From positions 1 to 64,000 of the forward strand of contig NZ_QVLR01000106.1 of the NCBI RefSeq assembly GCF_014822185.1: 64,000 nucleotides of DNA. The letters run 5' to 3'. Of this stretch, positions 1 to 64,000 are shown piece by piece. Source of the stretch: Azoarcus sp. Aa7. GTDB taxonomy: Bacteria; Pseudomonadota; Gammaproteobacteria; Burkholderiales; Rhodocyclaceae. The notes below the pieces were generated by a model, which saw only the letters and a list, made by a program, of their open reading frames with translations, was not told the origin of the DNA and ran no database searches. The stretch's first letter is position 1. Every line of letters begins with the position of its first letter. Both the position numbers and the translations under genes were made by a program.

Positions 1-55
1 CCCCACAGCGGCCGGTCGAGCATTCGCGCATACAGCACGGTATCGGCGGGCGCGG
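1..55. repeat. 55-bp exact inverted copy of 188-242 (probable contig-end artefact)
   Basis: Bases 1-55 are the exact reverse complement of bases 188-242; the match stops at base 56, which does not pair with base 187. The second copy lies inside the reading frame of the EAL protein. The repeat touches the very first base and has a length typical of an assembly k-mer, which suggests a fold-back or graph artefact at a contig end rather than biology. A genuine inverted repeat is possible but less likely. Confidence 0.8.
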
Positions 56-69
56 CCGAAGCACTCGCC

Positions 70-1770
70 GTGGTCGGCTATTCCGCAGCCGATGCAGCGG
101 CCTTGCGGGCATTCGCGCAGACCGTCCCTGCCGGCGCACTCGACGCCGCGTTTGCCGCATGCCTCGAGCGCAATAACGCGCGTCCGCCCGCGCCCGCCGA
201 TACCGTGCTGTATGCGCGAATGCTCGACCGGCCGCTGTGGGGCACGAACGAATGGCTCGAATCGCTCGCCGCAACGTGGCTGGACTGTCAGCAGCACGGG
301 AGCCTGCCGACCGTGCCGGCCACCGCCTGCGCCTGCCTCGTCGAAGCGGTGCGCGCCTCGCTGCATGCCGACGGCCACCCGCCGGGAAGCGCCGACTGCG
401 ACATCGTCGTCGCGACGGCGAAGCTTGCGCAGGCAGTGCAGGCAACGCTGACGACCGCCTCGCTCGCACGGCTCGACCTGCGCCTTGCTGCCGGCGAAGG
501 CGTGGACCCGCTGACCGGTCTGCCCACGCGCACGCAATTCGTGCACACGCTCGAGCGCTGGATGAACCAGCCGGAGCGTAAACCGGTCGGACTGCTGCTC
601 CTGCACGTCACCTGGGGCACGGGCAGCCCGCAGCAGCTCAGCGCACAGCGCGACCGGCTACGCAGGCAGCTCGGCGACGCGATGAGCAGCGCGCTGCGCC
701 CCGGCGACATGCTGTGCTCGATCGCAGACCAGGAATGGGCGCTGATCATGCCCGAACTGCGCAGCACCGGCCAGGTGCAGCTGGCCGCGCGCCGGCTGAT
801 CGAAATCTGCGAACGCTCGCCCGAGCACGGCATCCCGCAACTGCGCGGCGCGATCCATGCCGGTACCGCTTGCGCGCCCGACGACGGTGACACCGCCTAC
901 GATCTCGAGCACGCAGCCCGCGCCGCATTGCTCCGCGCGATCCGCGCCGACATGCCGGTAGTGTGCTTCCACGCCGACATGATCGCGCGCATGGAGCACG
1001 AACTCGACCTCGAGCGCGACATCGCGCGCACGATCGCCCATCCGCCGTTCCAGATCTGGCTGCAGCCGCAGATCCATCTGGGCACCGGCTGCTGCGCGGG
1101 CGCCGAGGCGCTGTTGCGCTGGCGACGCGAGGACGGTGAATGGGTTTCCCCGCCGAAGATCATCGATATCGCCGGCCGTCTGGGCCTGATGCCCGACCTG
1201 TCGCGCTGGATCCTCGGCCAGACGGTGCGCACGCTGTCCGAACTCGATGCGCAGGGCATCGAGATACCCGTGTCGCTCAACCTCGTCGCCGAAGACCTGC
1301 ACGACGAGGACCTGCCCCACCTCGTCGCCCAGACCCTTGCGACCTGGCGCGTTCCCGCAGCCAGCCTGGTGCTGGAGGTCACCGAAGGCGCACTCATTTC
1401 GGATCGCGATCGCGCCGGCCGCGTGATCCAGGCCCTGCGCGCCCTCGGCTGCGGCGTGTCGCTGGACGACTTCGGCACGGGGTTTTCGTCGTTCGCCTAC
1501 ATGCGCGACCTTCCCGTCAGCGAGCTCAAGATCGACCAGCTCTTCGTGCGCGACATGCTGCACTCGAGCCGCGATCACGCGATCGTCGCGACGGTGCAGG
1601 CGCTCGCGCACGGTTTCGGCATGCGCGTGGTGGCCGAAGGGGTCGAGGACCAGCCCACCGCGGACGAGCTCCGCCGCATGGGCTGCGACCTCGCGCAGGG
1701 TTTCCTGTACGCCCGGGCGATGCCGGCGTCGGAGTTCGTGCCCTGGGTGAAGGCACGCAACGCGGACTGA
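70..1770 (+). CDS. GGDEF-like/EAL domain protein, probable c-di-GMP phosphodiesterase (5' end uncertain)
   Basis: From the GTG at 70 the product is 566 residues, but the frame stays open to base 1, so the true start may be missing. Residues 1-140 have no recognised domain. Residues 145-300 resemble a GGDEF domain (DPLTGLPTRTQF at 146-157), but the signature is replaced by ADQEW, so cyclase activity is not expected. The EAL domain (about 315-560) keeps what looks like the full catalytic set: EAL at 346-348, N404, E436, the DDFGTG pair at 466-467, K487, E523 and Q543. The likely role is hydrolysis of c-di-GMP in the cytoplasm, with the GGDEF-like part perhaps sensing GTP. No signal peptide or membrane segment is visible. 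The gene converges on tamA. Confidence 0.85.
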   Translation: MVGYSAADAAALRAFAQTVPAGALDAAFAACLERNNARPPAPADTVLYARMLDRPLWGTNEWLESLAATWLDCQQHGSLPTVPATACACLVEAVRASLHADGHPPGSADCDIVVATAKLAQAVQATLTTASLARLDLRLAAGEGVDPLTGLPTRTQFVHTLERWMNQPERKPVGLLLLHVTWGTGSPQQLSAQRDRLRRQLGDAMSSALRPGDMLCSIADQEWALIMPELRSTGQVQLAARRLIEICERSPEHGIPQLRGAIHAGTACAPDDGDTAYDLEHAARAALLRAIRADMPVVCFHADMIARMEHELDLERDIARTIAHPPFQIWLQPQIHLGTGCCAGAEALLRWRREDGEWVSPPKIIDIAGRLGLMPDLSRWILGQTVRTLSELDAQGIEIPVSLNLVAEDLHDEDLPHLVAQTLATWRVPAASLVLEVTEGALISDRDRAGRVIQALRALGCGVSLDDFGTGFSSFAYMRDLPVSELKIDQLFVRDMLHSSRDHAIVATVQALAHGFGMRVVAEGVEDQPTADELRRMGCDLAQGFLYARAMPASEFVPWVKARNAD

Positions 1771-1789
1771 GCCTGCGCCACGCCCGTCG

Positions 1790-3559
1790 TCAGAACGCGA
1801 TCGCGATGCCGAAATGCAGGCGCAGGCGCCGCTCCGCCTGCCCCCACGCGAGGTCGAGGGCGAGCGGTCCGGCCGGGCTCTTCCAGCGCGCGCCGACACC
1901 GTAGCCCTTCTTCAGCTCGAAAATGTCGCGGTCGTCCGCCGCATCGCCCGCGTCGATGAAGGCCGCCGCACCCCACTGCGGCCGGAACCAATGCACGTAT
2001 TCGGCGCTCGCCGTCGCGAGGTAGCGCCCGCCGACGATCGCATCCGCCTCCTGCACGCCGAGGCTCTGGTAGGCATAGCCACGCACGGTCTGGGTGCCGC
2101 CGGTGCGGAAGAGGAAGTCCTGCGGCACGCCGTCGCGACTCTTCGCCAGAGTGGCGCCGCCCTCCGCGCGCAGGATCAGCACGTCGCGCACGGCCACCGG
2201 CACATAGCGCACGTAGCGACCGTACAGGCGCACGAAGTTCTGGTCCGACAGCAAGGCGCGCGAGCCGCCGCCGATCTCGAGCTGCAGCACGTCGCCGCGA
2301 CGGGGATCGAGCGCGTCGTCGACCATGCGCCGCGTCCATGACCAGTTCAGCGTCAGCGCTTTGCGCCGCGTCGTGTCGCCGCCGTCGAGCTTGCGCTCCT
2401 CCTGCTGCATGCGCAGCGCGAGCCGCGTGTCTATCGTGCCCCCGGCGATCGCACGGGTGTTGGTACGCGCCACCCCGACCGCCTGCGTCGTCAGCGTGAG
2501 CCCCTCGACGGTGCTGCGTTCGGCCGCGGCGCCGACGCTGTCGCGATGGCCCGCTGCCGCGGGCGGCAGGAACACGTCGGCAAACAGCGACTGGCGCAGC
2601 TGCTCCACGCGCAGGGCGCTGGCGAGCTCCCAGCCATGGCCGAACAGGTTCACGTCGCGCCAGCTGACCTCGCCGCGGAAACCGGTATTGCTCGAATAAC
2701 CGGCACCGAAACCGAGCTGGCGCGAGCGCGCCTCGGAAACCTGCACGCGCACCGGCACTGCCGCGGCGAGGGCCGGGTCGCGCTCGATGTCGACAACGAC
2801 CGATGCGAACTGCGGCACGTTCTGCAGGGTACCCTGCAGCGCCAGCAGCTCGTCCTGATTGAAGGGACGCCCGGGCTGCAGCCTGCTGAAACGCTCGACG
2901 AGATCGGCCGGGAGATTCTTCAGCCCGGACACTTCGATGGGGCCGAGGAAGAAGGGCGGGCCGGAATCGACCGTCACCGCCAGGCGCACGGTCGACGCAT
3001 CGGGATCGACCTCGGCGCGGCTGTCGGCAATCCGGGCCGCCGCGTAGTCGCGCGAGGCGACCTCGTCGAGCAGACGCCGCTTGGCATCGTCCCAGGCCGA
3101 CTGGCGGAACACCTGCCCGGCGGCGAGCGACCAGGCATTGCGGAGCTGCGCACGCCGCGCCACGAGCGCCTCGCCTTCGCCGCCCAACGCACCTTCGAAC
3201 TGCACATCCACCGCGACGACCTTCGCCGGCACGCCCGGCACGACGGTGAGCTTCCAGTCGTCCTCGTCCTCGCGCTCCAGCCGCACTTCGGGCGAGAAAT
3301 AGCCCTCGGTCGCGAGCAGCTCGGCCGCTTCGCGCCGCGCACGGCGCGCGAGCGCGACGCGGTCGGCACGCTCGGCGGGCAGGATCTGGTCGCTGCGGTT
3401 GAGGATGCGCAGGTGCCGCTCGAGCAGCGGACGCACGCTCTCGGGCGCGTCGAGTTGCACGCGCAGGGGCTGCTGCGCGGCGGCGAGCGGCGGCAGCACG
3501 GCAAGGCACAGCGCGGCGAGCACGCGCACGCCGGACGCTCGGACGCGACGGACGGTCAT
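1790..3559 (-). CDS. tamA: TamA-type outer-membrane protein (Omp85 family)
   Basis: Outer-membrane beta-barrel of the BamA/TamA family; TamA works with inner-membrane TamB in moving proteins or lipids to the outer membrane. An in-frame ATG ten codons further upstream is open, but the ATG at 3559 gives a proper signal peptide (basic start, VRVLAALCLAVLPPLAAA, cleavage near AAAQQ), so I chose it; length is then 589 residues. POTRA-like repeats fill roughly residues 25-260 and the C-terminal half is barrel, with the family-typical PAGPLALDLAWG stretch near the end and a terminal aromatic residue (IAIAF). Usually tamB follows tamA; here the next gene is a convergent EAL gene, so no tamB is adjacent. 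Confidence 0.88.
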   Translation of the reverse strand: MTVRRVRASGVRVLAALCLAVLPPLAAAQQPLRVQLDAPESVRPLLERHLRILNRSDQILPAERADRVALARRARREAAELLATEGYFSPEVRLEREDEDDWKLTVVPGVPAKVVAVDVQFEGALGGEGEALVARRAQLRNAWSLAAGQVFRQSAWDDAKRRLLDEVASRDYAAARIADSRAEVDPDASTVRLAVTVDSGPPFFLGPIEVSGLKNLPADLVERFSRLQPGRPFNQDELLALQGTLQNVPQFASVVVDIERDPALAAAVPVRVQVSEARSRQLGFGAGYSSNTGFRGEVSWRDVNLFGHGWELASALRVEQLRQSLFADVFLPPAAAGHRDSVGAAAERSTVEGLTLTTQAVGVARTNTRAIAGGTIDTRLALRMQQEERKLDGGDTTRRKALTLNWSWTRRMVDDALDPRRGDVLQLEIGGGSRALLSDQNFVRLYGRYVRYVPVAVRDVLILRAEGGATLAKSRDGVPQDFLFRTGGTQTVRGYAYQSLGVQEADAIVGGRYLATASAEYVHWFRPQWGAAAFIDAGDAADDRDIFELKKGYGVGARWKSPAGPLALDLAWGQAERRLRLHFGIAIAF

Positions 3560-3626
3560 GGCCGGATTGTACCGGCCACGGCCGCGCAACGGCGTCCCGC
3601 GCGGGCGCCGTTGCGCTACGTCGTCC

Positions 3627-6600
3627 TCAGTTGCCCATGGCCATCAGGCTCGCATTGCCGCCTGCCGCCGCGGTGTTGATGCTCAGCGTGCGCTCGGCCA
3701 CCAGTCGGCCGAGGTCGTACTCCGGTTGCGGACGCACCAGCGACAGGATCGGACCGTCGCGGCGCGCGAGGCGCACGCGCCACTCGTCCGCCGCCCCCTC
3801 TTCGCCCTCGAACAGCAGCGCCCCGAACGCGCCGTCGAACCACTTCGCGTCGATGCGCACGCACCGGGCGATCTCGGCCGGCAGGGCCGCCAAGAACTTG
3901 CGCGCGAGTGCATCGTCGCCCAGCACGAGGCCGTTGCCGGTCGCGAGGGCTGCCATCAGCTGATGGAAGTAACCCGCCATCGAGCCCGCAACCGCCGCGA
4001 CCGTACCGCGCGGCCTGAAGCTCAGGCTGTTGTCCTCGCCGGTCGGCCCCGGCAGCGCGAGCCGCAGGTTGGCGAGGTGATGGCTGCGGTAGGCCTCGGC
4101 GCGCAGGCGCAGCGCCATCGTGTCGTCGCCCTCGACGAGCGCGCGGCCCGCCTCGTCGACCCACGCGGCGAAGCGCTCGAAGAGCTCCGGCACAGCCGTT
4201 GCCGTCGCGAACTCCGCGCCCGCGCTGCGACGCAGCAGGCGATGCAGGTACAGCGGCCCGCCCGCCTTCGGCCCCGTGCCCGAGCGGCCCTCGCCGCCGA
4301 AGGGCTGCACGCCGACGACCGCGCCGATCATGTTGCGATTGACGTAGATGTTGCCGACATGCGCACGCGCGACGACGTCATTGATGGTCTCGTCGATGCG
4401 CGAATGGATGCCCAGCGTCAGGCCGTAGCCGGTCGCATTCACCTCGTCGACGACGCGCATCAGCTCATGCGCCGGGAAGCGCAGCACGTGCAGCACCGGG
4501 CCGAAGACCTCGCGTTTGAGCCGGGACAGCGAACGGATCTCGATCATCGTCGGCGGCACGAAGGTGCCCTTCGCACACGCCTCGGGCACCGGCAGCTGGA
4601 ACAGCTTCGCGCCGTCCTTGCGCATCGCCTCGATGTGCGCGAGCAGCCCGGCCTGCGCCTCGGCGTCGATCACCGGGCCGATGTCCGAACGCACGTCGGC
4701 GGTGTTGCCGACCGTCAGCTCGCGCACGGCCCCCGCTATCATCTCGATCACGCGGTCCGCGATGTCCTCCTGCAGGCACAGCACGCGCAGGGCCGAGCAA
4801 CGCTGGCCGGCCGAATCGAAGCTCGACGCGATCACGTCGCCGACGACCTGCTCGGGCAGCGCCGTCGAATCGACGATCATCGCGTTCTGCCCGCCGGTCT
4901 CGGCGATCAGCGGCACATCGCCACCACGCTCGGCGAGCGTGCGGTTGATGATCATCGCGACCTCGGTCGAACCGGTGAACATCACGCCGCGCACACGCGC
5001 ATCGCGCACCAGCGCCGCACCGACGACCTCGCCGCGGCCGGGCAAGAGTTGCACGATCGCATCCGGGACGCCCGCCTCGCGGAACAGGCGCACCGCCCAC
5101 GCGGCGATCAACGGCGTCTGCTCGGCCGGCTTCGCCAGTACCGGATTGCCGGCCACGAGCGCCGCGGCGACCTGCCCGGCGAAGATCGCCAGCGGGAAGT
5201 TCCACGGGCTGATGCACAGCACCGGCCCCAGCGGCAGGTGCTGGGCGTTGTCCAGCTCGCGCGCCTGCTGCGCGTAGTAGCGGCAGAAATCCACCGCCTC
5301 GCGCAGTTCGGCGATCGCGTTCGACCATGACTTGCCGGCCTCGCGCACCGCGAGCGCGATCAGCGCCGCCCCGTCGCGTTCGAGGAGATCCGCCGTGCGT
5401 TCGAGGCACTCGGCACGCTGCACCGGCAGACGCGCCGCCCAGTCGTGCGCGGCCGCCTCGGCGGCGCGCAGCGCCGCCTCGACCTCGGCCAGATCGGCTT
5501 CGATGACTTCCCCGACTACGTCCTCGAGATCGGCGGGATTGCGCACCGGCTGCGGCGAACCTTCTATGACGAGACCGGCCACCAGCGGCCCGGCCGAATG
5601 GCGCTGCCTGCTGCTCTGCACCAGCGCAGCGGCGATCGCGGAGCGCACGGGCTCGCTCGACAGGTCGAAGCCCTGCGAATTGCGCCGCCCCTGTCCGTAC
5701 AGGTCCTTCGGCAGCGGAATGCGCGGATGCGGCGAGCCGGCGAGCGGCTCGGCGAGCGCGACCGGGTCGCGCACGAGCTCCTCGACCGGCACGTTCTCAT
5801 CCACGATCAGGTTCACGAAGCTGGTGTTGGCGCCGTTTTCCAGCAGACGGCGCACCAGGTAGGCGAGCAGCGTCTCGTGGCTGCCCACCGGCGCATAGAT
5901 GCGCACCATGCGGCGCAACGCCGGGTCGCCGACGATCTGGTCGTACAGCGGCTCGCCCATGCCGTGCAGGCACTGGAACTCGTACTCGCCGTTGCGGTAG
6001 TCGCCCTCGGCCATGTGCATGATGGAGGCCATCGAGTGCGCGTTGTGGGTCGCGAACTGCGGATAGATCACATCGCGCGCGGCCAGCAGCCGTTTCGCAC
6101 ACGCAAGGTAGGACACGTCCGTGTACACCTTGCGCGTATAGACCGGATAGCCCTCCAGCCCGTCGATCTGCGCACGCTTGATCTCGGCATCCCAGTAGGC
6201 GCCCTTCACGAGGCGCACCATCAGGCGGCGCTGGTTGCGGCGGGCGAGGTCGACGATCCAGTCGATCGCGAAGGGGGCGCGCTTCTGGTAGGCCTGCACG
6301 ACGAAGCCGATACCGTCCCAGCCGGCGAGATCCTTGTCCTCCACCAGCGCTTCGAGCAGGTCCAGCGAGATGTCCAGCCGGTCGGCCTCCTCGGCGTCGA
6401 TGTTGAGGCCGATGTCGTAGCCGCGCGCCAGTTCGCACAGCTGCTTGAGTTTCGGCAGCAGCTCGCCCAGCACGCGCTCACGCTGCGCCCAGTTGTAGCG
6501 CGGATGCAGCGCCGAAAGCTTCACCGAGATGCCGTTGCCGTCGACCACGCCGCGCTTGGCGGAGCCGTTGCCGATCGCATGGATCGCGTGTTCGTAATCC

Positions 6601-7286
6601 TTGTAGTAGCGGTCGGCGTCCGCCGCGGTCATCGCCGCCTCGCCGAGCATGTCGAAGGAGTAGCGGTAGCCGCGCGTCTCGCGCTCTGCACCGCGCTCCA
6701 GAGCTTCCTCGATCGTGCGTCCGGTGACGAACTGTTCACCCAGCAGGCGCATCGCGAGGTCCATGCCCTTGCGGATCAGCGGCTCCCCGCCGCGCGTCAG
6801 CAGCTTGGACAGCGCGCTGGCGAGCCCCTCCTCGCTACGCGTCGCCACCAGCCGCCCGGTGATCAGCAGCCCCCAGGTCGCCGCATTCACGAACAGCGAC
6901 GGGCTCTGGCCGAGGTGGGCCCCCCAGTCGCCGCGCGACAGCTTGTCGCGGATCAGGCGGTCGGCCGTGGCCTTGTCGGGCACGCGCAGCAGCGCCTCGG
7001 CCAGGCACATCAGCGCGACGCCTTCCTGGCTCGACAGCGAGAACTCCTTCATCAGGGCATCGACGCCGCTCGACCGCGCGCGCTTCGAGCGCAGGCCGAC
7101 GACGAGTTGGCGCGCAAGGTCATGGATGCGCCGCTGCATGGTGGGGTCGACGCGGGCGGCCTCGACGAGCGGCGGCACACATTGCGGCTCGGGGCTGCGG
7201 CAGGCGTCGAAAATCAGCCGGCGCAGTTCCGGACGCGCTTCGGCGGGGATGGCGGCGAGGAGGTCAGGATTGTTCTGGGTGCTCAT
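3627..7286 (-). CDS. putA: Bifunctional proline dehydrogenase / glutamate-semialdehyde dehydrogenase PutA
   Basis: Oxidises proline to glutamate in two steps: an FAD proline dehydrogenase feeding the quinone pool, then an NAD-linked aldehyde dehydrogenase. The protein has 1219 residues. The N-terminus begins with the helical arm region and lacks the ribbon-helix-helix DNA-binding domain of the E. coli enzyme, so it should not repress its own gene. The proline dehydrogenase barrel is seen in RLVKGAYWD and ATHNAHSMASI. The aldehyde dehydrogenase part shows PWNFPLAIFAGQ, FTGSTEVA, ETGGQNAMIVD and the catalytic cysteine in SAGQRCSALRVL. About 180 residues follow as the extra C-terminal domain of long PutA forms. 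A divergent Lrp-type gene at 7473 is the probable regulator. Confidence 0.97.
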   Translation of the reverse strand: MSTQNNPDLLAAIPAEARPELRRLIFDACRSPEPQCVPPLVEAARVDPTMQRRIHDLARQLVVGLRSKRARSSGVDALMKEFSLSSQEGVALMCLAEALLRVPDKATADRLIRDKLSRGDWGAHLGQSPSLFVNAATWGLLITGRLVATRSEEGLASALSKLLTRGGEPLIRKGMDLAMRLLGEQFVTGRTIEEALERGAERETRGYRYSFDMLGEAAMTAADADRYYKDYEHAIHAIGNGSAKRGVVDGNGISVKLSALHPRYNWAQRERVLGELLPKLKQLCELARGYDIGLNIDAEEADRLDISLDLLEALVEDKDLAGWDGIGFVVQAYQKRAPFAIDWIVDLARRNQRRLMVRLVKGAYWDAEIKRAQIDGLEGYPVYTRKVYTDVSYLACAKRLLAARDVIYPQFATHNAHSMASIMHMAEGDYRNGEYEFQCLHGMGEPLYDQIVGDPALRRMVRIYAPVGSHETLLAYLVRRLLENGANTSFVNLIVDENVPVEELVRDPVALAEPLAGSPHPRIPLPKDLYGQGRRNSQGFDLSSEPVRSAIAAALVQSSRQRHSAGPLVAGLVIEGSPQPVRNPADLEDVVGEVIEADLAEVEAALRAAEAAAHDWAARLPVQRAECLERTADLLERDGAALIALAVREAGKSWSNAIAELREAVDFCRYYAQQARELDNAQHLPLGPVLCISPWNFPLAIFAGQVAAALVAGNPVLAKPAEQTPLIAAWAVRLFREAGVPDAIVQLLPGRGEVVGAALVRDARVRGVMFTGSTEVAMIINRTLAERGGDVPLIAETGGQNAMIVDSTALPEQVVGDVIASSFDSAGQRCSALRVLCLQEDIADRVIEMIAGAVRELTVGNTADVRSDIGPVIDAEAQAGLLAHIEAMRKDGAKLFQLPVPEACAKGTFVPPTMIEIRSLSRLKREVFGPVLHVLRFPAHELMRVVDEVNATGYGLTLGIHSRIDETINDVVARAHVGNIYVNRNMIGAVVGVQPFGGEGRSGTGPKAGGPLYLHRLLRRSAGAEFATATAVPELFERFAAWVDEAGRALVEGDDTMALRLRAEAYRSHHLANLRLALPGPTGEDNSLSFRPRGTVAAVAGSMAGYFHQLMAALATGNGLVLGDDALARKFLAALPAEIARCVRIDAKWFDGAFGALLFEGEEGAADEWRVRLARRDGPILSLVRPQPEYDLGRLVAERTLSINTAAAGGNASLMAMGN

Positions 7287-7388
7287 GAGGAATTACTCCG
7301 CAAAGGATTCCCGGCGGGGTCTCCACCCACCGGCCCGGACAGGCTTACTCGCCCGTCGAAAACCCGATTCTTCACCCAACATCCTAGT

Positions 7389-7423
7389 TTATGGCTCCGA
7401 AATTCGCTTCCAATAAGCCATAA
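7389..7423. promoter_or_regulatory. Inverted repeat in the putA/lrp divergent promoter region
   Basis: The 186-bp gap between the divergent starts of putA (7286) and the Lrp-type gene (7473) holds an AT-rich dyad: TTATGGCT at 7389-7396 and AGCCATAA at 7416-7423, 19 bp apart. It is the most AT-rich stretch nearby. An operator for the Lrp-type protein is an inference from position and symmetry. Confidence 0.45.
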
Positions 7424-7472
7424 TTCCTGTCGCACTCACATTTTTCAGACGAATCACCTGCAGGCAAACGGA

Positions 7473-7952
7473 ATGGACCGCATCGATCTCAAGATTCTCG
7501 CCGAACTCCAGAAGGATGCCCGCCTGTCATTCGTCGAGCTCGCGCGCCGGGTCGGCCTGAGCAAGACGCCGTGCGCCGAGCGGGTGCGCAAGCTGGAGGA
7601 AAGCGGCGTCATCCGCGGCTACCACGCGGACCTCGACCCGGTGGCGATGGACCGCTCGCACGTGGTGATCGTGCAGGTGCTGCTGAGCGGCACGACCGCG
7701 CACGAACTGAAGCTCTTCAACGAGGCCGTGCAGCGTATCCCCGAGATCCAGACCTGCCAGATGATCGCGGGCGATTTCGACTACCTGCTGACGGTGCGCA
7801 CGCGCGACATCCAGACCTATCGTAGCGTGCTGGGCGAGAAGATCTCTGAGCTGCCGTGCGTCAAGCAGACGCACACCTACGTCGTCATGGAAGTCGTGAA
7901 GGACGAGAAGACGATAGAGATTCGGACGGGCGAGGGGCGACGGTCGGTTTAG
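7473..7952 (+). CDS. Lrp/AsnC family transcriptional regulator (probable regulator of putA)
   Basis: A 159-residue protein of the Lrp/AsnC family. It begins with the canonical MDRIDLKILAELQKDARLS, then a winged helix-turn-helix (FVELARRVGLSKTPCAERVRKL, about 20-45), then the RAM ligand-binding domain (about 65-150, VQVLLSG and MIAGDFDYLLTV). The frame is open far upstream but that part is antisense to putA; the ATG at 7473 gives the family N-terminus. Lrp-type activators next to putA (PutR, BkdR type) usually respond to proline or a related amino acid. The divergent arrangement makes that role likely here, though the ligand cannot be read from sequence. Confidence 0.93.
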   Translation: MDRIDLKILAELQKDARLSFVELARRVGLSKTPCAERVRKLEESGVIRGYHADLDPVAMDRSHVVIVQVLLSGTTAHELKLFNEAVQRIPEIQTCQMIAGDFDYLLTVRTRDIQTYRSVLGEKISELPCVKQTHTYVVMEVVKDEKTIEIRTGEGRRSV

Positions 7953-8394
7953 TGGCTTGCCGGCCGAACGGGCCTCATCGCCGGCTTGGTCCGTGCCTGC
8001 GTGAACGTCCCCGCGGTCCGGTGCCCTCTGCCGGGCAGGCGCTCGCGGCCTTCGGCTTCCCGGTCCGATACGGTCTGCGGGGGCGGCGACGCAAACTCGG
8101 GCGCGTTGCGCCCTCAGACATGCGTCGCCTTGTTTCCCCCGCAGACCGCATCGGACCGGCGCTCACGGACAGCCCGGCAGAGGGCACCGGACCGCCTGGC
8201 GTCAGAACGGGTGGGCGAATATCGAGGCCGATGGGATGGTACGAATTTCCGCCCGTGCGCGGGCCGGGGGCGGCTCCGGGCTGTCCGCGAGTGCCGTCGC
8301 GGCAGGCGTTGCGGGAGGAGAAGGCCACGAGCGCCTGCCCGGAGCCGCCCCCGGACCGCGCACGGGCGGGGCGCCCCGGAACGGGGCGCCCAAT
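7953..8394. repeat. 442-bp gap between lrp and fbp made of large inverted repeats
   Basis: No credible gene is present. Three dyads fill the space. The first is nested: 22-bp perfect arms at 8015-8036 and 8172-8193, then 23-bp arms with one mismatch at 8061-8083 and 8136-8158, then GGCGACGCA (8085-8093) with its complement at 8121-8129, with GGGCGC-GTT-GCGCCC (8099-8113) at the tip. The second has 31-bp arms with one mismatch at 8251-8281 and 8337-8367. The third is a short hairpin at 8369-8391. The flanking genes are convergent. The structure could act as a two-way termination zone or be a palindromic repeat element. Confidence 0.75.
8369..8391 (-). terminator. Terminator-like hairpin just after fbp
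   Basis: A perfect 10-bp stem (8369-8378 with 8382-8391) closes a 3-base loop, three bases beyond the fbp stop codon. No T-run follows on the minus strand, so it may stabilise the mRNA end or work with the larger dyads rather than act as a classic intrinsic terminator. Confidence 0.45.
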
Positions 8395-9396
8395 TCAACC
8401 TTCCAGATGGTACTTCGTCACCCGCTCGACTTCCGCCGCAGACCCCAGCACCACCGGCACGCGCTGGTGCAGCTTGGTCGGTTGCAGATCCATGATGCGC
8501 TCGCGCCCCGTCGTCGCTGCGCCACCTGCCTGTTCGATGATCATCGCCATCGGGTTGGCTTCGTACATCAAGCGCAGCTTGCCGCCCTTGTCGCGGCACT
8601 TCTCGTCCATCGGATACATGAAGATGCCGCCGCGCGTCAGGATGCGATGCACGTCCGCCACCATCGAGGCGACCCAGCGCATGTTGAAATCCTTGCCGCG
8701 CGGGCCGGACTTGCCGGCCTGCAGTTCGGCGATGTAACGCTGCACGGGCGGCTCCCAATAGCGCGCGTTCGACGCGTTGATCGCGAACTCCTGCGTCTCG
8801 TTCGGCACCGTCATGAAGGGATGCGTGTAGATGAAGCTGCCCATCTCGCGGTCCAGCGTGAAGCCATGCACGCCATCGCCGACAGTCAGGATCAGCTGCG
8901 TCGACGGCCCGTATAACGCATAGCCGGCGGCGACCTGCTCGCGGCCCGGCTGCAGGAAATTCTGCTCCGTCGGCTCGCCGTCGCCTTCCGGGTTACGCAG
9001 CACCGAAAAGATCGTGCCGACCGAGATGTTCACGTCGATGTTCGACGAACCGTCGAGCGGATCGAACAGCAGCAGGAAGCCGCCCTTCGGATAGTCGAAG
9101 GGGATCTGATGAACCTCCTCGACTTCTTCCGACGCCATCGCGGCGAGGTGGCCGCCCCACTCGTTCGCCTGCAGCAGGATCTCGTTCGCGATCACGTCCA
9201 GCTTCTTCTGGGCCTCGCCCTGCACGTTGTCGGTGCCGGCCTCGCCCAGCACGCCGGCCAGCGCGCCCTTCGACACATTGACGCTGATCGCCTTCACGGC
9301 GCGGGCGACGACCTCGATCAGCAGGCGTAGCTCGGGCGTGGTCCGGCCCGCGCGCTGCTGCTCGATCAGGAACTGGGTTAGCGTGACGCGTCGCAT
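8395..9396 (-). CDS. fbp: Fructose-1,6-bisphosphatase class I
   Basis: Hydrolyses fructose 1,6-bisphosphate to fructose 6-phosphate in gluconeogenesis. At 333 residues the length is normal. The metal-binding signature [13 protein letters not shown] is intact, as are ASEEVEEV (metal ligands) upstream and the C-terminal [20 protein letters not shown]. The frame is open to 9915, but the ATG at 9396 gives the family start ([15 protein letters not shown]) and has a good ribosome site (AAGGAG) about 8 bases upstream. It is divergent from dadA across a 205-bp gap. Confidence 0.97.
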
Positions 9397-9601
9397 CAAA
9401 TGACTCCTTGTGGATCCGGCCGGGCCGGATGCAGATAGTGGCGCAAGCTGAAAAAAGCGGATTATCCCGCGTACGGCGGCCGAACGCATCAAGATCCGCG
9501 CACCGGCCGCCCGCGAAGGGGTTATGATCGCCATTCCGCGGGCTTCCCCGCGCCGCGGCGGCGACGGCCGGTCCGGCGACCGCAACACCCGATCACTCAC
9601 T

Positions 9602-10867
9602 ATGCACGTTCTGGTTCTCGGCGCCGGCGTCACCGGCGTCACGACGGCCTGGTATCTCGCCAGGGCCGGATTCGAAGTCAGCGTCGTCGATCGCGAGCCC
9701 GAAGCGGCACTCGAAACCAGCCGCGCCAACGGCGGCCAGATCTCCATCAGCCACCCCGAACCCTGGGCCAATCCCGGCGCGCCGCTCACGGCACTGCGCT
9801 GGCTCGGCCGCGAGGACGCACCGCTGCTGTTCCGTCCGCATGCCGACAGCGCCCAATGGCGCTGGGCCTTCTCCTTCCTGCGCGAATGCCTGCCCGGGCG
9901 CACCCGCCGCAACACCGCGGCAATCGCCAGTCTCGCCGTGCATAGCGGGCAGAAGCTGCGGGCGCTGCGCGCCGAAACCGGCCTTGCTTACGATCACCTC
10001 GAACGCGGCATCCTGCACCTGTTCTTCATCCCGACGGAATTCGCCCACGCCCGCGGGCGAGTCGCAGAGCTCGCCGCTTACGGCATCGCCGCACGCGCCT
10101 GCGAGGCCGACGAGTGCGTCGCCGTGGAACCCGCGCTTGCCGGCGTGCGCGGGCAGCTCTCCGGCGGGCTGTACGCACCCGGCGACGAATCCGGCGACGC
10201 CTGCCGCTTCACCCAGGGCCTCGCGCGGCTCGCCGCCGAAGCGGGCGTACGTTTCCACTACGACACCACGATCACCGGCCTGTCATGCACGCGCGGCAAC
10301 ATCGACGCGATCGAAGTGCGCGACGCGCAAGGCCGCGCGGGCGCGCTGACCGCCGACGCCTACGTGGTCTGCCTCGGCAGCTACGGCCGCGCCCTCGTCG
10401 CCCCGCTGGACGAGAAATTGCCGATCTATCCGGTCAAGGGCTACTCGATCACGGCCCCCGTCGTGGATCCCGCGCGCGCGCCCAGCGTCAGCCTCACCGA
10501 CGAATCGCGCCGCATCGTCTGCTCGCGCCTCGGCGACCGCCTGCGCGTGGCGGGCACGGCGGAGCTCAACGGTTTCGACACCAGCATCAACGCGGCGCGC
10601 TGCCAGGCGATTCTCGACTGGGTCGAGGCGCGCTTTCCCGGTGCCGTCGACCTCTCCCGGGCGGAGCGCTGGACCGGCCTGCGCCCCGCCACACCCGGCA
10701 ACATCCCGCTCATCGGGCGAAGCCGCATTTCCCGCCTCTGGTACAACACCGGCCACGGCACGCTGGGCTGGACGCTCGCCTGCGGTTCGGCGAGCGCACT
10801 CACCGACCTCATGTCCGGCCGTCGCCCGCCGGTCGAGCATTTTCCCTTTCTCGACGGCCGGCGCTGA
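9602..10867 (+). CDS. dadA: D-amino acid dehydrogenase small subunit (FAD oxidoreductase)
   Basis: A membrane-associated flavoprotein that deaminates D-amino acids (D-alanine in particular) to 2-oxo acids, passing electrons to the respiratory chain. The 421-residue product starts with the FAD Rossmann motif [16 protein letters not shown] and a following [13 protein letters not shown] strand. DadA-typical segments include [17 protein letters not shown] and the C-terminal [14 protein letters not shown]. An ATG at 9524 is in frame, but the extra residues are low-complexity; the ATG at 9602 gives the standard start. No alanine racemase gene (dadX) is adjacent. Confidence 0.93.
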
Positions 10868-10946
10868 AACCGCGCGGCCACGCGGCCGCAACGAAGCCGT
10901 CATGCGGGTAGCCTAGATTGGGGGCCTGGCTCACCGGACCCGGCCC

Positions 10947-12143
10947 ATGAATATCCTGATGATTTCGGACGTGTATTTCCCGCGCATCAACGGCGTGAGC
11001 ACGTCGATCCAGACCTTCCGCCAAGCCGTCGCGGCGCACGGCGTGAGCAGCACCCTGATCGCCCCGGAATACCCCGGCGCGCCGCCCGACGACCCGCGAC
11101 TCGACATCCTGCGCATCCCGTCGCGCTACGTGCCGCTGGACCCCGAGGACCGTTTCATGCGAGCGGGCGCGATCCGCGCACTGGTCCCGCAGCTGCGCAC
11201 ACGCGACTACGATCTCGTGCACATCCACACGCCCTTCGTCGCCCACTACGCGGGGCGTGCGCTGGCACGCGAACTCGGTCTGCCCTGCATGGCGACCTGT
11301 CACACCTTCTTCGAGGAATACCTCTTCCACTACGTGCGCTTCATGCCGCGCGGCCTGCTGCGGACAGCCGCCCGCCACATCACGCGCAGCCAGTGCAACG
11401 ACATGGACGCCGTGATCGTACCGTCATCCGCGATGGACGAGCTTCTGGGCGCCTACGGCGTCACGCGGCCGCGCGAGATCCTGCCGACCGGGCTGCCTGC
11501 GGCGCAGTTCGTCGGCGGCGACGGCGCGGCCTTCCGCCAACGTCACGGCATCGCCCCTGAGCGGAGCGTGCTGCTGTACGTCGGGCGCGTCGCGCACGAA
11601 AAGAACATCGGTCTGCTGATCGCGATGCTCGACGAACTGCGCAGGTCCCATCCTTCGGCGCTGCTGCTGATCACCGGCGAAGGTCCGGCGGTCGGTGCGT
11701 TGCGCGCGGAAGTACGGCGGCGACAGCTCGAACGGCATGTGTGCTTCCTCGGCTATCTCGATCGCGACACCGAACTCCACGACTGCTATCGGGCCGCCGA
11801 CCTGTTCGTGTTCGCCTCGCGCACCGAGACGCAGGGGCTGGTGCTGCTCGAAGCGATGGCCCTCGGCACCCCCGTGGTGGCGATCGCGGCCATGGGCACG
11901 CGCGACATCCTCGGCCCGCAGAGCGGCTGCCGCATCGCGCCGGACGACGCATCGGGTTTCGCGGCCGTGGTCGCCGTACTGCTCGACGACAGGCCCCGTC
12001 TGGAACGCATGGAGAACGAGGCGCGCGACTACGCGCGGCGCTGGAGCGCCGACGAGACGGCGGCGCAGCTCGCACGTCTGTACCGGCAGTATGCGGAGGC
12101 AGCCGCGCAGACCGGCGGTTCGCCGGCTGCGCTGCTCTCCTGA
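10947..12143 (+). CDS. Glycosyltransferase family 4 (GT-B fold)
   Basis: A 398-residue retaining glycosyltransferase with both Rossmann halves. The N-terminal half starts MNILMISDVYFPRINGVSTS, typical of enzymes that add glucose or mannose to lipid acceptors (MgtA/PimB or diacylglycerol glucosyltransferase group). The C-terminal half holds LLYVGRVAHEKNIGLL, LLITGEGPA and the E-x7-E motif in ETQGLVLLEAMALGTPVV for nucleotide-sugar binding. No signal peptide is seen, so it probably acts at the inner face of the membrane. The sugar and acceptor cannot be told. It follows dadA by 79 bp on the same strand. Confidence 0.88.
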   Translation: MNILMISDVYFPRINGVSTSIQTFRQAVAAHGVSSTLIAPEYPGAPPDDPRLDILRIPSRYVPLDPEDRFMRAGAIRALVPQLRTRDYDLVHIHTPFVAHYAGRALARELGLPCMATCHTFFEEYLFHYVRFMPRGLLRTAARHITRSQCNDMDAVIVPSSAMDELLGAYGVTRPREILPTGLPAAQFVGGDGAAFRQRHGIAPERSVLLYVGRVAHEKNIGLLIAMLDELRRSHPSALLLITGEGPAVGALRAEVRRRQLERHVCFLGYLDRDTELHDCYRAADLFVFASRTETQGLVLLEAMALGTPVVAIAAMGTRDILGPQSGCRIAPDDASGFAAVVAVLLDDRPRLERMENEARDYARRWSADETAAQLARLYRQYAEAAAQTGGSPAALLS

Positions 12144-12149
12144 TCCTGC

Positions 12150-12602
12150 TTACTTGACGACCTTCAGGTGATTGCGGGCGACGCTCCGGCCGGCGCCGGA
12201 CGGAGTGTCGGGCCCTTCGCCATCGCCCGCGCCGGCGTCGGGACCGGCATCTACCGACACGTCTTCCTCGGGCTGCGGCTCACCGCCCGCCAGCTCCGGC
12301 TCGAACGCCATGCCGTGCCCGTTCTCGCGTGCATAGATCGCGAGTACATTCGACACCGGCAGGGACAGCGCGTGCGCGACGCCGCCGAAGCGGGCCTGGA
12401 AGGTGACCAGGTCGTTGCCCATCACCAGATGGTTGGTTGCATCCGGCGCCAGGTTGAGCACGATCTGGCCGTCGCGCGCGTAGCCGGGCGGAACGACCGT
12501 GCGCTCGTCGATGGCAACCGCGATGTAGGGCGTGAAGCCCTGGTCGAGGCACCAGTCGTAAATGGCGCGCACCAGGTAGGGTTTGGTGGATACCTTGCTC
12601 AT
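12150..12602 (-). CDS. sspB: ClpXP specificity-enhancing factor SspB
   Basis: Adaptor that binds ssrA-tagged or other substrates and hands them to ClpXP. The product has 150 residues. The folded substrate-binding domain covers about 1-110 (PYLVRAIYDWCLDQGFTPYI, VPPGYARDGQIVLNLAPDA, ITFQARFGG-type segment). A long acidic, flexible linker (GGEPQPEEDVSVDAGPDAG) leads to the basic tip RNHLKVVK, the ClpX-docking peptide seen in SspB proteins. It lies downstream of sspA in the usual pair, 43 bp apart. Confidence 0.95.
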   Translation of the reverse strand: MSKVSTKPYLVRAIYDWCLDQGFTPYIAVAIDERTVVPPGYARDGQIVLNLAPDATNHLVMGNDLVTFQARFGGVAHALSLPVSNVLAIYARENGHGMAFEPELAGGEPQPEEDVSVDAGPDAGAGDGEGPDTPSGAGRSVARNHLKVVK

Positions 12603-12645
12603 GGATTCGATCCGTGCGGCCCCGACGCGCGGGACCGCCTGCGCG

Positions 12646-13245
12646 TCAACGACGCATTACCTTTTCGGACGGCGTCAGGGCGTCGATGAAGCCCTGGCGG
12701 CTGAAGATGCGCTCGGCGTACTTCATGAGGTTCGCGGCAGCCTTCGGCAGCTCGATGCCGTAGTGCTCGAGGCGCCACAGCAAGGGCGCGATCGCGACGT
12801 CGAGCATCGAGAATTCGTCGCCGAGCATGAACTTCTGCTTGACGAAGATCGGTGCGAGCTGGACGAGCTGATCGCGAACGTGTGCGCGGCTCTTGTCGAC
12901 CGTGCCTTTCTGGTTCTTCTCGAGCGTGTCGATGTGCGAGAACAGCTCGTGCTCGAAGGTGTGCAGCAGCTGTCGTGCGCGGGCACGCATGATCGGGTCG
13001 GGCGGCATCAGCTGCGGATGCGGGAAGCGCTCGTCGATGTATTCGTTGATGATATTCGACTCGTACAGGACGAGGTCGCGGTCGACCAGCACCGGCACCC
13101 GATTGTACGGATTGATGACGGCAATATCTTCCGGTTTGTTGTAGAGATCGACGTCGATGACCTCGAAGTCCATCCCCTTTTCGAACAGCACGATCCGGCA
13201 GCGATGGCTGAACGGGTCGGTGGTGCCGGAATACAGGTTCATCAT
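12646..13245 (-). CDS. sspA: Stringent starvation protein A (GST-fold, RNA polymerase-associated)
   Basis: A 199-residue glutathione-transferase-like protein that binds RNA polymerase and alters transcription in stationary phase or stress. The thioredoxin-like N-terminal domain (MMNLYSGTTDPFSHRCRIVL) is followed by the SspA signature NPYNRVPVLVDRDLVLYES and an all-helical C-terminal domain (about 85-199). The two ATGs at 13245 and 13242 are equally possible. It sits between the cytochrome bc1 genes and sspB, as in many proteobacteria. Confidence 0.95.
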   Translation of the reverse strand: MMNLYSGTTDPFSHRCRIVLFEKGMDFEVIDVDLYNKPEDIAVINPYNRVPVLVDRDLVLYESNIINEYIDERFPHPQLMPPDPIMRARARQLLHTFEHELFSHIDTLEKNQKGTVDKSRAHVRDQLVQLAPIFVKQKFMLGDEFSMLDVAIAPLLWRLEHYGIELPKAAANLMKYAERIFSRQGFIDALTPSEKVMRR

Positions 13246-13274
13246 GGTGTTGCAGCTCCCGATACAAAAACAAA

Positions 13275-13303
13275 GCGCACCACGCGTGTGTCGCGTGGTG
13301 CGT
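13275..13303 (-). terminator. Intrinsic terminator after petC
   Basis: On the minus strand GCACCACGCG (13301-13292) and CGCGTGGTGC (13286-13277) form a perfect 10-bp stem around a 5-base loop, followed by CTTTGTTTTTG. It lies 39 bp past the petC stop and should end the cytochrome bc1 transcript before sspA. Confidence 0.85.
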
Positions 13304-13339
13304 CAGACTTCAAGGCGACGAATCAGTTCGCGCCGACGT

Positions 13340-14092
13340 TCAATGAACGTCCTTCCAGTAGTTCTTCTTCAGCGCGAAAGTCAGTGCGAACAGACCCGCC
13401 AGGAAGATCAGGACGACGACGCCGACCGACTTGCGCTTCTCGGCAACCGGTTCGCCCATCCACACGAGGAAGGAGACGAGGTCGGCGACGGTCTTGTCGT
13501 ACTCCTGCGCCGACAGCTTGCCGGGCTTCGCGAGTTCCAGCTCGATCGACTTGACGCCGTCGTGCTCGCCGACCTTTGCGATCTGCTCGCCCTGCAGCTC
13601 CCACAGCACGTGCGGCATGCCGACGTTTTCGAAGACCTTGTTATTCCAGCCCGTCGGGCGGTTCGGATCACGATAGAACTGGCGCAGGTAGGTGTACAGC
13701 CAGTCGGCACCGCTGCCGAACTCCGACGCGCGCTGGCGCGCGATCAGGGTCAGGTCGGGCGGGGCGGCCCCGAACCATGCCTTCTGCTCCTTCGGGCTGG
13801 CCGAGATCTTCATCAGATCGCCGACGCGTTCGCCCGTGAACATCAGGTTGTCGCGGATCTCCTGCTCGGTCAGGCCGATCTGCGTCAGCGTGTTGTAGCG
13901 AACGAAGCTCGCGCTGTGGCAGTTCATGCAGTAGTTGACGAAGGTCTTGGCGCCGGCCTGCAGTGCAGCCGGGTCCGTGCTCACCGGGGCCTTGTCCAGA
14001 TGCAGCACCGCACCGGCTGCCAGCGCCAGCGTCGGCGCGAACAGCGCAGCAGCGGCGAGGCGCTTCAGGGTCTTGATTACGCTAATAGTCAT
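13340..14092 (-). CDS. petC: Ubiquinol-cytochrome c reductase, cytochrome c1
   Basis: The membrane-anchored cytochrome c1 subunit of complex III, taking electrons from the Rieske protein and passing them to soluble cytochrome c. The product has 250 residues, with a signal peptide at 1-26 (LKRLAAAALFAPTLALAAG) and a haem-binding CMNCH at about 55-59. The distal methionine is probably in the GMPHVLWE region or nearby. A C-terminal membrane anchor (VGVVVLIFLAGLFALTFALK) is present. The start overlaps the petB stop by 4 bp (ATGA), so translation is coupled. Confidence 0.96.
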   Translation of the reverse strand: MTISVIKTLKRLAAAALFAPTLALAAGAVLHLDKAPVSTDPAALQAGAKTFVNYCMNCHSASFVRYNTLTQIGLTEQEIRDNLMFTGERVGDLMKISASPKEQKAWFGAAPPDLTLIARQRASEFGSGADWLYTYLRQFYRDPNRPTGWNNKVFENVGMPHVLWELQGEQIAKVGEHDGVKSIELELAKPGKLSAQEYDKTVADLVSFLVWMGEPVAEKRKSVGVVVLIFLAGLFALTFALKKNYWKDVH

Positions 14093-15357
14093 TTGAAAGT
14101 CACCCTATCCGGTTCGGGTTTGCACTTGTCGAGTTTGCTGTACCACGGCATCGCCAGGAAGAAGGCGAAATAGATCACCGAGCAGATCTGCGCCACCAAG
14201 GTACGACCCGGGGTCGGCGGCAGAACACCGAGGTAGCCGAGGATGAAGAAGGAGACGACGAAGACCGCGAGGATGCCCTTGAACAGGCCGCCCTTGTAGC
14301 GGATCGACTTGACCGGGCTGCGGTCGAGCCACGGCAGGAAGGCGATGATGACGACCGCGGCCCCCATCGCGACCACGCCCCAGAACTTCGCATCGATGCC
14401 GAACAGCGGATAGGTCACCGCACGCAGGATCGAGTAGAAGGGCGTGAAGTACCACACCGGAGCAATGTGCGGCGGGGTCTTCAGCGGATCGGCCGGAATG
14501 AAGTTGTTGTACTCGAGGAAGTAGCCACCACCTTCGGGCGCGAAGAACACGATCGCCGTGAAGAAGATCAGGAAGCCGACCACGCCGACGATGTCCTTCA
14601 CCGTGTAGTACGGGTGGAAGGGAATACCGTCGAGCGGAATGCCGTTCGCGTCCTTCTTCTTCTTGATCTCGACGCCGTCGGGGTTGTTCGAGCCGACTTC
14701 GTGCAGCGCGACGATGTGCGCGAGCACCAGGCCGATCAGCACCAGCGGCACGGCGATGACGTGGAAGGAGAAGAAGCGGTTCAGCGTGGCGTCGGAGACG
14801 ACGAAGTCACCGCGAATCACCAGCGACAGGTCGGGGCCGATCACCGGGATCGCGGAGAACAGATTGACGATGACCTGCGCGCCCCAGAAGGACATCTGCC
14901 CCCACGGCAGCAGGTAGCCCATGAAGGCCTCGGCCATCAGCGCGAGGAAGATCAGGGTGCCGAAGATCCAGATCAGCTCGCGCGGCTTGCGGTAGGAACC
15001 GTAGAGCAGGCCGCGGAACATGTGCAGGTACACGACGACGAAGAATGCCGAGGCGCCGGTCGAGTGCAGGTAGCGGATCAGCCAGCCGCCCGGGACTTCG
15101 CGCATGATGTACTCGACGCTGGCGAACGCGACCGGGATCCCCGAGGTGTTGAGCGATGCATCCGGCTTGTAGTGCATGACCAGGAAGATACCGGTCAGGA
15201 TCTGGATCACCAGCACGAGCAGCGCGAGCGAGCCGAAGAAGTACCAGAAGTTGAAATTCTTCGGTGCGTAGTACTCGGACAGGTGCTCTTTCCAGGTCGA
15301 TGTCAGCGGAAACCGCTCGTCGACCCAGTTGAGCAGTTGTTGGGATTTGGTAGTCAT
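14089..15357 (-). CDS. petB: Ubiquinol-cytochrome c reductase, cytochrome b
   Basis: The eight-helix, two-haem quinone-binding core of complex III (422 residues). The N-terminal b6-like half includes YFFGSLALLVLVIQILTGIF, HMFRGLLYGSYRKPRE and LMAEAFMGYLLPWGQMSFWG; the haem-ligand histidines fall in helices B and D. The C-terminal half carries PPHIAPVWYFTPFYSILRA, with the Qo-site motif in proteobacterial form. The gene lies between petA (3 bp gap) and petC (4 bp overlap). Confidence 0.97.
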   Translation of the reverse strand: MTTKSQQLLNWVDERFPLTSTWKEHLSEYYAPKNFNFWYFFGSLALLVLVIQILTGIFLVMHYKPDASLNTSGIPVAFASVEYIMREVPGGWLIRYLHSTGASAFFVVVYLHMFRGLLYGSYRKPRELIWIFGTLIFLALMAEAFMGYLLPWGQMSFWGAQVIVNLFSAIPVIGPDLSLVIRGDFVVSDATLNRFFSFHVIAVPLVLIGLVLAHIVALHEVGSNNPDGVEIKKKKDANGIPLDGIPFHPYYTVKDIVGVVGFLIFFTAIVFFAPEGGGYFLEYNNFIPADPLKTPPHIAPVWYFTPFYSILRAVTYPLFGIDAKFWGVVAMGAAVVIIAFLPWLDRSPVKSIRYKGGLFKGILAVFVVSFFILGYLGVLPPTPGRTLVAQICSVIYFAFFLAMPWYSKLDKCKPEPDRVTFK

Positions 15358-15360
15358 CGC

Positions 15361-15954
15361 TTAGGCCTTTGAGTCGTCACCGATGAGGATCGTGGTATCG
15401 GAAAGGTACTTGTGCGGCGGCACCTCGAGGTTGTCGGGCGCCGGCATGCTCTTGTACACGCGACCGGACAAGTCGAACTTCGAACCGTGACAGGGGCACA
15501 GGAAGCCGCCGTGCCAGTCGTCGCCCACGCCGCTTTCGGCACCGACCTTGAACTTGTCGCTCGGCGAGCAGCCGAGGTGGGTGCAGATGCCGACGGCGAT
15601 GAGGTATTCGGGCTTGATCGAGCGGCTCTTGTTCTTCGCGTACTCCGGCTGCATCTCCTTGGCAGATTCCGGATCGCTGACAGCAGCGTCGGTCTTGTCG
15701 AGCGACGCGAGCATCTCGGGGGTCCGGCGCAGGATCCACACGGGTTTGCCGCGCCACTCAACCGTCATCATCTCGCCCGGCGCCAGCTTGCTGATATCCG
15801 CCTCGACCGGCGCACCTGCAGCCTTCGCACGCTCCGACGGCGTCAGACTGGCAACGAACGGCACAGCCGTCGCCACCGCAGCCACGCCACCGGCGGCCGA
15901 CGTCGCGACAAGCAGTTGCCGGCGGCCACTGTCCATCTTCTGATCCACGCTCAT
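15361..15954 (-). CDS. petA: Ubiquinol-cytochrome c reductase, Rieske iron-sulphur subunit
   Basis: The [2Fe-2S] subunit of complex III. The ATG at 15954 has a GAGG ribosome site; the frame is open to 16041 but those residues are not Rieske-like. The product has 197 residues, with a Tat-type N-terminus (RRQLLVATSAAGGVAAVATA) that stays as the membrane anchor. Cluster ligands are in CTHLGC and CPCHGSKFD, with the disulphide cysteines included. It is the first gene of petABC. Confidence 0.96.
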   Translation of the reverse strand: MSVDQKMDSGRRQLLVATSAAGGVAAVATAVPFVASLTPSERAKAAGAPVEADISKLAPGEMMTVEWRGKPVWILRRTPEMLASLDKTDAAVSDPESAKEMQPEYAKNKSRSIKPEYLIAVGICTHLGCSPSDKFKVGAESGVGDDWHGGFLCPCHGSKFDLSGRVYKSMPAPDNLEVPPHKYLSDTTILIGDDSKA

Positions 15955-16027
15955 GACCTCATCCCTGAAAAGAAACCCGTTTCCGGATACAAAAAAACTG
16001 CGGGATTTTAGCAAAAAGCCTGATACA

Positions 16028-16055
16028 TAAAAAGAGGGCATGCCGAAAGCATGCC
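16028..16055 (-). terminator. Intrinsic terminator of the dnaX-ybaB-recR unit
   Basis: GGCATGC and GCATGCC (16037-16043 with 16049-16055) pair around a 5-base loop and are followed on the minus strand by CTCTTTTT. The hairpin is about 100 bp past recR and just ahead of the petA promoter region. Confidence 0.82.
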
Positions 16056-16152
16056 ATTGACATCAGCTTCGGGCGCATTCCTGCGCGGGCGGGCGGATTG
16101 GATGAAAGGCGGATGCTGCAGCGCAGCTTCCGCAGTGCAACAACACTCCCGA

Positions 16153-16749
16153 TTACAGCGCGCGCCGCTCGACCAGGGCCTGCGCGATCGTGCCCGTATC
16201 GGTGTGCTCGAGCTCGCCGCCGACGGGCACGCCGCGCGACAGGCGGCTGACCCTGACGCCGCGTGCGGCGAGGAGCTCGGCGATGACGTGGGCGGTGGCT
16301 TCGCCCTCGTTGGTGAAATTGGTCGCGAGGATGACTTCCTTCACTGCGCCGTCCGAGGCGCGCGCGAGGAGCTTGTCGAGCCGCAGCTCGCGCGGGCCGA
16401 TGCCGTCAAGCGGCGACAGGCGTCCCATGAGGACGTAGTAAAGGCCGTTGTAGAGCTGGGTCTGCTCCATCATCGCGAGGTCTGCAGGCATCTCGACGAC
16501 GCACAGCAGGGAGTGGTCGCGCTGCGGATTCGCGCAGCGCTGGCAGATGTCGGTCTCGGAGAAGGTATTGCAGCGCTCGCAGTGGCGCAGCACTTCCAGC
16601 GCGTGCGCAAGCGCCCGCGCGAGCCGGCCGGCGCCGCGCTGGTCTCGCTGCAGCAGGTGGTAGGCCATGCGCTGCGCCGACTTCGGGCCGACGCTGGGCA
16701 GCGCGCGCAGGGCTTCGATCAGTTCGTCGAGACTCGAGGGGGAGCTCAT
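16153..16749 (-). CDS. recR: Recombination mediator protein RecR
   Basis: Works with RecF/RecO to load RecA on gapped DNA. The product has 198 residues. Helix-hairpin-helix region at about 10-50 ([20 protein letters not shown]), a zinc-finger region ([16 protein letters not shown], about 58-73) and a Toprim domain ([21 protein letters not shown] onward) are in the normal order. Its start overlaps the ybaB stop by one base (TGATG), so the two are translationally coupled in the usual dnaX-ybaB-recR order. Confidence 0.97.
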
Positions 16750-17072
16750 CAGAACGGGAGCTTCATCCCGGGCGGCAGGTTGAGGCCGGCCGTGAAGCCC
16801 GCCATCTTCTCCTGCGTGGTCGTCTCGGCGCGCCGCACCGCGTCGTTCATCGCGGCGGCGACGAGGTCCTCCAGCATTTCCTTGTCGTCCATGACCGAGG
16901 GATCGATCGTGACACGACGAACGTCATGCTTGCAGGTCATGAGGATCTTCACCATGCCGGCCCCTGCCTGGCCCTCGACTTCGACGAGGGCGAGCTGGTC
17001 CTGCATTTTCTTCATGTTTTCCTGCATCTGCTGGGCCTGTTTCATCAGGCCGGCGATTCCGCCTTTCATCAT
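16749..17072 (-). CDS. ybaB: YbaB/EbfC family nucleoid-associated protein
   Basis: A 107-residue dimeric DNA-binding protein conserved between dnaX and recR. The opening [20 protein letters not shown], the [14 protein letters not shown] segment and [17 protein letters not shown] are family hallmarks. It is thought to bind DNA and affect nucleoid structure or the RecR pathway; the exact role here is unknown. 25 bp separate it from dnaX. Confidence 0.95.
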
Positions 17073-17097
17073 GGTGCGATTCTCCGCAATTGGGGAT

Positions 17098-19104
17098 TCA
17101 AAGAGGTTTCACCGACGCTTCCACGAGGGTTGCGTCGAATCGTTCGATCAATTCGCGCACGAAAGGATCGCTTTCGAGGGCCGCGACCGCCTCGGCATGG
17201 CGCACGCGGCGATGGGCCTCGTCACGCTGCGCGGGCGTCTCGCCCTCGATCGCACCGACGGCGGCCCGCAGCTTGAGCGGCGCCCCGTACAGGGATGCGA
17301 GCTGGTCCTGGATGCGCTCGACCACACCCGGATTCATGTCGAGGAGATGGCGGTGGGCATTAGACAGCCGCAGCTCGATCACGCCATCGGCGAAGCCGAG
17401 CCACTCGCAGTGCTGGGCGAACTCGCGCACGAGGCCGCCGAGACCGAGCCGGCGGATGAGGCCGTGCCAGTTGCCCGCGGCGAAGTCCGCCGCTGCGGCG
17501 TCATCGCCGCCGGGCGCAGGCGCAGCCGCAATCGGAGGAGCCGACGGTACGAGAGGCGCCTCGACGACGGGAGCGGACGGTGCGGCCTTCTCGGGCAGCA
17601 CCGCTGGCACAGGCCGCGCGCCGGCTGAAGACGGCGCGGCCTCGCGCGGCGGTTCGGCCCCGTGGCCCGCCGGTTCGGAGCTCTGGCCGACGAAGGCTTC
17701 CGGCGGGAGATCCTCCCAGGGCGGCACCGAGTTGGCAGGCTCCGGTCGGGCTTCCGCCGGGGCGCCTGCCGCGGCCGGCGTCGTGCGTTGTACGGGTTCG
17801 ACCACCGGAATCGGGGCCGGCGGCACGGGTGCGGCGGGCACGTTGGAAGGCGCCGGAGTGACGGGCGCCGCCGGGGCCGCAGCAGCCGGCCGGGCGGCCT
17901 GTGCGCCTGCGCTCGCGGGGGCGGGTCGCGGCGCCGCCGCGGGCCGCGGGGCCGCTGGCGGCAGGCTGCGGGCGACGCCCCCTCCTCCGCCTTCGGCCGC
18001 AGGGCTGCCGAGGGCGGGCGGCTGGTCGGGGCGGAACGCGTGCAGGCGCAGCAGCGTCATCGTGAAGCCGGCGTAGTCGTCGGGCGCGAGCGGCAGCTCG
18101 TCGCGGCCGTGGATCGCGATCTGGTACGCGAGCTGCAGGAATTCGGCGTCGAAGGCCTCGGTATAGGGCAGCACGCGCTGGCGCTCGGCCTCGTCGGCGA
18201 TCGCGGCGGGGGCGAACTGCGCAAGGGCGACGCGATGCAGCAGGGATGCGAGGGCCTGCAGCGCGGCGTCGAACGACAGGCTGCGCGCCTCCATGCGGTC
18301 GGCGACCGCGAGCAGCGCCGTCACGTCGCCGGCAGCGAGCGCGTCGAGCACGGCATACAGGTGGTCGTCGCCGACCGTGCCGAGCATGTGCGTAACCTGC
18401 TCTTCCTCGACCTTGCCCGAGCCGTGCGCGATGGCCTGGTCGAGCAGCGACAGGGCGTCGCGCATCGAGCCGTTGGCCGCCTTCGCGAGGTGGCGCAGCG
18501 CGAGGGTCTCGAAGGAGATCGCCTCCGCTTCGAGGATGCGCGACAGATGTTCGATGATGTGGCCCTGCGGCATCTGCTTGAGGTTGAACTGCAGGCAGCG
18601 CGAGAGGACGGTGACCGGGATCTTCTGCGGGTCGGTGGTCGCGAGGATGAATTTCACATGCTCGGGCGGCTCTTCGAGGGTCTTCAGCATCGCGTTGAAC
18701 GCATGCCCGGTGAGCATGTGCACTTCGTCGATCATGTAGACCTTGTAGCGCCCCTGCACCGGCGCGTACACGGCCTTGTCGAGCAGCGCGGCCATGTCCT
18801 CGACGCCGCGGTTCGACGCCGCGTCCATCTCGACGTAGTCGGGGAAGCGGTCGGCGTCGATCGCCTGGCAGGCGGCGCACTGGTTGCACGGCTCGGCCGT
18901 GACGCCGGTCTCGCAGTTCAGCGCCTTGGCGAGGATGCGCGAGATCGTGGTCTTGCCGACACCGCGGGTGCCGGTGAACAGCCAGGCGTGGTGCAGCCGG
19001 CCGGTCGCGAGCGCATGGCAGAGCGCACGGACGACATGCTCCTGGCCGACCAGCGTCGCAAAGGATTTCGGCCGCCACTTGCGGGCGAGAACTTGATAGC
19101 TCAT
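17098..19104 (-). CDS. dnaX: DNA polymerase III subunits gamma and tau
   Basis: Clamp-loader ATPase of the replicative polymerase (668 residues). The AAA+ domain shows the Walker A motif [14 protein letters not shown] (about 44-57), a zinc module [10 protein letters not shown] and the DEVHML box. The lid and collar follow to about residue 365. A long Pro/Ala-rich linker (about 370-530) leads to the tau C-terminal domain, which contacts DnaB and the alpha subunit. I saw no obvious A-rich frameshift signal, so a separate gamma form is not evident from sequence. It heads dnaX-ybaB-recR and follows the patatin gene by 64 bp. Confidence 0.96.
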
Positions 19105-19168
19105 GGCGCGGGATTCTAACAGAGCGCCGGAGGCGAACCCGCTGCGATTCGCTGCACGGGCTTCGACG

Positions 19169-21379
19169 TCAGGGCTGACCGAGTTGCAGGTAGTAGCGCA
19201 CGTCGCCGACTTCGGGCGAGTAGCTCGCGCCGACGTAGATCGGACCGAGGGCGGTATCTGCGCCGAGGAAGAGCGAGTACGCCCGACGCCGGCCGGGATC
19301 GGGCGTGAGCGAGGAGCCGTAGTTGCGCAGCTCGGCCCATTCGGCGGTCGCGCCGGCGTACACGCCGCGGCCGAGCGTGTCGGGCAGGCGCGTGATCTGG
19401 CGGTAGTAGGCGCCGCTGACGAGCGCCACCTGGTCGGCGGCGAGTTCGCCGTAGCGGTAGCCGGACAGGCGGAAGGGGCCGCCCAGCAGGGTGCGGCCGA
19501 CTTCGGGCAGGTCGCGGTCGGGGCTGCCGGCGAGCAGCGCGCGCACGCGCCACACGTTGGGGCCGAAGGAGGTCGCGGCGTCGCCGTCGAGCTCGGTGAA
19601 GAAGTAGCGCTGGTCGGCGCCGAAGGTCGGCGAGTGCAGTTCCGCGCGCAGCCGGGCGGCGTAGCCGCGGCGCGGGAAGAAGGGGCTGTCGAGGCGGTCT
19701 ATGGTGGCGGTGCCATGCACCCAGCCATCCTCGATGAGGCGCTCGGGGTAGAGCTCCGGACCGGCAGTGACTTCCGAACTGCGTCGGCCGCGGCGCCAGC
19801 CGGTGCGCAGTTCGCCCCACATGCCGATCTCGTAGCCGGCATCGAGGCCGACGAGGCCGCCCTTCTCCTTGTTCTCGGACAGCTTGCGTCCATCGACGAA
19901 GACCGGCAGCACGCGGTTGAACAGCTCGACGGACGGCGCGACGAACCAGCCGCTGTCGAGGTCGAGCGGCTGGAACAGCTCGCTGCGGATGCGGTTCGTC
20001 GTGCCGAGCTGCAGGTCCGTGTCCCAGCGCCCGCCGCGGGTATTCAGCCAGCGGCGCGAGAAGCCTGCGTAGAGGCCGACCTGGGAACCGCCTTCGAAGT
20101 CGGCCGCGAGGCCGCCGCCGAAGCGCAGCAGGTTGGGGCCCGAAGCCTTCTCGTCGGCATCGAGCTGTACCGTGGCGCGCGGCCCGTCGTGCAATACGCT
20201 GTAGCGCAGGCGATCGAAGTCGCCGCGCTCGTAGATGCGGGCGATGTCCTGCTCGAGCTTCTGGGGGTCGAGCGCTTCACCGGTCTTCTGCGTGAGCGTG
20301 GCGCCGAAAAGGCGTTCAGGCACGAATTTGAGGCCTTCGACCTTGATGTCGGCGACGACGGGGGCGCGCTTGTGCCAGCGGAACTGGCGCAGCGCCTGCC
20401 ACTTCGCGTAGCTGTCCTCGTCGACGCTGAAGCGCGCGAGCGAAACGGACTGGCGCAGCGCGGCCTCGGTGCCGTAGGGAATGGTCTCGAGCACGCGCTC
20501 GAAGTCGCGCGAGGTGATGCCGGGCAGCTCGACCTGGATCAGGGCGTCGTCCGGGCCCAGGCGCGCGAGCTGCTGGCGCACGTTCTGCTCGAGTGCGAGG
20601 TTGATCGCCTGCAGCGCGATGTCGGTCGCGGAGCGCAGGCGCTCGCGCGCGTGCGGTGGCGTGCCGAGGTTCACGGCGATGACGCGCCCGCCGCACAGCC
20701 CTCGGCCGATGTCGACCGGGAGGTTCATCACGAGGCCGCCGTCGACGAGCAGGCGCTTGTCGTTCTCGATCGGCAGGAACACGCCGGGGACGGCCATGCT
20801 CGCGCGCATCGCGCGCCACAGCGGGCCCTTGTCGAGCAGCACCAGCTCGCCGGTCTCGAGGTCGGTGGCGACGGCGCGGTACGGCAGCGCGAGGCTGTCG
20901 AAGGTGTCGAGGACTTCGGCGTCGCCGGCGAGCCGGGTGAGGAAGCGGTCCATCGCCTGGCCCGAGATCGCACTCTGCGGCAGCAACAGGGCGCCGTCAC
21001 CGTAGCCCAGCGTGATCGCGGAACGGTTGCGCGCGGCGTCCTGCTTGTCGCGGAAGGGCTGATCCTCACGCGGCACGCTGCTGGAGAACATGTTCACCCA
21101 GTCGACGGCGTGGATCTCGCGCACCATGTCGCTCAGCTCCATCCCCGCCGCATAGGCGCCGCCGACGATCGCGCCCATCGAGGTGCCGACGATGCAATCG
21201 ACCGGGACGCGCATGTCCTCGAGCACCTTCAGCACGCCGACGTGGGCGATGCCGCGCGCGCCGCCGCCCGAGAGCACGAGCGCGACACCCTGCGGCGGCA
21301 CGGACGTTTCGGCGCACAGGGGCGTGGCTGCGAGGCCGGTCAGGCACAGCAGGGAAAGGACGAAGGGACGCAGGTTCAA
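19169..21379 (-). CDS. Patatin-like phospholipase with POTRA and beta-barrel domains (PlpD type, type Vd secretion)
   Basis: With the TTG start at 21379 the product has 736 residues. A signal peptide (FVLSLLCLTGLAATPLCA, about 6-23) leads to a patatin lipase domain with the oxyanion motif GGGARG (38-43), nucleophile GTSMG (S67) and catalytic DGG (D213). A POTRA-like segment lies around 325-395 (VVADIKVEGLKFVPERLF), then a 16-strand-type barrel to the end. This is the PlpD layout: a passenger lipase displayed by its own barrel. The frame is open to 21541, but that part would overlap the SRP RNA and its terminator; no ATG or GTG lies in between, and TTG 21379 gives the natural signal peptide. 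No strong ribosome site is visible, so the start is moderately sure. Confidence 0.85.
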   Translation of the reverse strand: MNLRPFVLSLLCLTGLAATPLCAETSVPPQGVALVLSGGGARGIAHVGVLKVLEDMRVPVDCIVGTSMGAIVGGAYAAGMELSDMVREIHAVDWVNMFSSSVPREDQPFRDKQDAARNRSAITLGYGDGALLLPQSAISGQAMDRFLTRLAGDAEVLDTFDSLALPYRAVATDLETGELVLLDKGPLWRAMRASMAVPGVFLPIENDKRLLVDGGLVMNLPVDIGRGLCGGRVIAVNLGTPPHARERLRSATDIALQAINLALEQNVRQQLARLGPDDALIQVELPGITSRDFERVLETIPYGTEAALRQSVSLARFSVDEDSYAKWQALRQFRWHKRAPVVADIKVEGLKFVPERLFGATLTQKTGEALDPQKLEQDIARIYERGDFDRLRYSVLHDGPRATVQLDADEKASGPNLLRFGGGLAADFEGGSQVGLYAGFSRRWLNTRGGRWDTDLQLGTTNRIRSELFQPLDLDSGWFVAPSVELFNRVLPVFVDGRKLSENKEKGGLVGLDAGYEIGMWGELRTGWRRGRRSSEVTAGPELYPERLIEDGWVHGTATIDRLDSPFFPRRGYAARLRAELHSPTFGADQRYFFTELDGDAATSFGPNVWRVRALLAGSPDRDLPEVGRTLLGGPFRLSGYRYGELAADQVALVSGAYYRQITRLPDTLGRGVYAGATAEWAELRNYGSSLTPDPGRRRAYSLFLGADTALGPIYVGASYSPEVGDVRYYLQLGQP

Positions 21380-21470
21380 GCGCGTGCTCGGTGAGTGCTC
21401 AGGGAGGGGACGGACCGAAGATAGCGCAAGACCGCCGGGCGTGCGTAACGGAAGTCCCGCAAGGAGGCAC

Positions 21471-21504
21471 AAAATGAAACGGGCGCCCCGTTTCGGAGGC
21501 GCCC
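21471..21504 (-). terminator. Intrinsic terminator of the 4.5S RNA gene
   Basis: On the minus strand a 9-bp GC-rich stem (21504-21496 with 21489-21481) with a 6-base loop is followed by GTTTCATTTT. It lies 17 bp beyond the RNA 3' end. Confidence 0.8.
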
Positions 21505-21520
21505 GTTCAATGTTCAGGGT

Positions 21521-21616
<96 letters not shown>

Positions 21617-21676
21617 ACGGGGCGCATTGTAGCAGCTTATGCGGGCGGGTGCGGTGATGCAATGCGGAGGGCCCGG

Positions 21677-21774
21677 CGTAGGGCGGGAAAGCGAAGCGCA
21701 TCCCGCCATGCGGCGATCGAGGCGCTTCCGGCCCATGGATTGGCGGGATGCGCCTTCGGCTTTCCTGCCCTACG
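21677..21774. repeat. REP-like imperfect inverted repeat
   Basis: Arms at 21677-21708 and 21741-21774 are near reverse complements (GTAGGGCGGGAAAGC-type sequence), with a 32-base spacer. The wording matches a family of short palindromic repeats common between genes in betaproteobacteria. It lies between the acyl-CoA synthetase stop and the ffs promoter, where it may also slow read-through. Confidence 0.7.
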
Positions 21775-21800
21775 ATTCGCCGCGCGCGGACCTCGACCGC

Positions 21801-23489
21801 TCAGCCCTTGAGTTCGGGGAAGTCTTCCTCGAAGAACTCCAGCGCGCCGCGCACGGAGCCGTCCTTGCCCTCCTCGCTCTTGCGCAGCTCGACGCGGCGG
21901 ATCTTGCCGGAGATGGTCTTCGGCAGGTCCGAGAACTCGAGGCGGCGGATGCGCTTGTACGGGGCGAGCTTGTCGCGCGTGAAGGCGAAGATGTCCTTCG
22001 CGAGTTCCTTCGACGGCTCGAAGCCGGCGGCGAGGATCACGTAGGCCTTGGGCACGGCCAGACGCACCGGATCGGGACTCGGGACGACGGCGGCTTCGGC
22101 GACCGCGGGATGCTCGATCAGCACCGATTCGAGCTCGAAGGGGCTGATGCGGTAGTCGGAGGCCTTGAACACGTCGTCGGCGCGGCCGACGTAGGTGATG
22201 TAGCCTTCCTCGTCGATGTTCGCGACGTCGCCGGTGCGGTAGTGGCCGTCACGCATGGCTTCGGCGGTCTTGGCTTCGTCGCCGGCGTAGCCGAGCATAA
22301 GGCCCATCGGGCGTTTGGCGAGCACCAGGCTGATCTCGCCTTCATCGGTGGGCTTGCTGTCGGCGTCGAGCAGCGCGATGGTGTAGCCGGGCAGCGGGCG
22401 ACCCATCGAACCGGGCTTGAGCTTCTGGCCTGGCGTGTTGCCGATCTGCGCGGTGGTTTCGGTCTGGCCGAAACCGTCGCGGATCGTGATGCCCCAGGCC
22501 TTCTTCACCTGGTCGATGACTTCCGGATTGAGCGGCTCGCCGGCGCCGATGAGTTCGCGCAGCTGGGTCTTCACGGACGCGAGGTCTTGCTGGATCAGCA
22601 TGCGCCACACCGTGGGGGGCGCGCACATCGTGGTGATCTCGAACTTCACCAGTACATCGAGCAGCGCCTTGGCGTTGAAGCGGTTGTAGTTGTACAGGAA
22701 CACGCAGGCGCCGGCGTTCCACGGCGCGAAGAAGCAGCTCCACGCGTGCTTGGCCCAGCCCGGCGAGCTGATGTTCATGTGGCGGTCGTTGGGCTGCAGG
22801 CCGATCCAGTACATCGTCGACAGGTGGCCGACCGGGTAGGACTGGTGGCTGTGCTGCACGAGCTTGGGCTTGGAGGTGGTGCCGGAGGTGAAGTACAGCA
22901 GTAGCGGGTCGGTGACCTGGGTGACGCCGGTCGGCGTGAACTCGGGCGAGGCGGCGTAGGCGTCCTCGAAGGAGAGCCAGCCGGCGGTCGCACCGCCGAC
23001 GCTGACGCGGGTGTAGCCGCCGGCGAGATCGGCGAACTTGTCGGTGTGGGCCTTGCCGATCACGACGTGTTTGACCTGGCCGCGCTCGAGGCGGTCGAGC
23101 AGGTCATCCGGGGTCAGCAGCGTGGTGGCGGGGATGACGACGGCGCCGAGCTTGATCGCGGCGAGCATGGTTTCCCACAGCGGCACTTCGTTGCCGAGCA
23201 TGATCAGGATGCGGTCGCCGCGCGCAACGCCCTGCTCGTGCAGCCAGTTGGCGACGCGGTTGGAGCGCGCGGACATCTCGGCAAAGGAGAGTTTCGATTC
23301 ACGGCCGTCTTCCTCGACGATCCACAGCGCGGGCTTCTCGTTGCCCTTCGCCATCGCGTCGAAGTAATCGAGCGCCCAGTTGAACTCGGTGAGCTGCGGC
23401 CACTGGAAGCCGGCGTACGCGGTGGCGTAGTCGGTGCGGTTGGCCAGCAGGAAGTCCCGTGCTTTCAGAAACTCGGCAACTGCAGTCAT
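21801..23489 (-). CDS. AMP-binding acyl-CoA synthetase
   Basis: Activates a carboxylic acid to its CoA thioester through an acyl-adenylate. The ATG at 23489 has a strong ribosome site (AAAGGAGAGG); further upstream codons are non-coding in style. The product has 562 residues with the adenylate-forming motifs: YFTSGTTSKPKLVQHSH (P-loop-like), GFGQTETTAQIG, YRTGDVA and the catalytic lysine region KTISGKIRRVELRK. The overall form is like medium-chain or aromatic acyl-CoA synthetases (AcsM type); the substrate cannot be fixed by reading. It is a single-gene unit, preceded by a perfect palindrome at 23645-23664. Confidence 0.92.
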   Translation of the reverse strand: MTAVAEFLKARDFLLANRTDYATAYAGFQWPQLTEFNWALDYFDAMAKGNEKPALWIVEEDGRESKLSFAEMSARSNRVANWLHEQGVARGDRILIMLGNEVPLWETMLAAIKLGAVVIPATTLLTPDDLLDRLERGQVKHVVIGKAHTDKFADLAGGYTRVSVGGATAGWLSFEDAYAASPEFTPTGVTQVTDPLLLYFTSGTTSKPKLVQHSHQSYPVGHLSTMYWIGLQPNDRHMNISSPGWAKHAWSCFFAPWNAGACVFLYNYNRFNAKALLDVLVKFEITTMCAPPTVWRMLIQQDLASVKTQLRELIGAGEPLNPEVIDQVKKAWGITIRDGFGQTETTAQIGNTPGQKLKPGSMGRPLPGYTIALLDADSKPTDEGEISLVLAKRPMGLMLGYAGDEAKTAEAMRDGHYRTGDVANIDEEGYITYVGRADDVFKASDYRISPFELESVLIEHPAVAEAAVVPSPDPVRLAVPKAYVILAAGFEPSKELAKDIFAFTRDKLAPYKRIRRLEFSDLPKTISGKIRRVELRKSEEGKDGSVRGALEFFEEDFPELKG

Positions 23490-23644
23490 TTCCTCTCCTT
23501 TCCCAGAAGCGGCGCGTCGGATGGGTCTCCGCCACGCCCGATGTACGCCCGCTTGCCGCAGGCCCCGGCAGTGCAGCCGGAGCATTGTGCCGCAGGCGAC
23601 TTTGATTGAGTTTCGACGCCCGTGTCGGACGCCGGGCGGTATTT

Positions 23645-23664
23645 TGACGTTGACGTCAACGTCA
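23645..23664. promoter_or_regulatory. Perfect 20-bp palindrome, probable operator of the acyl-CoA synthetase
   Basis: TGACGTTGACGTCAACGTCA is a perfect palindrome, 156 bp before the synthetase start codon. Its ACGT-spaced half-sites recall operators of regulators of acyl-CoA and branched-chain catabolism (LiuR-type MerR proteins or TetR-type proteins); that comparison is from memory. No regulator gene is adjacent. Confidence 0.6.
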
Positions 23665-23820
23665 CGCAACCATGCTGCACTGCGGCGCTGCCCAATTTGG
23701 CCATCCCTCGGGGAATCGATCGAAGCGGATCTGCGCGGCACGACACCGGGCGGCCCGAGCGCGGGCCGACGCGCCGGACGTCTGTACGCAATTAACCCGG
23801 CAACGAAATACCATTCGGAC

Positions 23821-23861
23821 TGAGCCTGTCGAAGCCCTGCCAATGCCCTTCGACAAGCTCA
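23821..23861. repeat. REP-like inverted repeat
   Basis: TGAGCCTGTCGAAG (23821-23834) and CTTCGACAAGCTCA (23848-23861) are reverse complements with one mismatch. The wider sequence (TTCGACAAGCTCAGGGCGAA) belongs to a very common intergenic repeat of beta- and gammaproteobacteria. Confidence 0.72.
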
Positions 23862-23931
23862 GGGCGAACGGAGGGATTTGAGTGCCGTGTTAATAATGGG
23901 TGGCCGGGCGGGTATCCGCGGCGCCCGCGGC

Positions 23932-24858
23932 TCAGGATTTTTTGCGCAGCATGTAGAAGAGGTTGGGCTCGCTCACGATGTAGAGGTTGCCGGCCGCGTC
24001 CATCGTGACGCCTTCGGGCGAGGGCGCGTCGTGCGCGAGGCCCGAGCGCCTTCCCGCAAGCGGCCGCGAGCTCACGAAGCGGCCGTCGGCATCGAGCTCG
24101 ACGAGCTCCTTCGACTCCTCGCTCAGCAGCACGAGGTGCCCCGTCTTCGGGTCGAAGCAGACGTCGGCGAGGTCGCCCGTGGACACGTCCCGGTCGATCC
24201 AGTCGGTGTGATCCTGCAGGGCCAGCTGCAGCCGGCCTCCGAGCGAGGCGGCGACGCCGTCCACCTCGAACAGCTGGCGCGGGTCGCGCTCCTTGGCAAT
24301 GAAGACGCGGTCGCCGGCCGCATCGTAGGCGAGCCCTTCGAAGCCCTTGTTGCCGCGATGCATGTTCAGGCCGAGGGTGAGGAAGGGCGATCCTTTCGCA
24401 TCGATCGTGCCCGACTGTTGCGGAATGTCGACAAAGTTGAGGCGCTGCAGGGTTTCGTTGGTGATCGCGACGCGCCCGTTGCCCATGTACGCGATCGCTT
24501 CGGTATCGTCGAAGCCTTCCAGGCGGTAGCGCTCGAGCACGTCGCCATTGCGGCTCAGGGCGACGACCTCGGCCGGCCCGTCGTTGCCGATCGCGAGCAG
24601 GCGGTCGCGATCGAAGTCGTAGGTGATGCCGGAAAGCTCTTTCGCACCGGGAATCGGCTTCGCATCGATGACGACTTCATAGTTCTGCAGCGAGATTGCC
24701 GGAGTCGCCGCCTGCTGCGCGGCCGGGGCATGCGAGGCGATCTTCTGCCCCCAGTGCAGCTTGTGGTTCACGATACCGACGGCCGCAAGCGCCGAGATCA
24801 GCGCGAGGCCATACAGACTCCTGCGGGGGTAACGTGCTGCGCGGTCGGTCCCGGGCAT
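23932..24858 (-). CDS. SdiA-regulated domain protein (beta-propeller, membrane-anchored)
   Basis: A 308-residue protein of the SdiA-regulated/YjiK family. An N-terminal hydrophobic segment (SLYGLALISALAAVGIV, about 14-30) is a membrane anchor or uncleaved signal, placing the rest in the periplasm. The remainder has repeated propeller blades: ELSGITYDFDRDRLLAIGND, EAIAYMGNGRVAITNET, GFEGLAYDAAGDRVFIAKE and SPEGVTMDAAGNLYIVSE. The function is not known; related propellers are thought to have esterase- or phytase-like activity. It lies 30 bp downstream of a GT39 gene, so co-transcription is likely. Confidence 0.82.
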   Translation of the reverse strand: MPGTDRAARYPRRSLYGLALISALAAVGIVNHKLHWGQKIASHAPAAQQAATPAISLQNYEVVIDAKPIPGAKELSGITYDFDRDRLLAIGNDGPAEVVALSRNGDVLERYRLEGFDDTEAIAYMGNGRVAITNETLQRLNFVDIPQQSGTIDAKGSPFLTLGLNMHRGNKGFEGLAYDAAGDRVFIAKERDPRQLFEVDGVAASLGGRLQLALQDHTDWIDRDVSTGDLADVCFDPKTGHLVLLSEESKELVELDADGRFVSSRPLAGRRSGLAHDAPSPEGVTMDAAGNLYIVSEPNLFYMLRKKS

Positions 24859-24888
24859 CCTGGTCTCCTCGTCCTTGTTATCCTGTTG

Positions 24889-26466
24889 TCAGAGCGGCGA
24901 CTGCCACGCGAAGCGGAATTCGCGCGGCTTGAGGTCGCTGCGGCACTGTCCGTTGTCGGCGTCGGCACCGACGACGTACCACTCGTCGCGCGAGGTGCCG
25001 CCCACCCTGCGTGCCTTGTCGGGAATGAAGCAGCGTGCGAGTTCGCGTGCCGGTACGAGGGCATAGGCGCCCGGGTGGGTACGCAGCCACCGGGCGGCCG
25101 CGTCGACGCCTGCGCGGGACTGGAAGCCGAAATGCACGATGGGCTGGCGGGCGAAGAGCCAGTGCCCCTCGCGCCAATCGATGAGGAGGAGATCGGCGCC
25201 GCCGGTCAGCTCGGCCGCCGAACGCATCACCTCCTGGTGGGGATTCGGACCTTCCTTGAGCGGCTCGACGAAGCCGGCGACGAACCATGCGACGAACCAG
25301 CTCGCGGCGATCCAGCGGAAAATGCGCAGCGCGTGCGGACGGCCGCCGAACCAGCGTCGCAGCATCCAGGGCACGAGCGGCGCGACCGTCAGCACCGTGC
25401 CCAACAGGGCGGGAAAGATGTACAGCTTGCGCTTGCCGGTGCTCAGGGAGAAGAACAGCACGATCAGCAGCGCCCAGCCGAGCAGCACGAGCACGCGGCC
25501 GTCGCGCCGGGCGAGCTGCCGCCGCCACGCCGGCACCAGCCACGGCAGCCCGAGGACGAGCGGCAGCCAGACTTCCGGGATCACGTTCGCGACGAAATAC
25601 CACGCCGGTTCGCGGTGCATCCACGCATTCGTGTAGCGCTCCGCGGTCTGCCGCAGCGTCACGTCGCGCACGTAGGCGAGGCTTTCCGCGTCGCCCTGCA
25701 GCAGCACGGTGGCCGCGAGCGGCACCGCCCACACGGCGACCGCCGCGAGCATCGCAGCGAGACCCAGCGCCCAGCGCCATGGGTCGCGCGGGACGGGGCC
25801 GACGCCGTGCCAGTCCTTGCGCACGGCCCACGCATAGGGCAGCAGCATGAACAGCGGCAGGAAACCGATGACCTTGGTGATGACGCCGAAGCCCATCGCG
25901 GCGCAGGCGACGTAGAACCAGCCCCAGGCCGGCCCGGCCATCAGGTGGCGCACGAGGCCGTACATGCCGAGCGCGATCCACAGGCACAGCAGCCCGTCGA
26001 GTTGGCCCGCGCGCAGCACGTTGTAGGTCTGGAAGCAGGCGAGGAAGAGCAGCGCGGCGATGACGCCGGTGCGACGGTTCCACAGGCGCCGCCCGAGGTC
26101 GTACAGGCAGCCGGTGGTCACCGCACCGGCGATCAGGGCCGGCAGGAACAGGGCGACCCGCGGCGAGCCGGTGACGCGGATGAAGAACGCGACGACCCAC
26201 ATGAAGAGCGGGGGCTTGTCCGGGTAGATCTGGCCGGCCCGGTGCGGAATGATCCACGAGCCGTTCTGCAGCATCTCCAGTGCGACGCCGAGGAAGCGCT
26301 CCTCATCGACGCTGGACGGTTCGCGCAGGCCGAGGCCGGCGCCGATCAACAGCAGCGCCAGCAGCATCAGCCCGATCAGATCGGCGAGCGGATGGTTGAG
26401 CGTGAGTCCGAGTGGGCGCCGAAGCGGAACCGGGCCGAGGACTGAAACTTGGGTGTCGTCGCGCAT
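24889..26466 (-). CDS. GT39/ArnT-like membrane glycosyltransferase
   Basis: A 525-residue polytopic protein with an N-terminal first helix (LIGLMLLALLLIGAGLGL) and about ten further membrane segments. The acidic pair after it (PSSVDEERFLGVALEM) is the catalytic-site motif of PMT/ArnT-type enzymes that use polyprenyl-phosphate sugars. The soluble C-terminal part (about 400-525) is periplasmic. Typical roles are sugar or aminoarabinose transfer to lipid A, glycans or proteins; the real substrate is unknown. The ATG at 26466 lies 200 bp after the upstream GGDEF-EAL gene. Confidence 0.85.
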   Translation of the reverse strand: MRDDTQVSVLGPVPLRRPLGLTLNHPLADLIGLMLLALLLIGAGLGLREPSSVDEERFLGVALEMLQNGSWIIPHRAGQIYPDKPPLFMWVVAFFIRVTGSPRVALFLPALIAGAVTTGCLYDLGRRLWNRRTGVIAALLFLACFQTYNVLRAGQLDGLLCLWIALGMYGLVRHLMAGPAWGWFYVACAAMGFGVITKVIGFLPLFMLLPYAWAVRKDWHGVGPVPRDPWRWALGLAAMLAAVAVWAVPLAATVLLQGDAESLAYVRDVTLRQTAERYTNAWMHREPAWYFVANVIPEVWLPLVLGLPWLVPAWRRQLARRDGRVLVLLGWALLIVLFFSLSTGKRKLYIFPALLGTVLTVAPLVPWMLRRWFGGRPHALRIFRWIAASWFVAWFVAGFVEPLKEGPNPHQEVMRSAAELTGGADLLLIDWREGHWLFARQPIVHFGFQSRAGVDAAARWLRTHPGAYALVPARELARCFIPDKARRVGGTSRDEWYVVGADADNGQCRSDLKPREFRFAWQSPL

Positions 26467-26665
26467 GCCTTTCTCGATTTTGGCCGCCGCCCGGCATGCG
26501 ACGCGTCAGGATCGATCCTGCCGGGCATGCACTGCGACGGTCCATGGACATCGGGATCGCCGCGAGACGGCACGACGACCGCCCGCAGGCAAGGCGCGAC
26601 TCTACCGAGGCGGATGTCAAGAAACCGTCAAACTCGCGTGACGATCCGCCTCACGCACCGAGAGC

Positions 26666-28774
26666 TCAGGCCGGAGCGGTCGCGGTGTTCGCCGCCAGCC
26701 AGGCGTCGGCGGACGAAGCCGACAGCGGACGGGCGAAAAGGTAGCCCTGGAACTCGTGGCAGCCGGCGCCGGCGAAGAGTTTCCACTGGGTCTCCGTCTC
26801 GACGCCTTCGGCGACGACGCGCAGGCCGAGGTCGCGCCCCAGGGTGACGATCGCGCGCGACAGGATGGCCTCGCCCTCGCCCTCCGTCGCGCGCGACACG
26901 AAGGACTTGTCGATCTTGAGGATGTCGAGCGGAAAGCGCGTGAGGTAGGCGAGCGAGGAGTAGCCGGTGCCGAAGTCGTCGACCGCGAGGCGCACGCCCA
27001 GCGCCTTCAGCGCGCGCAGCTGCTCGATGGCATCGACGCCCTCGTCCATCAGCGTGCCTTCGGTGATTTCGAGTTCCAGGCAGTCTGCCGGCAGGCCGTA
27101 GTCGGCGAGCGCGGCGGCGACCTGCGCGGCGAAGCTGCCCGAGCGAAAGAGCCGCGGCGAGAGGTTCACGGCGACGGCGAGCGGCCCGAAGCCGGCGCGG
27201 TGCCACTGCGCGGCCTGACTGCACGCGGTGCGCAGCACGAACTCGGTGATCGGCTCGATGAGGCCGGTCTCCTCGGCGATGGGGATGAAGGTCGCGGGCG
27301 AGACGACGCCGAACTCGCTGCCGGTCCAGCGCGCCAGCGCCTCGACCGAGCACGCGCGTCCGGCGGCGTCGACCTTGGGCTGGAAGTGCACCTCGATCTC
27401 GCCGCGCGCGAGCGCGTGGCGCAGCGCGGATTCGAGCCGCAGCCGCTTCACCGCGGCGGAATTGAGCGAGGCCTCGTAGAAGGCGAAGGTCGCGCGGCCG
27501 GCCGATTTCGCCGCGTACATCGCCGCATCGGCATTCTTGAGCAGTTCGTCGACACCCTGATCGCCGTCGAGCATCGCGACGCCGATGCTGCAGGTGACCT
27601 GCAGTTCGTGCGCGCCCAGTTGCACGGGCCGGGCGATCTCGCGCAGCACGCGCTCGAACACGCGCTGCAACGTGTCGGCAACGGCCTCGCAGTGCAGGAT
27701 CAGCACGAACTCGTCGCCGCCGTAGCGCGCCACGGTGTCGATCGCGCGCAGGCAACCCTTCAGGCGGGAAGCCGCGACCAGCAGCAGCTCGTCGCCGATC
27801 GCATGGCCGAGGCTGTCGTTGATGACCTTGAAGTTGTCGAGATCGACAAAGGCCACCGCGACCGCTCCGCCTTCGCGTTCGACGAAGGCGCGCGCCTGTT
27901 CGAGGCGGTCGCGCAACAGGTTGCGGTTGGGCAGGCCGGTGAGCGGGTCATGGTTGGCTTGGTGCTCGAGCTGCTCGCGGTAGCGCTTGCTGACGCTGAT
28001 GTCCTCGACCGTGCCCTGGTAATACAGCAGCTCGCCGCAGGCGCCGTACACGGTGTGGGCGGTCTCGGCGATCCACAGCGTGGAGCCGTCGCGCCGGAAC
28101 ACCTCCGACTCGAAGTCGCTGACGTAACCGCGCTCGGCGATCTGGCGCTTGAATTCCTCGCGCCGCCCGGGCGCGACGTAGAGGCGACGGTCGATATCCT
28201 GCAGGTCGGCGATCAGGGCCTGCGGCGAATCGTAGCCGTACATGCGGGCGAGCGCGCCGTTGGCGGCGATGTAGCGGCCGTCCGCCGAGGTCTGGAAGAT
28301 GCCGATCACCGAATTCTCGAACAGGCTGCGATAGCGGCTTTCGGTTTCCGCCAGGCGCTGCCGGACGGCAACCTGGTCGGTGATGTCCTCGATGAAGGCC
28401 TCGACGACGCGCAGTCCGCTTTCGTCGCGCACGCCCACACCGCGTTCGAGCACCCACTTGATGCTGCCGTCCCGGCACAGTACGCGGTACTCGATGCGGT
28501 AATGGGCGTCGGCGGCAAGCGCGCCCATGATTTCGCGGCGCACCTGCGCGCGATCGGCGCTATGGATGATCTGTTCGAAGGCGATGTGGCGACTGCCGGC
28601 GAGCTCGCCGGGTGCGTAACCGAGCAGGCGGCGCGAGCCTTCGCTGACGAACATCACGGTCCGGTCCCCGTCGACCGCGCAACGGCAGACCATGCCATCG
28701 AGGTTGTCGATGAGGACCGCGAGCACGGGCCGACCGGGGCCACTCCCGGCGCCTGCGGGCACCGACTGGTTCAT
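26666..28774 (-). CDS. PAS-PAS-GGDEF-EAL c-di-GMP signalling protein
   Basis: The ATG at 28774 has a GGAG ribosome site at 7 bases; the ATG at 28780 is too close to it. The product has 702 residues without membrane segments. A first PAS domain (about 20-150) with a PAC motif, a second PAS (about 155-270, SRYRSLFENSVIGIFQTSADG), a GGDEF domain with intact YGGDEFV (about 285-440) and an EAL domain (about 455-700) with VEALARW, AVNLSPR, LEITEGTL, DDFGTG, LKIDKSFV and AEGVET follow in order. Both cyclase and phosphodiesterase sites look complete, so activity could go either way. It lies 64 bp downstream of the nitrate reductase gene, in the same direction, and could be read with the nitrate operon. 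Confidence 0.93.
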   Translation of the reverse strand: MNQSVPAGAGSGPGRPVLAVLIDNLDGMVCRCAVDGDRTVMFVSEGSRRLLGYAPGELAGSRHIAFEQIIHSADRAQVRREIMGALAADAHYRIEYRVLCRDGSIKWVLERGVGVRDESGLRVVEAFIEDITDQVAVRQRLAETESRYRSLFENSVIGIFQTSADGRYIAANGALARMYGYDSPQALIADLQDIDRRLYVAPGRREEFKRQIAERGYVSDFESEVFRRDGSTLWIAETAHTVYGACGELLYYQGTVEDISVSKRYREQLEHQANHDPLTGLPNRNLLRDRLEQARAFVEREGGAVAVAFVDLDNFKVINDSLGHAIGDELLLVAASRLKGCLRAIDTVARYGGDEFVLILHCEAVADTLQRVFERVLREIARPVQLGAHELQVTCSIGVAMLDGDQGVDELLKNADAAMYAAKSAGRATFAFYEASLNSAAVKRLRLESALRHALARGEIEVHFQPKVDAAGRACSVEALARWTGSEFGVVSPATFIPIAEETGLIEPITEFVLRTACSQAAQWHRAGFGPLAVAVNLSPRLFRSGSFAAQVAAALADYGLPADCLELEITEGTLMDEGVDAIEQLRALKALGVRLAVDDFGTGYSSLAYLTRFPLDILKIDKSFVSRATEGEGEAILSRAIVTLGRDLGLRVVAEGVETETQWKLFAGAGCHEFQGYLFARPLSASSADAWLAANTATAPA

Positions 28775-28838
28775 GCACATTCTCCGTCTTGATGTCCACC
28801 GCCATTCTTTGACGTTTTTGTTACAGCTATTCAATCGC

Positions 28839-31601
28839 TCAGGCGGCGCTGCGCCCGGCCGCGACCATGCGCTTGATCTCCGGCACACAGGAACCGCAGC
28901 TGGTGCCGCACTTGAGCTTGTCCTGCAGGTCATCGAAGCCCGCACCACCACCGATCGCCGCGGCGATATCGCTCTCCGACACGTTGAGGCAGTTGCACAC
29001 GATGCGTCCGCGACTCTTCGCGGCCGCCGGCGGACTCGCGAGCGGGGCGAGGATCCAGCGGCGCAGTTCGGCGGTCGGCTGGCGCTCGACCAGCACGTCG
29101 CGCAGCCAGCCGGCGGCGGCGGTCTCGCCGGTCAGGCGCAGGCCGACCAGCAGGCCGTCCTCGATGCGCGCGCGCTTGGTGATGCCGCGGCGCGCGTCGC
29201 TGTATGTCAGGCAGTGGTCGTCGTCCAGGCCCAGCAGCGCATCCAGTTCGTCGAGCCACGCCGACGGGATCGGCTGGTCGTGGGCGATGCGCAGCACCAC
29301 CGCGGGGTAGTCGCGACCGGCGAGCGCGAGCGACGCGTAGGCAAAGCGCTCGAGCCAAGGCGCGAGCCGCGCGGCACGTTCGAGCGTGATGCCCGCGGGA
29401 TCGCCACTGTCGCCCTGGCCCTCGGTGGGCTCGCCCGGCTCGCCACGCATGATCAGCGCCTGGTAGGGCAGATCGGCCTTCTCGATCTGCACGGTAGCGT
29501 GCTTGAGCTCGGGCTGCTTCGAGTACGGGTCGAACTCGCGCAGCGTGAGCACGTTGACGCCGGCCGAGTTGAGCGCGTTGGCGCCCCAGTGCATCGCGAC
29601 GAAGGCCTGGCCGGAACGGATCTCACCCGACGCCGCAGCACGCAGCACGATCTCGCCGCGGCGGCTCTTCACGCGCACCAGCTCGCCGTCGCGTAGCCCG
29701 CGCAGGTGCATGTCGTCGGCGTTGAGCTCGATGCGCGCCTCGTCGACGTGGTTATAGAGGCGCGCGACCTTGCCGGTTCGGCTCATGCCGTGCCACTGGT
29801 CGCGCAGCCGCCCCGTGGTGAGGCGCAGCGGATAGCGCGCGTCGGCGCGTTCGGCGGTGAGCCTGCCGGTCGGCACGACGAAGCGCGCCTTGCCGTCGGC
29901 GGTCGGGAAGCGGCCGTCGGCGTAGAGCCGCGCGCGGCCTTCGGTCGCGCCTTCGGGGAAGGGCCACTGTTGCGGCCCCTGCGCGTCGAGCAGCGCATAC
30001 GACAGGCCCGTGATGTCCAGGTCGCGGCCACGCGTGCTTTCGGCGTGCTCAGTGAAGATCGCCTCCGGGCCGGCATAGCCGAACAGGCGCTGGGCCTCGG
30101 GCTTGCCGATCAGCGGGCCCAGCTTGCGCGCGAAGTCACACACGATCGCCCAGTCGGCGCGCGTCTCGCCCGGCGCCGGAATCGCGCGATTCACGTGGGT
30201 GATGCGACGCTCGGAGTTGGTCACCGTGCCTTCCTTCTCGCCCCAGGTCGCGGCCGGCAGCAGCAGGTCGGCGAAGGGGGCGGTCTCGGTGTTGCCGTAG
30301 GCTTCCTGCAGCACGACGAACTCGCAGCGCGCCAGCGCCTCGCGCACACGCTCGAGCTCGGGTAGCGACTGTGCCGGGTTGGTGCACGCAACCCACACCG
30401 CCTTGATACGCCCCTCGTGCATCGCGTCGAAGAGTTCGACCGCCGTGAGGCCGGGCTTCTCCGGCACACTCTCGACGCCCCACAGGCGCGCGATTTCGGC
30501 GCGGTGCGCGGGGTTCGCGAGGTCGCGGTGCGCGGAGAGCAGATTCGCGAGCCCGCCCACCTCGCGCCCGCCCATCGCGTTGGGCTGGCCGGTCATCGAG
30601 AACGGCCCGCAGCCGGGTTTGCCGATCTTGCCGGTGGCGAGCGACAGCGCAATCAGCGCCGCGCCGTTGTGCGTGCCGTGCGTGGACTGGTTGAGGCCCT
30701 GGCACCACAGCGACATCGCGCGCGGCGACTCGCCCCACCAGCGGGCGGCGGTGCGGATGTCCTCCGCCTTCACGCCACACACCTCCGCTGCGACCGCCGG
30801 CGTGATCTCGCGCACATGCTCGCGCAGCGCGTCGAAGCCTTCGGTGTGCTCGCGCACGAAGGCGTTGTCGATGTGCCCTTCCCACAGCAGCACGTTGAGC
30901 ATCGCGTTGAACAGCCAGATGTCGGTGCCCGGCAGGATCGGCAGGTGCAGGTCGGCGGTCGCCGCGGTGTCGGTGCGGCGCGGATCGACGACGATGATCT
31001 TCATGTCCGGGCGCGCGGCCTTCGCGTCCTCGATGCGACGGAACGCGATCGGATGCGCGTAGGACGGGTTGCCGCCGGCGATCAGCAGGCAGTCCGTTTC
31101 CGCGAAATCCTCGTAGGAACAGGGCGGCGCGTCGGCGCCCAGCGTCTGCTTGTAGGCCGCGACTGCGCTCGACATGCACAGGCGCGAATTGGTGTCGACG
31201 TTGTTCGAGCCGATCAGGCCCTTCATCAGCTTGTTGAAGACGTAGTAGTCCTCGGTCAGCAGCTGGCCGGAGATATAAAACGCGACCGCATCCGGGCCGT
31301 GCTCCTTGATCACGTCGGCGAAGCGCTGCGCCGCGGTGCCGAGCGCCTCGTCCCAGCCCACGCGGCGACGCGCCTCGCCCTTGGTGCCGCGCAGTTCCGG
31401 ATACAGCAGACGGGTTTCGTGCCGCGCGGTGAAGTGCAGCGTCGCGCCCTTCGTGCACAGGCGGCCGAAGTTCGCCGGATGCTCGGGGTCGCCACGCACG
31501 CCGGTGATGCGCGCGCCGTCGTGTTCGATGAGGACGCCGCAGCCGACGCCACAATACGGACAGGTGGCCTTCGTTTCCATCTTGATCTCCGGGGTCGTCA
31601 T
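28839..31601 (-). CDS. nasA: Assimilatory nitrate reductase, large catalytic subunit
   Basis: Reduces nitrate to nitrite in the cytoplasm. The product has 920 residues. The N-terminal [4Fe-4S] ligands are in CPYCGVGCGVL and CTKGATLHF. The molybdopterin domains follow (GSNNVDTNSRLCMSSAVA, WCQGLNQSTHGTHNG, GQPNAMGGREVGGLANLL), then the dinucleotide-binding C-terminal domain (LTTGRLRDQWHGMSRTGK). The last 60 residues are a BFD-like [2Fe-2S] domain (CNCLNVSESDI, CGTSCGSCVPEIKR), which serves electron input in NasA/NasC-type enzymes. No separate reductase subunit is adjacent. The ATG at 31601 follows the kinase/phosphatase gene by 10 bp, the last of the nitrite/nitrate unit before the PAS protein. 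Confidence 0.96.
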   Translation of the reverse strand: MTTPEIKMETKATCPYCGVGCGVLIEHDGARITGVRGDPEHPANFGRLCTKGATLHFTARHETRLLYPELRGTKGEARRRVGWDEALGTAAQRFADVIKEHGPDAVAFYISGQLLTEDYYVFNKLMKGLIGSNNVDTNSRLCMSSAVAAYKQTLGADAPPCSYEDFAETDCLLIAGGNPSYAHPIAFRRIEDAKAARPDMKIIVVDPRRTDTAATADLHLPILPGTDIWLFNAMLNVLLWEGHIDNAFVREHTEGFDALREHVREITPAVAAEVCGVKAEDIRTAARWWGESPRAMSLWCQGLNQSTHGTHNGAALIALSLATGKIGKPGCGPFSMTGQPNAMGGREVGGLANLLSAHRDLANPAHRAEIARLWGVESVPEKPGLTAVELFDAMHEGRIKAVWVACTNPAQSLPELERVREALARCEFVVLQEAYGNTETAPFADLLLPAATWGEKEGTVTNSERRITHVNRAIPAPGETRADWAIVCDFARKLGPLIGKPEAQRLFGYAGPEAIFTEHAESTRGRDLDITGLSYALLDAQGPQQWPFPEGATEGRARLYADGRFPTADGKARFVVPTGRLTAERADARYPLRLTTGRLRDQWHGMSRTGKVARLYNHVDEARIELNADDMHLRGLRDGELVRVKSRRGEIVLRAAASGEIRSGQAFVAMHWGANALNSAGVNVLTLREFDPYSKQPELKHATVQIEKADLPYQALIMRGEPGEPTEGQGDSGDPAGITLERAARLAPWLERFAYASLALAGRDYPAVVLRIAHDQPIPSAWLDELDALLGLDDDHCLTYSDARRGITKRARIEDGLLVGLRLTGETAAAGWLRDVLVERQPTAELRRWILAPLASPPAAAKSRGRIVCNCLNVSESDIAAAIGGGAGFDDLQDKLKCGTSCGSCVPEIKRMVAAGRSAA

Positions 31602-31611
31602 GGTTTCGTTC

Positions 31612-33387
31612 TCAGTGCCGGCTCAGCAGGAATAGCAGGATCAGGTTCAGCAGCAACGACGCGCCCGCGAGCAGCTTCAGCGCGAAGGCCGGGTTGCGTT
31701 CGGCCAGCGGCGCGCGCCGATGGGTCGCGAGCGGGCGATGCGCACCGCGCTCCAACGCCAACAGGAATTCCTCGGCGGTCTCGAACCGCTCCTTCGGCTC
31801 ACGCGCACACGCCTTCAGCAAGACGGTTTCGAGCCATTCCGGCGTATCGGGCCGATAGCGCGTCGGATGCACGGTCTCGCCGAAACGCGGCCGCTGGAAG
31901 GGTTCGACCTCGCCATACGGGTATTTGTGCGTCAGCAGCTCGTACAACGTGACGCCGCAGGCGTAGAGATCCGAGGATTCGTTCGCCTGTTGTCCCGCGA
32001 AGAGTTCCGGCGCCATGTAGGACGGCGTGCCGGGGTTGTTGATCTCGCGCAGCGTTTCGGACCCAAGCGCGCCATCGGATGCCGCGACGCCGAGATCGAA
32101 CAGGCGCAGGTCGCCCTTGCGGTCGATGTGGATGTTGTCCGGCTTGATGTCGCGATGCACGATGCCCAGCCGGTGCAGCGCCGCGACTGCGCGCAGCAAC
32201 GCGCTGCCGATCGCGACCAGTTCGTGTGCCGCGTAACGGTGGCCGCGCGCGAGGCTCGCCTTCAGCGTCTCGCCCTCGTGCCAGCTCATCAGGTAATACA
32301 GATGATCGCGCTGCGGATGCTCGCACACGCGCGGAAAACCGTGCCCCGGCACCCGGCGCGCGAGCCACTCCTCGCGCACCAGCGCCGCCATCGCCTCCTC
32401 GTCGCCCTCATCCAGACGCAGCGTCTTCAGCACCAGCGCGGCACCGTCCGCCACGCGCGTGACGCGGTACAGCAAGGTCACACGCGACTCGTGCAGCAAC
32501 TCCTCGACACGCAGGCCGTCGAGTGTCTCGCCGACCTTCAGCCGCGGCGGCAGCGGCAGGCGGCGCCCGCTCGCGAGGCGGTCGCGCAGGTTGTCGGCGG
32601 GCACCGCGTCGACGTGGGCCACCAGCGCCGTGCAGTTGTCGGTCGCGCCACGACGCAGCGCTTCCAGCACGAGCGCGTCGGCTGCCCCCTGCGGGTCGTC
32701 CCCGCGCGCCAGCAGCTCACCCATGCCATCGTCGCCGAGCGTGTTCCACACGCCGTCGCTCACGAGCAGGAAGCGGTCGCCGACCGCCAGCTCGCCGTCG
32801 TCGAAATCCACCAGCAGCTGCGCATCGAGCCCGACGGCGCGACGCAGCACGTTGTTGAGTTCGGGGTGTTCCCAGGTGTGGTCTTCGGTCAGGCGGCGCA
32901 GCGTCCCGTCGTGCCACAGGTAGGCGCGCGAGTCGCCGACATGCGCGACGTAGTAGCGCCGCCCGCGCAGCACCACCGCGGTGAGCGTCGTCGCCATGCC
33001 CGCGTAATCGCGCGACTTGGCCGACTGCGCGAGCAGCCAGCGGTTGATCGCGCCGACCACGGTATCGATCGATTTCTCGACGCTCCAGGTGTCGGGCGTC
33101 GCATAGTAGTCCGCGAGCAGCCCCCGCACCGTGTATTCGGCCGCCTCGCGCCCGTTGGCGTGGCCGCCGACCCCGTCGGCGACGGCAAGCATCAGGCCCT
33201 TGGCTTCGAGTTCCGCACCCTCGGGAGTCGCTGCGCCGACGAAGTCCTCGTTGCGCGGACGCAGGCCTTGTTGGGTGGCGTGACCGAGGCGGACGGAGAG
33301 CGGCATGGCCTTGCCCGGCCGGCGCGCGCCCGCGGGCGCCGGCAGCGGCGTCGCGGACGGAACATCCAGGGTAGCGGCCTTGTTCAT
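31612..33387 (-). CDS. Fused PP2C-type phosphatase and Ser/Thr protein kinase, membrane-anchored
   Basis: The ATG at 33387 has a GGAGAG ribosome site; the frame runs on upstream only as antisense-like shadow of the transporter gene. The 591-residue protein has a PP2C domain at about 30-260 (RPRNEDFVG, VADGVGGHANG, VGDSRAYLW, ATDNCTALV, with the metal aspartates present) and a Hanks kinase at about 275-560 (catalytic HRDIKPDNI, DLGVA in place of DFG, GTPSYMAPELF). One membrane helix (LLAGASLLLNLILLFLLS) ends the chain, so both enzymes face the cytoplasm. A Ser/Thr kinase gene also occurs in the nitrate assimilation cluster of Pseudomonas aeruginosa. Its target is unknown; the neighbouring transporter or reductases are candidates. 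Confidence 0.93.
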   Translation of the reverse strand: MNKAATLDVPSATPLPAPAGARRPGKAMPLSVRLGHATQQGLRPRNEDFVGAATPEGAELEAKGLMLAVADGVGGHANGREAAEYTVRGLLADYYATPDTWSVEKSIDTVVGAINRWLLAQSAKSRDYAGMATTLTAVVLRGRRYYVAHVGDSRAYLWHDGTLRRLTEDHTWEHPELNNVLRRAVGLDAQLLVDFDDGELAVGDRFLLVSDGVWNTLGDDGMGELLARGDDPQGAADALVLEALRRGATDNCTALVAHVDAVPADNLRDRLASGRRLPLPPRLKVGETLDGLRVEELLHESRVTLLYRVTRVADGAALVLKTLRLDEGDEEAMAALVREEWLARRVPGHGFPRVCEHPQRDHLYYLMSWHEGETLKASLARGHRYAAHELVAIGSALLRAVAALHRLGIVHRDIKPDNIHIDRKGDLRLFDLGVAASDGALGSETLREINNPGTPSYMAPELFAGQQANESSDLYACGVTLYELLTHKYPYGEVEPFQRPRFGETVHPTRYRPDTPEWLETVLLKACAREPKERFETAEEFLLALERGAHRPLATHRRAPLAERNPAFALKLLAGASLLLNLILLFLLSRH

Positions 33388-33422
33388 GCCAGGGCTCTCC
33401 GTTCGGGCCTCGAATCCGCGCC

Positions 33423-34637
33423 TCAGATGCGCGCCGAGGTGAGGTGCGCCGCACCCCAGGTCGTGCGCCAGCGGGTCTTCACCGAGGTGAGCCCGACCAG
33501 CGCCGCAAGTGCCAACCCGGCAAAGATCATGAAACCCAGCTGATAGCTGCCGGTGACCTGTTTCGCGTAGCCGAGCGAGGACGCGAGGTAGAAGCCGCCG
33601 ACGCCACCCGCCATGCCCACGAGGCCCGTCATCACGCCGATCTCCTTGCGGAAGCGCTGCGGCACGAGCTGGAACACCGCGCCGTTGCCCATGCCCAGCG
33701 CGAGCATCGCCAGCACGAACACGACCAGCGCCATCCACGCCTCCGGCAGTCCGATGCCGACGATCGCGAGGAAGATCGCCGCGAACACATACATCACCGA
33801 CAGGCTCTTGATGCCGCCGACGCGGTCGGCGACGCGACCGCCGATCGGGCGCACCAGCGAGCCGGCGAACACGCAGGCCGCGGTGAAGTAACCGGCCATC
33901 TTCGCGTCGAGCCCATACTGCGTATTGAAGTAGATCGTCAGCGAGGACGCCAGCCCGACGAAGCCGCCGAAGGTCACCGAGTAGAAGAACATGAACCACC
34001 ACGCGTCCTTGTCCTTCAGCACCTTGAAGTACTCGGCGAGCGGCTTGGCCGGCGGGCACTCGGGCGCATCCTTGGCGACGACCAGGTAGAACACGAACAC
34101 CAGCGCGAGCGGGATCAGTGCGAGGCCGAACACGTTGGTCCAGCCGAAGGCCGCCGCCAGGCCCGGCGCGAACAGCGCGGCAAGCGCGGTGCCCGAGTTG
34201 CCGGCGCCGGCGATGCCCAGCGCGGTGCCTTGGTGCTCCGGCGGATACCAGCGCGACGCCAGCGGCAGAGCGACCGCGAAGGCGGCCCCGGCGAAGCCGA
34301 GGAACACGCCCAGCAGCAGCGTCTGCTCGTAGCTGTGGATGCCGAACTGCCACGCAACGAAGAGCGCGCAGATCACGATGACCTGGCCGATGGCCCCGGC
34401 CATCTTGGGCTTCAGGTGGTCGACCAGCACGCCCATGAAGATGCGCAGGATCGCGCCGGCGAGCACCGGCACCGCCACCATCAGGCCCTTCTGCGCGTGG
34501 TCGAGCCCCAGGTCCTTGGCGATCTGCACGCCCAGCGGCCCGAGGATGACCCACACCATGAAGGCCAGGTCGAAGTACAGGAAGGAGGCCAGCAGCGTCG
34601 GGGGGTGACCGGCCTTGAGGAAGGATTGCTTGTCCAT
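33423..34637 (-). CDS. Nitrate/nitrite transporter, MFS (NarK/NasA family)
   Basis: A 404-residue carrier with 12 predicted membrane segments. The nitrate-porter signatures are present as GLGSG-type glycine-rich helices: GIAGAGNSGTALAALFAPG in helix 5 and GMAGGVGGFYLASSLG in helix 11. It imports nitrate, possibly nitrite, for the reductases on either side. It lies between nirD and the kinase/phosphatase gene with gaps of 36 and 35 bp. The window also encodes an NrtABD ABC importer, so nitrate uptake is doubled. Confidence 0.94.
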   Translation of the reverse strand: MDKQSFLKAGHPPTLLASFLYFDLAFMVWVILGPLGVQIAKDLGLDHAQKGLMVAVPVLAGAILRIFMGVLVDHLKPKMAGAIGQVIVICALFVAWQFGIHSYEQTLLLGVFLGFAGAAFAVALPLASRWYPPEHQGTALGIAGAGNSGTALAALFAPGLAAAFGWTNVFGLALIPLALVFVFYLVVAKDAPECPPAKPLAEYFKVLKDKDAWWFMFFYSVTFGGFVGLASSLTIYFNTQYGLDAKMAGYFTAACVFAGSLVRPIGGRVADRVGGIKSLSVMYVFAAIFLAIVGIGLPEAWMALVVFVLAMLALGMGNGAVFQLVPQRFRKEIGVMTGLVGMAGGVGGFYLASSLGYAKQVTGSYQLGFMIFAGLALAALVGLTSVKTRWRTTWGAAHLTSARI

Positions 34638-34673
34638 GTGGATTCTCGCGTTTCGGCTACGTGGGGGACGGGC

Positions 34674-35006
34674 TCAGGCCTTGAGCAGGACCTTGCCGCC
34701 CTCGACTTTCACTTCGAAGGATTTGGTGCAGCCGACGTCCGGCGCGACCGCGTTGCCGGAATCGAGTTCGATCTTCCAGCTGTGCAGCGGGCAGGTCACC
34801 TGACGCCCATGCACGATGCCCTGCGACAGCGGCCCCTGCTTGTGCGGGCACTTGTCGTGCAGCGCGAAGATCTCGCTGTCGGCATTGCGGAAGATCGCGA
34901 TGTCGCCCTTGCGGGACTTCACGACGCGCGAGCCCAGCAGCGGGATGTCCTCGACGGCGCAGATCTCTTTCCAGGCCGCTTCGACGCTCAGTTCGATGGT
35001 ACTCAT
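34674..35006 (-). CDS. nirD: Nitrite reductase (NADH) small subunit
   Basis: A 110-residue Rieske-like subunit that partners NirB. The ATG at 35006 has a GGAG ribosome site 7 bases upstream; an upstream ATG at 35027 overlaps the nirB stop region. The fold is kept (AVEDIPLLGSRVV, ALHDKCPHKQGPLSQG, VTCPLHSWKIELDSG). Many NirD proteins lack cluster ligands, but here the CPH...CPLH pattern survives, so a [2Fe-2S] cluster is possible. The gene lies 17 bp after nirB. Confidence 0.95.
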   Translation of the reverse strand: MSTIELSVEAAWKEICAVEDIPLLGSRVVKSRKGDIAIFRNADSEIFALHDKCPHKQGPLSQGIVHGRQVTCPLHSWKIELDSGNAVAPDVGCTKSFEVKVEGGKVLLKA

Positions 35007-35023
35007 GGCATCACTCCGGAATT

Positions 35024-37492
35024 TCAAACTTCAAGAATTTCGTATTCGCGGCGCACGGCAGGCACGGCGTCGGCGGCATAACGCTCGGTCCACGGATCCT
35101 TCGCGTCCTGCAGTGCGAACAACAGGCGCTCGAACAGCGCCTTGCGCTTGTCGGCGTCGTCGAGCACGTGCTGCTTCACGTACTCCAGACCGACGCGCTC
35201 GACGTAATGCACGGTGCGCTCGAGGTAGTAGCCTTCCTCGCGGTACAGCTGCAGGAAGGCGCCGGAGTACTCCATCACCTCCTCGCGCGTCTGGACCTTA
35301 CACAGGAACTGCGCGACCTCGGTCTTGATGCCGCCGTTGCCCGCGACATACAGCTCCCAACCCGAATCGACCCCGATCACGCCGACGTCCTTGATGCCGG
35401 CCTCGGCGCAGTTGCGCGGGCAGCCGGACACCGCGAGCTTCACCTTGTGCGGGCTCCACATGCCGAACAGCATCTTCTCGAGGTCGATGCCCATCGACAT
35501 CGAACGCTGCGTGCCGAAGCGGCAGTGCTCGGCACCGACGCAGGTCTTCACCGTGCGGATGCTCTTGCCGTAGGCGTGGCCCGAAGGCATGCCGAGGTCC
35601 TTCCATACGCTGGGCAGGTCTTCCTTCTTGATGCCCAGGAGGTCGATGCGCTGGCCGCCGGTCACCTTCACCGTCGGCACGTTGTATTTCTCCGCGACCT
35701 CGGCGATGCGCTTCAACTCCGCCGGAGTGGTCACGCCGCCCAGCATCTGCGGCACGACCGAGTACGTGCCGTCCTTCTGGATATTGGCGTGCGCGCGCTC
35801 GTTGATGAAGCGGCTCTGCGGATCGTCCTTGGCCTCGTGCGGCCAGGTCGAGATCAGGTAGTAGTTCAGCGCCGGGCGGCAGGTCGAGCAACCGTTGGGC
35901 GTCTTCCACGACAAGGTTTCCATCGTGTCGGGGATGTTCAGCAGCTTATGCTCGCGGATTGCGCGGCGCACGTCGCCGTGCGACAGCTCGGTGCAGCCGC
36001 ACACCGCCTTGTCGTGGGCGCTCACCGCCTGGTAGGCACCGCCGACCGTCGAGGCGAGGATCTGCTCCACGAGGCCCGTGCAGGAACCGCAGGAGGACGC
36101 CGCCTTGGTGTGCTTCTTCACCTCATCGACGGTGAAGAGCCCCTTCTCCTTGATGGCCTTGACGATGGTGCCCTTGCACACGCCGTTGCAGCCGCACACC
36201 TCGGCGGTGTCGGCCATCGAGGCGGCCTTGTTCTCGCCCTTGTGGCCCGCGTCGCCCAGGTGGTTCTGGCCGAACATCAGGTGGTCACGGATCCCGTGGA
36301 TGTCCTGCTGATCCTTCATCAGCTGGAAGTACCAGGTGCCGTCGGCGGTGTCGCCGTACAGCACCGAACCCACGATGCGGTTGTTCTTGATCACGATGCG
36401 CTTGTAGACGCCGCCCTGCTTGTCGTGCAGCACGATCTCCTCGGTGTCCGGCCCGCCCGAAAAGTCGCCCGCCGAGAACACGTCGATGCCGGTCACCTTC
36501 AGCTTGGTCGAGGTCACCGAGCCTTCGTAGCGGCCGATGCCGAAGTTCGCGAGGTGATTCGCGCACACCTTGCCCTGTTCGAACAGCGGCGCGACCAGGC
36601 CGTAGGCGATGCCGCGGTGCGCGACGCACTCGCCGACCGCATACACGCGCGGGTCGGTGACGGTCTGCAGCGTGTCGGACACCGCGATGCCACGCGCACG
36701 GCCGGTGCCGCAGTAGATGCCGGCCGATTCGGCGAGCGCGAAGTTCGGGCGGATGCCGGCGGCGACGACCACGAGGTCCGCCGGAATCTCCATGCCGTCC
36801 TTGAGGCGCACCGCGCTGACGCGACCGCCGCTGTTGCCACCCTCGCCGCGGATCAGCGCCTCGGTCTGCTTCGACAGCAGGAAGTTCATGCCCTTGGCTT
36901 CGAGGGAGGCCTGCAGCATGTCGGCGGCCGGCTTGTCGAGCTGGCGCTCCATGATCCAGTCGGCCAGATGCACCACCGTCACGCTCATGCCGCGCAGCAT
37001 CAGGCCGTTCGCCGCTTCCAGGCCCAGCAGGCCGGCGCCGATCACCACCGCGTGCTTGTACTGCGTCGAGGCCTCGATCATCGCCTCGGTGTCGCCGATG
37101 TCACGGTAGGCCAGCACGCCCGGCAGGTCCGCGCCGGGAATCGGCGGGATGAAGGGCGTCGAACCGGTCGCGATCAGCAGGCGGTCGTAGTCGGCCTCGG
37201 TGCCGTCGGACGCGATGACCTTGCGCTTGATGCGGTCGATCTTCGTCACCATCTTGCCGGCATGCAGCGTGATGTCGTTGTCGCGATACCAGTCGAGATC
37301 GTTGAGCATGATCTCCGGCAACGTCATTTCGCCGGCGAGCACCGGCGACAGCAGGATGCGGTTGTAGTTGCCGTGCGGCTCGGCGCCGAACACGGTGATC
37401 TCGTACAGGTCCGGGGCGAGCTTCAGCAGTTCTTCGAGCGTGCGACAGCCGGCCATGCCGTTACCGATCATCACGAGTTTCTGTTTTTTCAT
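35024..37492 (-). CDS. nirB: Nitrite reductase (NADH) large subunit
   Basis: Assimilatory sirohaem enzyme reducing nitrite to ammonium (822 residues). Order: FAD/NAD(P)-binding fold (VMIGNGMAGCRTLEELLK; second nucleotide site at AVVIGAGLLGLEAANGL), two BFD-like iron-sulphur segments (CGCNGVCKGTIV with CGSCTG; CGCTELSHGDVRR with CSTCRPALNYY), then the sulphite/nitrite reductase domains. The [4Fe-4S]-sirohaem ligands are in CVGAEHC and CPRNC. Its substrate comes from the nitrate reductase in the same unit and its sirohaem precursor from cobA just upstream (11 bp gap). Confidence 0.97.
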   Translation of the reverse strand: MKKQKLVMIGNGMAGCRTLEELLKLAPDLYEITVFGAEPHGNYNRILLSPVLAGEMTLPEIMLNDLDWYRDNDITLHAGKMVTKIDRIKRKVIASDGTEADYDRLLIATGSTPFIPPIPGADLPGVLAYRDIGDTEAMIEASTQYKHAVVIGAGLLGLEAANGLMLRGMSVTVVHLADWIMERQLDKPAADMLQASLEAKGMNFLLSKQTEALIRGEGGNSGGRVSAVRLKDGMEIPADLVVVAAGIRPNFALAESAGIYCGTGRARGIAVSDTLQTVTDPRVYAVGECVAHRGIAYGLVAPLFEQGKVCANHLANFGIGRYEGSVTSTKLKVTGIDVFSAGDFSGGPDTEEIVLHDKQGGVYKRIVIKNNRIVGSVLYGDTADGTWYFQLMKDQQDIHGIRDHLMFGQNHLGDAGHKGENKAASMADTAEVCGCNGVCKGTIVKAIKEKGLFTVDEVKKHTKAASSCGSCTGLVEQILASTVGGAYQAVSAHDKAVCGCTELSHGDVRRAIREHKLLNIPDTMETLSWKTPNGCSTCRPALNYYLISTWPHEAKDDPQSRFINERAHANIQKDGTYSVVPQMLGGVTTPAELKRIAEVAEKYNVPTVKVTGGQRIDLLGIKKEDLPSVWKDLGMPSGHAYGKSIRTVKTCVGAEHCRFGTQRSMSMGIDLEKMLFGMWSPHKVKLAVSGCPRNCAEAGIKDVGVIGVDSGWELYVAGNGGIKTEVAQFLCKVQTREEVMEYSGAFLQLYREEGYYLERTVHYVERVGLEYVKQHVLDDADKRKALFERLLFALQDAKDPWTERYAADAVPAVRREYEILEV

Positions 37493-37503
37493 GGCGGGCT
37501 CCT

Positions 37504-38274
37504 TCAGGCAGCGCGGAAGATGAATTCAGGGGAGGATTCGGAAGAGGACTGGGCGATGCGGTTCTCGGCGTAGGCCGCAACGTCGCCGATCACGATCAGC
37601 GCCGGCGCCGGCAGTGCCGCGGCACGCGCGCGGTCGGCGATGTCGGCGAGCGTGCCGGCCACCTGCTGCTGCGTCGGCAGCGTGCCGTGGGCGATCACCG
37701 CCGCCGGCGTGGCCGAGGACAAGCCGCCCGCTGCGAGGCTCTCGGCGATGCGCGGCAGTGCGCCCAAGCCCATGTAGATCACCAGCGTCGTGCCGCTTTT
37801 CGCCAGCGCGGACCAGTCCGGCTCGGAGCCGTCCTCGGTGTGGCCGGTCACCATCGTCACGCCGAAACAGTGCGCGCGATGCGTCACCGGGATACCCGCC
37901 GCACCGGCCACCGCGACGCCGGCGGTGAGGCCGTGGATGACCTCGACCTCGATGCCCAGCGCGCGCAGGTAATCCATCTCCTCCCCGCCGCGCCCGAACA
38001 CGAAGGGGTCGCCGCCCTTCACCCGCGCCACCGTCAGGCCGCGCCGCGCAAAACGCGCCATCGCACGGTGAATGAACTCCTGCGCCGCCGACTTCATCCC
38101 GGCGCGCTTGCCCACGCGCAACACACGGGCCGTCGGCTTCGCCAGCGCCAGCACCTCATCCGTGACCAGCGCATCGGCGAGCAGCACATCGGCCTCGCCG
38201 ATGGCACGGGCCGCACGCAGCGTCAGCAGGTCTGCAGCACCGGGGCCGGCTCCCACGAGTAACACCTTGGCCAT
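37504..38274 (-). CDS. cobA: Uroporphyrinogen-III C-methyltransferase
   Basis: SAM-dependent enzyme that makes precorrin-2, the route to sirohaem needed by NirB. The product has 256 residues. It shows the SUMT signatures VGAGPGAADLLTLRAARAI at the start, VRVGKRAG-type loop, VARVKGGDPFVFGRGGEE and the later GIPVTHRAH. No siroheme synthase oxidase/ferrochelatase domain is fused. It is the first gene after the regulated leader, so it is under the same nitrate and nitrogen control as nirBD. Confidence 0.95.
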   Translation of the reverse strand: MAKVLLVGAGPGAADLLTLRAARAIGEADVLLADALVTDEVLALAKPTARVLRVGKRAGMKSAAQEFIHRAMARFARRGLTVARVKGGDPFVFGRGGEEMDYLRALGIEVEVIHGLTAGVAVAGAAGIPVTHRAHCFGVTMVTGHTEDGSEPDWSALAKSGTTLVIYMGLGALPRIAESLAAGGLSSATPAAVIAHGTLPTQQQVAGTLADIADRARAAALPAPALIVIGDVAAYAENRIAQSSSESSPEFIFRAA

Positions 38275-38298
38275 GATCGATCTCCACTACGAAAGGCG

Positions 38299-38358
38299 AA
38301 AAAAAACGGCGTCGCGTCGCCCCCGGGATCGAAATCCCGAAGAAACGACGGACGCCGT
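38299..38358 (-). terminator. Leader terminator (attenuator) ahead of cobA
   Basis: On the minus strand ACGGCGTC (38358-38351) pairs with GACGCCGT (38313-38306), with a second inner stem (GGGAT and ATCCC around TTCG), and is followed by eight Ts. It sits within the leader, before the cobA start, so it works as an attenuator unless the preceding hexaloop hairpin forms. Confidence 0.88.
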
Positions 38359-38415
38359 TGTCCGCATGCTCTGCACCACGCACTTCGCCGGAGCCTCATT
38401 GCCCCGGCTTGCGGT
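38299..38415 (-). promoter_or_regulatory. NasT/ANTAR-responsive leader of the cobA-nirBD unit
   Basis: The transcript from near 38413 first forms an 8-bp hairpin at 38387-38408 with hexaloop AAUGAG, then a 6-bp hairpin at 38348-38365 with hexaloop AACGGC. Both loops have A at position 1 and G at position 4, the pattern bound by ANTAR antiterminators. The second hairpin uses bases 38351-38358, which are also the 5' arm of the terminator, so only one can form. The nasT gene 5.4 kb away encodes the likely binding protein. The mechanism is inferred from structure; the bases are direct reading. Confidence 0.82.
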
Positions 38416-38423
38416 TCACCTAA

Positions 38424-38440
38424 CGCAAAATGGGTGCCAG
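38424..38440 (-). promoter_or_regulatory. Sigma-54 promoter of the cobA-nirBD unit
   Basis: On the minus strand TGGCAC-CCATT-TTGC (38439-38425) matches the -24/-12 consensus with the exact 10-bp GG-to-GC spacing. The predicted start is near 38413, at the foot of the first leader hairpin. Confidence 0.82.
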
Positions 38441-38527
38441 TCCCCACACATGATCGTAAGCCATTATTTTTAAATCAAAAGCTTACACTCCAGCGATCAC
38501 TGTCCGAGCATCACGCATCAAGACACA

Positions 38528-38544
38528 GGCACCAGACTGGTGCA
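38528..38544. promoter_or_regulatory. NtrC-like enhancer site upstream of cobA
   Basis: GGCACC-AGACT-GGTGCA matches the NtrC dyad (TGCACC-N5-GGTGCA) at all but the first base. It lies about 100 bp upstream of the sigma-54 promoter, the usual enhancer distance. Confidence 0.75.
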
Positions 38545-38840
38545 TCACGCATGATGCTGCACCACAACATAGCGGCACCGGAGGCACGTACGCAGGACGG
38601 CTTCGCTGCCGACGCAAGCGCAGTCGGGAATATCGTCCCCCGTATCCGGGCATCCGGGACAGGGGCCGGAATCGTCGCAGAGCGCGCCCGGTCGCCCCGC
38701 AAAAACCACGATGACGCGGGTGGCGTCGGCCCTGAGCAGCGGCCCCGTCACTCACTCGGCAACAAGAATGGAGAAGGATCCGGATTGACCCGGCCGGCGG
38801 CAGGACGCCGCCATCGCCCGCGGAGGACGAGCGGTTGACG

Positions 38841-38867
38841 CACGGCGCCCCTCCCCGGGGCGCCGTG
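38841..38867 (-). terminator. Strong hairpin after the RTX gene
   Basis: An 11-bp perfect GC-rich stem (38841-38851 with 38857-38867) lies nine bases past the RTX stop codon. There is no T-run, so termination may be incomplete or factor-dependent. Confidence 0.5.
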
Positions 38868-38875
38868 GCGAAGAC

Positions 38876-40249
38876 TTACGCAAAGATCACGATATCGGAG
38901 GCATCCAGATCGGCCATGCGGCCGGTCACGACCCCGAGCAGCACCGGAGCAGATCCCGCCTGGTTGCCGTCTTCGTCGTAATAGAGCTTGCCCGACGCGG
39001 TGTCGTAGATCAGGAAATCGTCCACACCCGTCTCGTTCGCGCTGGCACCGGTCAGCCCGCTACCCTTGACGAAGTTCGTCGCGGTGAACCCGGCGAGCGA
39101 CGCGAACTCCTCGGCATCGAAGCCCAGCTTGTCGACGGTTGCGTCGAAATCGTTGATGCGATGCACCGTCGACTTGGTGACCTGCGTTCCGTCCTGCTTG
39201 AACACCGTGGTGCTGGGCGGCGTGAACAGCGTGTCGAACACGAAGGTATCGCTGCCCGCACCACCCCACAGCTTGTCCGCGCCCTCGCCGAGGAAGATCA
39301 GGTCGTCGCCGGCGCCGGTCTTGATCGTGTCGTTGCCCGATGCGCCCACACCGTCCTCGGCGTAGTAGCCGTCCGGATCGATGATGTCATTGCCGGCACC
39401 GGTGGTGATCATGTCGTCGCCAGATCCGCCGATCACGACATTGTTGCCGTCGCCGGCCTTCACGATGTCGTTGCCCGTACCCGACGCAAGGAAATCGTCA
39501 CCGCTGCCGCCGGTGACGCGATCGTTGCCGTCGTCCTCGTCCACCAGGCCGATTTCGGCGAACACCGCATTGCTGCCATTGCCGGTCTGGACGTTGTCGT
39601 TGCCCGTGCCCATGTAGATGATGTCATCGCCGTCGCCCGCCTTGACCGTGTCGTTGCCGGCATTGCCATCGATCACGTCATCGCCCGCAGTGCCGGTCAG
39701 CTTGTCGTTGCCAGTCGTGCCGATCAGGCCATCCCACTCGACGACCGACCACAACAGGTTCGCGCCGTCCAGGTCGTTCCACTGCCCCGCCGCACCGAGG
39801 CCGCCGGCCGGTGCCGGCCACTTGCCGGTGGCGATCGCGAGGAAGTTCTGCATGCCGCCGAAGTTGTCCGGCTCGCCGCCGAGGCTGCCCGAGCCCCAGT
39901 TCTGATAACCCGACCCGAGCAGCGTACCGTCCAGCCACTGCCAGCTGCCTTCGCTTTGCACGTCCGAAGCGCCGAGCCAGAGATAGTCCGCGCCACCGCC
40001 GTCGTCGGCCGTAGTCGCCCCCTTGGGGACCGACGGCTTCAGGTTCTTCAGGATCGCGGCGTTTTCGGCAGCGGCACCGATCATCGCCAGGTAGGACGGA
40101 ACGATCAACGGGCCGCCGATACCCGCCCCCTCCAGTCGGCCTTCGTCGCTCCATGCGAGCCCCAGCGCGTTCGCCGAGGCATCGTCCCACGTCAGCGGGG
40201 CCGTCTCGATCTCGTAGGTATGTCCGTTGTAGTAGAAGTGCATTGCCAT
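38876..40249 (-). CDS. C-type lectin/RTX repeat protein, probable type I secretion substrate
   Basis: The product has 457 residues and no signal peptide. Residues 1-175 resemble a C-type lectin domain (YYNGHTYEIETAPLTWDDAS, DYLWLGASDVQSEGSWQWLD, EPDNFGGMQNFLAI, QWNDLDG, WSVVEWDG). Residues 178-340 are calcium-binding nonapeptides (GTTGNDKLTGTAGDDVIDG and many more GxGND units). The C-terminal 110 residues (TFVFDTLF, RINDFDATVDKLGFD, LDASDIVIFA) look like the secretion signal region of RTX proteins. It is probably exported and folds on calcium; it may bind sugars. No type I exporter genes are in the window. The ATG at 40249 has a GGAG about 10 bases upstream. It lies between the two nitrate units without obvious link. 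Confidence 0.88.
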   Translation of the reverse strand: MAMHFYYNGHTYEIETAPLTWDDASANALGLAWSDEGRLEGAGIGGPLIVPSYLAMIGAAAENAAILKNLKPSVPKGATTADDGGGADYLWLGASDVQSEGSWQWLDGTLLGSGYQNWGSGSLGGEPDNFGGMQNFLAIATGKWPAPAGGLGAAGQWNDLDGANLLWSVVEWDGLIGTTGNDKLTGTAGDDVIDGNAGNDTVKAGDGDDIIYMGTGNDNVQTGNGSNAVFAEIGLVDEDDGNDRVTGGSGDDFLASGTGNDIVKAGDGNNVVIGGSGDDMITTGAGNDIIDPDGYYAEDGVGASGNDTIKTGAGDDLIFLGEGADKLWGGAGSDTFVFDTLFTPPSTTVFKQDGTQVTKSTVHRINDFDATVDKLGFDAEEFASLAGFTATNFVKGSGLTGASANETGVDDFLIYDTASGKLYYDEDGNQAGSAPVLLGVVTGRMADLDASDIVIFA

Positions 40250-40395
40250 CGCAGTTTTTCTCCGGTTCCGGGCTTTGGAGATGATAACCGCGCATCATTG
40301 CCGCGTCACCCGTGTGTCGTGACAACGGACCGCACAACCGCACGATGGACACGCGTCGGCAAGAGGTCGCACGCCCCCTCCCGCCGACGCCCCGC

Positions 40396-41187
40396 TCATG
40401 CCGCGCGTTTCAGCTGCTTCTTGTACAGGAAATCCAGCACCGCCGCGCGGCAGTGCGCGAACTCCGGTAGCTCCGCGAGCGCCAGCCGGTCGCGCGGACG
40501 CTCCAGCTTCACGTCGAGGATCTCGCCGATCGTCGCCGCAGGCCCGTTGGTGAGCATCACGACGCGGTCCGAGAGCAGCACCGCCTCGTCCACATCGTGC
40601 GTCACCATCACCATCGTCGCCTTGGTCGCCGCGAGGATCTTCACCAGCTCGTCCTGCAGCGTCGCGCGCGTCAGCGCATCGAGCGCGCCGAAAGGCTCGT
40701 CCATCAGCAGGATGCGCGGCTCCATCGACAGCGCACGGGCGATGCCGACGCGCTGCTTCATGCCGCCCGAGATCTCGTGCGGGAACTTCGTCTCGGCGTG
40801 CGACAGCCCGACCAGCGCCAACGCCTCCTGCGTGCGCTGCTTCAACTTCGCCTTGCCCTCCTTCGCGCCGAACACGCGATCGACCGCGAGATACACGTTG
40901 TCGTAGCACGTGAGCCACGGCAGCAGCGAATGGTTCTGGAACACCACCGCGCGCTCCGGCCCCGGACCGGCGATCTCGCGCCCGTCGCACAGCATCACGC
41001 CCGAGGTCGGCCGCGTGAGTCCCGCGATCAGGTTCAGCAGCGTCGACTTGCCGCAGCCCGAGTGCCCGATCAGGCTGATGCTCTCACCCTCGTGGATGTC
41101 GAGCGTGATGTCGCGCAATGCCGTGAAGGGGCCGTTCTTCGTGTTGAAGACCTGGCCGACGCTCTCGATCTGTACGATCTTCTTCAT
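40396..41187 (-). CDS. nrtD: Nitrate ABC transporter ATP-binding protein
   Basis: A 263-residue ABC ATPase of the nitrate/sulphonate/bicarbonate family. Walker A (GHSGCGKST, about 43-51), the signature SGGMKQR, Walker B (RILLMDEP) and the switch histidine (THDVDEA) are all intact. It powers NrtB. The usual nrtC fusion ATPase is missing, so NrtD probably forms a homodimer. An AGGAG-type ribosome site precedes the ATG at 41187. The gene ends the nrtABD unit. Confidence 0.95.
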   Translation of the reverse strand: MKKIVQIESVGQVFNTKNGPFTALRDITLDIHEGESISLIGHSGCGKSTLLNLIAGLTRPTSGVMLCDGREIAGPGPERAVVFQNHSLLPWLTCYDNVYLAVDRVFGAKEGKAKLKQRTQEALALVGLSHAETKFPHEISGGMKQRVGIARALSMEPRILLMDEPFGALDALTRATLQDELVKILAATKATMVMVTHDVDEAVLLSDRVVMLTNGPAATIGEILDVKLERPRDRLALAELPEFAHCRAAVLDFLYKKQLKRAA

Positions 41188-41205
41188 GATGGTCTCCTCC
41201 GCCGC

Positions 41206-42156
41206 TCAGCGGTTTTCGTAGTTGAAGCGTCGCGCCACCAGCATCAGCGCCTGCTCGAGGATCAGGCCGACGATGCCGATCACGAAGATCGCGATGATGA
41301 TGTGCTCGACCTTGAGGTTGTTCCATTCGTCCCACACCCAGAAGCCGATGCCCACGCCGCCGGTCAGCATCTCGGCCGCGACGATCACCAGCCACGCCGT
41401 GCCGATCGACAGGCGGATGCCCGTCAACATGTAGGGCAGCGCCGCCGGGAACAGGATCTTGGTGAACACCTTCCATTCGGACAGATTCAGCACCCGCGCA
41501 ACGTTGAGGTAGTCCTGCGGCACGCGCGTCACGCCCTGGGCGGTGTTGAGGATCATCGGCCAGATCGAGCAGATGAAGATCGTCCAGGTCGCCGCCGGGT
41601 CGGCGCGCTGGAACACCAGCAGGCCGATCGGCAGCCACGCGAGCGGGCTCACCGGGCGCAGCAGGCTGATGATCGGGTTCATCATCTTCGACAGCACGGC
41701 GAAGCGCCCCAGCATGAAGCCCGCCGGAATGCCCACCAGCGCCGCGATGCCGAAGCCGATGGCGACGCGCTGCAACGAGGCCAGCACGTTCCAGCCGATG
41801 CCCTGGTCGTTCGGCCCTGCGCGGTAGAAGGGATCGGCGAAGATCGCCACCGCCGCATCCCAGGTCTTCGCGGGGGTCGGAATACCGCCGCCGTTCATCG
41901 TCGCGAGATGCCACAGGCCGATCAGCAGCGCGAGTCCCGCCAGCGGCGGCAGCACCGCCTGCAGCAACGCACGCCCCCACGCGGAGACGACGCGCATCCG
42001 GCTTCGAGTCGCCGCCGCCGGCGCCGTGCCCACCTCTTCAGCCGTCGCCACCTTCATTACCTTCCCCTTGTCGGTCGCAGCCGATACCACCCGCAACTTC
42101 GAAATCTTCCCGGTCCCGGGCTCGTCCATCCGGTCCACCACCGCTGCCAACGTCAT
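41206..42156 (-). CDS. nrtB: Nitrate ABC transporter permease
   Basis: A 316-residue inner-membrane permease of the binding-protein-dependent type. After a 60-residue cytoplasmic N-terminus, membrane segments begin at ALLQAVLPPLAGLALLIGLW and continue to the end. The ATPase-coupling EAA-like loop is in ARVLNLSEWKVFTKILFPAA. It is 16 bp from nrtA and 18 bp from nrtD. Confidence 0.95.
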   Translation of the reverse strand: MTLAAVVDRMDEPGTGKISKLRVVSAATDKGKVMKVATAEEVGTAPAAATRSRMRVVSAWGRALLQAVLPPLAGLALLIGLWHLATMNGGGIPTPAKTWDAAVAIFADPFYRAGPNDQGIGWNVLASLQRVAIGFGIAALVGIPAGFMLGRFAVLSKMMNPIISLLRPVSPLAWLPIGLLVFQRADPAATWTIFICSIWPMILNTAQGVTRVPQDYLNVARVLNLSEWKVFTKILFPAALPYMLTGIRLSIGTAWLVIVAAEMLTGGVGIGFWVWDEWNNLKVEHIIIAIFVIGIVGLILEQALMLVARRFNYENR

Positions 42157-42172
42157 CGCCGCTGCCTCCCGA

Positions 42173-43432
42173 TCAGGCCTTGACCTTGAACGACCCGGCG
42201 TACTTCGCCGGATCCTTGCCGTCCCACACCACGCCGTCGATCAGCTTGTGGCTGCGCATCTCGCTCTTGGGCAGCGGCACGTTCGCCGCCGTGGCTGCCT
42301 GCTTGTAGATGTCGATGCGATTGATCTGCTTCGCCACGGCGAGGTAATCGACGTCGCGGTCGAGCAGCCCCCAGCGCCGATGCTGCGTCAGGAACCACAT
42401 GCCGTCCGACAGGTAGGGGAAGTTCACCGCGCCGTCGTTGTAGAACTTCATGTAGTTCGGGTCGTCCCAGCTCTTGCCGAGGCCGTTCGAATAACGGCCG
42501 AGCATGCGCTCGAGGATCACGTCCATGTCGGTATTGACGTAGGACTTCTGCGCCACCGTCTCGGCCGTCGTGCGGCGGTTCGGCAAGGACGAATCGATCC
42601 AGCGCCCGGCCTCGAGGATCGCAGCAGTCAGCGCGCGCGCCGCGTTCGGGTGCTTCGCGACCCAGTCGGAGGTGGTGCCGAGCACCTTCTCCGGGTGATC
42701 GGTCCAGATGTCCTGCGTCGTCACCGCGGTGAAGCCGATCTTGTCCATGATCGCGCGGTTGTTCCACGGCTCGCCGACGCAGAAACCGTCCATGTTGCCG
42801 ACGCGCATGTTCGCGACCATCTGCGGCGGCGGCACGGTGATGACCTTCACGTCCTTCAGCGGGTTGATGTCGTGCGCCGCCAGCCAGTAGTACAGCCACA
42901 TCGCGTGAGTACCGGTCGGGAAAGTCTGCGCGAAAGTGTATTCACCGGGCTTCGACGTGATCAGCTTCTTCAGGCTCGCGCCGTCGGTGACGCCCTGGTC
43001 CTTCAGCTTGTTCGCGAGCGTGATCGCCTGGCCGTTGTTGTTGAGCGTCATCAGAACGGCCATGTCCTTCTTCGGCCCGCCGATCCCGAGATGCACGCCA
43101 TAGACGAGGCCATACAGCACGTGCGCCGCGTCGAGTTCGCCCGACACCAGCTTGTCGCGCACCGACGCCCAGCTCGCTTCCTTGGTCGGGATGATCTTGA
43201 TGCCGTACTTCTCGTCGAATTTCTGCACTGCGGCCATCACCACCGACGAGCAGTCGGTCAGGGGAATGAAGCCGACGCGAATCTCCTTCTTCTCCGGCGC
43301 ATCCGACCCGGCCGCCCATACGCTGCTGCTCGCCCCCAGCCCTGCAGAACCCATCATCGCCGCTCCAGAAAGCGCCATCGTCCGCCGCATGAATTCGCGC
43401 CGCGTGATGCCATTGTCGTCGAATGCACTCAT
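42173..43432 (-). CDS. nrtA: Nitrate ABC transporter substrate-binding protein (Tat-exported)
   Basis: The ATG at 43432 has a GGGAG ribosome site 6 bases upstream and is preferred over ATG 43438. The 419-residue product begins with a twin-arginine signal (TRREFMRRTMALSGAAMMG) cleaved near VWAAG. The mature part is a NrtA/CmpA-type periplasmic-binding fold (EIRVGFIPLTDCSSVVMAA, TFPTGTHAMWLYYWLAAH, VGNMDGFCVGEPWN). It delivers nitrate to NrtBD. NasS sensors are close relatives, but they lack an export signal, so this protein is transport rather than sensing. The gene stands downstream of the second regulated leader. Confidence 0.94.
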   Translation of the reverse strand: MSAFDDNGITRREFMRRTMALSGAAMMGSAGLGASSSVWAAGSDAPEKKEIRVGFIPLTDCSSVVMAAVQKFDEKYGIKIIPTKEASWASVRDKLVSGELDAAHVLYGLVYGVHLGIGGPKKDMAVLMTLNNNGQAITLANKLKDQGVTDGASLKKLITSKPGEYTFAQTFPTGTHAMWLYYWLAAHDINPLKDVKVITVPPPQMVANMRVGNMDGFCVGEPWNNRAIMDKIGFTAVTTQDIWTDHPEKVLGTTSDWVAKHPNAARALTAAILEAGRWIDSSLPNRRTTAETVAQKSYVNTDMDVILERMLGRYSNGLGKSWDDPNYMKFYNDGAVNFPYLSDGMWFLTQHRRWGLLDRDVDYLAVAKQINRIDIYKQAATAANVPLPKSEMRSHKLIDGVVWDGKDPAKYAGSFKVKA

Positions 43433-43450
43433 CTTCATCTCCCTGCAGGC

Positions 43451-43509
43451 CAGAAAAACAAAAACGGCGCTCATCGCCCGCGGAGGATTCCGCGGGGATG
43501 GACGCCGTT
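43451..43509 (-). terminator. Leader terminator (attenuator) ahead of nrtA
   Basis: On the minus strand AACGGCG (43509-43503) pairs with CGCCGTT (43469-43463), with an inner CCGCGGG/CCCGCGG stem (43496-43490 with 43483-43477), followed by TTTTTGTTTTT. It is placed before the nrtA start like the one before cobA. Confidence 0.88.
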
Positions 43510-43581
43510 GTCCGTAGCTTGCACCAGGCCCCTGCACTGGAACCGGTGAATCTGCTGTCGAACCGCCGTTGATTCGACTCG
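43451..43581 (-). promoter_or_regulatory. NasT/ANTAR-responsive leader of nrtABD
   Basis: Three hexaloop hairpins precede the terminator: 8-bp stem at 43557-43578 with loop AACGGC, 6-bp stem at 43527-43544 with loop AGUGCA, and 4-bp stem at 43500-43513 with loop AACGGC. All loops have A at position 1 and G at position 4. The last one overlaps the terminator 5' arm (43503-43509). It shares the 15-base stretch CGGACAACGGCGUCC with the cobA leader. The design fits NasT-mediated antitermination. Confidence 0.83.
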
Positions 43582-43591
43582 AGACTTACTT

Positions 43592-43608
43592 AGCAGATGC
43601 TGTGCCAG
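43592..43608 (-). promoter_or_regulatory. Sigma-54 promoter of nrtABD
   Basis: On the minus strand TGGCAC-AGCAT-CTGC (43607-43593) has the conserved GG and GC with 10-bp spacing. The expected start, near 43581, is just ahead of the first leader hairpin. Confidence 0.8.
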
Positions 43609-43697
43609 TCGCAAAAAACGGGGCCATAAGGCTTTGCCCGCAAGGGATTTCGCCCGATCGGCAGGGAGCGGAGGCCAGGCGCAGGACGCACCGAAGC

Positions 43698-43714
43698 CGC
43701 ACTATTGCAGTGCA
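43698..43714. promoter_or_regulatory. NtrC-like enhancer site upstream of nrtA
   Basis: CGCACT-ATTGC-AGTGCA is a dyad that differs from TGCACY-N5-RGTGCA only at the first base. It lies about 100 bp upstream of the sigma-54 promoter. A half-site at 43729-43734 may be a second, weaker site. Confidence 0.7.
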
Positions 43715-43822
43715 CAACACAGGGCTATTGCACCAATCAAGCGCGGAAGATTCGGGCACTTCGGGGAATTTCGCCCGCTTGGGCGAGCGCGGAAGGATGC
43801 CGCGCGGAGCGTCGTTTGCCTG

Positions 43823-44398
43823 CTACAGCAGGTACTTCGCCATGTCGATGAGATCCTGCGCGACCACCGCCATCGGTTTCGCGCGCTCCATCGCGAGCTT
43901 GCGCAGCGCCGCATACGCCTCGGCCTCGTCCATGCCGCGGGACTTCATCAGCAGCCCCTTCGCACGGTCGATCAGCTTGCGCTCGGACAACTTCTTCGTC
44001 GCCGCCGCAAGCTCGGCACGCAAGGCCTGATGCTCGTCGAAGCTCGCCACCGCCACGTCGATCACGGGCTTCAGGCGCTGCGGATCCATCCCATCGACCA
44101 CATAGGTCGATACGCCCGCCTTGACCGCCGCGCGTATCGTCTCCTGGTCACCTTCCTGCGCGAAGATGATCACCGGGCGAGGCATCTCCGCGTTCATCAC
44201 GGCAAGGTTCTCGAGCGTGTCGCGCGACGGGGAGTCGGTCTCGATCAGGATCACGTCGGGACGGATCGCCTCGATCTGCGCCGACAGGTCCGCCGAGGAC
44301 GCGAGCACCGCCGCCACCTGGTGACCGGCGAGCGCCAGCCCGGCACAGATTTCGGCCGCCCGGGCACGGGATTCATCGATGACGAGTACGCGCAGCAT
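43823..44398 (-). CDS. nasT: NasT-type antiterminator (receiver-like + ANTAR domain)
   Basis: A 191-residue RNA-binding regulator. Residues 1-120 are a receiver-like domain (LRVLVIDESRARAAEICAGL, DVILIETDSPSRDT). Residues 125-190 are the ANTAR domain (RKLIDRAKGLLMKSRGMDEA, then AYAALRKLAMERAKPMAVVA). In other bacteria NasT binds twin-hexaloop leader RNA to stop termination of nitrate genes and is held off by the NrtA-like sensor NasS when nitrate is absent. No nasS is adjacent here. Codons upstream of the ATG at 44398 are open but not family-like. Its targets are plainly the leaders at 38299-38415 and 43451-43581. Confidence 0.93.
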   Translation of the reverse strand: MLRVLVIDESRARAAEICAGLALAGHQVAAVLASSADLSAQIEAIRPDVILIETDSPSRDTLENLAVMNAEMPRPVIIFAQEGDQETIRAAVKAGVSTYVVDGMDPQRLKPVIDVAVASFDEHQALRAELAAATKKLSERKLIDRAKGLLMKSRGMDEAEAYAALRKLAMERAKPMAVVAQDLIDMAKYLL

Positions 44399-44516
44399 GA
44401 TGAGATCTATGCAAGATTCGCGCCGCCGCGAACCGGAACAAGAACAGTTTAGCTTACCGGACGCCACGAAACGGTCCGAGGGGAACGGCCGGCGGCGCGT
44501 CCCCCCAAGGCCGCGT

Positions 44517-45323
44517 TCAGCCGCCGCGCTGGCGCCGCGCCTCGAACAGGCAGATTCCGCTCGCGACCGACACGTTGAGGCTCTCGACGGTGCCGAGCAT
44601 CGGGATCTTCGCCAGTTCGTCGCAGGTCTCGCGCGTCAGCCGGCGCAGCCCCTCGCCTTCGGCGCCCATCACCCACGCGACCGGTCCCTTCTGGTCGACC
44701 TCGTACAGCGACTTCTCCGCCTCGCCCGCCGCACCGACGACCCACACGCCGGCCTCCTGCATCTCGCGCAGAGCGCGCGCGAGGTTGGTCACCGTGACGT
44801 AGGGCACCGAATCGGCCGCGCCGCTCGCCACCTTCACCGCAGTCGCATTGAGCCCCACGGCACGATCCTTCGGCGCCACCACCGCATGCGCACCGGCCGC
44901 ATCCGCGACGCGCAGGCAGGCGCCGAGGTTGTGCGGATCCTGCACGCCGTCGAGAACCAGGATCAGCGCGTTCTCTTCCAGCACGTCGAGCACGTCGGCG
45001 AGCTTGATGTCGCGGCTGCGCGCATCGACGCGCGCGATCACGCCCTGATGCCGGCGCGTGCCGACCATGCCGTCGAGCCGGTCTGCCTCGGCCTGGATGA
45101 TGCGCACCTTCTGCGCCTCGGCCAGCCGCAGCACGTCCTTCGAGCGCGCGTCGGTGCGGGAGGACGACAGATACAGCTCGAACACCGCCTCCGGGTCGCG
45201 GCGCAGCTTGCCCAGCACGGAATGGAAGCCGTAGATCAGGCGCGACTCCGCGCGCCCTGCTGCGGGCGCCTCGGCATGCTCCGCCTGCTGCGGGCGGGAA
45301 CGGTTTGTGGGTTTGTTAGCCAC
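44517..45323 (-). CDS. rlmB: 23S rRNA (guanosine-2251-2'-O)-methyltransferase RlmB
   Basis: SPOUT-class methyltransferase (268 residues). An L30e-like substrate-binding domain (about 25-100, IYGFHSVLGKLRRDPEAVFE) is followed by the trefoil-knot SPOUT domain with LVLDGVQDPHNLGACLRVAD, VMGAEGEGLRRL and the C-terminal MLGTVESLNVSVASGICLFE. The start is GTG at 45323, eight bases inside the end of rnr, so the pair is coupled as in many proteobacteria. Confidence 0.95.
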   Translation of the reverse strand: MANKPTNRSRPQQAEHAEAPAAGRAESRLIYGFHSVLGKLRRDPEAVFELYLSSSRTDARSKDVLRLAEAQKVRIIQAEADRLDGMVGTRRHQGVIARVDARSRDIKLADVLDVLEENALILVLDGVQDPHNLGACLRVADAAGAHAVVAPKDRAVGLNATAVKVASGAADSVPYVTVTNLARALREMQEAGVWVVGAAGEAEKSLYEVDQKGPVAWVMGAEGEGLRRLTRETCDELAKIPMLGTVESLNVSVASGICLFEARRQRGG

Positions 45324-48270
45324 GGCGTTTCACTTTCCTCGTAGATGCTGCAGTTTCAGTTTTCGGCTCGACCGCCTTCTCCGCCTTCGGAGCCTTCTCC
45401 GCCTTCGGAGCCTTCTCCACCTTCGGAGCCTTGCCCGTCTTCGCCACCTTGGCTGCCTTGGCAGCCGTGGCTGGTTTGGGGGCCGTCGTTTCCTTGCTTG
45501 CCTTCTTCGCGGTCGCGGCCTTGACCGGGGCCGCCGGCTCGGCGAGCTGCGCGACCTTCGCGGCCTTCTTCGTCGCGCTGGCGACCTTGCTCGGTTTCGT
45601 CTCGACCGCCTCCGACTTCGCCCTGCCCCTCGCGGCGCCCTTGCCCGACGCTGCAGGCGCTTGCTCGGCGGCCGCGACGGCAACAGCCTTGCGCGTCGTC
45701 CGCGACTTCCTCACCGGTGCAACGCGCGTTTCGGCCGCCTTCGGCACGGCCGCCGAACGCTTCCCGCCCTTGGCAGAAGACGCTGCCGGTTGCGCCGGCG
45801 CCGCCGTCGGGGCTGCAGCCTTGCGCTTGGCCGACGCCCTCGGCTGCGGGGCGGACGCCTCGACCTGCATTGGTGCAGCGACCACCGCATCGGGCCTGGC
45901 CGCCTTCTTCCCCCCGGTCCTGGCCTTCGGCGCGATCGTTTCCGGCGCGGCCTCTGCGACGACGGCATCCGGTACAGTCTTTGGCGCCTTGTCCTTCGCC
46001 ACCTTGTCCTTCGACGTTTTTCCGGTCCGTTCGGTCGCGCGCGGCGCGCCTTCGATCAGGCGGAAGTCGATCTTGGTCGTTTCCAGATCGACCCGCACGA
46101 CCTGCACCCGCACACGGTCCGACAGGCGGAAACGCGCACCCGTGCGCTCACCGGCAAGTTCGTGGCGCGTCTCGTCGAAGTGGAAGTAGTCGCTGCCGAG
46201 GTCCGAGATATGGACCAGCCCCTCGATGAAAATATCGTCGAGGGCGACGAAGAGGCCGAAGGGTACCACCGCCGACACGCTGCCGGTGAATTCGGCGCCG
46301 ACCTTGTCCTGCATGTAGTAGCACTTCAGCCACGCAACCACATCGCGCGTCGCCTCGTCCGCGCGCCGCTCGGTCGCCGAGCAGTGCAGGCCGATGTCGT
46401 CCCAATCGCCGGCCTCGTAGGTGCGGCTTTCGAGCGCCGCCTTGATCGAGCGATGCACCAGCAGGTCGGGATAACGCCGGATCGGCGACGTGAAGTGGGT
46501 ATACGCCTCGTACGCCAGGCCGAAGTGGCCCACGTTGTCGGGGCTGTACACCGCCTGGCGCAGCGAACGCAGCATCACCGTCTGCAGCAGCTGCGCGTCC
46601 GGGCGATCCTTCACCGTCTCCAGCAACTTCGCGTAGTCGCCCGCCTTGGGCTCGTCCCCGCCGCTCACGCCCAGGCCGAACTCGGCGAGGAAGCCGCGCA
46701 GCTTCTCGAGCTTGCCCGGCGTCGGACCTTCATGCACGCGGTACAGCGCCGGATGCTCGCGTTCCTGCAGGAACTCCGACGCGCACACGTTGGCCGCAAG
46801 CATGCATTCCTCGATCAGGCGATGCGCATCGTTGCGCACCTCCGCGACGATGCGCTCGATCTTGCCCTCCGCGTCGAAGATCATGCGCGTCTCGGTCGTC
46901 TCGAAGTCGATCGCGCCGCGCTTCGCGCGCGCCTTCAGCAGCACGCGGAAGAGCTTGTCGAGGTTCTCGAGGTGGGGCAGCAGGTCACGGACCGCGTCGC
47001 GCGCCGCCGCGTCCTTGTCGTACAGCGCCGCGGCCACCTGCGTGTAAGTCAGGCGCGCATGCGAGAACATCACCGCCGGGTAGAAGCGGTAGGCCTTGAT
47101 TTCCCCCGTCGGCCCGATGCTCATGTCGCACACCATGCACAGGCGCTCGACCTGCGGATTGAGCGAACACAGACCGTTGCTCAGCTTCTCTGGCAGCATC
47201 GGGATCACGCGGCGCGGGAAATACACCGAGTTGCCGCGTTCCTGCGCCTCGTCGTCGAGCGCACTGCCCGGCTGCACGTAGTGCGACACATCGGCAATCG
47301 CGACGATCAGCCGGTAGCCGCGCCCCTGCCGCTCGCAATACACCGCGTCGTCGAAGTCCTTCGCCGTCTCGCCGTCGATCGTCACCAGCGGCAGCTTCGT
47401 GATGTCCTCGCGCCCCGCCCAGTCCTTCTTGCGCACCGCAGACGGCAGCTTGCGCGTCTCGGCCTTCGCCTCGGACGAGAACTCGAAGGGCAGCTCGTGC
47501 TTGCGCAGCGCGATCTCGATTTCCATGCCCGGATCCGCATAGTTGCCGAGCACCTCGATCACGCGTCCGATCGGCTGTGCGAACTTGGTGGGCTGTTCGA
47601 TCAGCTCGACGGTGACGACCTGGCCCGGCAGGGCCTTCTTGCCGCCCGGCGCCACCAGGATGTCCTGCGCGATGCGCCGGTTTTCCGGCACCACCACCTG
47701 CACCCCATGCTCGTTCAGCACGCGGCCGACGATGCGCGTGTTCGCGCGCTCGAGCACCTCCACGACCTTGCCCTCGGGACGTCCGCGCCGGTCCGTGCCC
47801 GTGACGCGGATGATCACGCGATCGCCGTGCAGCACCTCGCGCATCTCCTTCGGCCCGAGGAACACGTCGGGCTGACCGTCGTCGCGGATCAGGAAGCCGA
47901 ATCCGTCAGCATGCCCCGACACTCGTCCGCGGATCAGGTCCGCCTTGTTCGGCAGCAGATAGGCGTCGCGGCGGTTGCGCAACAGTTCGCCGTCGCGCTG
48001 CATCGCCCGCAGGCGCCGCTCGAACAGCCCGGTTTCGTCGCCGCTCACGTCGAGTGCGACACACAGTTCCTGGAAACTCATCGGCACGCCCTGCTCGGCG
48101 AGCGTCTGTTCGACATACTCGCGACTCGGCAGGGGATGCTCGTAGGTGGCCGACTCGCGCTCGTAGAACGGATCAGCACGGCGGATGGGGCTGGGTTTGC
48201 GGGGGCTGGCAGAAGTTGCCGCCGTGGTCGTTTTCCCTTTTTCTTTTTTCATTGCTTTACTCGTTGACAT
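45316..48270 (-). CDS. rnr: Ribonuclease R with a long Lys/Ala-rich tail
   Basis: A processive 3'-5' exoribonuclease that degrades structured RNA. The product has 984 residues, well above the usual 750-830. An N-terminal helix-turn-helix-like region, two cold-shock domains, the RNB core (TIDGETAKDFDDAVY, with the metal aspartates; HFTSPIRRYPDLLVH) and an S1 domain (about 650-740) are in normal order. The last 240 residues are a low-complexity Lys/Ala/Pro tail with three 18-bp tandem repeats; such basic tails help RNA or ribosome binding. The start codon (48268-48270) lies within the -35 region of the tRNA promoter on the other strand. Confidence 0.95.
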   Translation of the reverse strand: MSTSKAMKKEKGKTTTAATSASPRKPSPIRRADPFYERESATYEHPLPSREYVEQTLAEQGVPMSFQELCVALDVSGDETGLFERRLRAMQRDGELLRNRRDAYLLPNKADLIRGRVSGHADGFGFLIRDDGQPDVFLGPKEMREVLHGDRVIIRVTGTDRRGRPEGKVVEVLERANTRIVGRVLNEHGVQVVVPENRRIAQDILVAPGGKKALPGQVVTVELIEQPTKFAQPIGRVIEVLGNYADPGMEIEIALRKHELPFEFSSEAKAETRKLPSAVRKKDWAGREDITKLPLVTIDGETAKDFDDAVYCERQGRGYRLIVAIADVSHYVQPGSALDDEAQERGNSVYFPRRVIPMLPEKLSNGLCSLNPQVERLCMVCDMSIGPTGEIKAYRFYPAVMFSHARLTYTQVAAALYDKDAAARDAVRDLLPHLENLDKLFRVLLKARAKRGAIDFETTETRMIFDAEGKIERIVAEVRNDAHRLIEECMLAANVCASEFLQEREHPALYRVHEGPTPGKLEKLRGFLAEFGLGVSGGDEPKAGDYAKLLETVKDRPDAQLLQTVMLRSLRQAVYSPDNVGHFGLAYEAYTHFTSPIRRYPDLLVHRSIKAALESRTYEAGDWDDIGLHCSATERRADEATRDVVAWLKCYYMQDKVGAEFTGSVSAVVPFGLFVALDDIFIEGLVHISDLGSDYFHFDETRHELAGERTGARFRLSDRVRVQVVRVDLETTKIDFRLIEGAPRATERTGKTSKDKVAKDKAPKTVPDAVVAEAAPETIAPKARTGGKKAARPDAVVAAPMQVEASAPQPRASAKRKAAAPTAAPAQPAASSAKGGKRSAAVPKAAETRVAPVRKSRTTRKAVAVAAAEQAPAASGKGAARGRAKSEAVETKPSKVASATKKAAKVAQLAEPAAPVKAATAKKASKETTAPKPATAAKAAKVAKTGKAPKVEKAPKAEKAPKAEKAVEPKTETAASTRKVKRRG
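45374..45427 (-). repeat. Three 18-bp tandem repeats in the rnr tail
   Basis: Units at 45374-45391, 45392-45409 and 45410-45427; the first two are identical and the third differs at one base. Each encodes a six-residue unit of the APKAEK/APKVEK type. In-frame copy change would only lengthen or shorten the tail. Confidence 0.9.
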
Positions 48271-48291
48271 TCAAAATTTGGCGCTTATAAT
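48264..48291 (+). promoter_or_regulatory. Consensus sigma-70 promoter of tRNA-Leu copy 1
   Basis: TTGACA (48264-48269), a 16-bp spacer and TATAAT (48286-48291) are perfect boxes, followed by a GC-rich discriminator (GCGCGGC) typical of stringently controlled stable RNA. The -35 box overlaps the rnr start codon. Confidence 0.85.
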
Positions 48292-48302
48292 GCGCGGCTC
48301 TT

Positions 48303-48387
<85 letters not shown>

Positions 48388-48397
48388 GTTCTACAGG

Positions 48398-48424
48398 AAA
48401 GCCGACCTTGTGTCGGCTTTTTTG
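48398..48424 (+). terminator. Intrinsic terminator of tRNA-Leu copy 1
   Basis: AAAGCCGAC (48398-48406) and GTCGGCTTT (48412-48420) pair around a 5-base loop, followed by Ts. Confidence 0.88.
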
Positions 48425-48495
48425 TTGCCCGCTTCTCGGACATTTTGTCCGCGCTGCGGGCTTGATCGAAAGGCTGCGCGGCGCCACTATTGCGC

Positions 48496-48524
48496 TTGGC
48501 CTCCCGCAAAGTTGTCGCTATAAT
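48496..48524 (+). promoter_or_regulatory. Sigma-70 promoter of tRNA-Leu copy 2
   Basis: TTGGCC (48496-48501), 17-bp spacer and TATAAT (48519-48524), then a GC-rich discriminator. The -35 box is weaker than that of copy 1. Confidence 0.7.
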
Positions 48525-48534
48525 GCGCGCTCTT

Positions 48535-48619
<85 letters not shown>

Positions 48620-48626
48620 GATCCAA

Positions 48627-48661
48627 GCAAAAGCCGGTCGAAAGACCGGCTTTTGCTTTTT
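48627..48661 (+). terminator. Intrinsic terminator of tRNA-Leu copy 2
   Basis: A 13-bp perfect stem (48627-48639 with 48644-48656) is capped by a GAAA tetraloop and followed by TTTTT. It faces the purA 3' end. Confidence 0.9.
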
Positions 48662-48818
48662 GTGCTTCCCGCGCGAAACGGTCGCAACCGCAAACCGTGC
48701 ATCCCGCCCCGCGAGCGGCGATGCTGCCCGACGGCGCACCCGCCGGAATCGGCCGGTGCGCCGGGCCGGTCGGAGCCGGCCCCAGGTCGTTCAGCGTTTC
48801 CGTACCGGTCAAGCCCGC
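48662..48818. other. Gap between tRNA-Leu and purA, no gene seen
   Basis: GC-rich sequence with small dyads. A long minus-strand frame crosses it and both tRNAs, but its protein (with the RRGLEPPRLAAL segment) is the familiar antisense-of-tRNA translation and is not a gene. Confidence 0.6.
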
Positions 48819-50129
<1,311 letters not shown>

Positions 50130-50134
50130 TTACT

Positions 50135-51289
50135 TCATTCTCCCTGAAGCGTCTCGACCGTCCAGCGGCCGTCGCGCTCGATCAGTTGCCGGTCGCAACC
50201 GGCCTCCTTCCAGCTTCCATCATGTCCCGGCAGGGCCGTCATCACGACCTCGCCCTGCGCGCGCAGCTGCGCGACCGTTGCCAGCAACGCCTCGTCGGCG
50301 AGGGCCGGCGCGAGGATGGCGCCCGGCTCCGTCGCGTCGGGCAGATGCAATGCCAGCTCGCGCAGGTCAAGGCTGAAGCCCGTCGCCGGCCTGGCGCGAC
50401 CAAATGCCTGACCGATGCGGTCGTAGCGCCCGCCGAGCGCGAGTGCGGCCGGCGAGCCGCTGCCGTAGGCCGCGAACACCACCCCGTTGTGATAGTGGTA
50501 GCCGCGCAGATCGGCAAGATCGAAACTGATCGGCAGGTCGGCCAGCGCGGCGGCGAGCGTGCTCAGGTCGTCGAGCGCTGCGCGGATCTCGGAGTCGTCG
50601 GGCAGGCAGCGGCGCGCCTCGTCCAGCACGTCCGCGCCGCCGTACAGGGTCGGCAGGGCCAGCAATGCCGAACGCGCCGGCTCGGCAACGTCGGCCAGCA
50701 GCTCGCGCAGCCCCGGCACGTCCTTCGCCTGCAGCAGATCGAAGAGTTCTTCCTCACGCTCCGGCACCATCCCGGCCCGCGCCGCGAGCACGCGGAACAG
50801 GCCGACATGGCCCAGGTCGATGCGGCTGGCCGGCACTTCGGCGAGGCGCATCACCTCGGAGAGCAGGCGCACCATCTCGATGTCGGCGTCGATGCCGGCA
50901 TGTCCGTAGAGCTCGGCGCCAAGCTGCAGCGGCTCGCGCGTGGCGGTAAGCGTCGAGGGCAGCGCGTGCAGCACGCTGCCGCAGTAGCACAGGCGCGAAA
51001 CCCCCTTGCGGTTCAGCAGGTGGGCATCGATGCGGGCGACCTGCGGCGTCATGTCGGCACGCACGCCCATCGTCTTGCCCGACAGCTGATCGACCAACTT
51101 GAAGGTGCGCAGCTTGAGATCCTGGCCGGCACCGGTCGTGAGCGAGTCGAGGTATTCGAGCAGCGGCGGCACGACCAGCTGATAGCCATGGCTGCGGAAG
51201 GCGTCGAGCAAGCGCCGGCGCAAGCGCTCGAGCTTTTCGGCCTCGGACGGCAAGGCGTCCTGGATGTGATCGGGAAGTACCCAGCGCAT
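50135..51289 (-). CDS. hisZ: ATP phosphoribosyltransferase regulatory subunit HisZ
   Basis: A catalytically dead paralogue of histidyl-tRNA synthetase that pairs with the short form of HisG in histidine synthesis. The 384-residue protein keeps the class II fold ([55 protein letters not shown]) but lacks the C-terminal anticodon domain. The real hisS is at 58310. The hisG partner is not in the window. Confidence 0.95.
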
Positions 51290-51298
51290 AAAATTCGA

Positions 51299-51484
51299 CT
51301 ATGAAAACACGATGAGCAGCACCACGCCGATCAGCATCGAGGCCAGCCCGATGAACCGGATCTGGCCGTCGGCCATGTGCGCGAGCCGCAAAAAAGTTTC
51401 GCGCCAGGCGGCTGGCGCGACAAAGGGCAGGATGCCTTCGATCACCAACATCAGTGCGAAGGCCATCAGCAGCTTGTTGCTCAT
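51299..51484 (-). CDS. Small two-helix membrane protein, DUF2065 family
   Basis: A 61-residue protein with two hydrophobic segments (LLMAFALMLVIEGILPFVAP and LASMLIGVVLLIVFS) joined by a short amphipathic loop. The family sits between hflC and hisZ or purA in many proteobacteria. The function is unknown; proximity suggests a link to the HflKC membrane complex. Gaps are 9 and 4 bp, so it is certainly co-transcribed. Confidence 0.88.
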   Translation of the reverse strand: MSNKLLMAFALMLVIEGILPFVAPAAWRETFLRLAHMADGQIRFIGLASMLIGVVLLIVFS

Positions 51485-51488
51485 GAGC

Positions 51489-52370
51489 TCAGTTCTTCTT
51501 GCCCCCGCCGGAATCCTTCATGTACCTGAAGAACTCGGAGCTCGGATCGACGACCATCACGTCGCTCTTGTTCGCGAAGCTTTCGCGGTACGCCTCCAGG
51601 CTGCGGTAGAAGGAATAGAACTCGGGGCTCTGGCCGTAGGCCTGGGCGTAGGTCGCGGTGGCCTTGGCGTCGCCGGCACCCTTGACCTGCTGCGCCTCGC
51701 GGTAGGCTTCCGCGACGATGACCTCGCGCTGGCGATCGGCGTCGGCGCGGATCTTCTCGGCGATCGCGCCACCCTCGGAACGCAGCTCGTTGGCGACGCG
51801 CTTGCGCTCCGCCTCCATGCGGCGATACACGGACTCGGATACTTCGAGCGGCAGGTCGACACGCTTCAGGCGGACGTCGAGGATCTGCACGCCGATCTTG
51901 CGCGCGTCCAGGTCGGCACGGGTGCGCATGTCTTCCATGATCTTGTCGCGCGCGCCGGACACCACGTCATGCACGGTGCGGCGACCGAACTCCTCGCGCA
52001 GCCCGGCGTTGACGGTCTGCAGCAGACGGGTACGCGCGCGCGCCTCGTCGCCCGCGACCGAGACGTAGTAGAGCTGCGGATCGACGATCCGCCACTTCAC
52101 GAAGTGGTCGACCAGCACGTTCTTCTTCTCGGCGGTGATGAAGCGCTCGGGCTCCGGCGTATCCATCGTCAGGATGCGGCGGTCGAAGTAGCGCACGTTC
52201 TGGATCATGGGCCACTTGACGTTCAGGCCCGGCTTGTCGATGACTTCCTTGACCTCGCCGAGCTGGAACACGACGGCGAACTGCCGTTGGTCCACGGTGA
52301 ACAGCGTCATCGACGCGAGTGCGGCGAGCAGCAGCAGCGCGCCGGCGAAAATCGGCAACTTGTCACGCAT
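51489..52370 (-). CDS. hflC: HflC, SPFH-domain regulator of FtsH
   Basis: A 293-residue inner-membrane protein with one N-terminal helix (FAGALLLLAALASMTLF) and a large periplasmic SPFH/band-7 domain. With HflK it forms a cage around the protease FtsH and limits its action on membrane proteins. Coiled-coil stretches (about 180-245, ESVYRRMEAERKRVANELRS) build the cage wall. It starts on the last base of the hflK stop. Confidence 0.96.
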   Translation of the reverse strand: MRDKLPIFAGALLLLAALASMTLFTVDQRQFAVVFQLGEVKEVIDKPGLNVKWPMIQNVRYFDRRILTMDTPEPERFITAEKKNVLVDHFVKWRIVDPQLYYVSVAGDEARARTRLLQTVNAGLREEFGRRTVHDVVSGARDKIMEDMRTRADLDARKIGVQILDVRLKRVDLPLEVSESVYRRMEAERKRVANELRSEGGAIAEKIRADADRQREVIVAEAYREAQQVKGAGDAKATATYAQAYGQSPEFYSFYRSLEAYRESFANKSDVMVVDPSSEFFRYMKDSGGGKKN

Positions 52371-53632
52371 CAGCGCTCTCCCCGTTCACGGTCGCGGGCC
52401 ATCAGGTCGCGACTGCGTGAATCCATCGAACTATCGGCCCGCGGCGCGGGTGCGGGAGTGGCGGCGCCGGGCGCCGGCGAGGGACTCGCGTCGTGCGAAC
52501 CCTGGGTGCCCGCGGCCTGCATCAACTTGTCGAGCGGCATGAACAGGAGGTTGCCGTTGCCCTTGGTATCGACCATGACCTTGCTGGTTTTCGACATGAC
52601 CTGCTGCATCGTTTCGAGATACAGGCGCTCGCGCGTCACTTCGGGAGCACGACGGTACTCGGACAGGATCTGGGTGAAGCGGCTCGCGTCGCCTTCGGCG
52701 TTCGCGATCACGCGGGCCTGATAGGCGTTGGCCTCCTCTATGAGTCGCGAGGCCGTGCCGCGCGCACGCGGAATGACGTCGTTGGCGTAGCCTTCACCCT
52801 CGTTGCGCAGGCGTTCCCGGTCCTGACCCGCCTTCACCGCATCGTCGAACGCGGCCTGCACCTGCTCGGGCGGCTGGGCGTTCTGCATCGTCACGCGGCT
52901 GATCTGGATACCCGTGTCGTAGCGGTCGAGGATCTTCTGGATCGCTTCGTGCGCGCTCGACGCCATCTGCTCGCGCCCTTCGTAGAGCACGAAGTCCATC
53001 TTGCTCATGCCGACGATCTCGCGCATCGCGGATTCGGCCGCATGCATCACCGATTCGTCCGCATAACGGTTGTTGAACAGGTACTTCTCCGGACTCGTCA
53101 GCACGTACTGCACCGCGAACTGGATGTTGATGATGTTCTCGTCGTCGGTGAGCATCAGCGCTTCGCGCAGCACCTTGTTGCGCTCGGAGCCGCGATAGCC
53201 GACCTCGATGGTGCGCACGCCGGTCAGGTCGACGACATCGCTGCTCTCGATCGGATACGGCAGGCGCCAGCGCAGGCCCGGCTCGGTCGTCTCGACATAG
53301 CTTCCGAAGCGCAGGACGACCCCGCGCTGGTTCGCATCGACGATGTAGAAACCGCTGGCGAGCCAGATCACGGCGATGAGGCCCAGCAGCGCGCCGATGC
53401 CGCCGCCGAACTGTTTGAACGAGAGCTGCGGGAACTGCGGCCCGCCGCCATCGCCACCGCCGCCGCCACGCGGCCCGCGCTTGCCGCCGAGCATGCCCGA
53501 CAGCCGCTGGTTGAAGTCACGCCACAGGTCCTCGAGGTCGGGTGGCCCCTGATTGCCACCGCGCCTGTCGTCGCCGCGCTTGTCGTCGCCATTCCCCTGG
53601 TTGCTACCCCAGCGTGGATCGTTGAGAGACAT
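52370..53632 (-). CDS. hflK: HflK, SPFH-domain regulator of FtsH
   Basis: The ATG at 53632 gives the family start MSLNDPRWG and a 420-residue product; upstream codons are not conserved in type. A Gly/Asp-rich cytoplasmic N-terminus (about 1-75, GGNQGPPDLEDLWRDFNQRL) precedes a membrane helix (IGALLGLIAVIWLASGFYIV) and the SPFH domain. The C-terminus is a Pro/Ala-rich tail. It partners HflC in the FtsH complex. Confidence 0.96.
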   Translation of the reverse strand: MSLNDPRWGSNQGNGDDKRGDDRRGGNQGPPDLEDLWRDFNQRLSGMLGGKRGPRGGGGGDGGGPQFPQLSFKQFGGGIGALLGLIAVIWLASGFYIVDANQRGVVLRFGSYVETTEPGLRWRLPYPIESSDVVDLTGVRTIEVGYRGSERNKVLREALMLTDDENIINIQFAVQYVLTSPEKYLFNNRYADESVMHAAESAMREIVGMSKMDFVLYEGREQMASSAHEAIQKILDRYDTGIQISRVTMQNAQPPEQVQAAFDDAVKAGQDRERLRNEGEGYANDVIPRARGTASRLIEEANAYQARVIANAEGDASRFTQILSEYRRAPEVTRERLYLETMQQVMSKTSKVMVDTKGNGNLLFMPLDKLMQAAGTQGSHDASPSPAPGAATPAPAPRADSSMDSRSRDLMARDRERGER

Positions 53633-53646
53633 TAGAACGCCTGTAA

Positions 53647-54807
53647 TCACGTTTGAATTGGGTCTTTATCGGTGAAATCCGGCGCAATCCCGACGGGATC
53701 GCCCGGCGCGTCCGTCACTGCGCTGCGCGCTGCCTCGGCAAGGGCTTCGCGCAGCAGCCCAAGCCCTTCGCCAGTCCTGGCGCTCAGAAAAACGCGCACG
53801 ATCTTACCATACTCGTCCTGCTGGACCCCGGGCTCGGCGCGGGTCAGGTCGATCTTGTTCATGACCATGATCTGCGGCACGGCGCCCGCGCCGATCTCGG
53901 TGAGAACCCCGTTAACGGCCTCGATCTGGGCCTCGCGATCCTCGCTCGCCGAGTCTACGACGTGCAACAGCAGGTCGGCGTTCGCGGTTTCCTCGAGCGT
54001 CGCGTGAAAGGCCGCGACGAGCGCGTGCGGCAGGTCGCGGATGAAGCCTACGGTATCGGAGAGGACGACATTGCTGCCCTCGCCCACATAGAGCCGTCGC
54101 GAGGTGGTGTCCAGCGTCGCGAAGAGCTGGTCGGCGGCATAGGCGCCGGCCTTCGTCAGCGAGTTGAACAGCGTCGACTTGCCGGCATTGGTATAACCGA
54201 CGAGCGACACCGACAGCACGTTGCGCCCTTCGCGCCCGCGACGGCGCACCCGGCGCTGCTTCTCGATCTGCGCGAGACGCTCCTTGAGCACCTTGACGCG
54301 CTTGCCGAGCAGGCGGCGGTCGGTCTCGAGCTGGGTTTCGCCCGGGCCGCGCAGGCCGATACCGCCCTTCTGGCGCTCCAGGTGGGTCCAGCCACGCACG
54401 AGACGGGTCGAGAGATGGTCGAGCTGCGCGAGTTCGACCTGCAGCTTGCCCTCGTGGCTCCGCGCGCGCTGCGCGAAGATGTCGAGGATCAGGGCCGTGC
54501 GGTCGACGACGCGGCACTGCAGCGTGCGTTCGAGGTTGCGCTGCTGCGCGGGCGACAGCGCGTGGTTGAAGATGACGAAATCGGCTTCGTGGGCGCGCAG
54601 CGTCTCGGCGATCTCGTCGACCTTGCCGCGCCCTGCGAAGAGCGCGGGATCGGGCCGGGCCCGCCGGCCGCCGACGACGGCCTCGACGCTGGCGCCGGCA
54701 CTGAGTGCGAGCAGCTTGAGTTCGGAAAGGCGCTCGTCCAGCGCGCCCTGGTTCAGGTCGAGCTGGACGAGTACCGCGCGCTCACCGGCATCGGGGCGCT
54801 CAAACAT
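53647..54807 (-). CDS. hflX: GTPase HflX
   Basis: A ribosome-splitting GTPase used under heat or antibiotic stress. The product has 386 residues: the N-terminal subdomain with PDPALFAGRGKVDEI, a helical linker, then the G domain with GYTNAGKSTLFNSL, DTVGFIRDLPHALVAAF and NKIDL. The gene lies 35 bp after hfq and 14 bp before hflK. Confidence 0.96.
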   Translation of the reverse strand: MFERPDAGERAVLVQLDLNQGALDERLSELKLLALSAGASVEAVVGGRRARPDPALFAGRGKVDEIAETLRAHEADFVIFNHALSPAQQRNLERTLQCRVVDRTALILDIFAQRARSHEGKLQVELAQLDHLSTRLVRGWTHLERQKGGIGLRGPGETQLETDRRLLGKRVKVLKERLAQIEKQRRVRRRGREGRNVLSVSLVGYTNAGKSTLFNSLTKAGAYAADQLFATLDTTSRRLYVGEGSNVVLSDTVGFIRDLPHALVAAFHATLEETANADLLLHVVDSASEDREAQIEAVNGVLTEIGAGAVPQIMVMNKIDLTRAEPGVQQDEYGKIVRVFLSARTGEGLGLLREALAEAARSAVTDAPGDPVGIAPDFTDKDPIQT

Positions 54808-54842
54808 GGAGGAACTTGGCGTCCATGGGGCGCCCGCGGGAA

Positions 54843-55088
54843 TCAGCTATTGCCGTCACCCGAGTCCTGTTGCTGGATGTTGACCGGACGTGCGGGCACG
54901 ACAGTCGAGATCGCGTGCTTGTACACCATCTGCGTGACGGTGTTCTTCAGCAGCACGACGTACTGGTCGAAGGATTCGATCTGGCCCTGCAGCTTGATGC
55001 CGTTGACCAGGTAGATCGCCACGGGGACATGCTCCCTGCGCAGGGTATTCAGGAACGGGTCTTGTAGAAGTTGCCCTTTGTTGCTCAT
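54843..55088 (-). CDS. hfq: RNA chaperone Hfq
   Basis: An 81-residue Sm-like hexameric chaperone that pairs small RNAs with mRNAs. Sm1 ([20 protein letters not shown]) and Sm2 ([14 protein letters not shown]) are canonical; the C-terminal tail is short (about 12 residues), as in many betaproteobacteria. The ATG at 55088 gives [14 protein letters not shown]. Frames extending upstream of it are chance. Confidence 0.98.
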
Positions 55089-55186
55089 TTTCAAACCTCG
55101 AGGCTGCGTTTTATTGTGAATGTAAAGGATTTCATGTTGCACTGCCACATTTGTACAGACAATCGATCCCGGTGCGGAGTTGGAAT

Positions 55187-56515
55187 CTAATCTTTTCCGA
55201 TAAACGGATTGTGCGAGGTGCGGAATTGTATCCGCAACGGCGTGCCCTGCAGTTTGAACGCCTCCATGAACGTGCGTTCCAGGAAGCGCACGTAAGACAC
55301 GGGCACATGGTCGAGCGCGGCGCCGTGGATGACGACAACCGGCGGGTTGTTGCCCCCCTGGTGGGCGTAGCGCATCTTCGGGCGGAAGATGCCGTGGCGC
55401 GGCGGCGCCTGCTTCGTCAACGCGGCCTGCAGGGTTCTGGTCAGGCGCGGGGTCGACAGGTTCACCATCGCGGCCGCATAGGCGGAATCGACGGACTTCA
55501 TGACCGCGGCCACGCCCGCCCCCTTGAGCGCGGAGATGTAGTGGAAGCGCGCGAAGGACAGGAAACCCAGCTTGTGCGCGATATCGCGCTTGATCAGTTC
55601 GCGGCGGTAGTCGTCGACGCTGTCCCACTTGTTCACCGCGACAACCAGGGCACGGCCCGACTCCAGGATGAAGCCGGCGATGTGGGCGTCCTGATCGGAG
55701 ATGTCCTGCGACGCGTCGAGCACCAGCACGACGACGTTGCACTGTTCGATCGCCTGCAGCGTCTTGATGACGGAGAACTTCTCGATGGCCTCGAAGATCT
55801 TGCCGCGGCGGCGCAGGCCGGCGGTGTCGATCAGCGTGTAGTTGCGCCCGTCGCGTTCGAACGGGATCGCGATGGCGTCGCGCGTGGTGCCCGGCATGTC
55901 GAAGGCGATGACGCGTTCCTCGCCGAGCAGGCTGTTCACGAGCGTCGACTTGCCCACGTTCGGGCGGCCGACGATCGCGATGCGCGGGCCGTGGTCCTCG
56001 GCCTCGTCCGGCGCCTCGTCGAGCGGGAAGTCGGCGAGCACCAGATCGATGACTTCCTTGATGCCGTCGCCGTGGGCGGCCGAGACCGGCAGCGGCGCAC
56101 CGAGGCCGAGCGCGTGGAAGTCGGCGGCGACGATGCTGCGCTCCATGCCTTCGGCCTTGTTCACGACCAGATGCACGGGACGCCCGGCGCGCCGCAGGCG
56201 CGTGGCGATCTGCTCGTCGTGCGGGGTCAGGCCGGCGCGGCCGTCGACGAGGAACAGCAGCACGTCGGCCTCGGCGATCGCCTGTTCGGCCTGGCGGGCC
56301 ATCTCGTGCATGATGCCGGTCTTGGCGACCGGGTCGAAGCCGGCGGTATCGACGACCAGGTAGTCGCGGTCGCCGACGCGGCCGATGCCATAGTGGCGGT
56401 CGCGCGTGAGGCCGGGCTGGTCGGCGACGAGGGCGTCGCGCGTGCGCGTGAGCCGGTTGAACAGTGTCGACTTACCGACGTTGGGACGACCGACGAGGAC
56501 GATGGTGGGTTTCAA
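55187..56515 (-). CDS. der: GTPase Der (EngA)
   Basis: A double GTPase needed for 50S ribosome assembly. The 442-residue protein has two G domains: the first opens at residue 7 with [12 protein letters not shown], the second near 180 with [21 protein letters not shown]-type motifs and the KH-like C-terminal domain (about 355-442) complete it. The C-terminus is basic. The gap to hfq (98 bp) is AT-richer and probably holds an hfq promoter. Confidence 0.97.
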
Positions 56516-56529
56516 GCGCTCATTCCCGC

Positions 56530-57672
56530 TCAGCGGGCCTCATACACATGGATGCCGCCATCGCGCGTCTGGACGACGAAGCCGTCGCGGCCGAAACGGC
56601 GCGGGTCGGCGGTAACGGAACTGCTGTCGGCGCGCGCACGAGCGGCGAAGCTGCCGTCGTCGCGTTTGAGCAGATGGACATAGCCTTCGAAGTCACCGAC
56701 CGCGACGAAGTCGCCGACGATCAGCGGGCGCGACAGGGCGCGGCGCGGCAGCGTTTCCTGCTTCCACACGTTCGCGCCGCTGGTGCCGTCGAGCGCATGG
56801 ACCGCGTCGTTCTCGTCGGTGATCACGACGAAGCGGCTATCGCGATCCATGCCGACGCTGCTGGAGAAGTCACGCGACCACAGTGCGTTGCCGTTGGTGG
56901 CGTCGAAGCATGCGGCGCGCCCCTGGTAGGCGACGGCACACAGCTCCTTGCGGCCGATCACCGGCGTGCCGGCGACGTCAGCGACGCGCTCAAGTTCGGT
57001 CGCGCCCTTGGGCGTCGCGACGGTCAGTTCCCAGAGCTGCCCGCCGTTGGCGAGGCTCACGGCGACGAGCTTGCCGCCCGGGTAGCCGGCCACCGCGGCC
57101 GGACCTTCCAGCGTGACACCGGCGAAGCTGCGCAACGACAGCGGCGGCGTCGCGCGCTGGAACACCCAGCGGCGTGCGCCGGTATTGGCGTCGAGGCCGA
57201 TCAGGCGGCTGTCCGAGGCACGCACGACGACGATCGCGTCGCCCACCGCGGGGGCGGCGAGCACTTCCGCGCCGATGGCGGCACGCCAGCGCTCGGCGCC
57301 GTTCGCGGCGTCGAGCGCGACGACTTCGCCGGCCGTGGTGGCCACGACGGCGAGCTTGCCGTTGCTGCCCACGCCTGCCGACAGGCGCTTGGCGGCGCTG
57401 GCCGTCCACACCGCCTTGCCGTCCTTGAAGCGCGCGACCGCGCCGTCATGGGCGGCGGCATAGACGTCTTCGCCGACGACCGCGGGCTGGAACACATAGG
57501 GACCGGACTTGCCGATGCGCGCCTGCCACAACGGGCGCAACTCGGCCGAGGCCTTGAAGTCGGGCAGCTTGGCCGGCTTCGGTCCCGATTCGGCGAAGGG
57601 GTTGAGCGAGGAGCAGCCAGCAAGCAGCGCCAGCGAGGCCGCAAAGGCGAGCGCGGTGAAGGGTCGGCTCAT
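56530..57672 (-). CDS. bamB: Outer-membrane assembly lipoprotein BamB
   Basis: A 380-residue lipoprotein of the BAM complex. The lipobox LLAGC ends at Cys20, and the rest is an eight-blade propeller of PQQ-like repeats ([37 protein letters not shown], and others). It lies 14 bp upstream of der, in the usual hisS-yfgM-bamB-der order. Confidence 0.96.
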
Positions 57673-57675
57673 CGA

Positions 57676-58323
57676 TCAGCCCTCCAGGGCCTGCTGCTTG
57701 ACGCGAATGACTTCGCGCAGGGTTTCGCTGCCGTCGGCACCGTCCACGGCCAGCGCATCGAGCGCGGCCTGGTAGGCGCTGCGGGCTTCGGCGGGCTTGC
57801 CGCTCGCCGCCAGCACGTCGCCGCGCAGGTCTTCGAAACGCGCCTTCAGGGCCGGGGCCGGCGCATTCGTGAGCTGCGCGAGCGCCTGATCGAAGGCGCC
57901 CTCGTCGAGCAGTAGCGCGGCAAGACGCAGGCGGGCGATGTCCTTCAGCGCAGGGTCGCCGCCCTTGGCGAGCAGCCATTCGAGCTGAGCGCGCGCGTTC
58001 TTGGCATCGCCCTTCTCGATCTGCACGCCGGCCGAGGCCAGTGCGGCCATTTCCGCATAGGCGGTCGAGGGGAATTTTTCGATGAGTTGGCCAGCCGCTT
58101 CACGCGTCTTCTGCGCATCGCCCTTCATCACCGCCTGTTCGAGCGCGAAGTACAGCGCACCGGCTTCGCCGGCCTGCCGGTTCTTGTAGTACTGGAAGCC
58201 CTGCCAGCCGACCGAGGCCAGCGCGGCAGCCACTGCGATCGCGGTCACAAAATTGCCGTACCGGACCCACCAGGCCTTCAGTTCGGAAATCTGCTCCTGC
58301 TCTTCGAGGTCATACACTGCCAT
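57676..58323 (-). CDS. yfgM: YfgM-type TPR protein (SecYEG-associated, periplasmic chaperone partner)
   Basis: A 215-residue protein with a short cytoplasmic N-terminus ([19 protein letters not shown]), a membrane helix ([17 protein letters not shown]) and a periplasmic TPR domain to the end. Homologues bind SecYEG and periplasmic chaperones. Its start overlaps hisS by 14 bp; 3 bp separate it from bamB. Confidence 0.93.
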
Positions 58324-59629
58324 CGTTTTCCTCTTCTTCTTCAGTAAATAGGCATTCGGCGACGACGTCGCCGAGGACTTCGAGGGCGACGCGCTGCTGG
58401 CCACCGGGGCCGCGCAGGGGCTTGAGGCCAACCTCGCCCGCCGCGGCCTCGTCGTCGCCGATAACGACGGCGAGCTGCGCGCCGCTGGCATCGGCCTTCT
58501 TCATCTGCGACTTGAAGCTGCCGCCGCCGCAGTGGGTGAGCACCGCGAAACCGTAGCCGCGCAGCGCTTCGGCGGCGCGGAAGGCGAGCCGCTGGGCCTG
58601 CTCGCCGAGATGCACGACATACACGTCGGGCAGCGCACGCTCGATCTCGCCGCCGCCCTCGCGCCACAGCGCCAGCAGGCGCTCGACGCCCATCGCGAAA
58701 CCGGCCGCCGGGGCGGGCTTGCCGCCGAGTTGCTCGATCAGGCCGTCGTAACGGCCGCCCGCGCAGACCGTGCCCTGCGCGCCGAGCCGCGTCGTGACCC
58801 ACTCGAACACGGTGCGGTTGTAGTAGTCGAGGCCGCGCACGAGGCGCGGGTTGATGCGGTACGGAATGCCGGCGTCCTTGAGCAGGGCCTGCACGCCGTC
58901 GAAGTGCAGGAGCGATTCCTCGCCGAGGAAGTCGATCAGACGGGGGGCCGCCTCGACGAGTTCCTGCAGGTCGGGGTTCTTGGTGTCGAGGATGCGCAGC
59001 GGGTTGGTGTGCAGGCGGCGCTTGCTGTCCTCGTCGAGGCGGTCCTGGTGCGCGGACAGGTAGGCGATCAGCTCGGCGCGGTGGCGCGCACGCTCCTCGC
59101 TGGAGCCGAGCGAGTTGAGCTCGAGCCTGACGTCCTCGAGGCCGAGGTCGTCCCACAGGCGCGCGCACATCAGGATGTGCTCGGCGTCGATGTCGGGACC
59201 GTCGAAGCCCAGCGCCTCGACGCCGATCTGGTGGAACTGGCGGTAGCGGCCCTTCTGCGGGCGCTCGTGGCGGAACATCGGCCCGTGGTAGTACAGGCGT
59301 TGGGCGCCCGTCGCGAGCATCTTGTGCTGGATCGCGGCGCGCACGCAGGAGGCGGTGCCCTCGGGGCGCAGCGTCAGGAGCTCGCCGTTGAGGGCGTCCT
59401 CGAAGGAGTACATCTCCTTCTCGACGATGTCGGTGACTTCGCCGATCGCGCGCTTGAACAGCGGCGTCGGTTCGACGATGGGCATGCGGATCGGGCGGTA
59501 GCCGTAGCTGCGCAGCCAGTCGCGCACGATGTCTTCGAAGTGCTCCCAGGCCTCGGCGTCGTCGGGCAGGATGTCGTTCATCCCGCGCACGGCCTGCAGT
59601 GTCTGCATTACGGTTTTCTTTTCGCTCAT
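58310..59629 (-). CDS. hisS: Histidyl-tRNA synthetase
   Basis: Class II synthetase charging tRNA-His (439 residues). Motif 1 is in [20 protein letters not shown], motif 2 in [13 protein letters not shown] with the [18 protein letters not shown] loop, the HisA motif in [15 protein letters not shown] and motif 3 in GMGVERLL form ([11 protein letters not shown]). The C-terminal anticodon domain is present, separating it from hisZ. Confidence 0.97.
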
Positions 59630-59640
59630 AGCTGGACGGT

Positions 59641-60897
<1,257 letters not shown>

Positions 60898-60903
60898 TTC
60901 AGC

Positions 60904-61923
60904 TCACTCCAGGGTGAATCTAGCGACGCTGACGCGCACGTGCGGCTTCATGTCGTAAGACTTGCCGCGATAGTCGAGAAACACCTGCCTGGCGTTGCCG
61001 ACGACCAGCGCGAAGGGCGGCTTGCCCTGCACGGTGCGCGAACTGCCGGCGCCGTTGACCCCCGAGTAGACGATGGAACCGCGCGCATCGCGCACCTCGA
61101 TCCAGGATTCGCCTTCGAAACGGAACACGATATGTTCGACGCCCTCGGCGGCGGGTACAGCCGCCGGGGTGGCAGCAACAGGCGGCACCACTGCCTGCGC
61201 GGCGGGCGCGGCGGGCGCTGCCGGCGGGACGGCCGTGGCGGCTGCGGGGACCGGCGGAAGGGCAGCGGACGGGGGTGCCGCCGGAGCCGGAGCAGTGATC
61301 GCCGCGGCTGCCGGCGCAGGCATGTCCGGCGTTGCCGGGGAGGCGACCGGAAGCGACGGCACGACGCCGCTCGCGGCGAGCGCGGATTCCGACACCTGCC
61401 CTTGCGGCGCGGCGGCGGCGCTGGTCACGGCGGGAGCCCCCTGCGCCGCCGGCTCGACGACGCTTTCCGCGATTTCGGCATTCTCCGCAGGCATGCGGAA
61501 CCAGTCGAAGTACCAGCCCACCAGCACCACGAGCAGAAGCGCACCGGCGATCAGTCCGGCGGGGATCTGCACCGAGCGCCCGCCGCTGCCGCTGGGCATG
61601 ACGCCTACGGCGTTCGACACCGGCGCGAGTTCGACGGCACGCGGGGCGACTTCAGTCTCGAAGGCCGCGAGCACGGTCGCCGCATCGACACCGAGGTAGC
61701 GGGCGTAGTTGCGCAGGAAACCGCGCGCGAACGCGGCGCCGGGCAGGAGGTCGAGCCGCCCCGCCTCCATCGCCTCGATCTGGCGGCTGGTCAGTTTGAG
61801 GGAATGCGCGACGTCGCTCGCCGTTTCGCCTCGGGCTTCGCGCAACTGCCGAAGTTGCGCGCCCATCTCGGCAGCGAGGTCGGACGATGCCGCCCCCTGC
61901 TGGTCCAGATGCACTTCTGTCAC
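60904..61923 (-). CDS. rodZ: RodZ-like cytoskeletal/helix-turn-helix membrane protein
   Basis: Start is GTG at 61923, overlapping the pilW stop by 4 bp. The 339-residue protein has an N-terminal HTH (about 22-85, LRQLREARGETASDVAHSLK), one membrane helix (LIAGALLLVVLVGWYFDWF, about 134-153), a long Ala/Pro-rich periplasmic linker and a C-terminal beta domain (DUF4115 type, FEGESWIEVRDARGSIVYSG). RodZ links MreB to the cell wall machinery and shapes rods. Confidence 0.93.
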   Translation of the reverse strand: MTEVHLDQQGAASSDLAAEMGAQLRQLREARGETASDVAHSLKLTSRQIEAMEAGRLDLLPGAAFARGFLRNYARYLGVDAATVLAAFETEVAPRAVELAPVSNAVGVMPSGSGGRSVQIPAGLIAGALLLVVLVGWYFDWFRMPAENAEIAESVVEPAAQGAPAVTSAAAAPQGQVSESALAASGVVPSLPVASPATPDMPAPAAAAITAPAPAAPPSAALPPVPAAATAVPPAAPAAPAAQAVVPPVAATPAAVPAAEGVEHIVFRFEGESWIEVRDARGSIVYSGVNGAGSSRTVQGKPPFALVVGNARQVFLDYRGKSYDMKPHVRVSVARFTLE

Positions 61924-62720
61924 TCGTAATTTCCCTGATTCATCGTCCGGTATTCGGGACTGTCCGCGAAGCGGCCGCGCAGCTGCGCCGCGTAGCTGGC
62001 TTCGGCGTCACGGTTGCCCAGGCGGCGCGCCGTGCGCAGCCCCAGCCACACCGATTGCGGCGTCGGCTCTCCCTGCTGATGCAAGTCGACCAGCAGGGCG
62101 CTCGCGACGTCGTAGGCGCCGCGCCGGTAGGAGATGCCGGCGAGTTGGTAGATCGCCTGGCGGTTCGCCGGGTCGGCCTGCACCGCACGGCGGAATTCCG
62201 CCTCGGCCGCCGCGTCGTTGTTCTGGCGCAGATGGCACAGGCCGGCGTTGGTGTAGGGGCGCGTCGGAGTACGGTAGTACGGGTTGCGCGCCGACGAGGC
62301 AAGCCGCACCAGGCCGTCCTGCGGGTTTCCGTTGATGCACTGGAACCAGCCGAAACTGTTGTTGAATTCCGGGTCGTTCGGCGCGATCTCGAGTGCACGC
62401 AGAAAGTTCTCGCGCGCCGCGTTCGCATCGTCGATGGCCATGTACACGAGACCCATCAGGTGATACGCCGGCGCGTAGTTGGACTGGCTCTGCAGCGCCA
62501 CGCGCGCTTCATCGAGGGCCACGGCGTAGTTGCCGAGTTGCAGGTAGGCCGCGCCCAGCTCGGCGTGCACCTTGGCCGTCGCCTCGCCCTTGCCCGACAC
62601 CGGCGTGTCCGCCACGGGACGATCCGCGAGCGGCGTGCCGGCGGTGTTCATGGTGGCGTTGCAGCCGGCGAGCGCCAGCGCGAACAGCGGAAGCGAGAGC
62701 TTCACGAAGAGCCGGGTCAT
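61920..62720 (-). CDS. pilW: Type IV pilus biogenesis/stability lipoprotein PilW (PilF)
   Basis: The ATG at 62720 gives a 266-residue lipoprotein with the lipobox LALAGC at about 15-20. The rest is about six TPR repeats ([40 protein letters not shown], and others). It places PilQ secretin in the outer membrane. Start overlaps the rlmN stop by 4 bp. Other pilus genes are not in the window. Confidence 0.92.
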
Positions 62721-63850
62721 GCACGATCCTCCATCGATTTGACAAGACGAACGGTGCGGCGCGTGCGGTCCTGGACCTGCCCCGCCAGCTGGCCGCAGGC
62801 GGCATTGACGTCGTCGCCACGGGTCTTGCGGGTTGTCGTGACGATGCCCGCCTCGATCAGGATACCTGCAAAGCGGCGTATGCGTTCGGGCTGGGAACGG
62901 CCGAAGCCCGAGTTCGGGAAGGGGTTGAACGGGATCAGGTTGAACTTGCACGGGACGTCGCGCACGAGGGCGACGAGCGCGCGCGCATGCGCGTCGGAGT
63001 CGTTGACGCCGTCGAGCATGACGTATTCGAAAGTCACGAAGTCGCGCGGGGCGCGTTCGAGGTAACGCCGGCACGCGGCCATCAGCTCGCGCAGCGGGTA
63101 TTTCTGGTTGATCGGCACGAGGCGGTCGCGCAGCGCGTCGTCGGGCGCGTGCAGCGACACGGCGAGCGCGACCGGACATTCGTCGCGCAGGCGGTCCATC
63201 GCCGGCACAATGCCGGAGGTCGACACCGTCACGCGGCGGCGCGACAGGCCGTAGGCGTGGTCGTCGAGCATCAGGCGCAGCGCGGTGACGACGTTGTCGA
63301 AGTTGGCGAGGGGCTCGCCCATGCCCATCATGACGACGTTGCTGATGACGCGGCCGTTATCGACGTCGCCCTCGGCGTCCTTGGCCCCGGCCGGCGTCGA
63401 AGTGCCGCCCAGCAGTTTGTTCGCGAGCCACAGCTGGCCGATGATTTCGGCCGCCGACAGGTTGCGGTTGAAGCCCTGCTTGCCGGTCGAGCAGAAGGCG
63501 CAGTCGAGCGCGCAGCCGGCCTGCGAGGAGATGCACAGGGTGCCGCGATGGGTCTCGGGAATGAACACCGCCTCAACCGCATTCGCATTGCCGACATCCA
63601 GCAGCCACTTGCGCGTGCCGTCTTCCGAGACGCTGTCGCGGATGGCCTGCGGCGGGCGGATGCACGCTTCGTGGGCGAGCTTCGCGCGCAGGCTCTTCGC
63701 AACATCGGTCATGTTGTCGAAATCGGTTTCGCCGAAGCGGTGCATCCAGCGCATCACCTGACGCGCGCGGAAGGGCTTCTCGTCGCGCTCGGCAAACCAG
63801 GCGACGAGACCGTCGACGTCGAAATCGAGCAGATTGACCGGTGTTTCCAT
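62717..63850 (-). CDS. rlmN: Dual-specificity rRNA/tRNA adenine-C2 methyltransferase RlmN
   Basis: Radical SAM enzyme methylating A2503 of 23S rRNA and A37 of some tRNAs (377 residues). The N-terminal accessory domain ([20 protein letters not shown]) is followed by the radical SAM cysteines in [11 protein letters not shown] and by [14 protein letters not shown] catalytic cysteine is present near the C-terminus (AACGQLAG). It follows ndk across an 85-bp gap. Confidence 0.97.
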
Positions 63851-63878
63851 GTGTTTCCTGTACTGCCCTCAAAATGCA

Positions 63879-63912
63879 ATCGGCCCGCGTTGCACGAAGT
63901 GCGCGGGCCGAT
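63879..63912 (-). terminator. Hairpin between ndk and rlmN
   Basis: ATCGGCCCGCG (63879-63889) and CGCGGGCCGAT (63902-63912) form an 11-bp perfect stem with a 12-base loop, followed on the minus strand by TGCATTTT. It would reduce read-through from ndk to rlmN. Confidence 0.65.
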
Positions 63913-63935
63913 GCGCGGGCGTAGCCCTGAGAGGC

Positions 63936-64000
63936 TTAGCGGGCGTAAACGTTCATTCCGGGGAAGAAGAACGAGACTTCGACCGCGGCGGTTTCGGGCG
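63936..64000 (-). CDS. ndk: Nucleoside diphosphate kinase, C-terminal fragment (runs off the window)
   Basis: Only the last 21 codons are in view. The minus-strand frame ends ETAAVEVSFFFPGMNVYAR followed by a stop at 63936, matching the C-terminus of Ndk proteins. In this gene order ndk normally precedes rlmN, which supports the call. Confidence 0.75.
   Translation of the reverse strand, partial: PETAAVEVSFFFPGMNVYAR

Follow-up and report, generated by a model that had tools for sequence, protein, structure and literature searches.

The window analysed in this study, a stretch of 64,000 nucleotides from Azoarcus sp. Aa7, carries genes for nitrate uptake on its minus strand, and the leader RNA described here has the same sense and lies between nasT and nrtABD. 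The genes concerned are the following:

43823-44398, minus strand: nasT, directly 5' of the leader, encoding receiver-like and ANTAR RNA-binding domains (Pfam ANTAR 67 bits, Response_reg 34.3 bits)
42173-43432, minus strand: nrtA, nitrate-binding ABC protein (PF13379, 350.6 bits)
41206-42156, minus strand: nrtB, nitrate ABC permease (TIGR01183, 248.7 bits, cut-off 209.05)
40396-41187, minus strand: nrtD, nitrate ABC ATPase (TIGR01184, 335.3 bits, cut-off 291.8)

NrtA has by eye a twin-arginine-like leader and is 94% identical to NrtA of A. evansii, its best match in our collection of named records; the genus group was taken as Aromatoleum, the genomes of which carry NrtA proteins that are 93-97% identical. 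Two neighbouring frames on the minus strand may be mentioned. The open reading frame at 38876-40249, between nrtD and a second leader, contains glycine-aspartate repeats, which we take to resemble those of RTX proteins, and a frame at about 31612-33400, between a narK-like transporter and nitrate reductase, resembles by eye a fusion of a protein phosphatase and a serine/threonine kinase.

NasT is the sole ANTAR match in the genome at E <= 0.001. A NasS of the usual kind was not found in this genome, which is rated 100% complete: searches with PF13379 and with the NrtA protein both return NrtA alone, and we therefore conclude that NasS of the usual kind is absent while NasT is present. When NasT is compared by eye and simple spacing with the RNA-reading residues named for EutV (PMC8934654), R142, K143, E160, Y164 and M172 are kept and K147 is replaced by R; the equivalents of N173, R175 and R177, which in EutV are reported to be together needed for binding (PMC8934654, excerpt), are not kept.

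The leader region is made up of these elements:

43698-43714, minus strand: dyad TGCACT-N5-AGTGCG, 5' of the promoter, assigned by sequence
43592-43607, minus strand: sigma54-type promoter TGGCACAGCATCTGCT, assigned by sequence
43557-43578, minus strand: H1, GUCGAAUC-AACGGC-GGUUCGAC, 8 bp, -11.0 kcal/mol when folded as a short stretch
43522-43548, minus strand: H2, the extra hairpin, CACCGGUUCC-AGUGCA-GGGGCC(U)GGUG, 10 bp with one bulge, -13.9 kcal/mol
43500-43513, minus strand: H3, the antiterminator hairpin, GGAC-AACGGC-GUCC, 4 bp, -5.5 kcal/mol
43460-43509, minus strand: intrinsic terminator, its main stem starting at the first loop base of H3 and ending in TTTTT

The dyad, at which the segment described in an earlier note on this DNA stops (43714), is presumably NtrC-like by its consensus, and on our understanding of sigma54-type promoters and their start rule the RNA should start near 43581, three bases before H1. 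The loop and 3' arm of H3 sit within the 5' arm of the terminator, and both this overlap and folding show that the two structures are mutually exclusive. For the terminator stretch 43458-43517 the folding energy is -38.6 kcal/mol (z -6.77), and a second T-run follows 3' of the terminator, to 43454. The linkers between H1 and H2 and between H2 and H3 are 8 nt each. All three loops have A at position 1 and G at position 4 on short stems, and this A1/G4 hexaloop is the signature of ANTAR targets (PMC3369931, excerpt). The element thus looks like an ANTAR (NasT)-type antitermination leader with three hairpins, not the two of the standard ANTAR antiterminator RNA. This is in agreement with the earlier note, which had described three hexaloops, a terminator and a 15-mer common to two leaders, all of which are in place in the minus-strand sense, and had read the whole as a NasT-type leader with an extra hexaloop, a reading supported by the 67-bit ANTAR score of the upstream gene.

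The 15-mer, CGGACAACGGCGTCC, occurs in the window without mismatch at 43500-43514 and 38350-38364 only. Its second copy belongs to a leader with these parts:

38299-38439, minus strand: second leader, before cobA-nirB, with promoter, first hairpin, last hairpin and terminator
38424-38439, minus strand: sigma54-type promoter
38387-38408, minus strand: first hairpin, hexaloop AAUGAG
38350-38363, minus strand: last hairpin, the terminator running to 38299

This leader also has CGGACAACGGCGUCC in common with the nrtA leader. By eye a middle stem is present as well, which corrects the earlier note, but the middle loop starts with G and a mismatch interrupts the copy in the window, and with G at loop position 1 only two signature hairpins are counted there. 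A search of the 5.39-Mb genome for the last-hairpin pattern followed by TTTT within 10-68 nt returned two sites, before nrtA and before cobA-nirB, although such patterns are not specific alone (read backwards, they give 2 and 3 matches). With a longer genus pattern, which has no backward match in 17 Aromatoleum genomes, exactly two leaders were found in each of 11 genomes and none in the other 6, and the same 11 genomes have nrtA.

The 22 Aromatoleum leaders were assigned to an nrtA type and a nirB type from the four bases that follow the last hairpin rather than from their downstream genes. In the nrtA-type leaders the first hexaloop is A1/G4 in 11/11 and the middle loop in 9/11. The middle loops read AGUGCA, AAAGCA (2), AAUGCA, AGUGCU, AAUGCG, AAUGUC (3) and GGUGCG (2), such that positions 2, 3, 5 and 6 of the H2 loop vary, while G4 is kept in all 11 and A1 in 9; since the two leaders with GGUGCG lack A1, the extra signature is dispensable there. 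The nirB-type leaders likewise have an A1/G4 first hexaloop in 11/11, and their middle stem, followed by eye (L318, L321, L322, L327-L330 and L333-L336), has the loop GRUGCA in 10/11 and AAAGAA in one. The middle stem therefore seems to belong to both Aromatoleum leaders, and the NasT-like loop to occur almost only before nrtA. For three of ten Aromatoleum nrtA leaders (L006, L119 and L123) nasT was not found in the upstream stretch examined; it may lie elsewhere in those genomes.

For a wider comparison the region preceding nrtA was gathered at 301 loci, low-scoring matches being left out; the named members point to Burkholderiales. After removal of 4 loci that were too short, 76 without the last-hairpin pattern and T-run and 24 duplicates, 197 leaders were retained. 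A nasT relative precedes 172 of them in the same orientation; none was found in the upstream stretch examined for the other 25, including the three Aromatoleum leaders. By a loose pattern, 191 of the 197 have a sigma54-type promoter ahead of the last hairpin, and 186 leaders entered the stem census. Five loci of one genus (code g53; L044, L047, L054, L060 and L062) have a sigma54-type promoter about 80 bases before nrtA and no last-hairpin pattern, and attenuation may be absent in them.

Hexaloops were counted if they had A1/G4, at least 5 pairs and -5 kcal/mol or better and lay between the promoter and the last hairpin. On this count 17 leaders have none, 138 one, 39 two and 3 three (n=197). 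At least two are present in 42/197 leaders, compared with 3/1,970 dinucleotide shuffles, among which one or more hexaloops occur in 4.6% and two in 0.15%. Each of the 15 alternative letter pairs for positions 1 and 4 of the loop gives at most 17/197 leaders with one or more such loops and at most 2/197 with two, and hairpins folded in the same manner just upstream of promoters have A1/G4 in 8/575 cases. The shuffles, the letter decoys and the hairpins off the promoter together rule out chance hexaloops. Nor is the arrangement a single-genus oddity, as leaders with at least two upstream hexaloops are found in Aromatoleum and genera of its family (codes g8, g21 and g36), in named Herminiimonas, Keguizhuia, Noviherbaspirillum, Acidovorax, Cupriavidus and Undibacterium, and, besides the named loci, across 12 GTDB family codes, a few leaders among which have weak or far loops (L072, L112 and L246). 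On a FastTree tree of NasT (112 leaders, 27 of them triple) the triple state requires at least 9 changes, compared with a mean of 24.2 and a least value of 19 in 200 label shuffles; it is clustered, yet not a single gain without loss.

The stem census places these counts in relation to leader length. Short leaders (<50 nt) have one upstream hexaloop in 51/55 cases, and the 14 leaders longer than 82 nt are of mixed types. The 117 leaders of 50-82 nt divide into hexaloop-hexaloop (39), hexaloop followed by a plain stem (35), hexaloop alone (28), plain stem followed by a hexaloop (10) and no hexaloop (5); L085, scored as hexaloop-hexaloop, probably has a chance loop, and L020 was scored as plain-hexaloop despite a visible first hexaloop. 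Since 39 of the 117 leaders in this length class have three hexaloops, the description of the window leader in the earlier note as having one more than the usual pair was too strong. The 85 leaders with two upstream stems carry the signature on both in 39, on the first only in 35, on the middle only in 10 and on neither in one (Fisher one-sided p 0.015, two-sided 0.021, with relatedness ignored), and where their middle loop is of 6 nt it is A1/G4 in 49/52, compared with the 8/575 among hairpins off the promoter. From the first-only and middle-only stems it follows that the signature may sit at either upstream position, and that neither stem is always needed. A third hairpin slot is thus common in relatives, where it holds sometimes a signature loop and sometimes a plain stem. 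This gives some substance to the suggestion in the earlier note that the third hairpin offers a choice of pairs, in that the signature is on the 5' stem only in 35/117, on the middle stem only in 10/117 and on no upstream stem in 5/117; in the window leader, however, only H1-H2 and H2-H3 are well spaced, as detailed below.

A middle hairpin might be expected to fold by chance in any long gap. Of the long leaders that have a first hexaloop, 101 in all, 80 contain a gap hairpin good enough for the filter, compared with about 49% expected from shuffled gaps; by class these are 39/39, 35/35 and 6/27, the first two classes being defined by having one. The median energy of the gap hairpin is -14.6 kcal/mol in triple leaders and -6.8 kcal/mol in the comparison. 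On these results H2 as noise of a long gap was rejected.

The earlier note had named a covariation analysis that fails to support the three stems as the refuting test, and the outcome differs between the hairpins. Across ten Aromatoleum leaders no non-standard pair was counted in any of the three hairpins. One H2 pair alternates between UA (4), CG (3) and UG (2), but 57/500 shuffles reach this score and the set diverges little, so that it does not allow a decision. Within family code f15, three further loci that lack the last-hairpin pattern were set aside, and the eight leaders used show changes on both sides in 5/17 pairs (reached by 11/500 shuffles), of which 4/8 are in H2 and 1/5 in H1, and 97.7% of cells pair, which 1/500 shuffles reach and which compares with 20-48% in slid controls. 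H1 and H2 are therefore supported in f15. H3 is invariant in both sets and so is silent in this analysis; its fourth pair over 39 triple leaders is GC in 34 and AU in 5, counts that lean towards pairing because these leaders were chosen for having hairpins.

The distances between loops bear on which hairpins may work together. In short leaders (n=51) the median distance between the upstream and the last loop is 23 nt (range 19-33). In hexaloop-plain leaders (n=35) the distance is 44 nt raw and 23 nt after subtraction of the middle stem (21-28, 10-90%), and in triple leaders (n=39) the middle and last loops are separated by a median of 25 nt and the first and last by 59 nt raw, with a subtracted median of 29 nt (23-37, 10-90%; 26 by a slightly different cut). 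In the window leader the loops of H2 and H3 are 29 nt apart and those of H1 and H3 61 nt raw, or by arithmetic 34 nt with H2 looped out; H2 thus sits where the single partner of short leaders sits, and H1 lies beyond that partner's whole range. In the eut leaders of E. faecalis the linkers are reported to measure 5-12 nt, and induction is impaired with linkers of 3 or 14 nt (PMC3369931, excerpt). With both linkers of 8 nt within these limits, H2 and H3 qualify as a proper pair, and H1 and H2 are spaced alike. A strict spacing rule, however, was rejected and holds loosely only: when the gaps of hexaloop-plain leaders are shuffled, those that fold leave 24 nt (10-90% 19-35, compared with 21-28 in the real ones), and among the 27 long leaders whose one hexaloop lies 35-59 nt away from the last loop, 21 have no middle stem that passes the filter.

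Taking these results together, we favour the interpretation, at a probability of about 0.58, that the leader is a nitrate-regulated NasT attenuator in which H3 is the antiterminator, H2 its direct partner and H1 an extra landing site. Judging from the promoter, transcription driven by NtrC and sigma54 would begin some three bases 5' of H1. In the absence of active NasT the terminator, at -38.6 kcal/mol, would beat the short H3, at -5.5 kcal/mol, and nrtABD would not be transcribed. Active NasT would bind an upstream A1/G4 hexaloop and then hold H3, and since the H3 loop and 3' arm are common to the terminator, an H3 held in this way would let the polymerase read on. H2, separated by the 8-nt linker, would be the direct partner of H3, while H1, 8 nt before H2 and the first to emerge, would serve as an additional landing site that raises the odds of NasT being on the RNA ahead of terminator formation; we infer this division of labour and this gain in capture, as well as the binding itself, from the arrangement of the hairpins and from related systems, while the layout of the leader, the overlap of H3 with the terminator, the conserved loop signature and the spacings are seen in the sequences themselves. 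H1 might also stand in where H2 has lost its signature, although at 34 nt from H3, compared with 19-33 nt in short leaders, it would be poorly fitted for this in the window leader. The two GGUGCG leaders, the three Aromatoleum leaders for which no nasT was found upstream, the EutV residues that by eye are not kept and the lack of a NasS of the usual kind also weigh against this interpretation. In the related systems NasT binds the nasA leader RNA (PMC3795266, excerpt), the Paracoccus nasA leader has two hairpins, HI and HII (PMC5424462, excerpt), and for EutV it is argued that P1 recruits, that P2 antiterminates and that one dimer is unable to hold both hexaloops (PMC8934654, excerpt).

It is also conceivable, though in our view unlikely, that H2 is mainly a structural spacer, the stem of which brings H1 and H3, as the working pair, closer together, its own hexaloop being incidental. 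The plain middle stem in 35/117 long leaders and the 23 nt that remain after subtraction, as in short leaders, are what such a spacer would give, and the second Aromatoleum leader has a G1 middle loop in 10/11 genomes by eye. The 23 nt are, however, partly forced, given the 24 nt (19-35) left by shuffled gaps, and the subtracted H1-H3 distance in triple leaders is longer and wider (median 29, 23-37) than in leaders with a plain spacer (23, 21-28). An incidental loop also sits poorly with A1/G4 in 49/52 middle loops of 6 nt and with the signature on the middle stem alone in 10/85 leaders. Extending the model of one hairpin at a time (PMC8934654, excerpt), one could further suppose that NasT loads on the emerging H1 and moves to H2 and then to H3, tracking transcription. 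Both steps have an 8-nt linker, the step medians in triple leaders are 32 nt (first to middle) and 25 nt (middle to last), and the argument that a single dimer is unable to grip the two hexaloops of an RNA together (PMC8934654, excerpt) would fit such a movement; but leaders with a single upstream hexaloop are common, so that an obligatory two-step relay is unneeded, and we regard this possibility as quite improbable. We see very little likelihood in the idea that two NasT dimers, or a larger assembly, occupy the three hairpins at once and steepen the response, which builds on the suggestion of the earlier note that a second dimer may bind. It draws on NasT being oligomeric once freed from NasS (PMC3795266, excerpt) and on the 2:1 binding of EutV (PMC8934654, excerpt); however, three is an odd number of sites for pairs, and no result here separates it from the other readings.

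In ANTAR dual-hairpin antiterminators (eutP/EutV, nasF/NasR and amiE/AmiR; PMC3369931, excerpt) there are likewise A1/G4 hexaloops, a last hairpin overlapping an intrinsic terminator, an encoded ANTAR protein and nitrogen genes downstream, but two hexaloops in place of the three found here. The nasA leader of Paracoccus denitrificans (PMC5424462 and PMC3795266, excerpts) is similar in that nasT is beside the operon, the leader has hairpins and there is an NtrC site, which in that case lies before nasT; it differs in having the two hairpins HI and HII and nasS, which was not found here. The EutX small RNA of Enterococcus (PMC8934654, excerpt) is also reported to have an additional single hexaloop besides the dual motif, but is a sequestering small RNA and not the leader of a transporter operon. 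No three-hexaloop NasT or ANTAR mRNA leader was recognised in the searchable literature, a scope outside which most subscription journals fall. Within that scope the leader differs from the described ANTAR leaders in having three hexaloops where they have two, with the extra hexaloop of EutX mentioned in PMC8934654 as the nearest precedent.

Two Rfam families also resemble the leader, in the part at 43546-43606 (minus strand). The consensus of narK RNA (RF03032) has a sigma54-like start, an AACGGC hexaloop and then GAC-AAAGAC-GUC, and its model pairs the first hairpin only and has no third hexaloop; that of P11 (RF00625), in the portion of the alignment available, has GGCACA..CUGC, a CAACG loop, GGACAAAGGCGUCC and a closing GGACGCC arm. 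The window leader scores below both cut-offs (narK 23.3 compared with 43.2 bits, P11 16.9 compared with 70 bits). Among 20 relatives five match one or both families (L095, L087, L281, L283 and L065): L095 passes for narK (44.8 bits) with three more weak matches, and two matches to P11 stay below its cut-off, the best being L281 (44.1 bits). On these sequence features narK RNA reads as a sigma54-type promoter with a NasT hexaloop pair, and P11 as an attenuated NasT leader.

More generally, we tentatively propose, at somewhat less than even odds, that the nitrate leaders of this order form a modular class in which each upstream stem either presents a NasT hexaloop or, as a plain stem, shortens the distance by folding, and in which the signature is almost never lost from both stems, so that the natural series would be a test of dimer use, and with NasT operating here without NasS. 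How an ANTAR dimer uses two hexaloops is disputed, one hairpin at a time being proposed in PMC8934654 and recognition of tandem hairpins in PMC3369931 (both excerpts). The question could be settled with natural variants, in which the same place is taken by an extra hexaloop or by a plain stem; if the proposal is true, the series of one-site, spacer and two-site leaders would show whether an ANTAR dimer grips two hexaloops, passes from one to the other, or needs only a single one near the terminator. In addition, the comparison offers a reading for the Rfam narK RNA and P11 families and points to a NasT that is switched without NasS.
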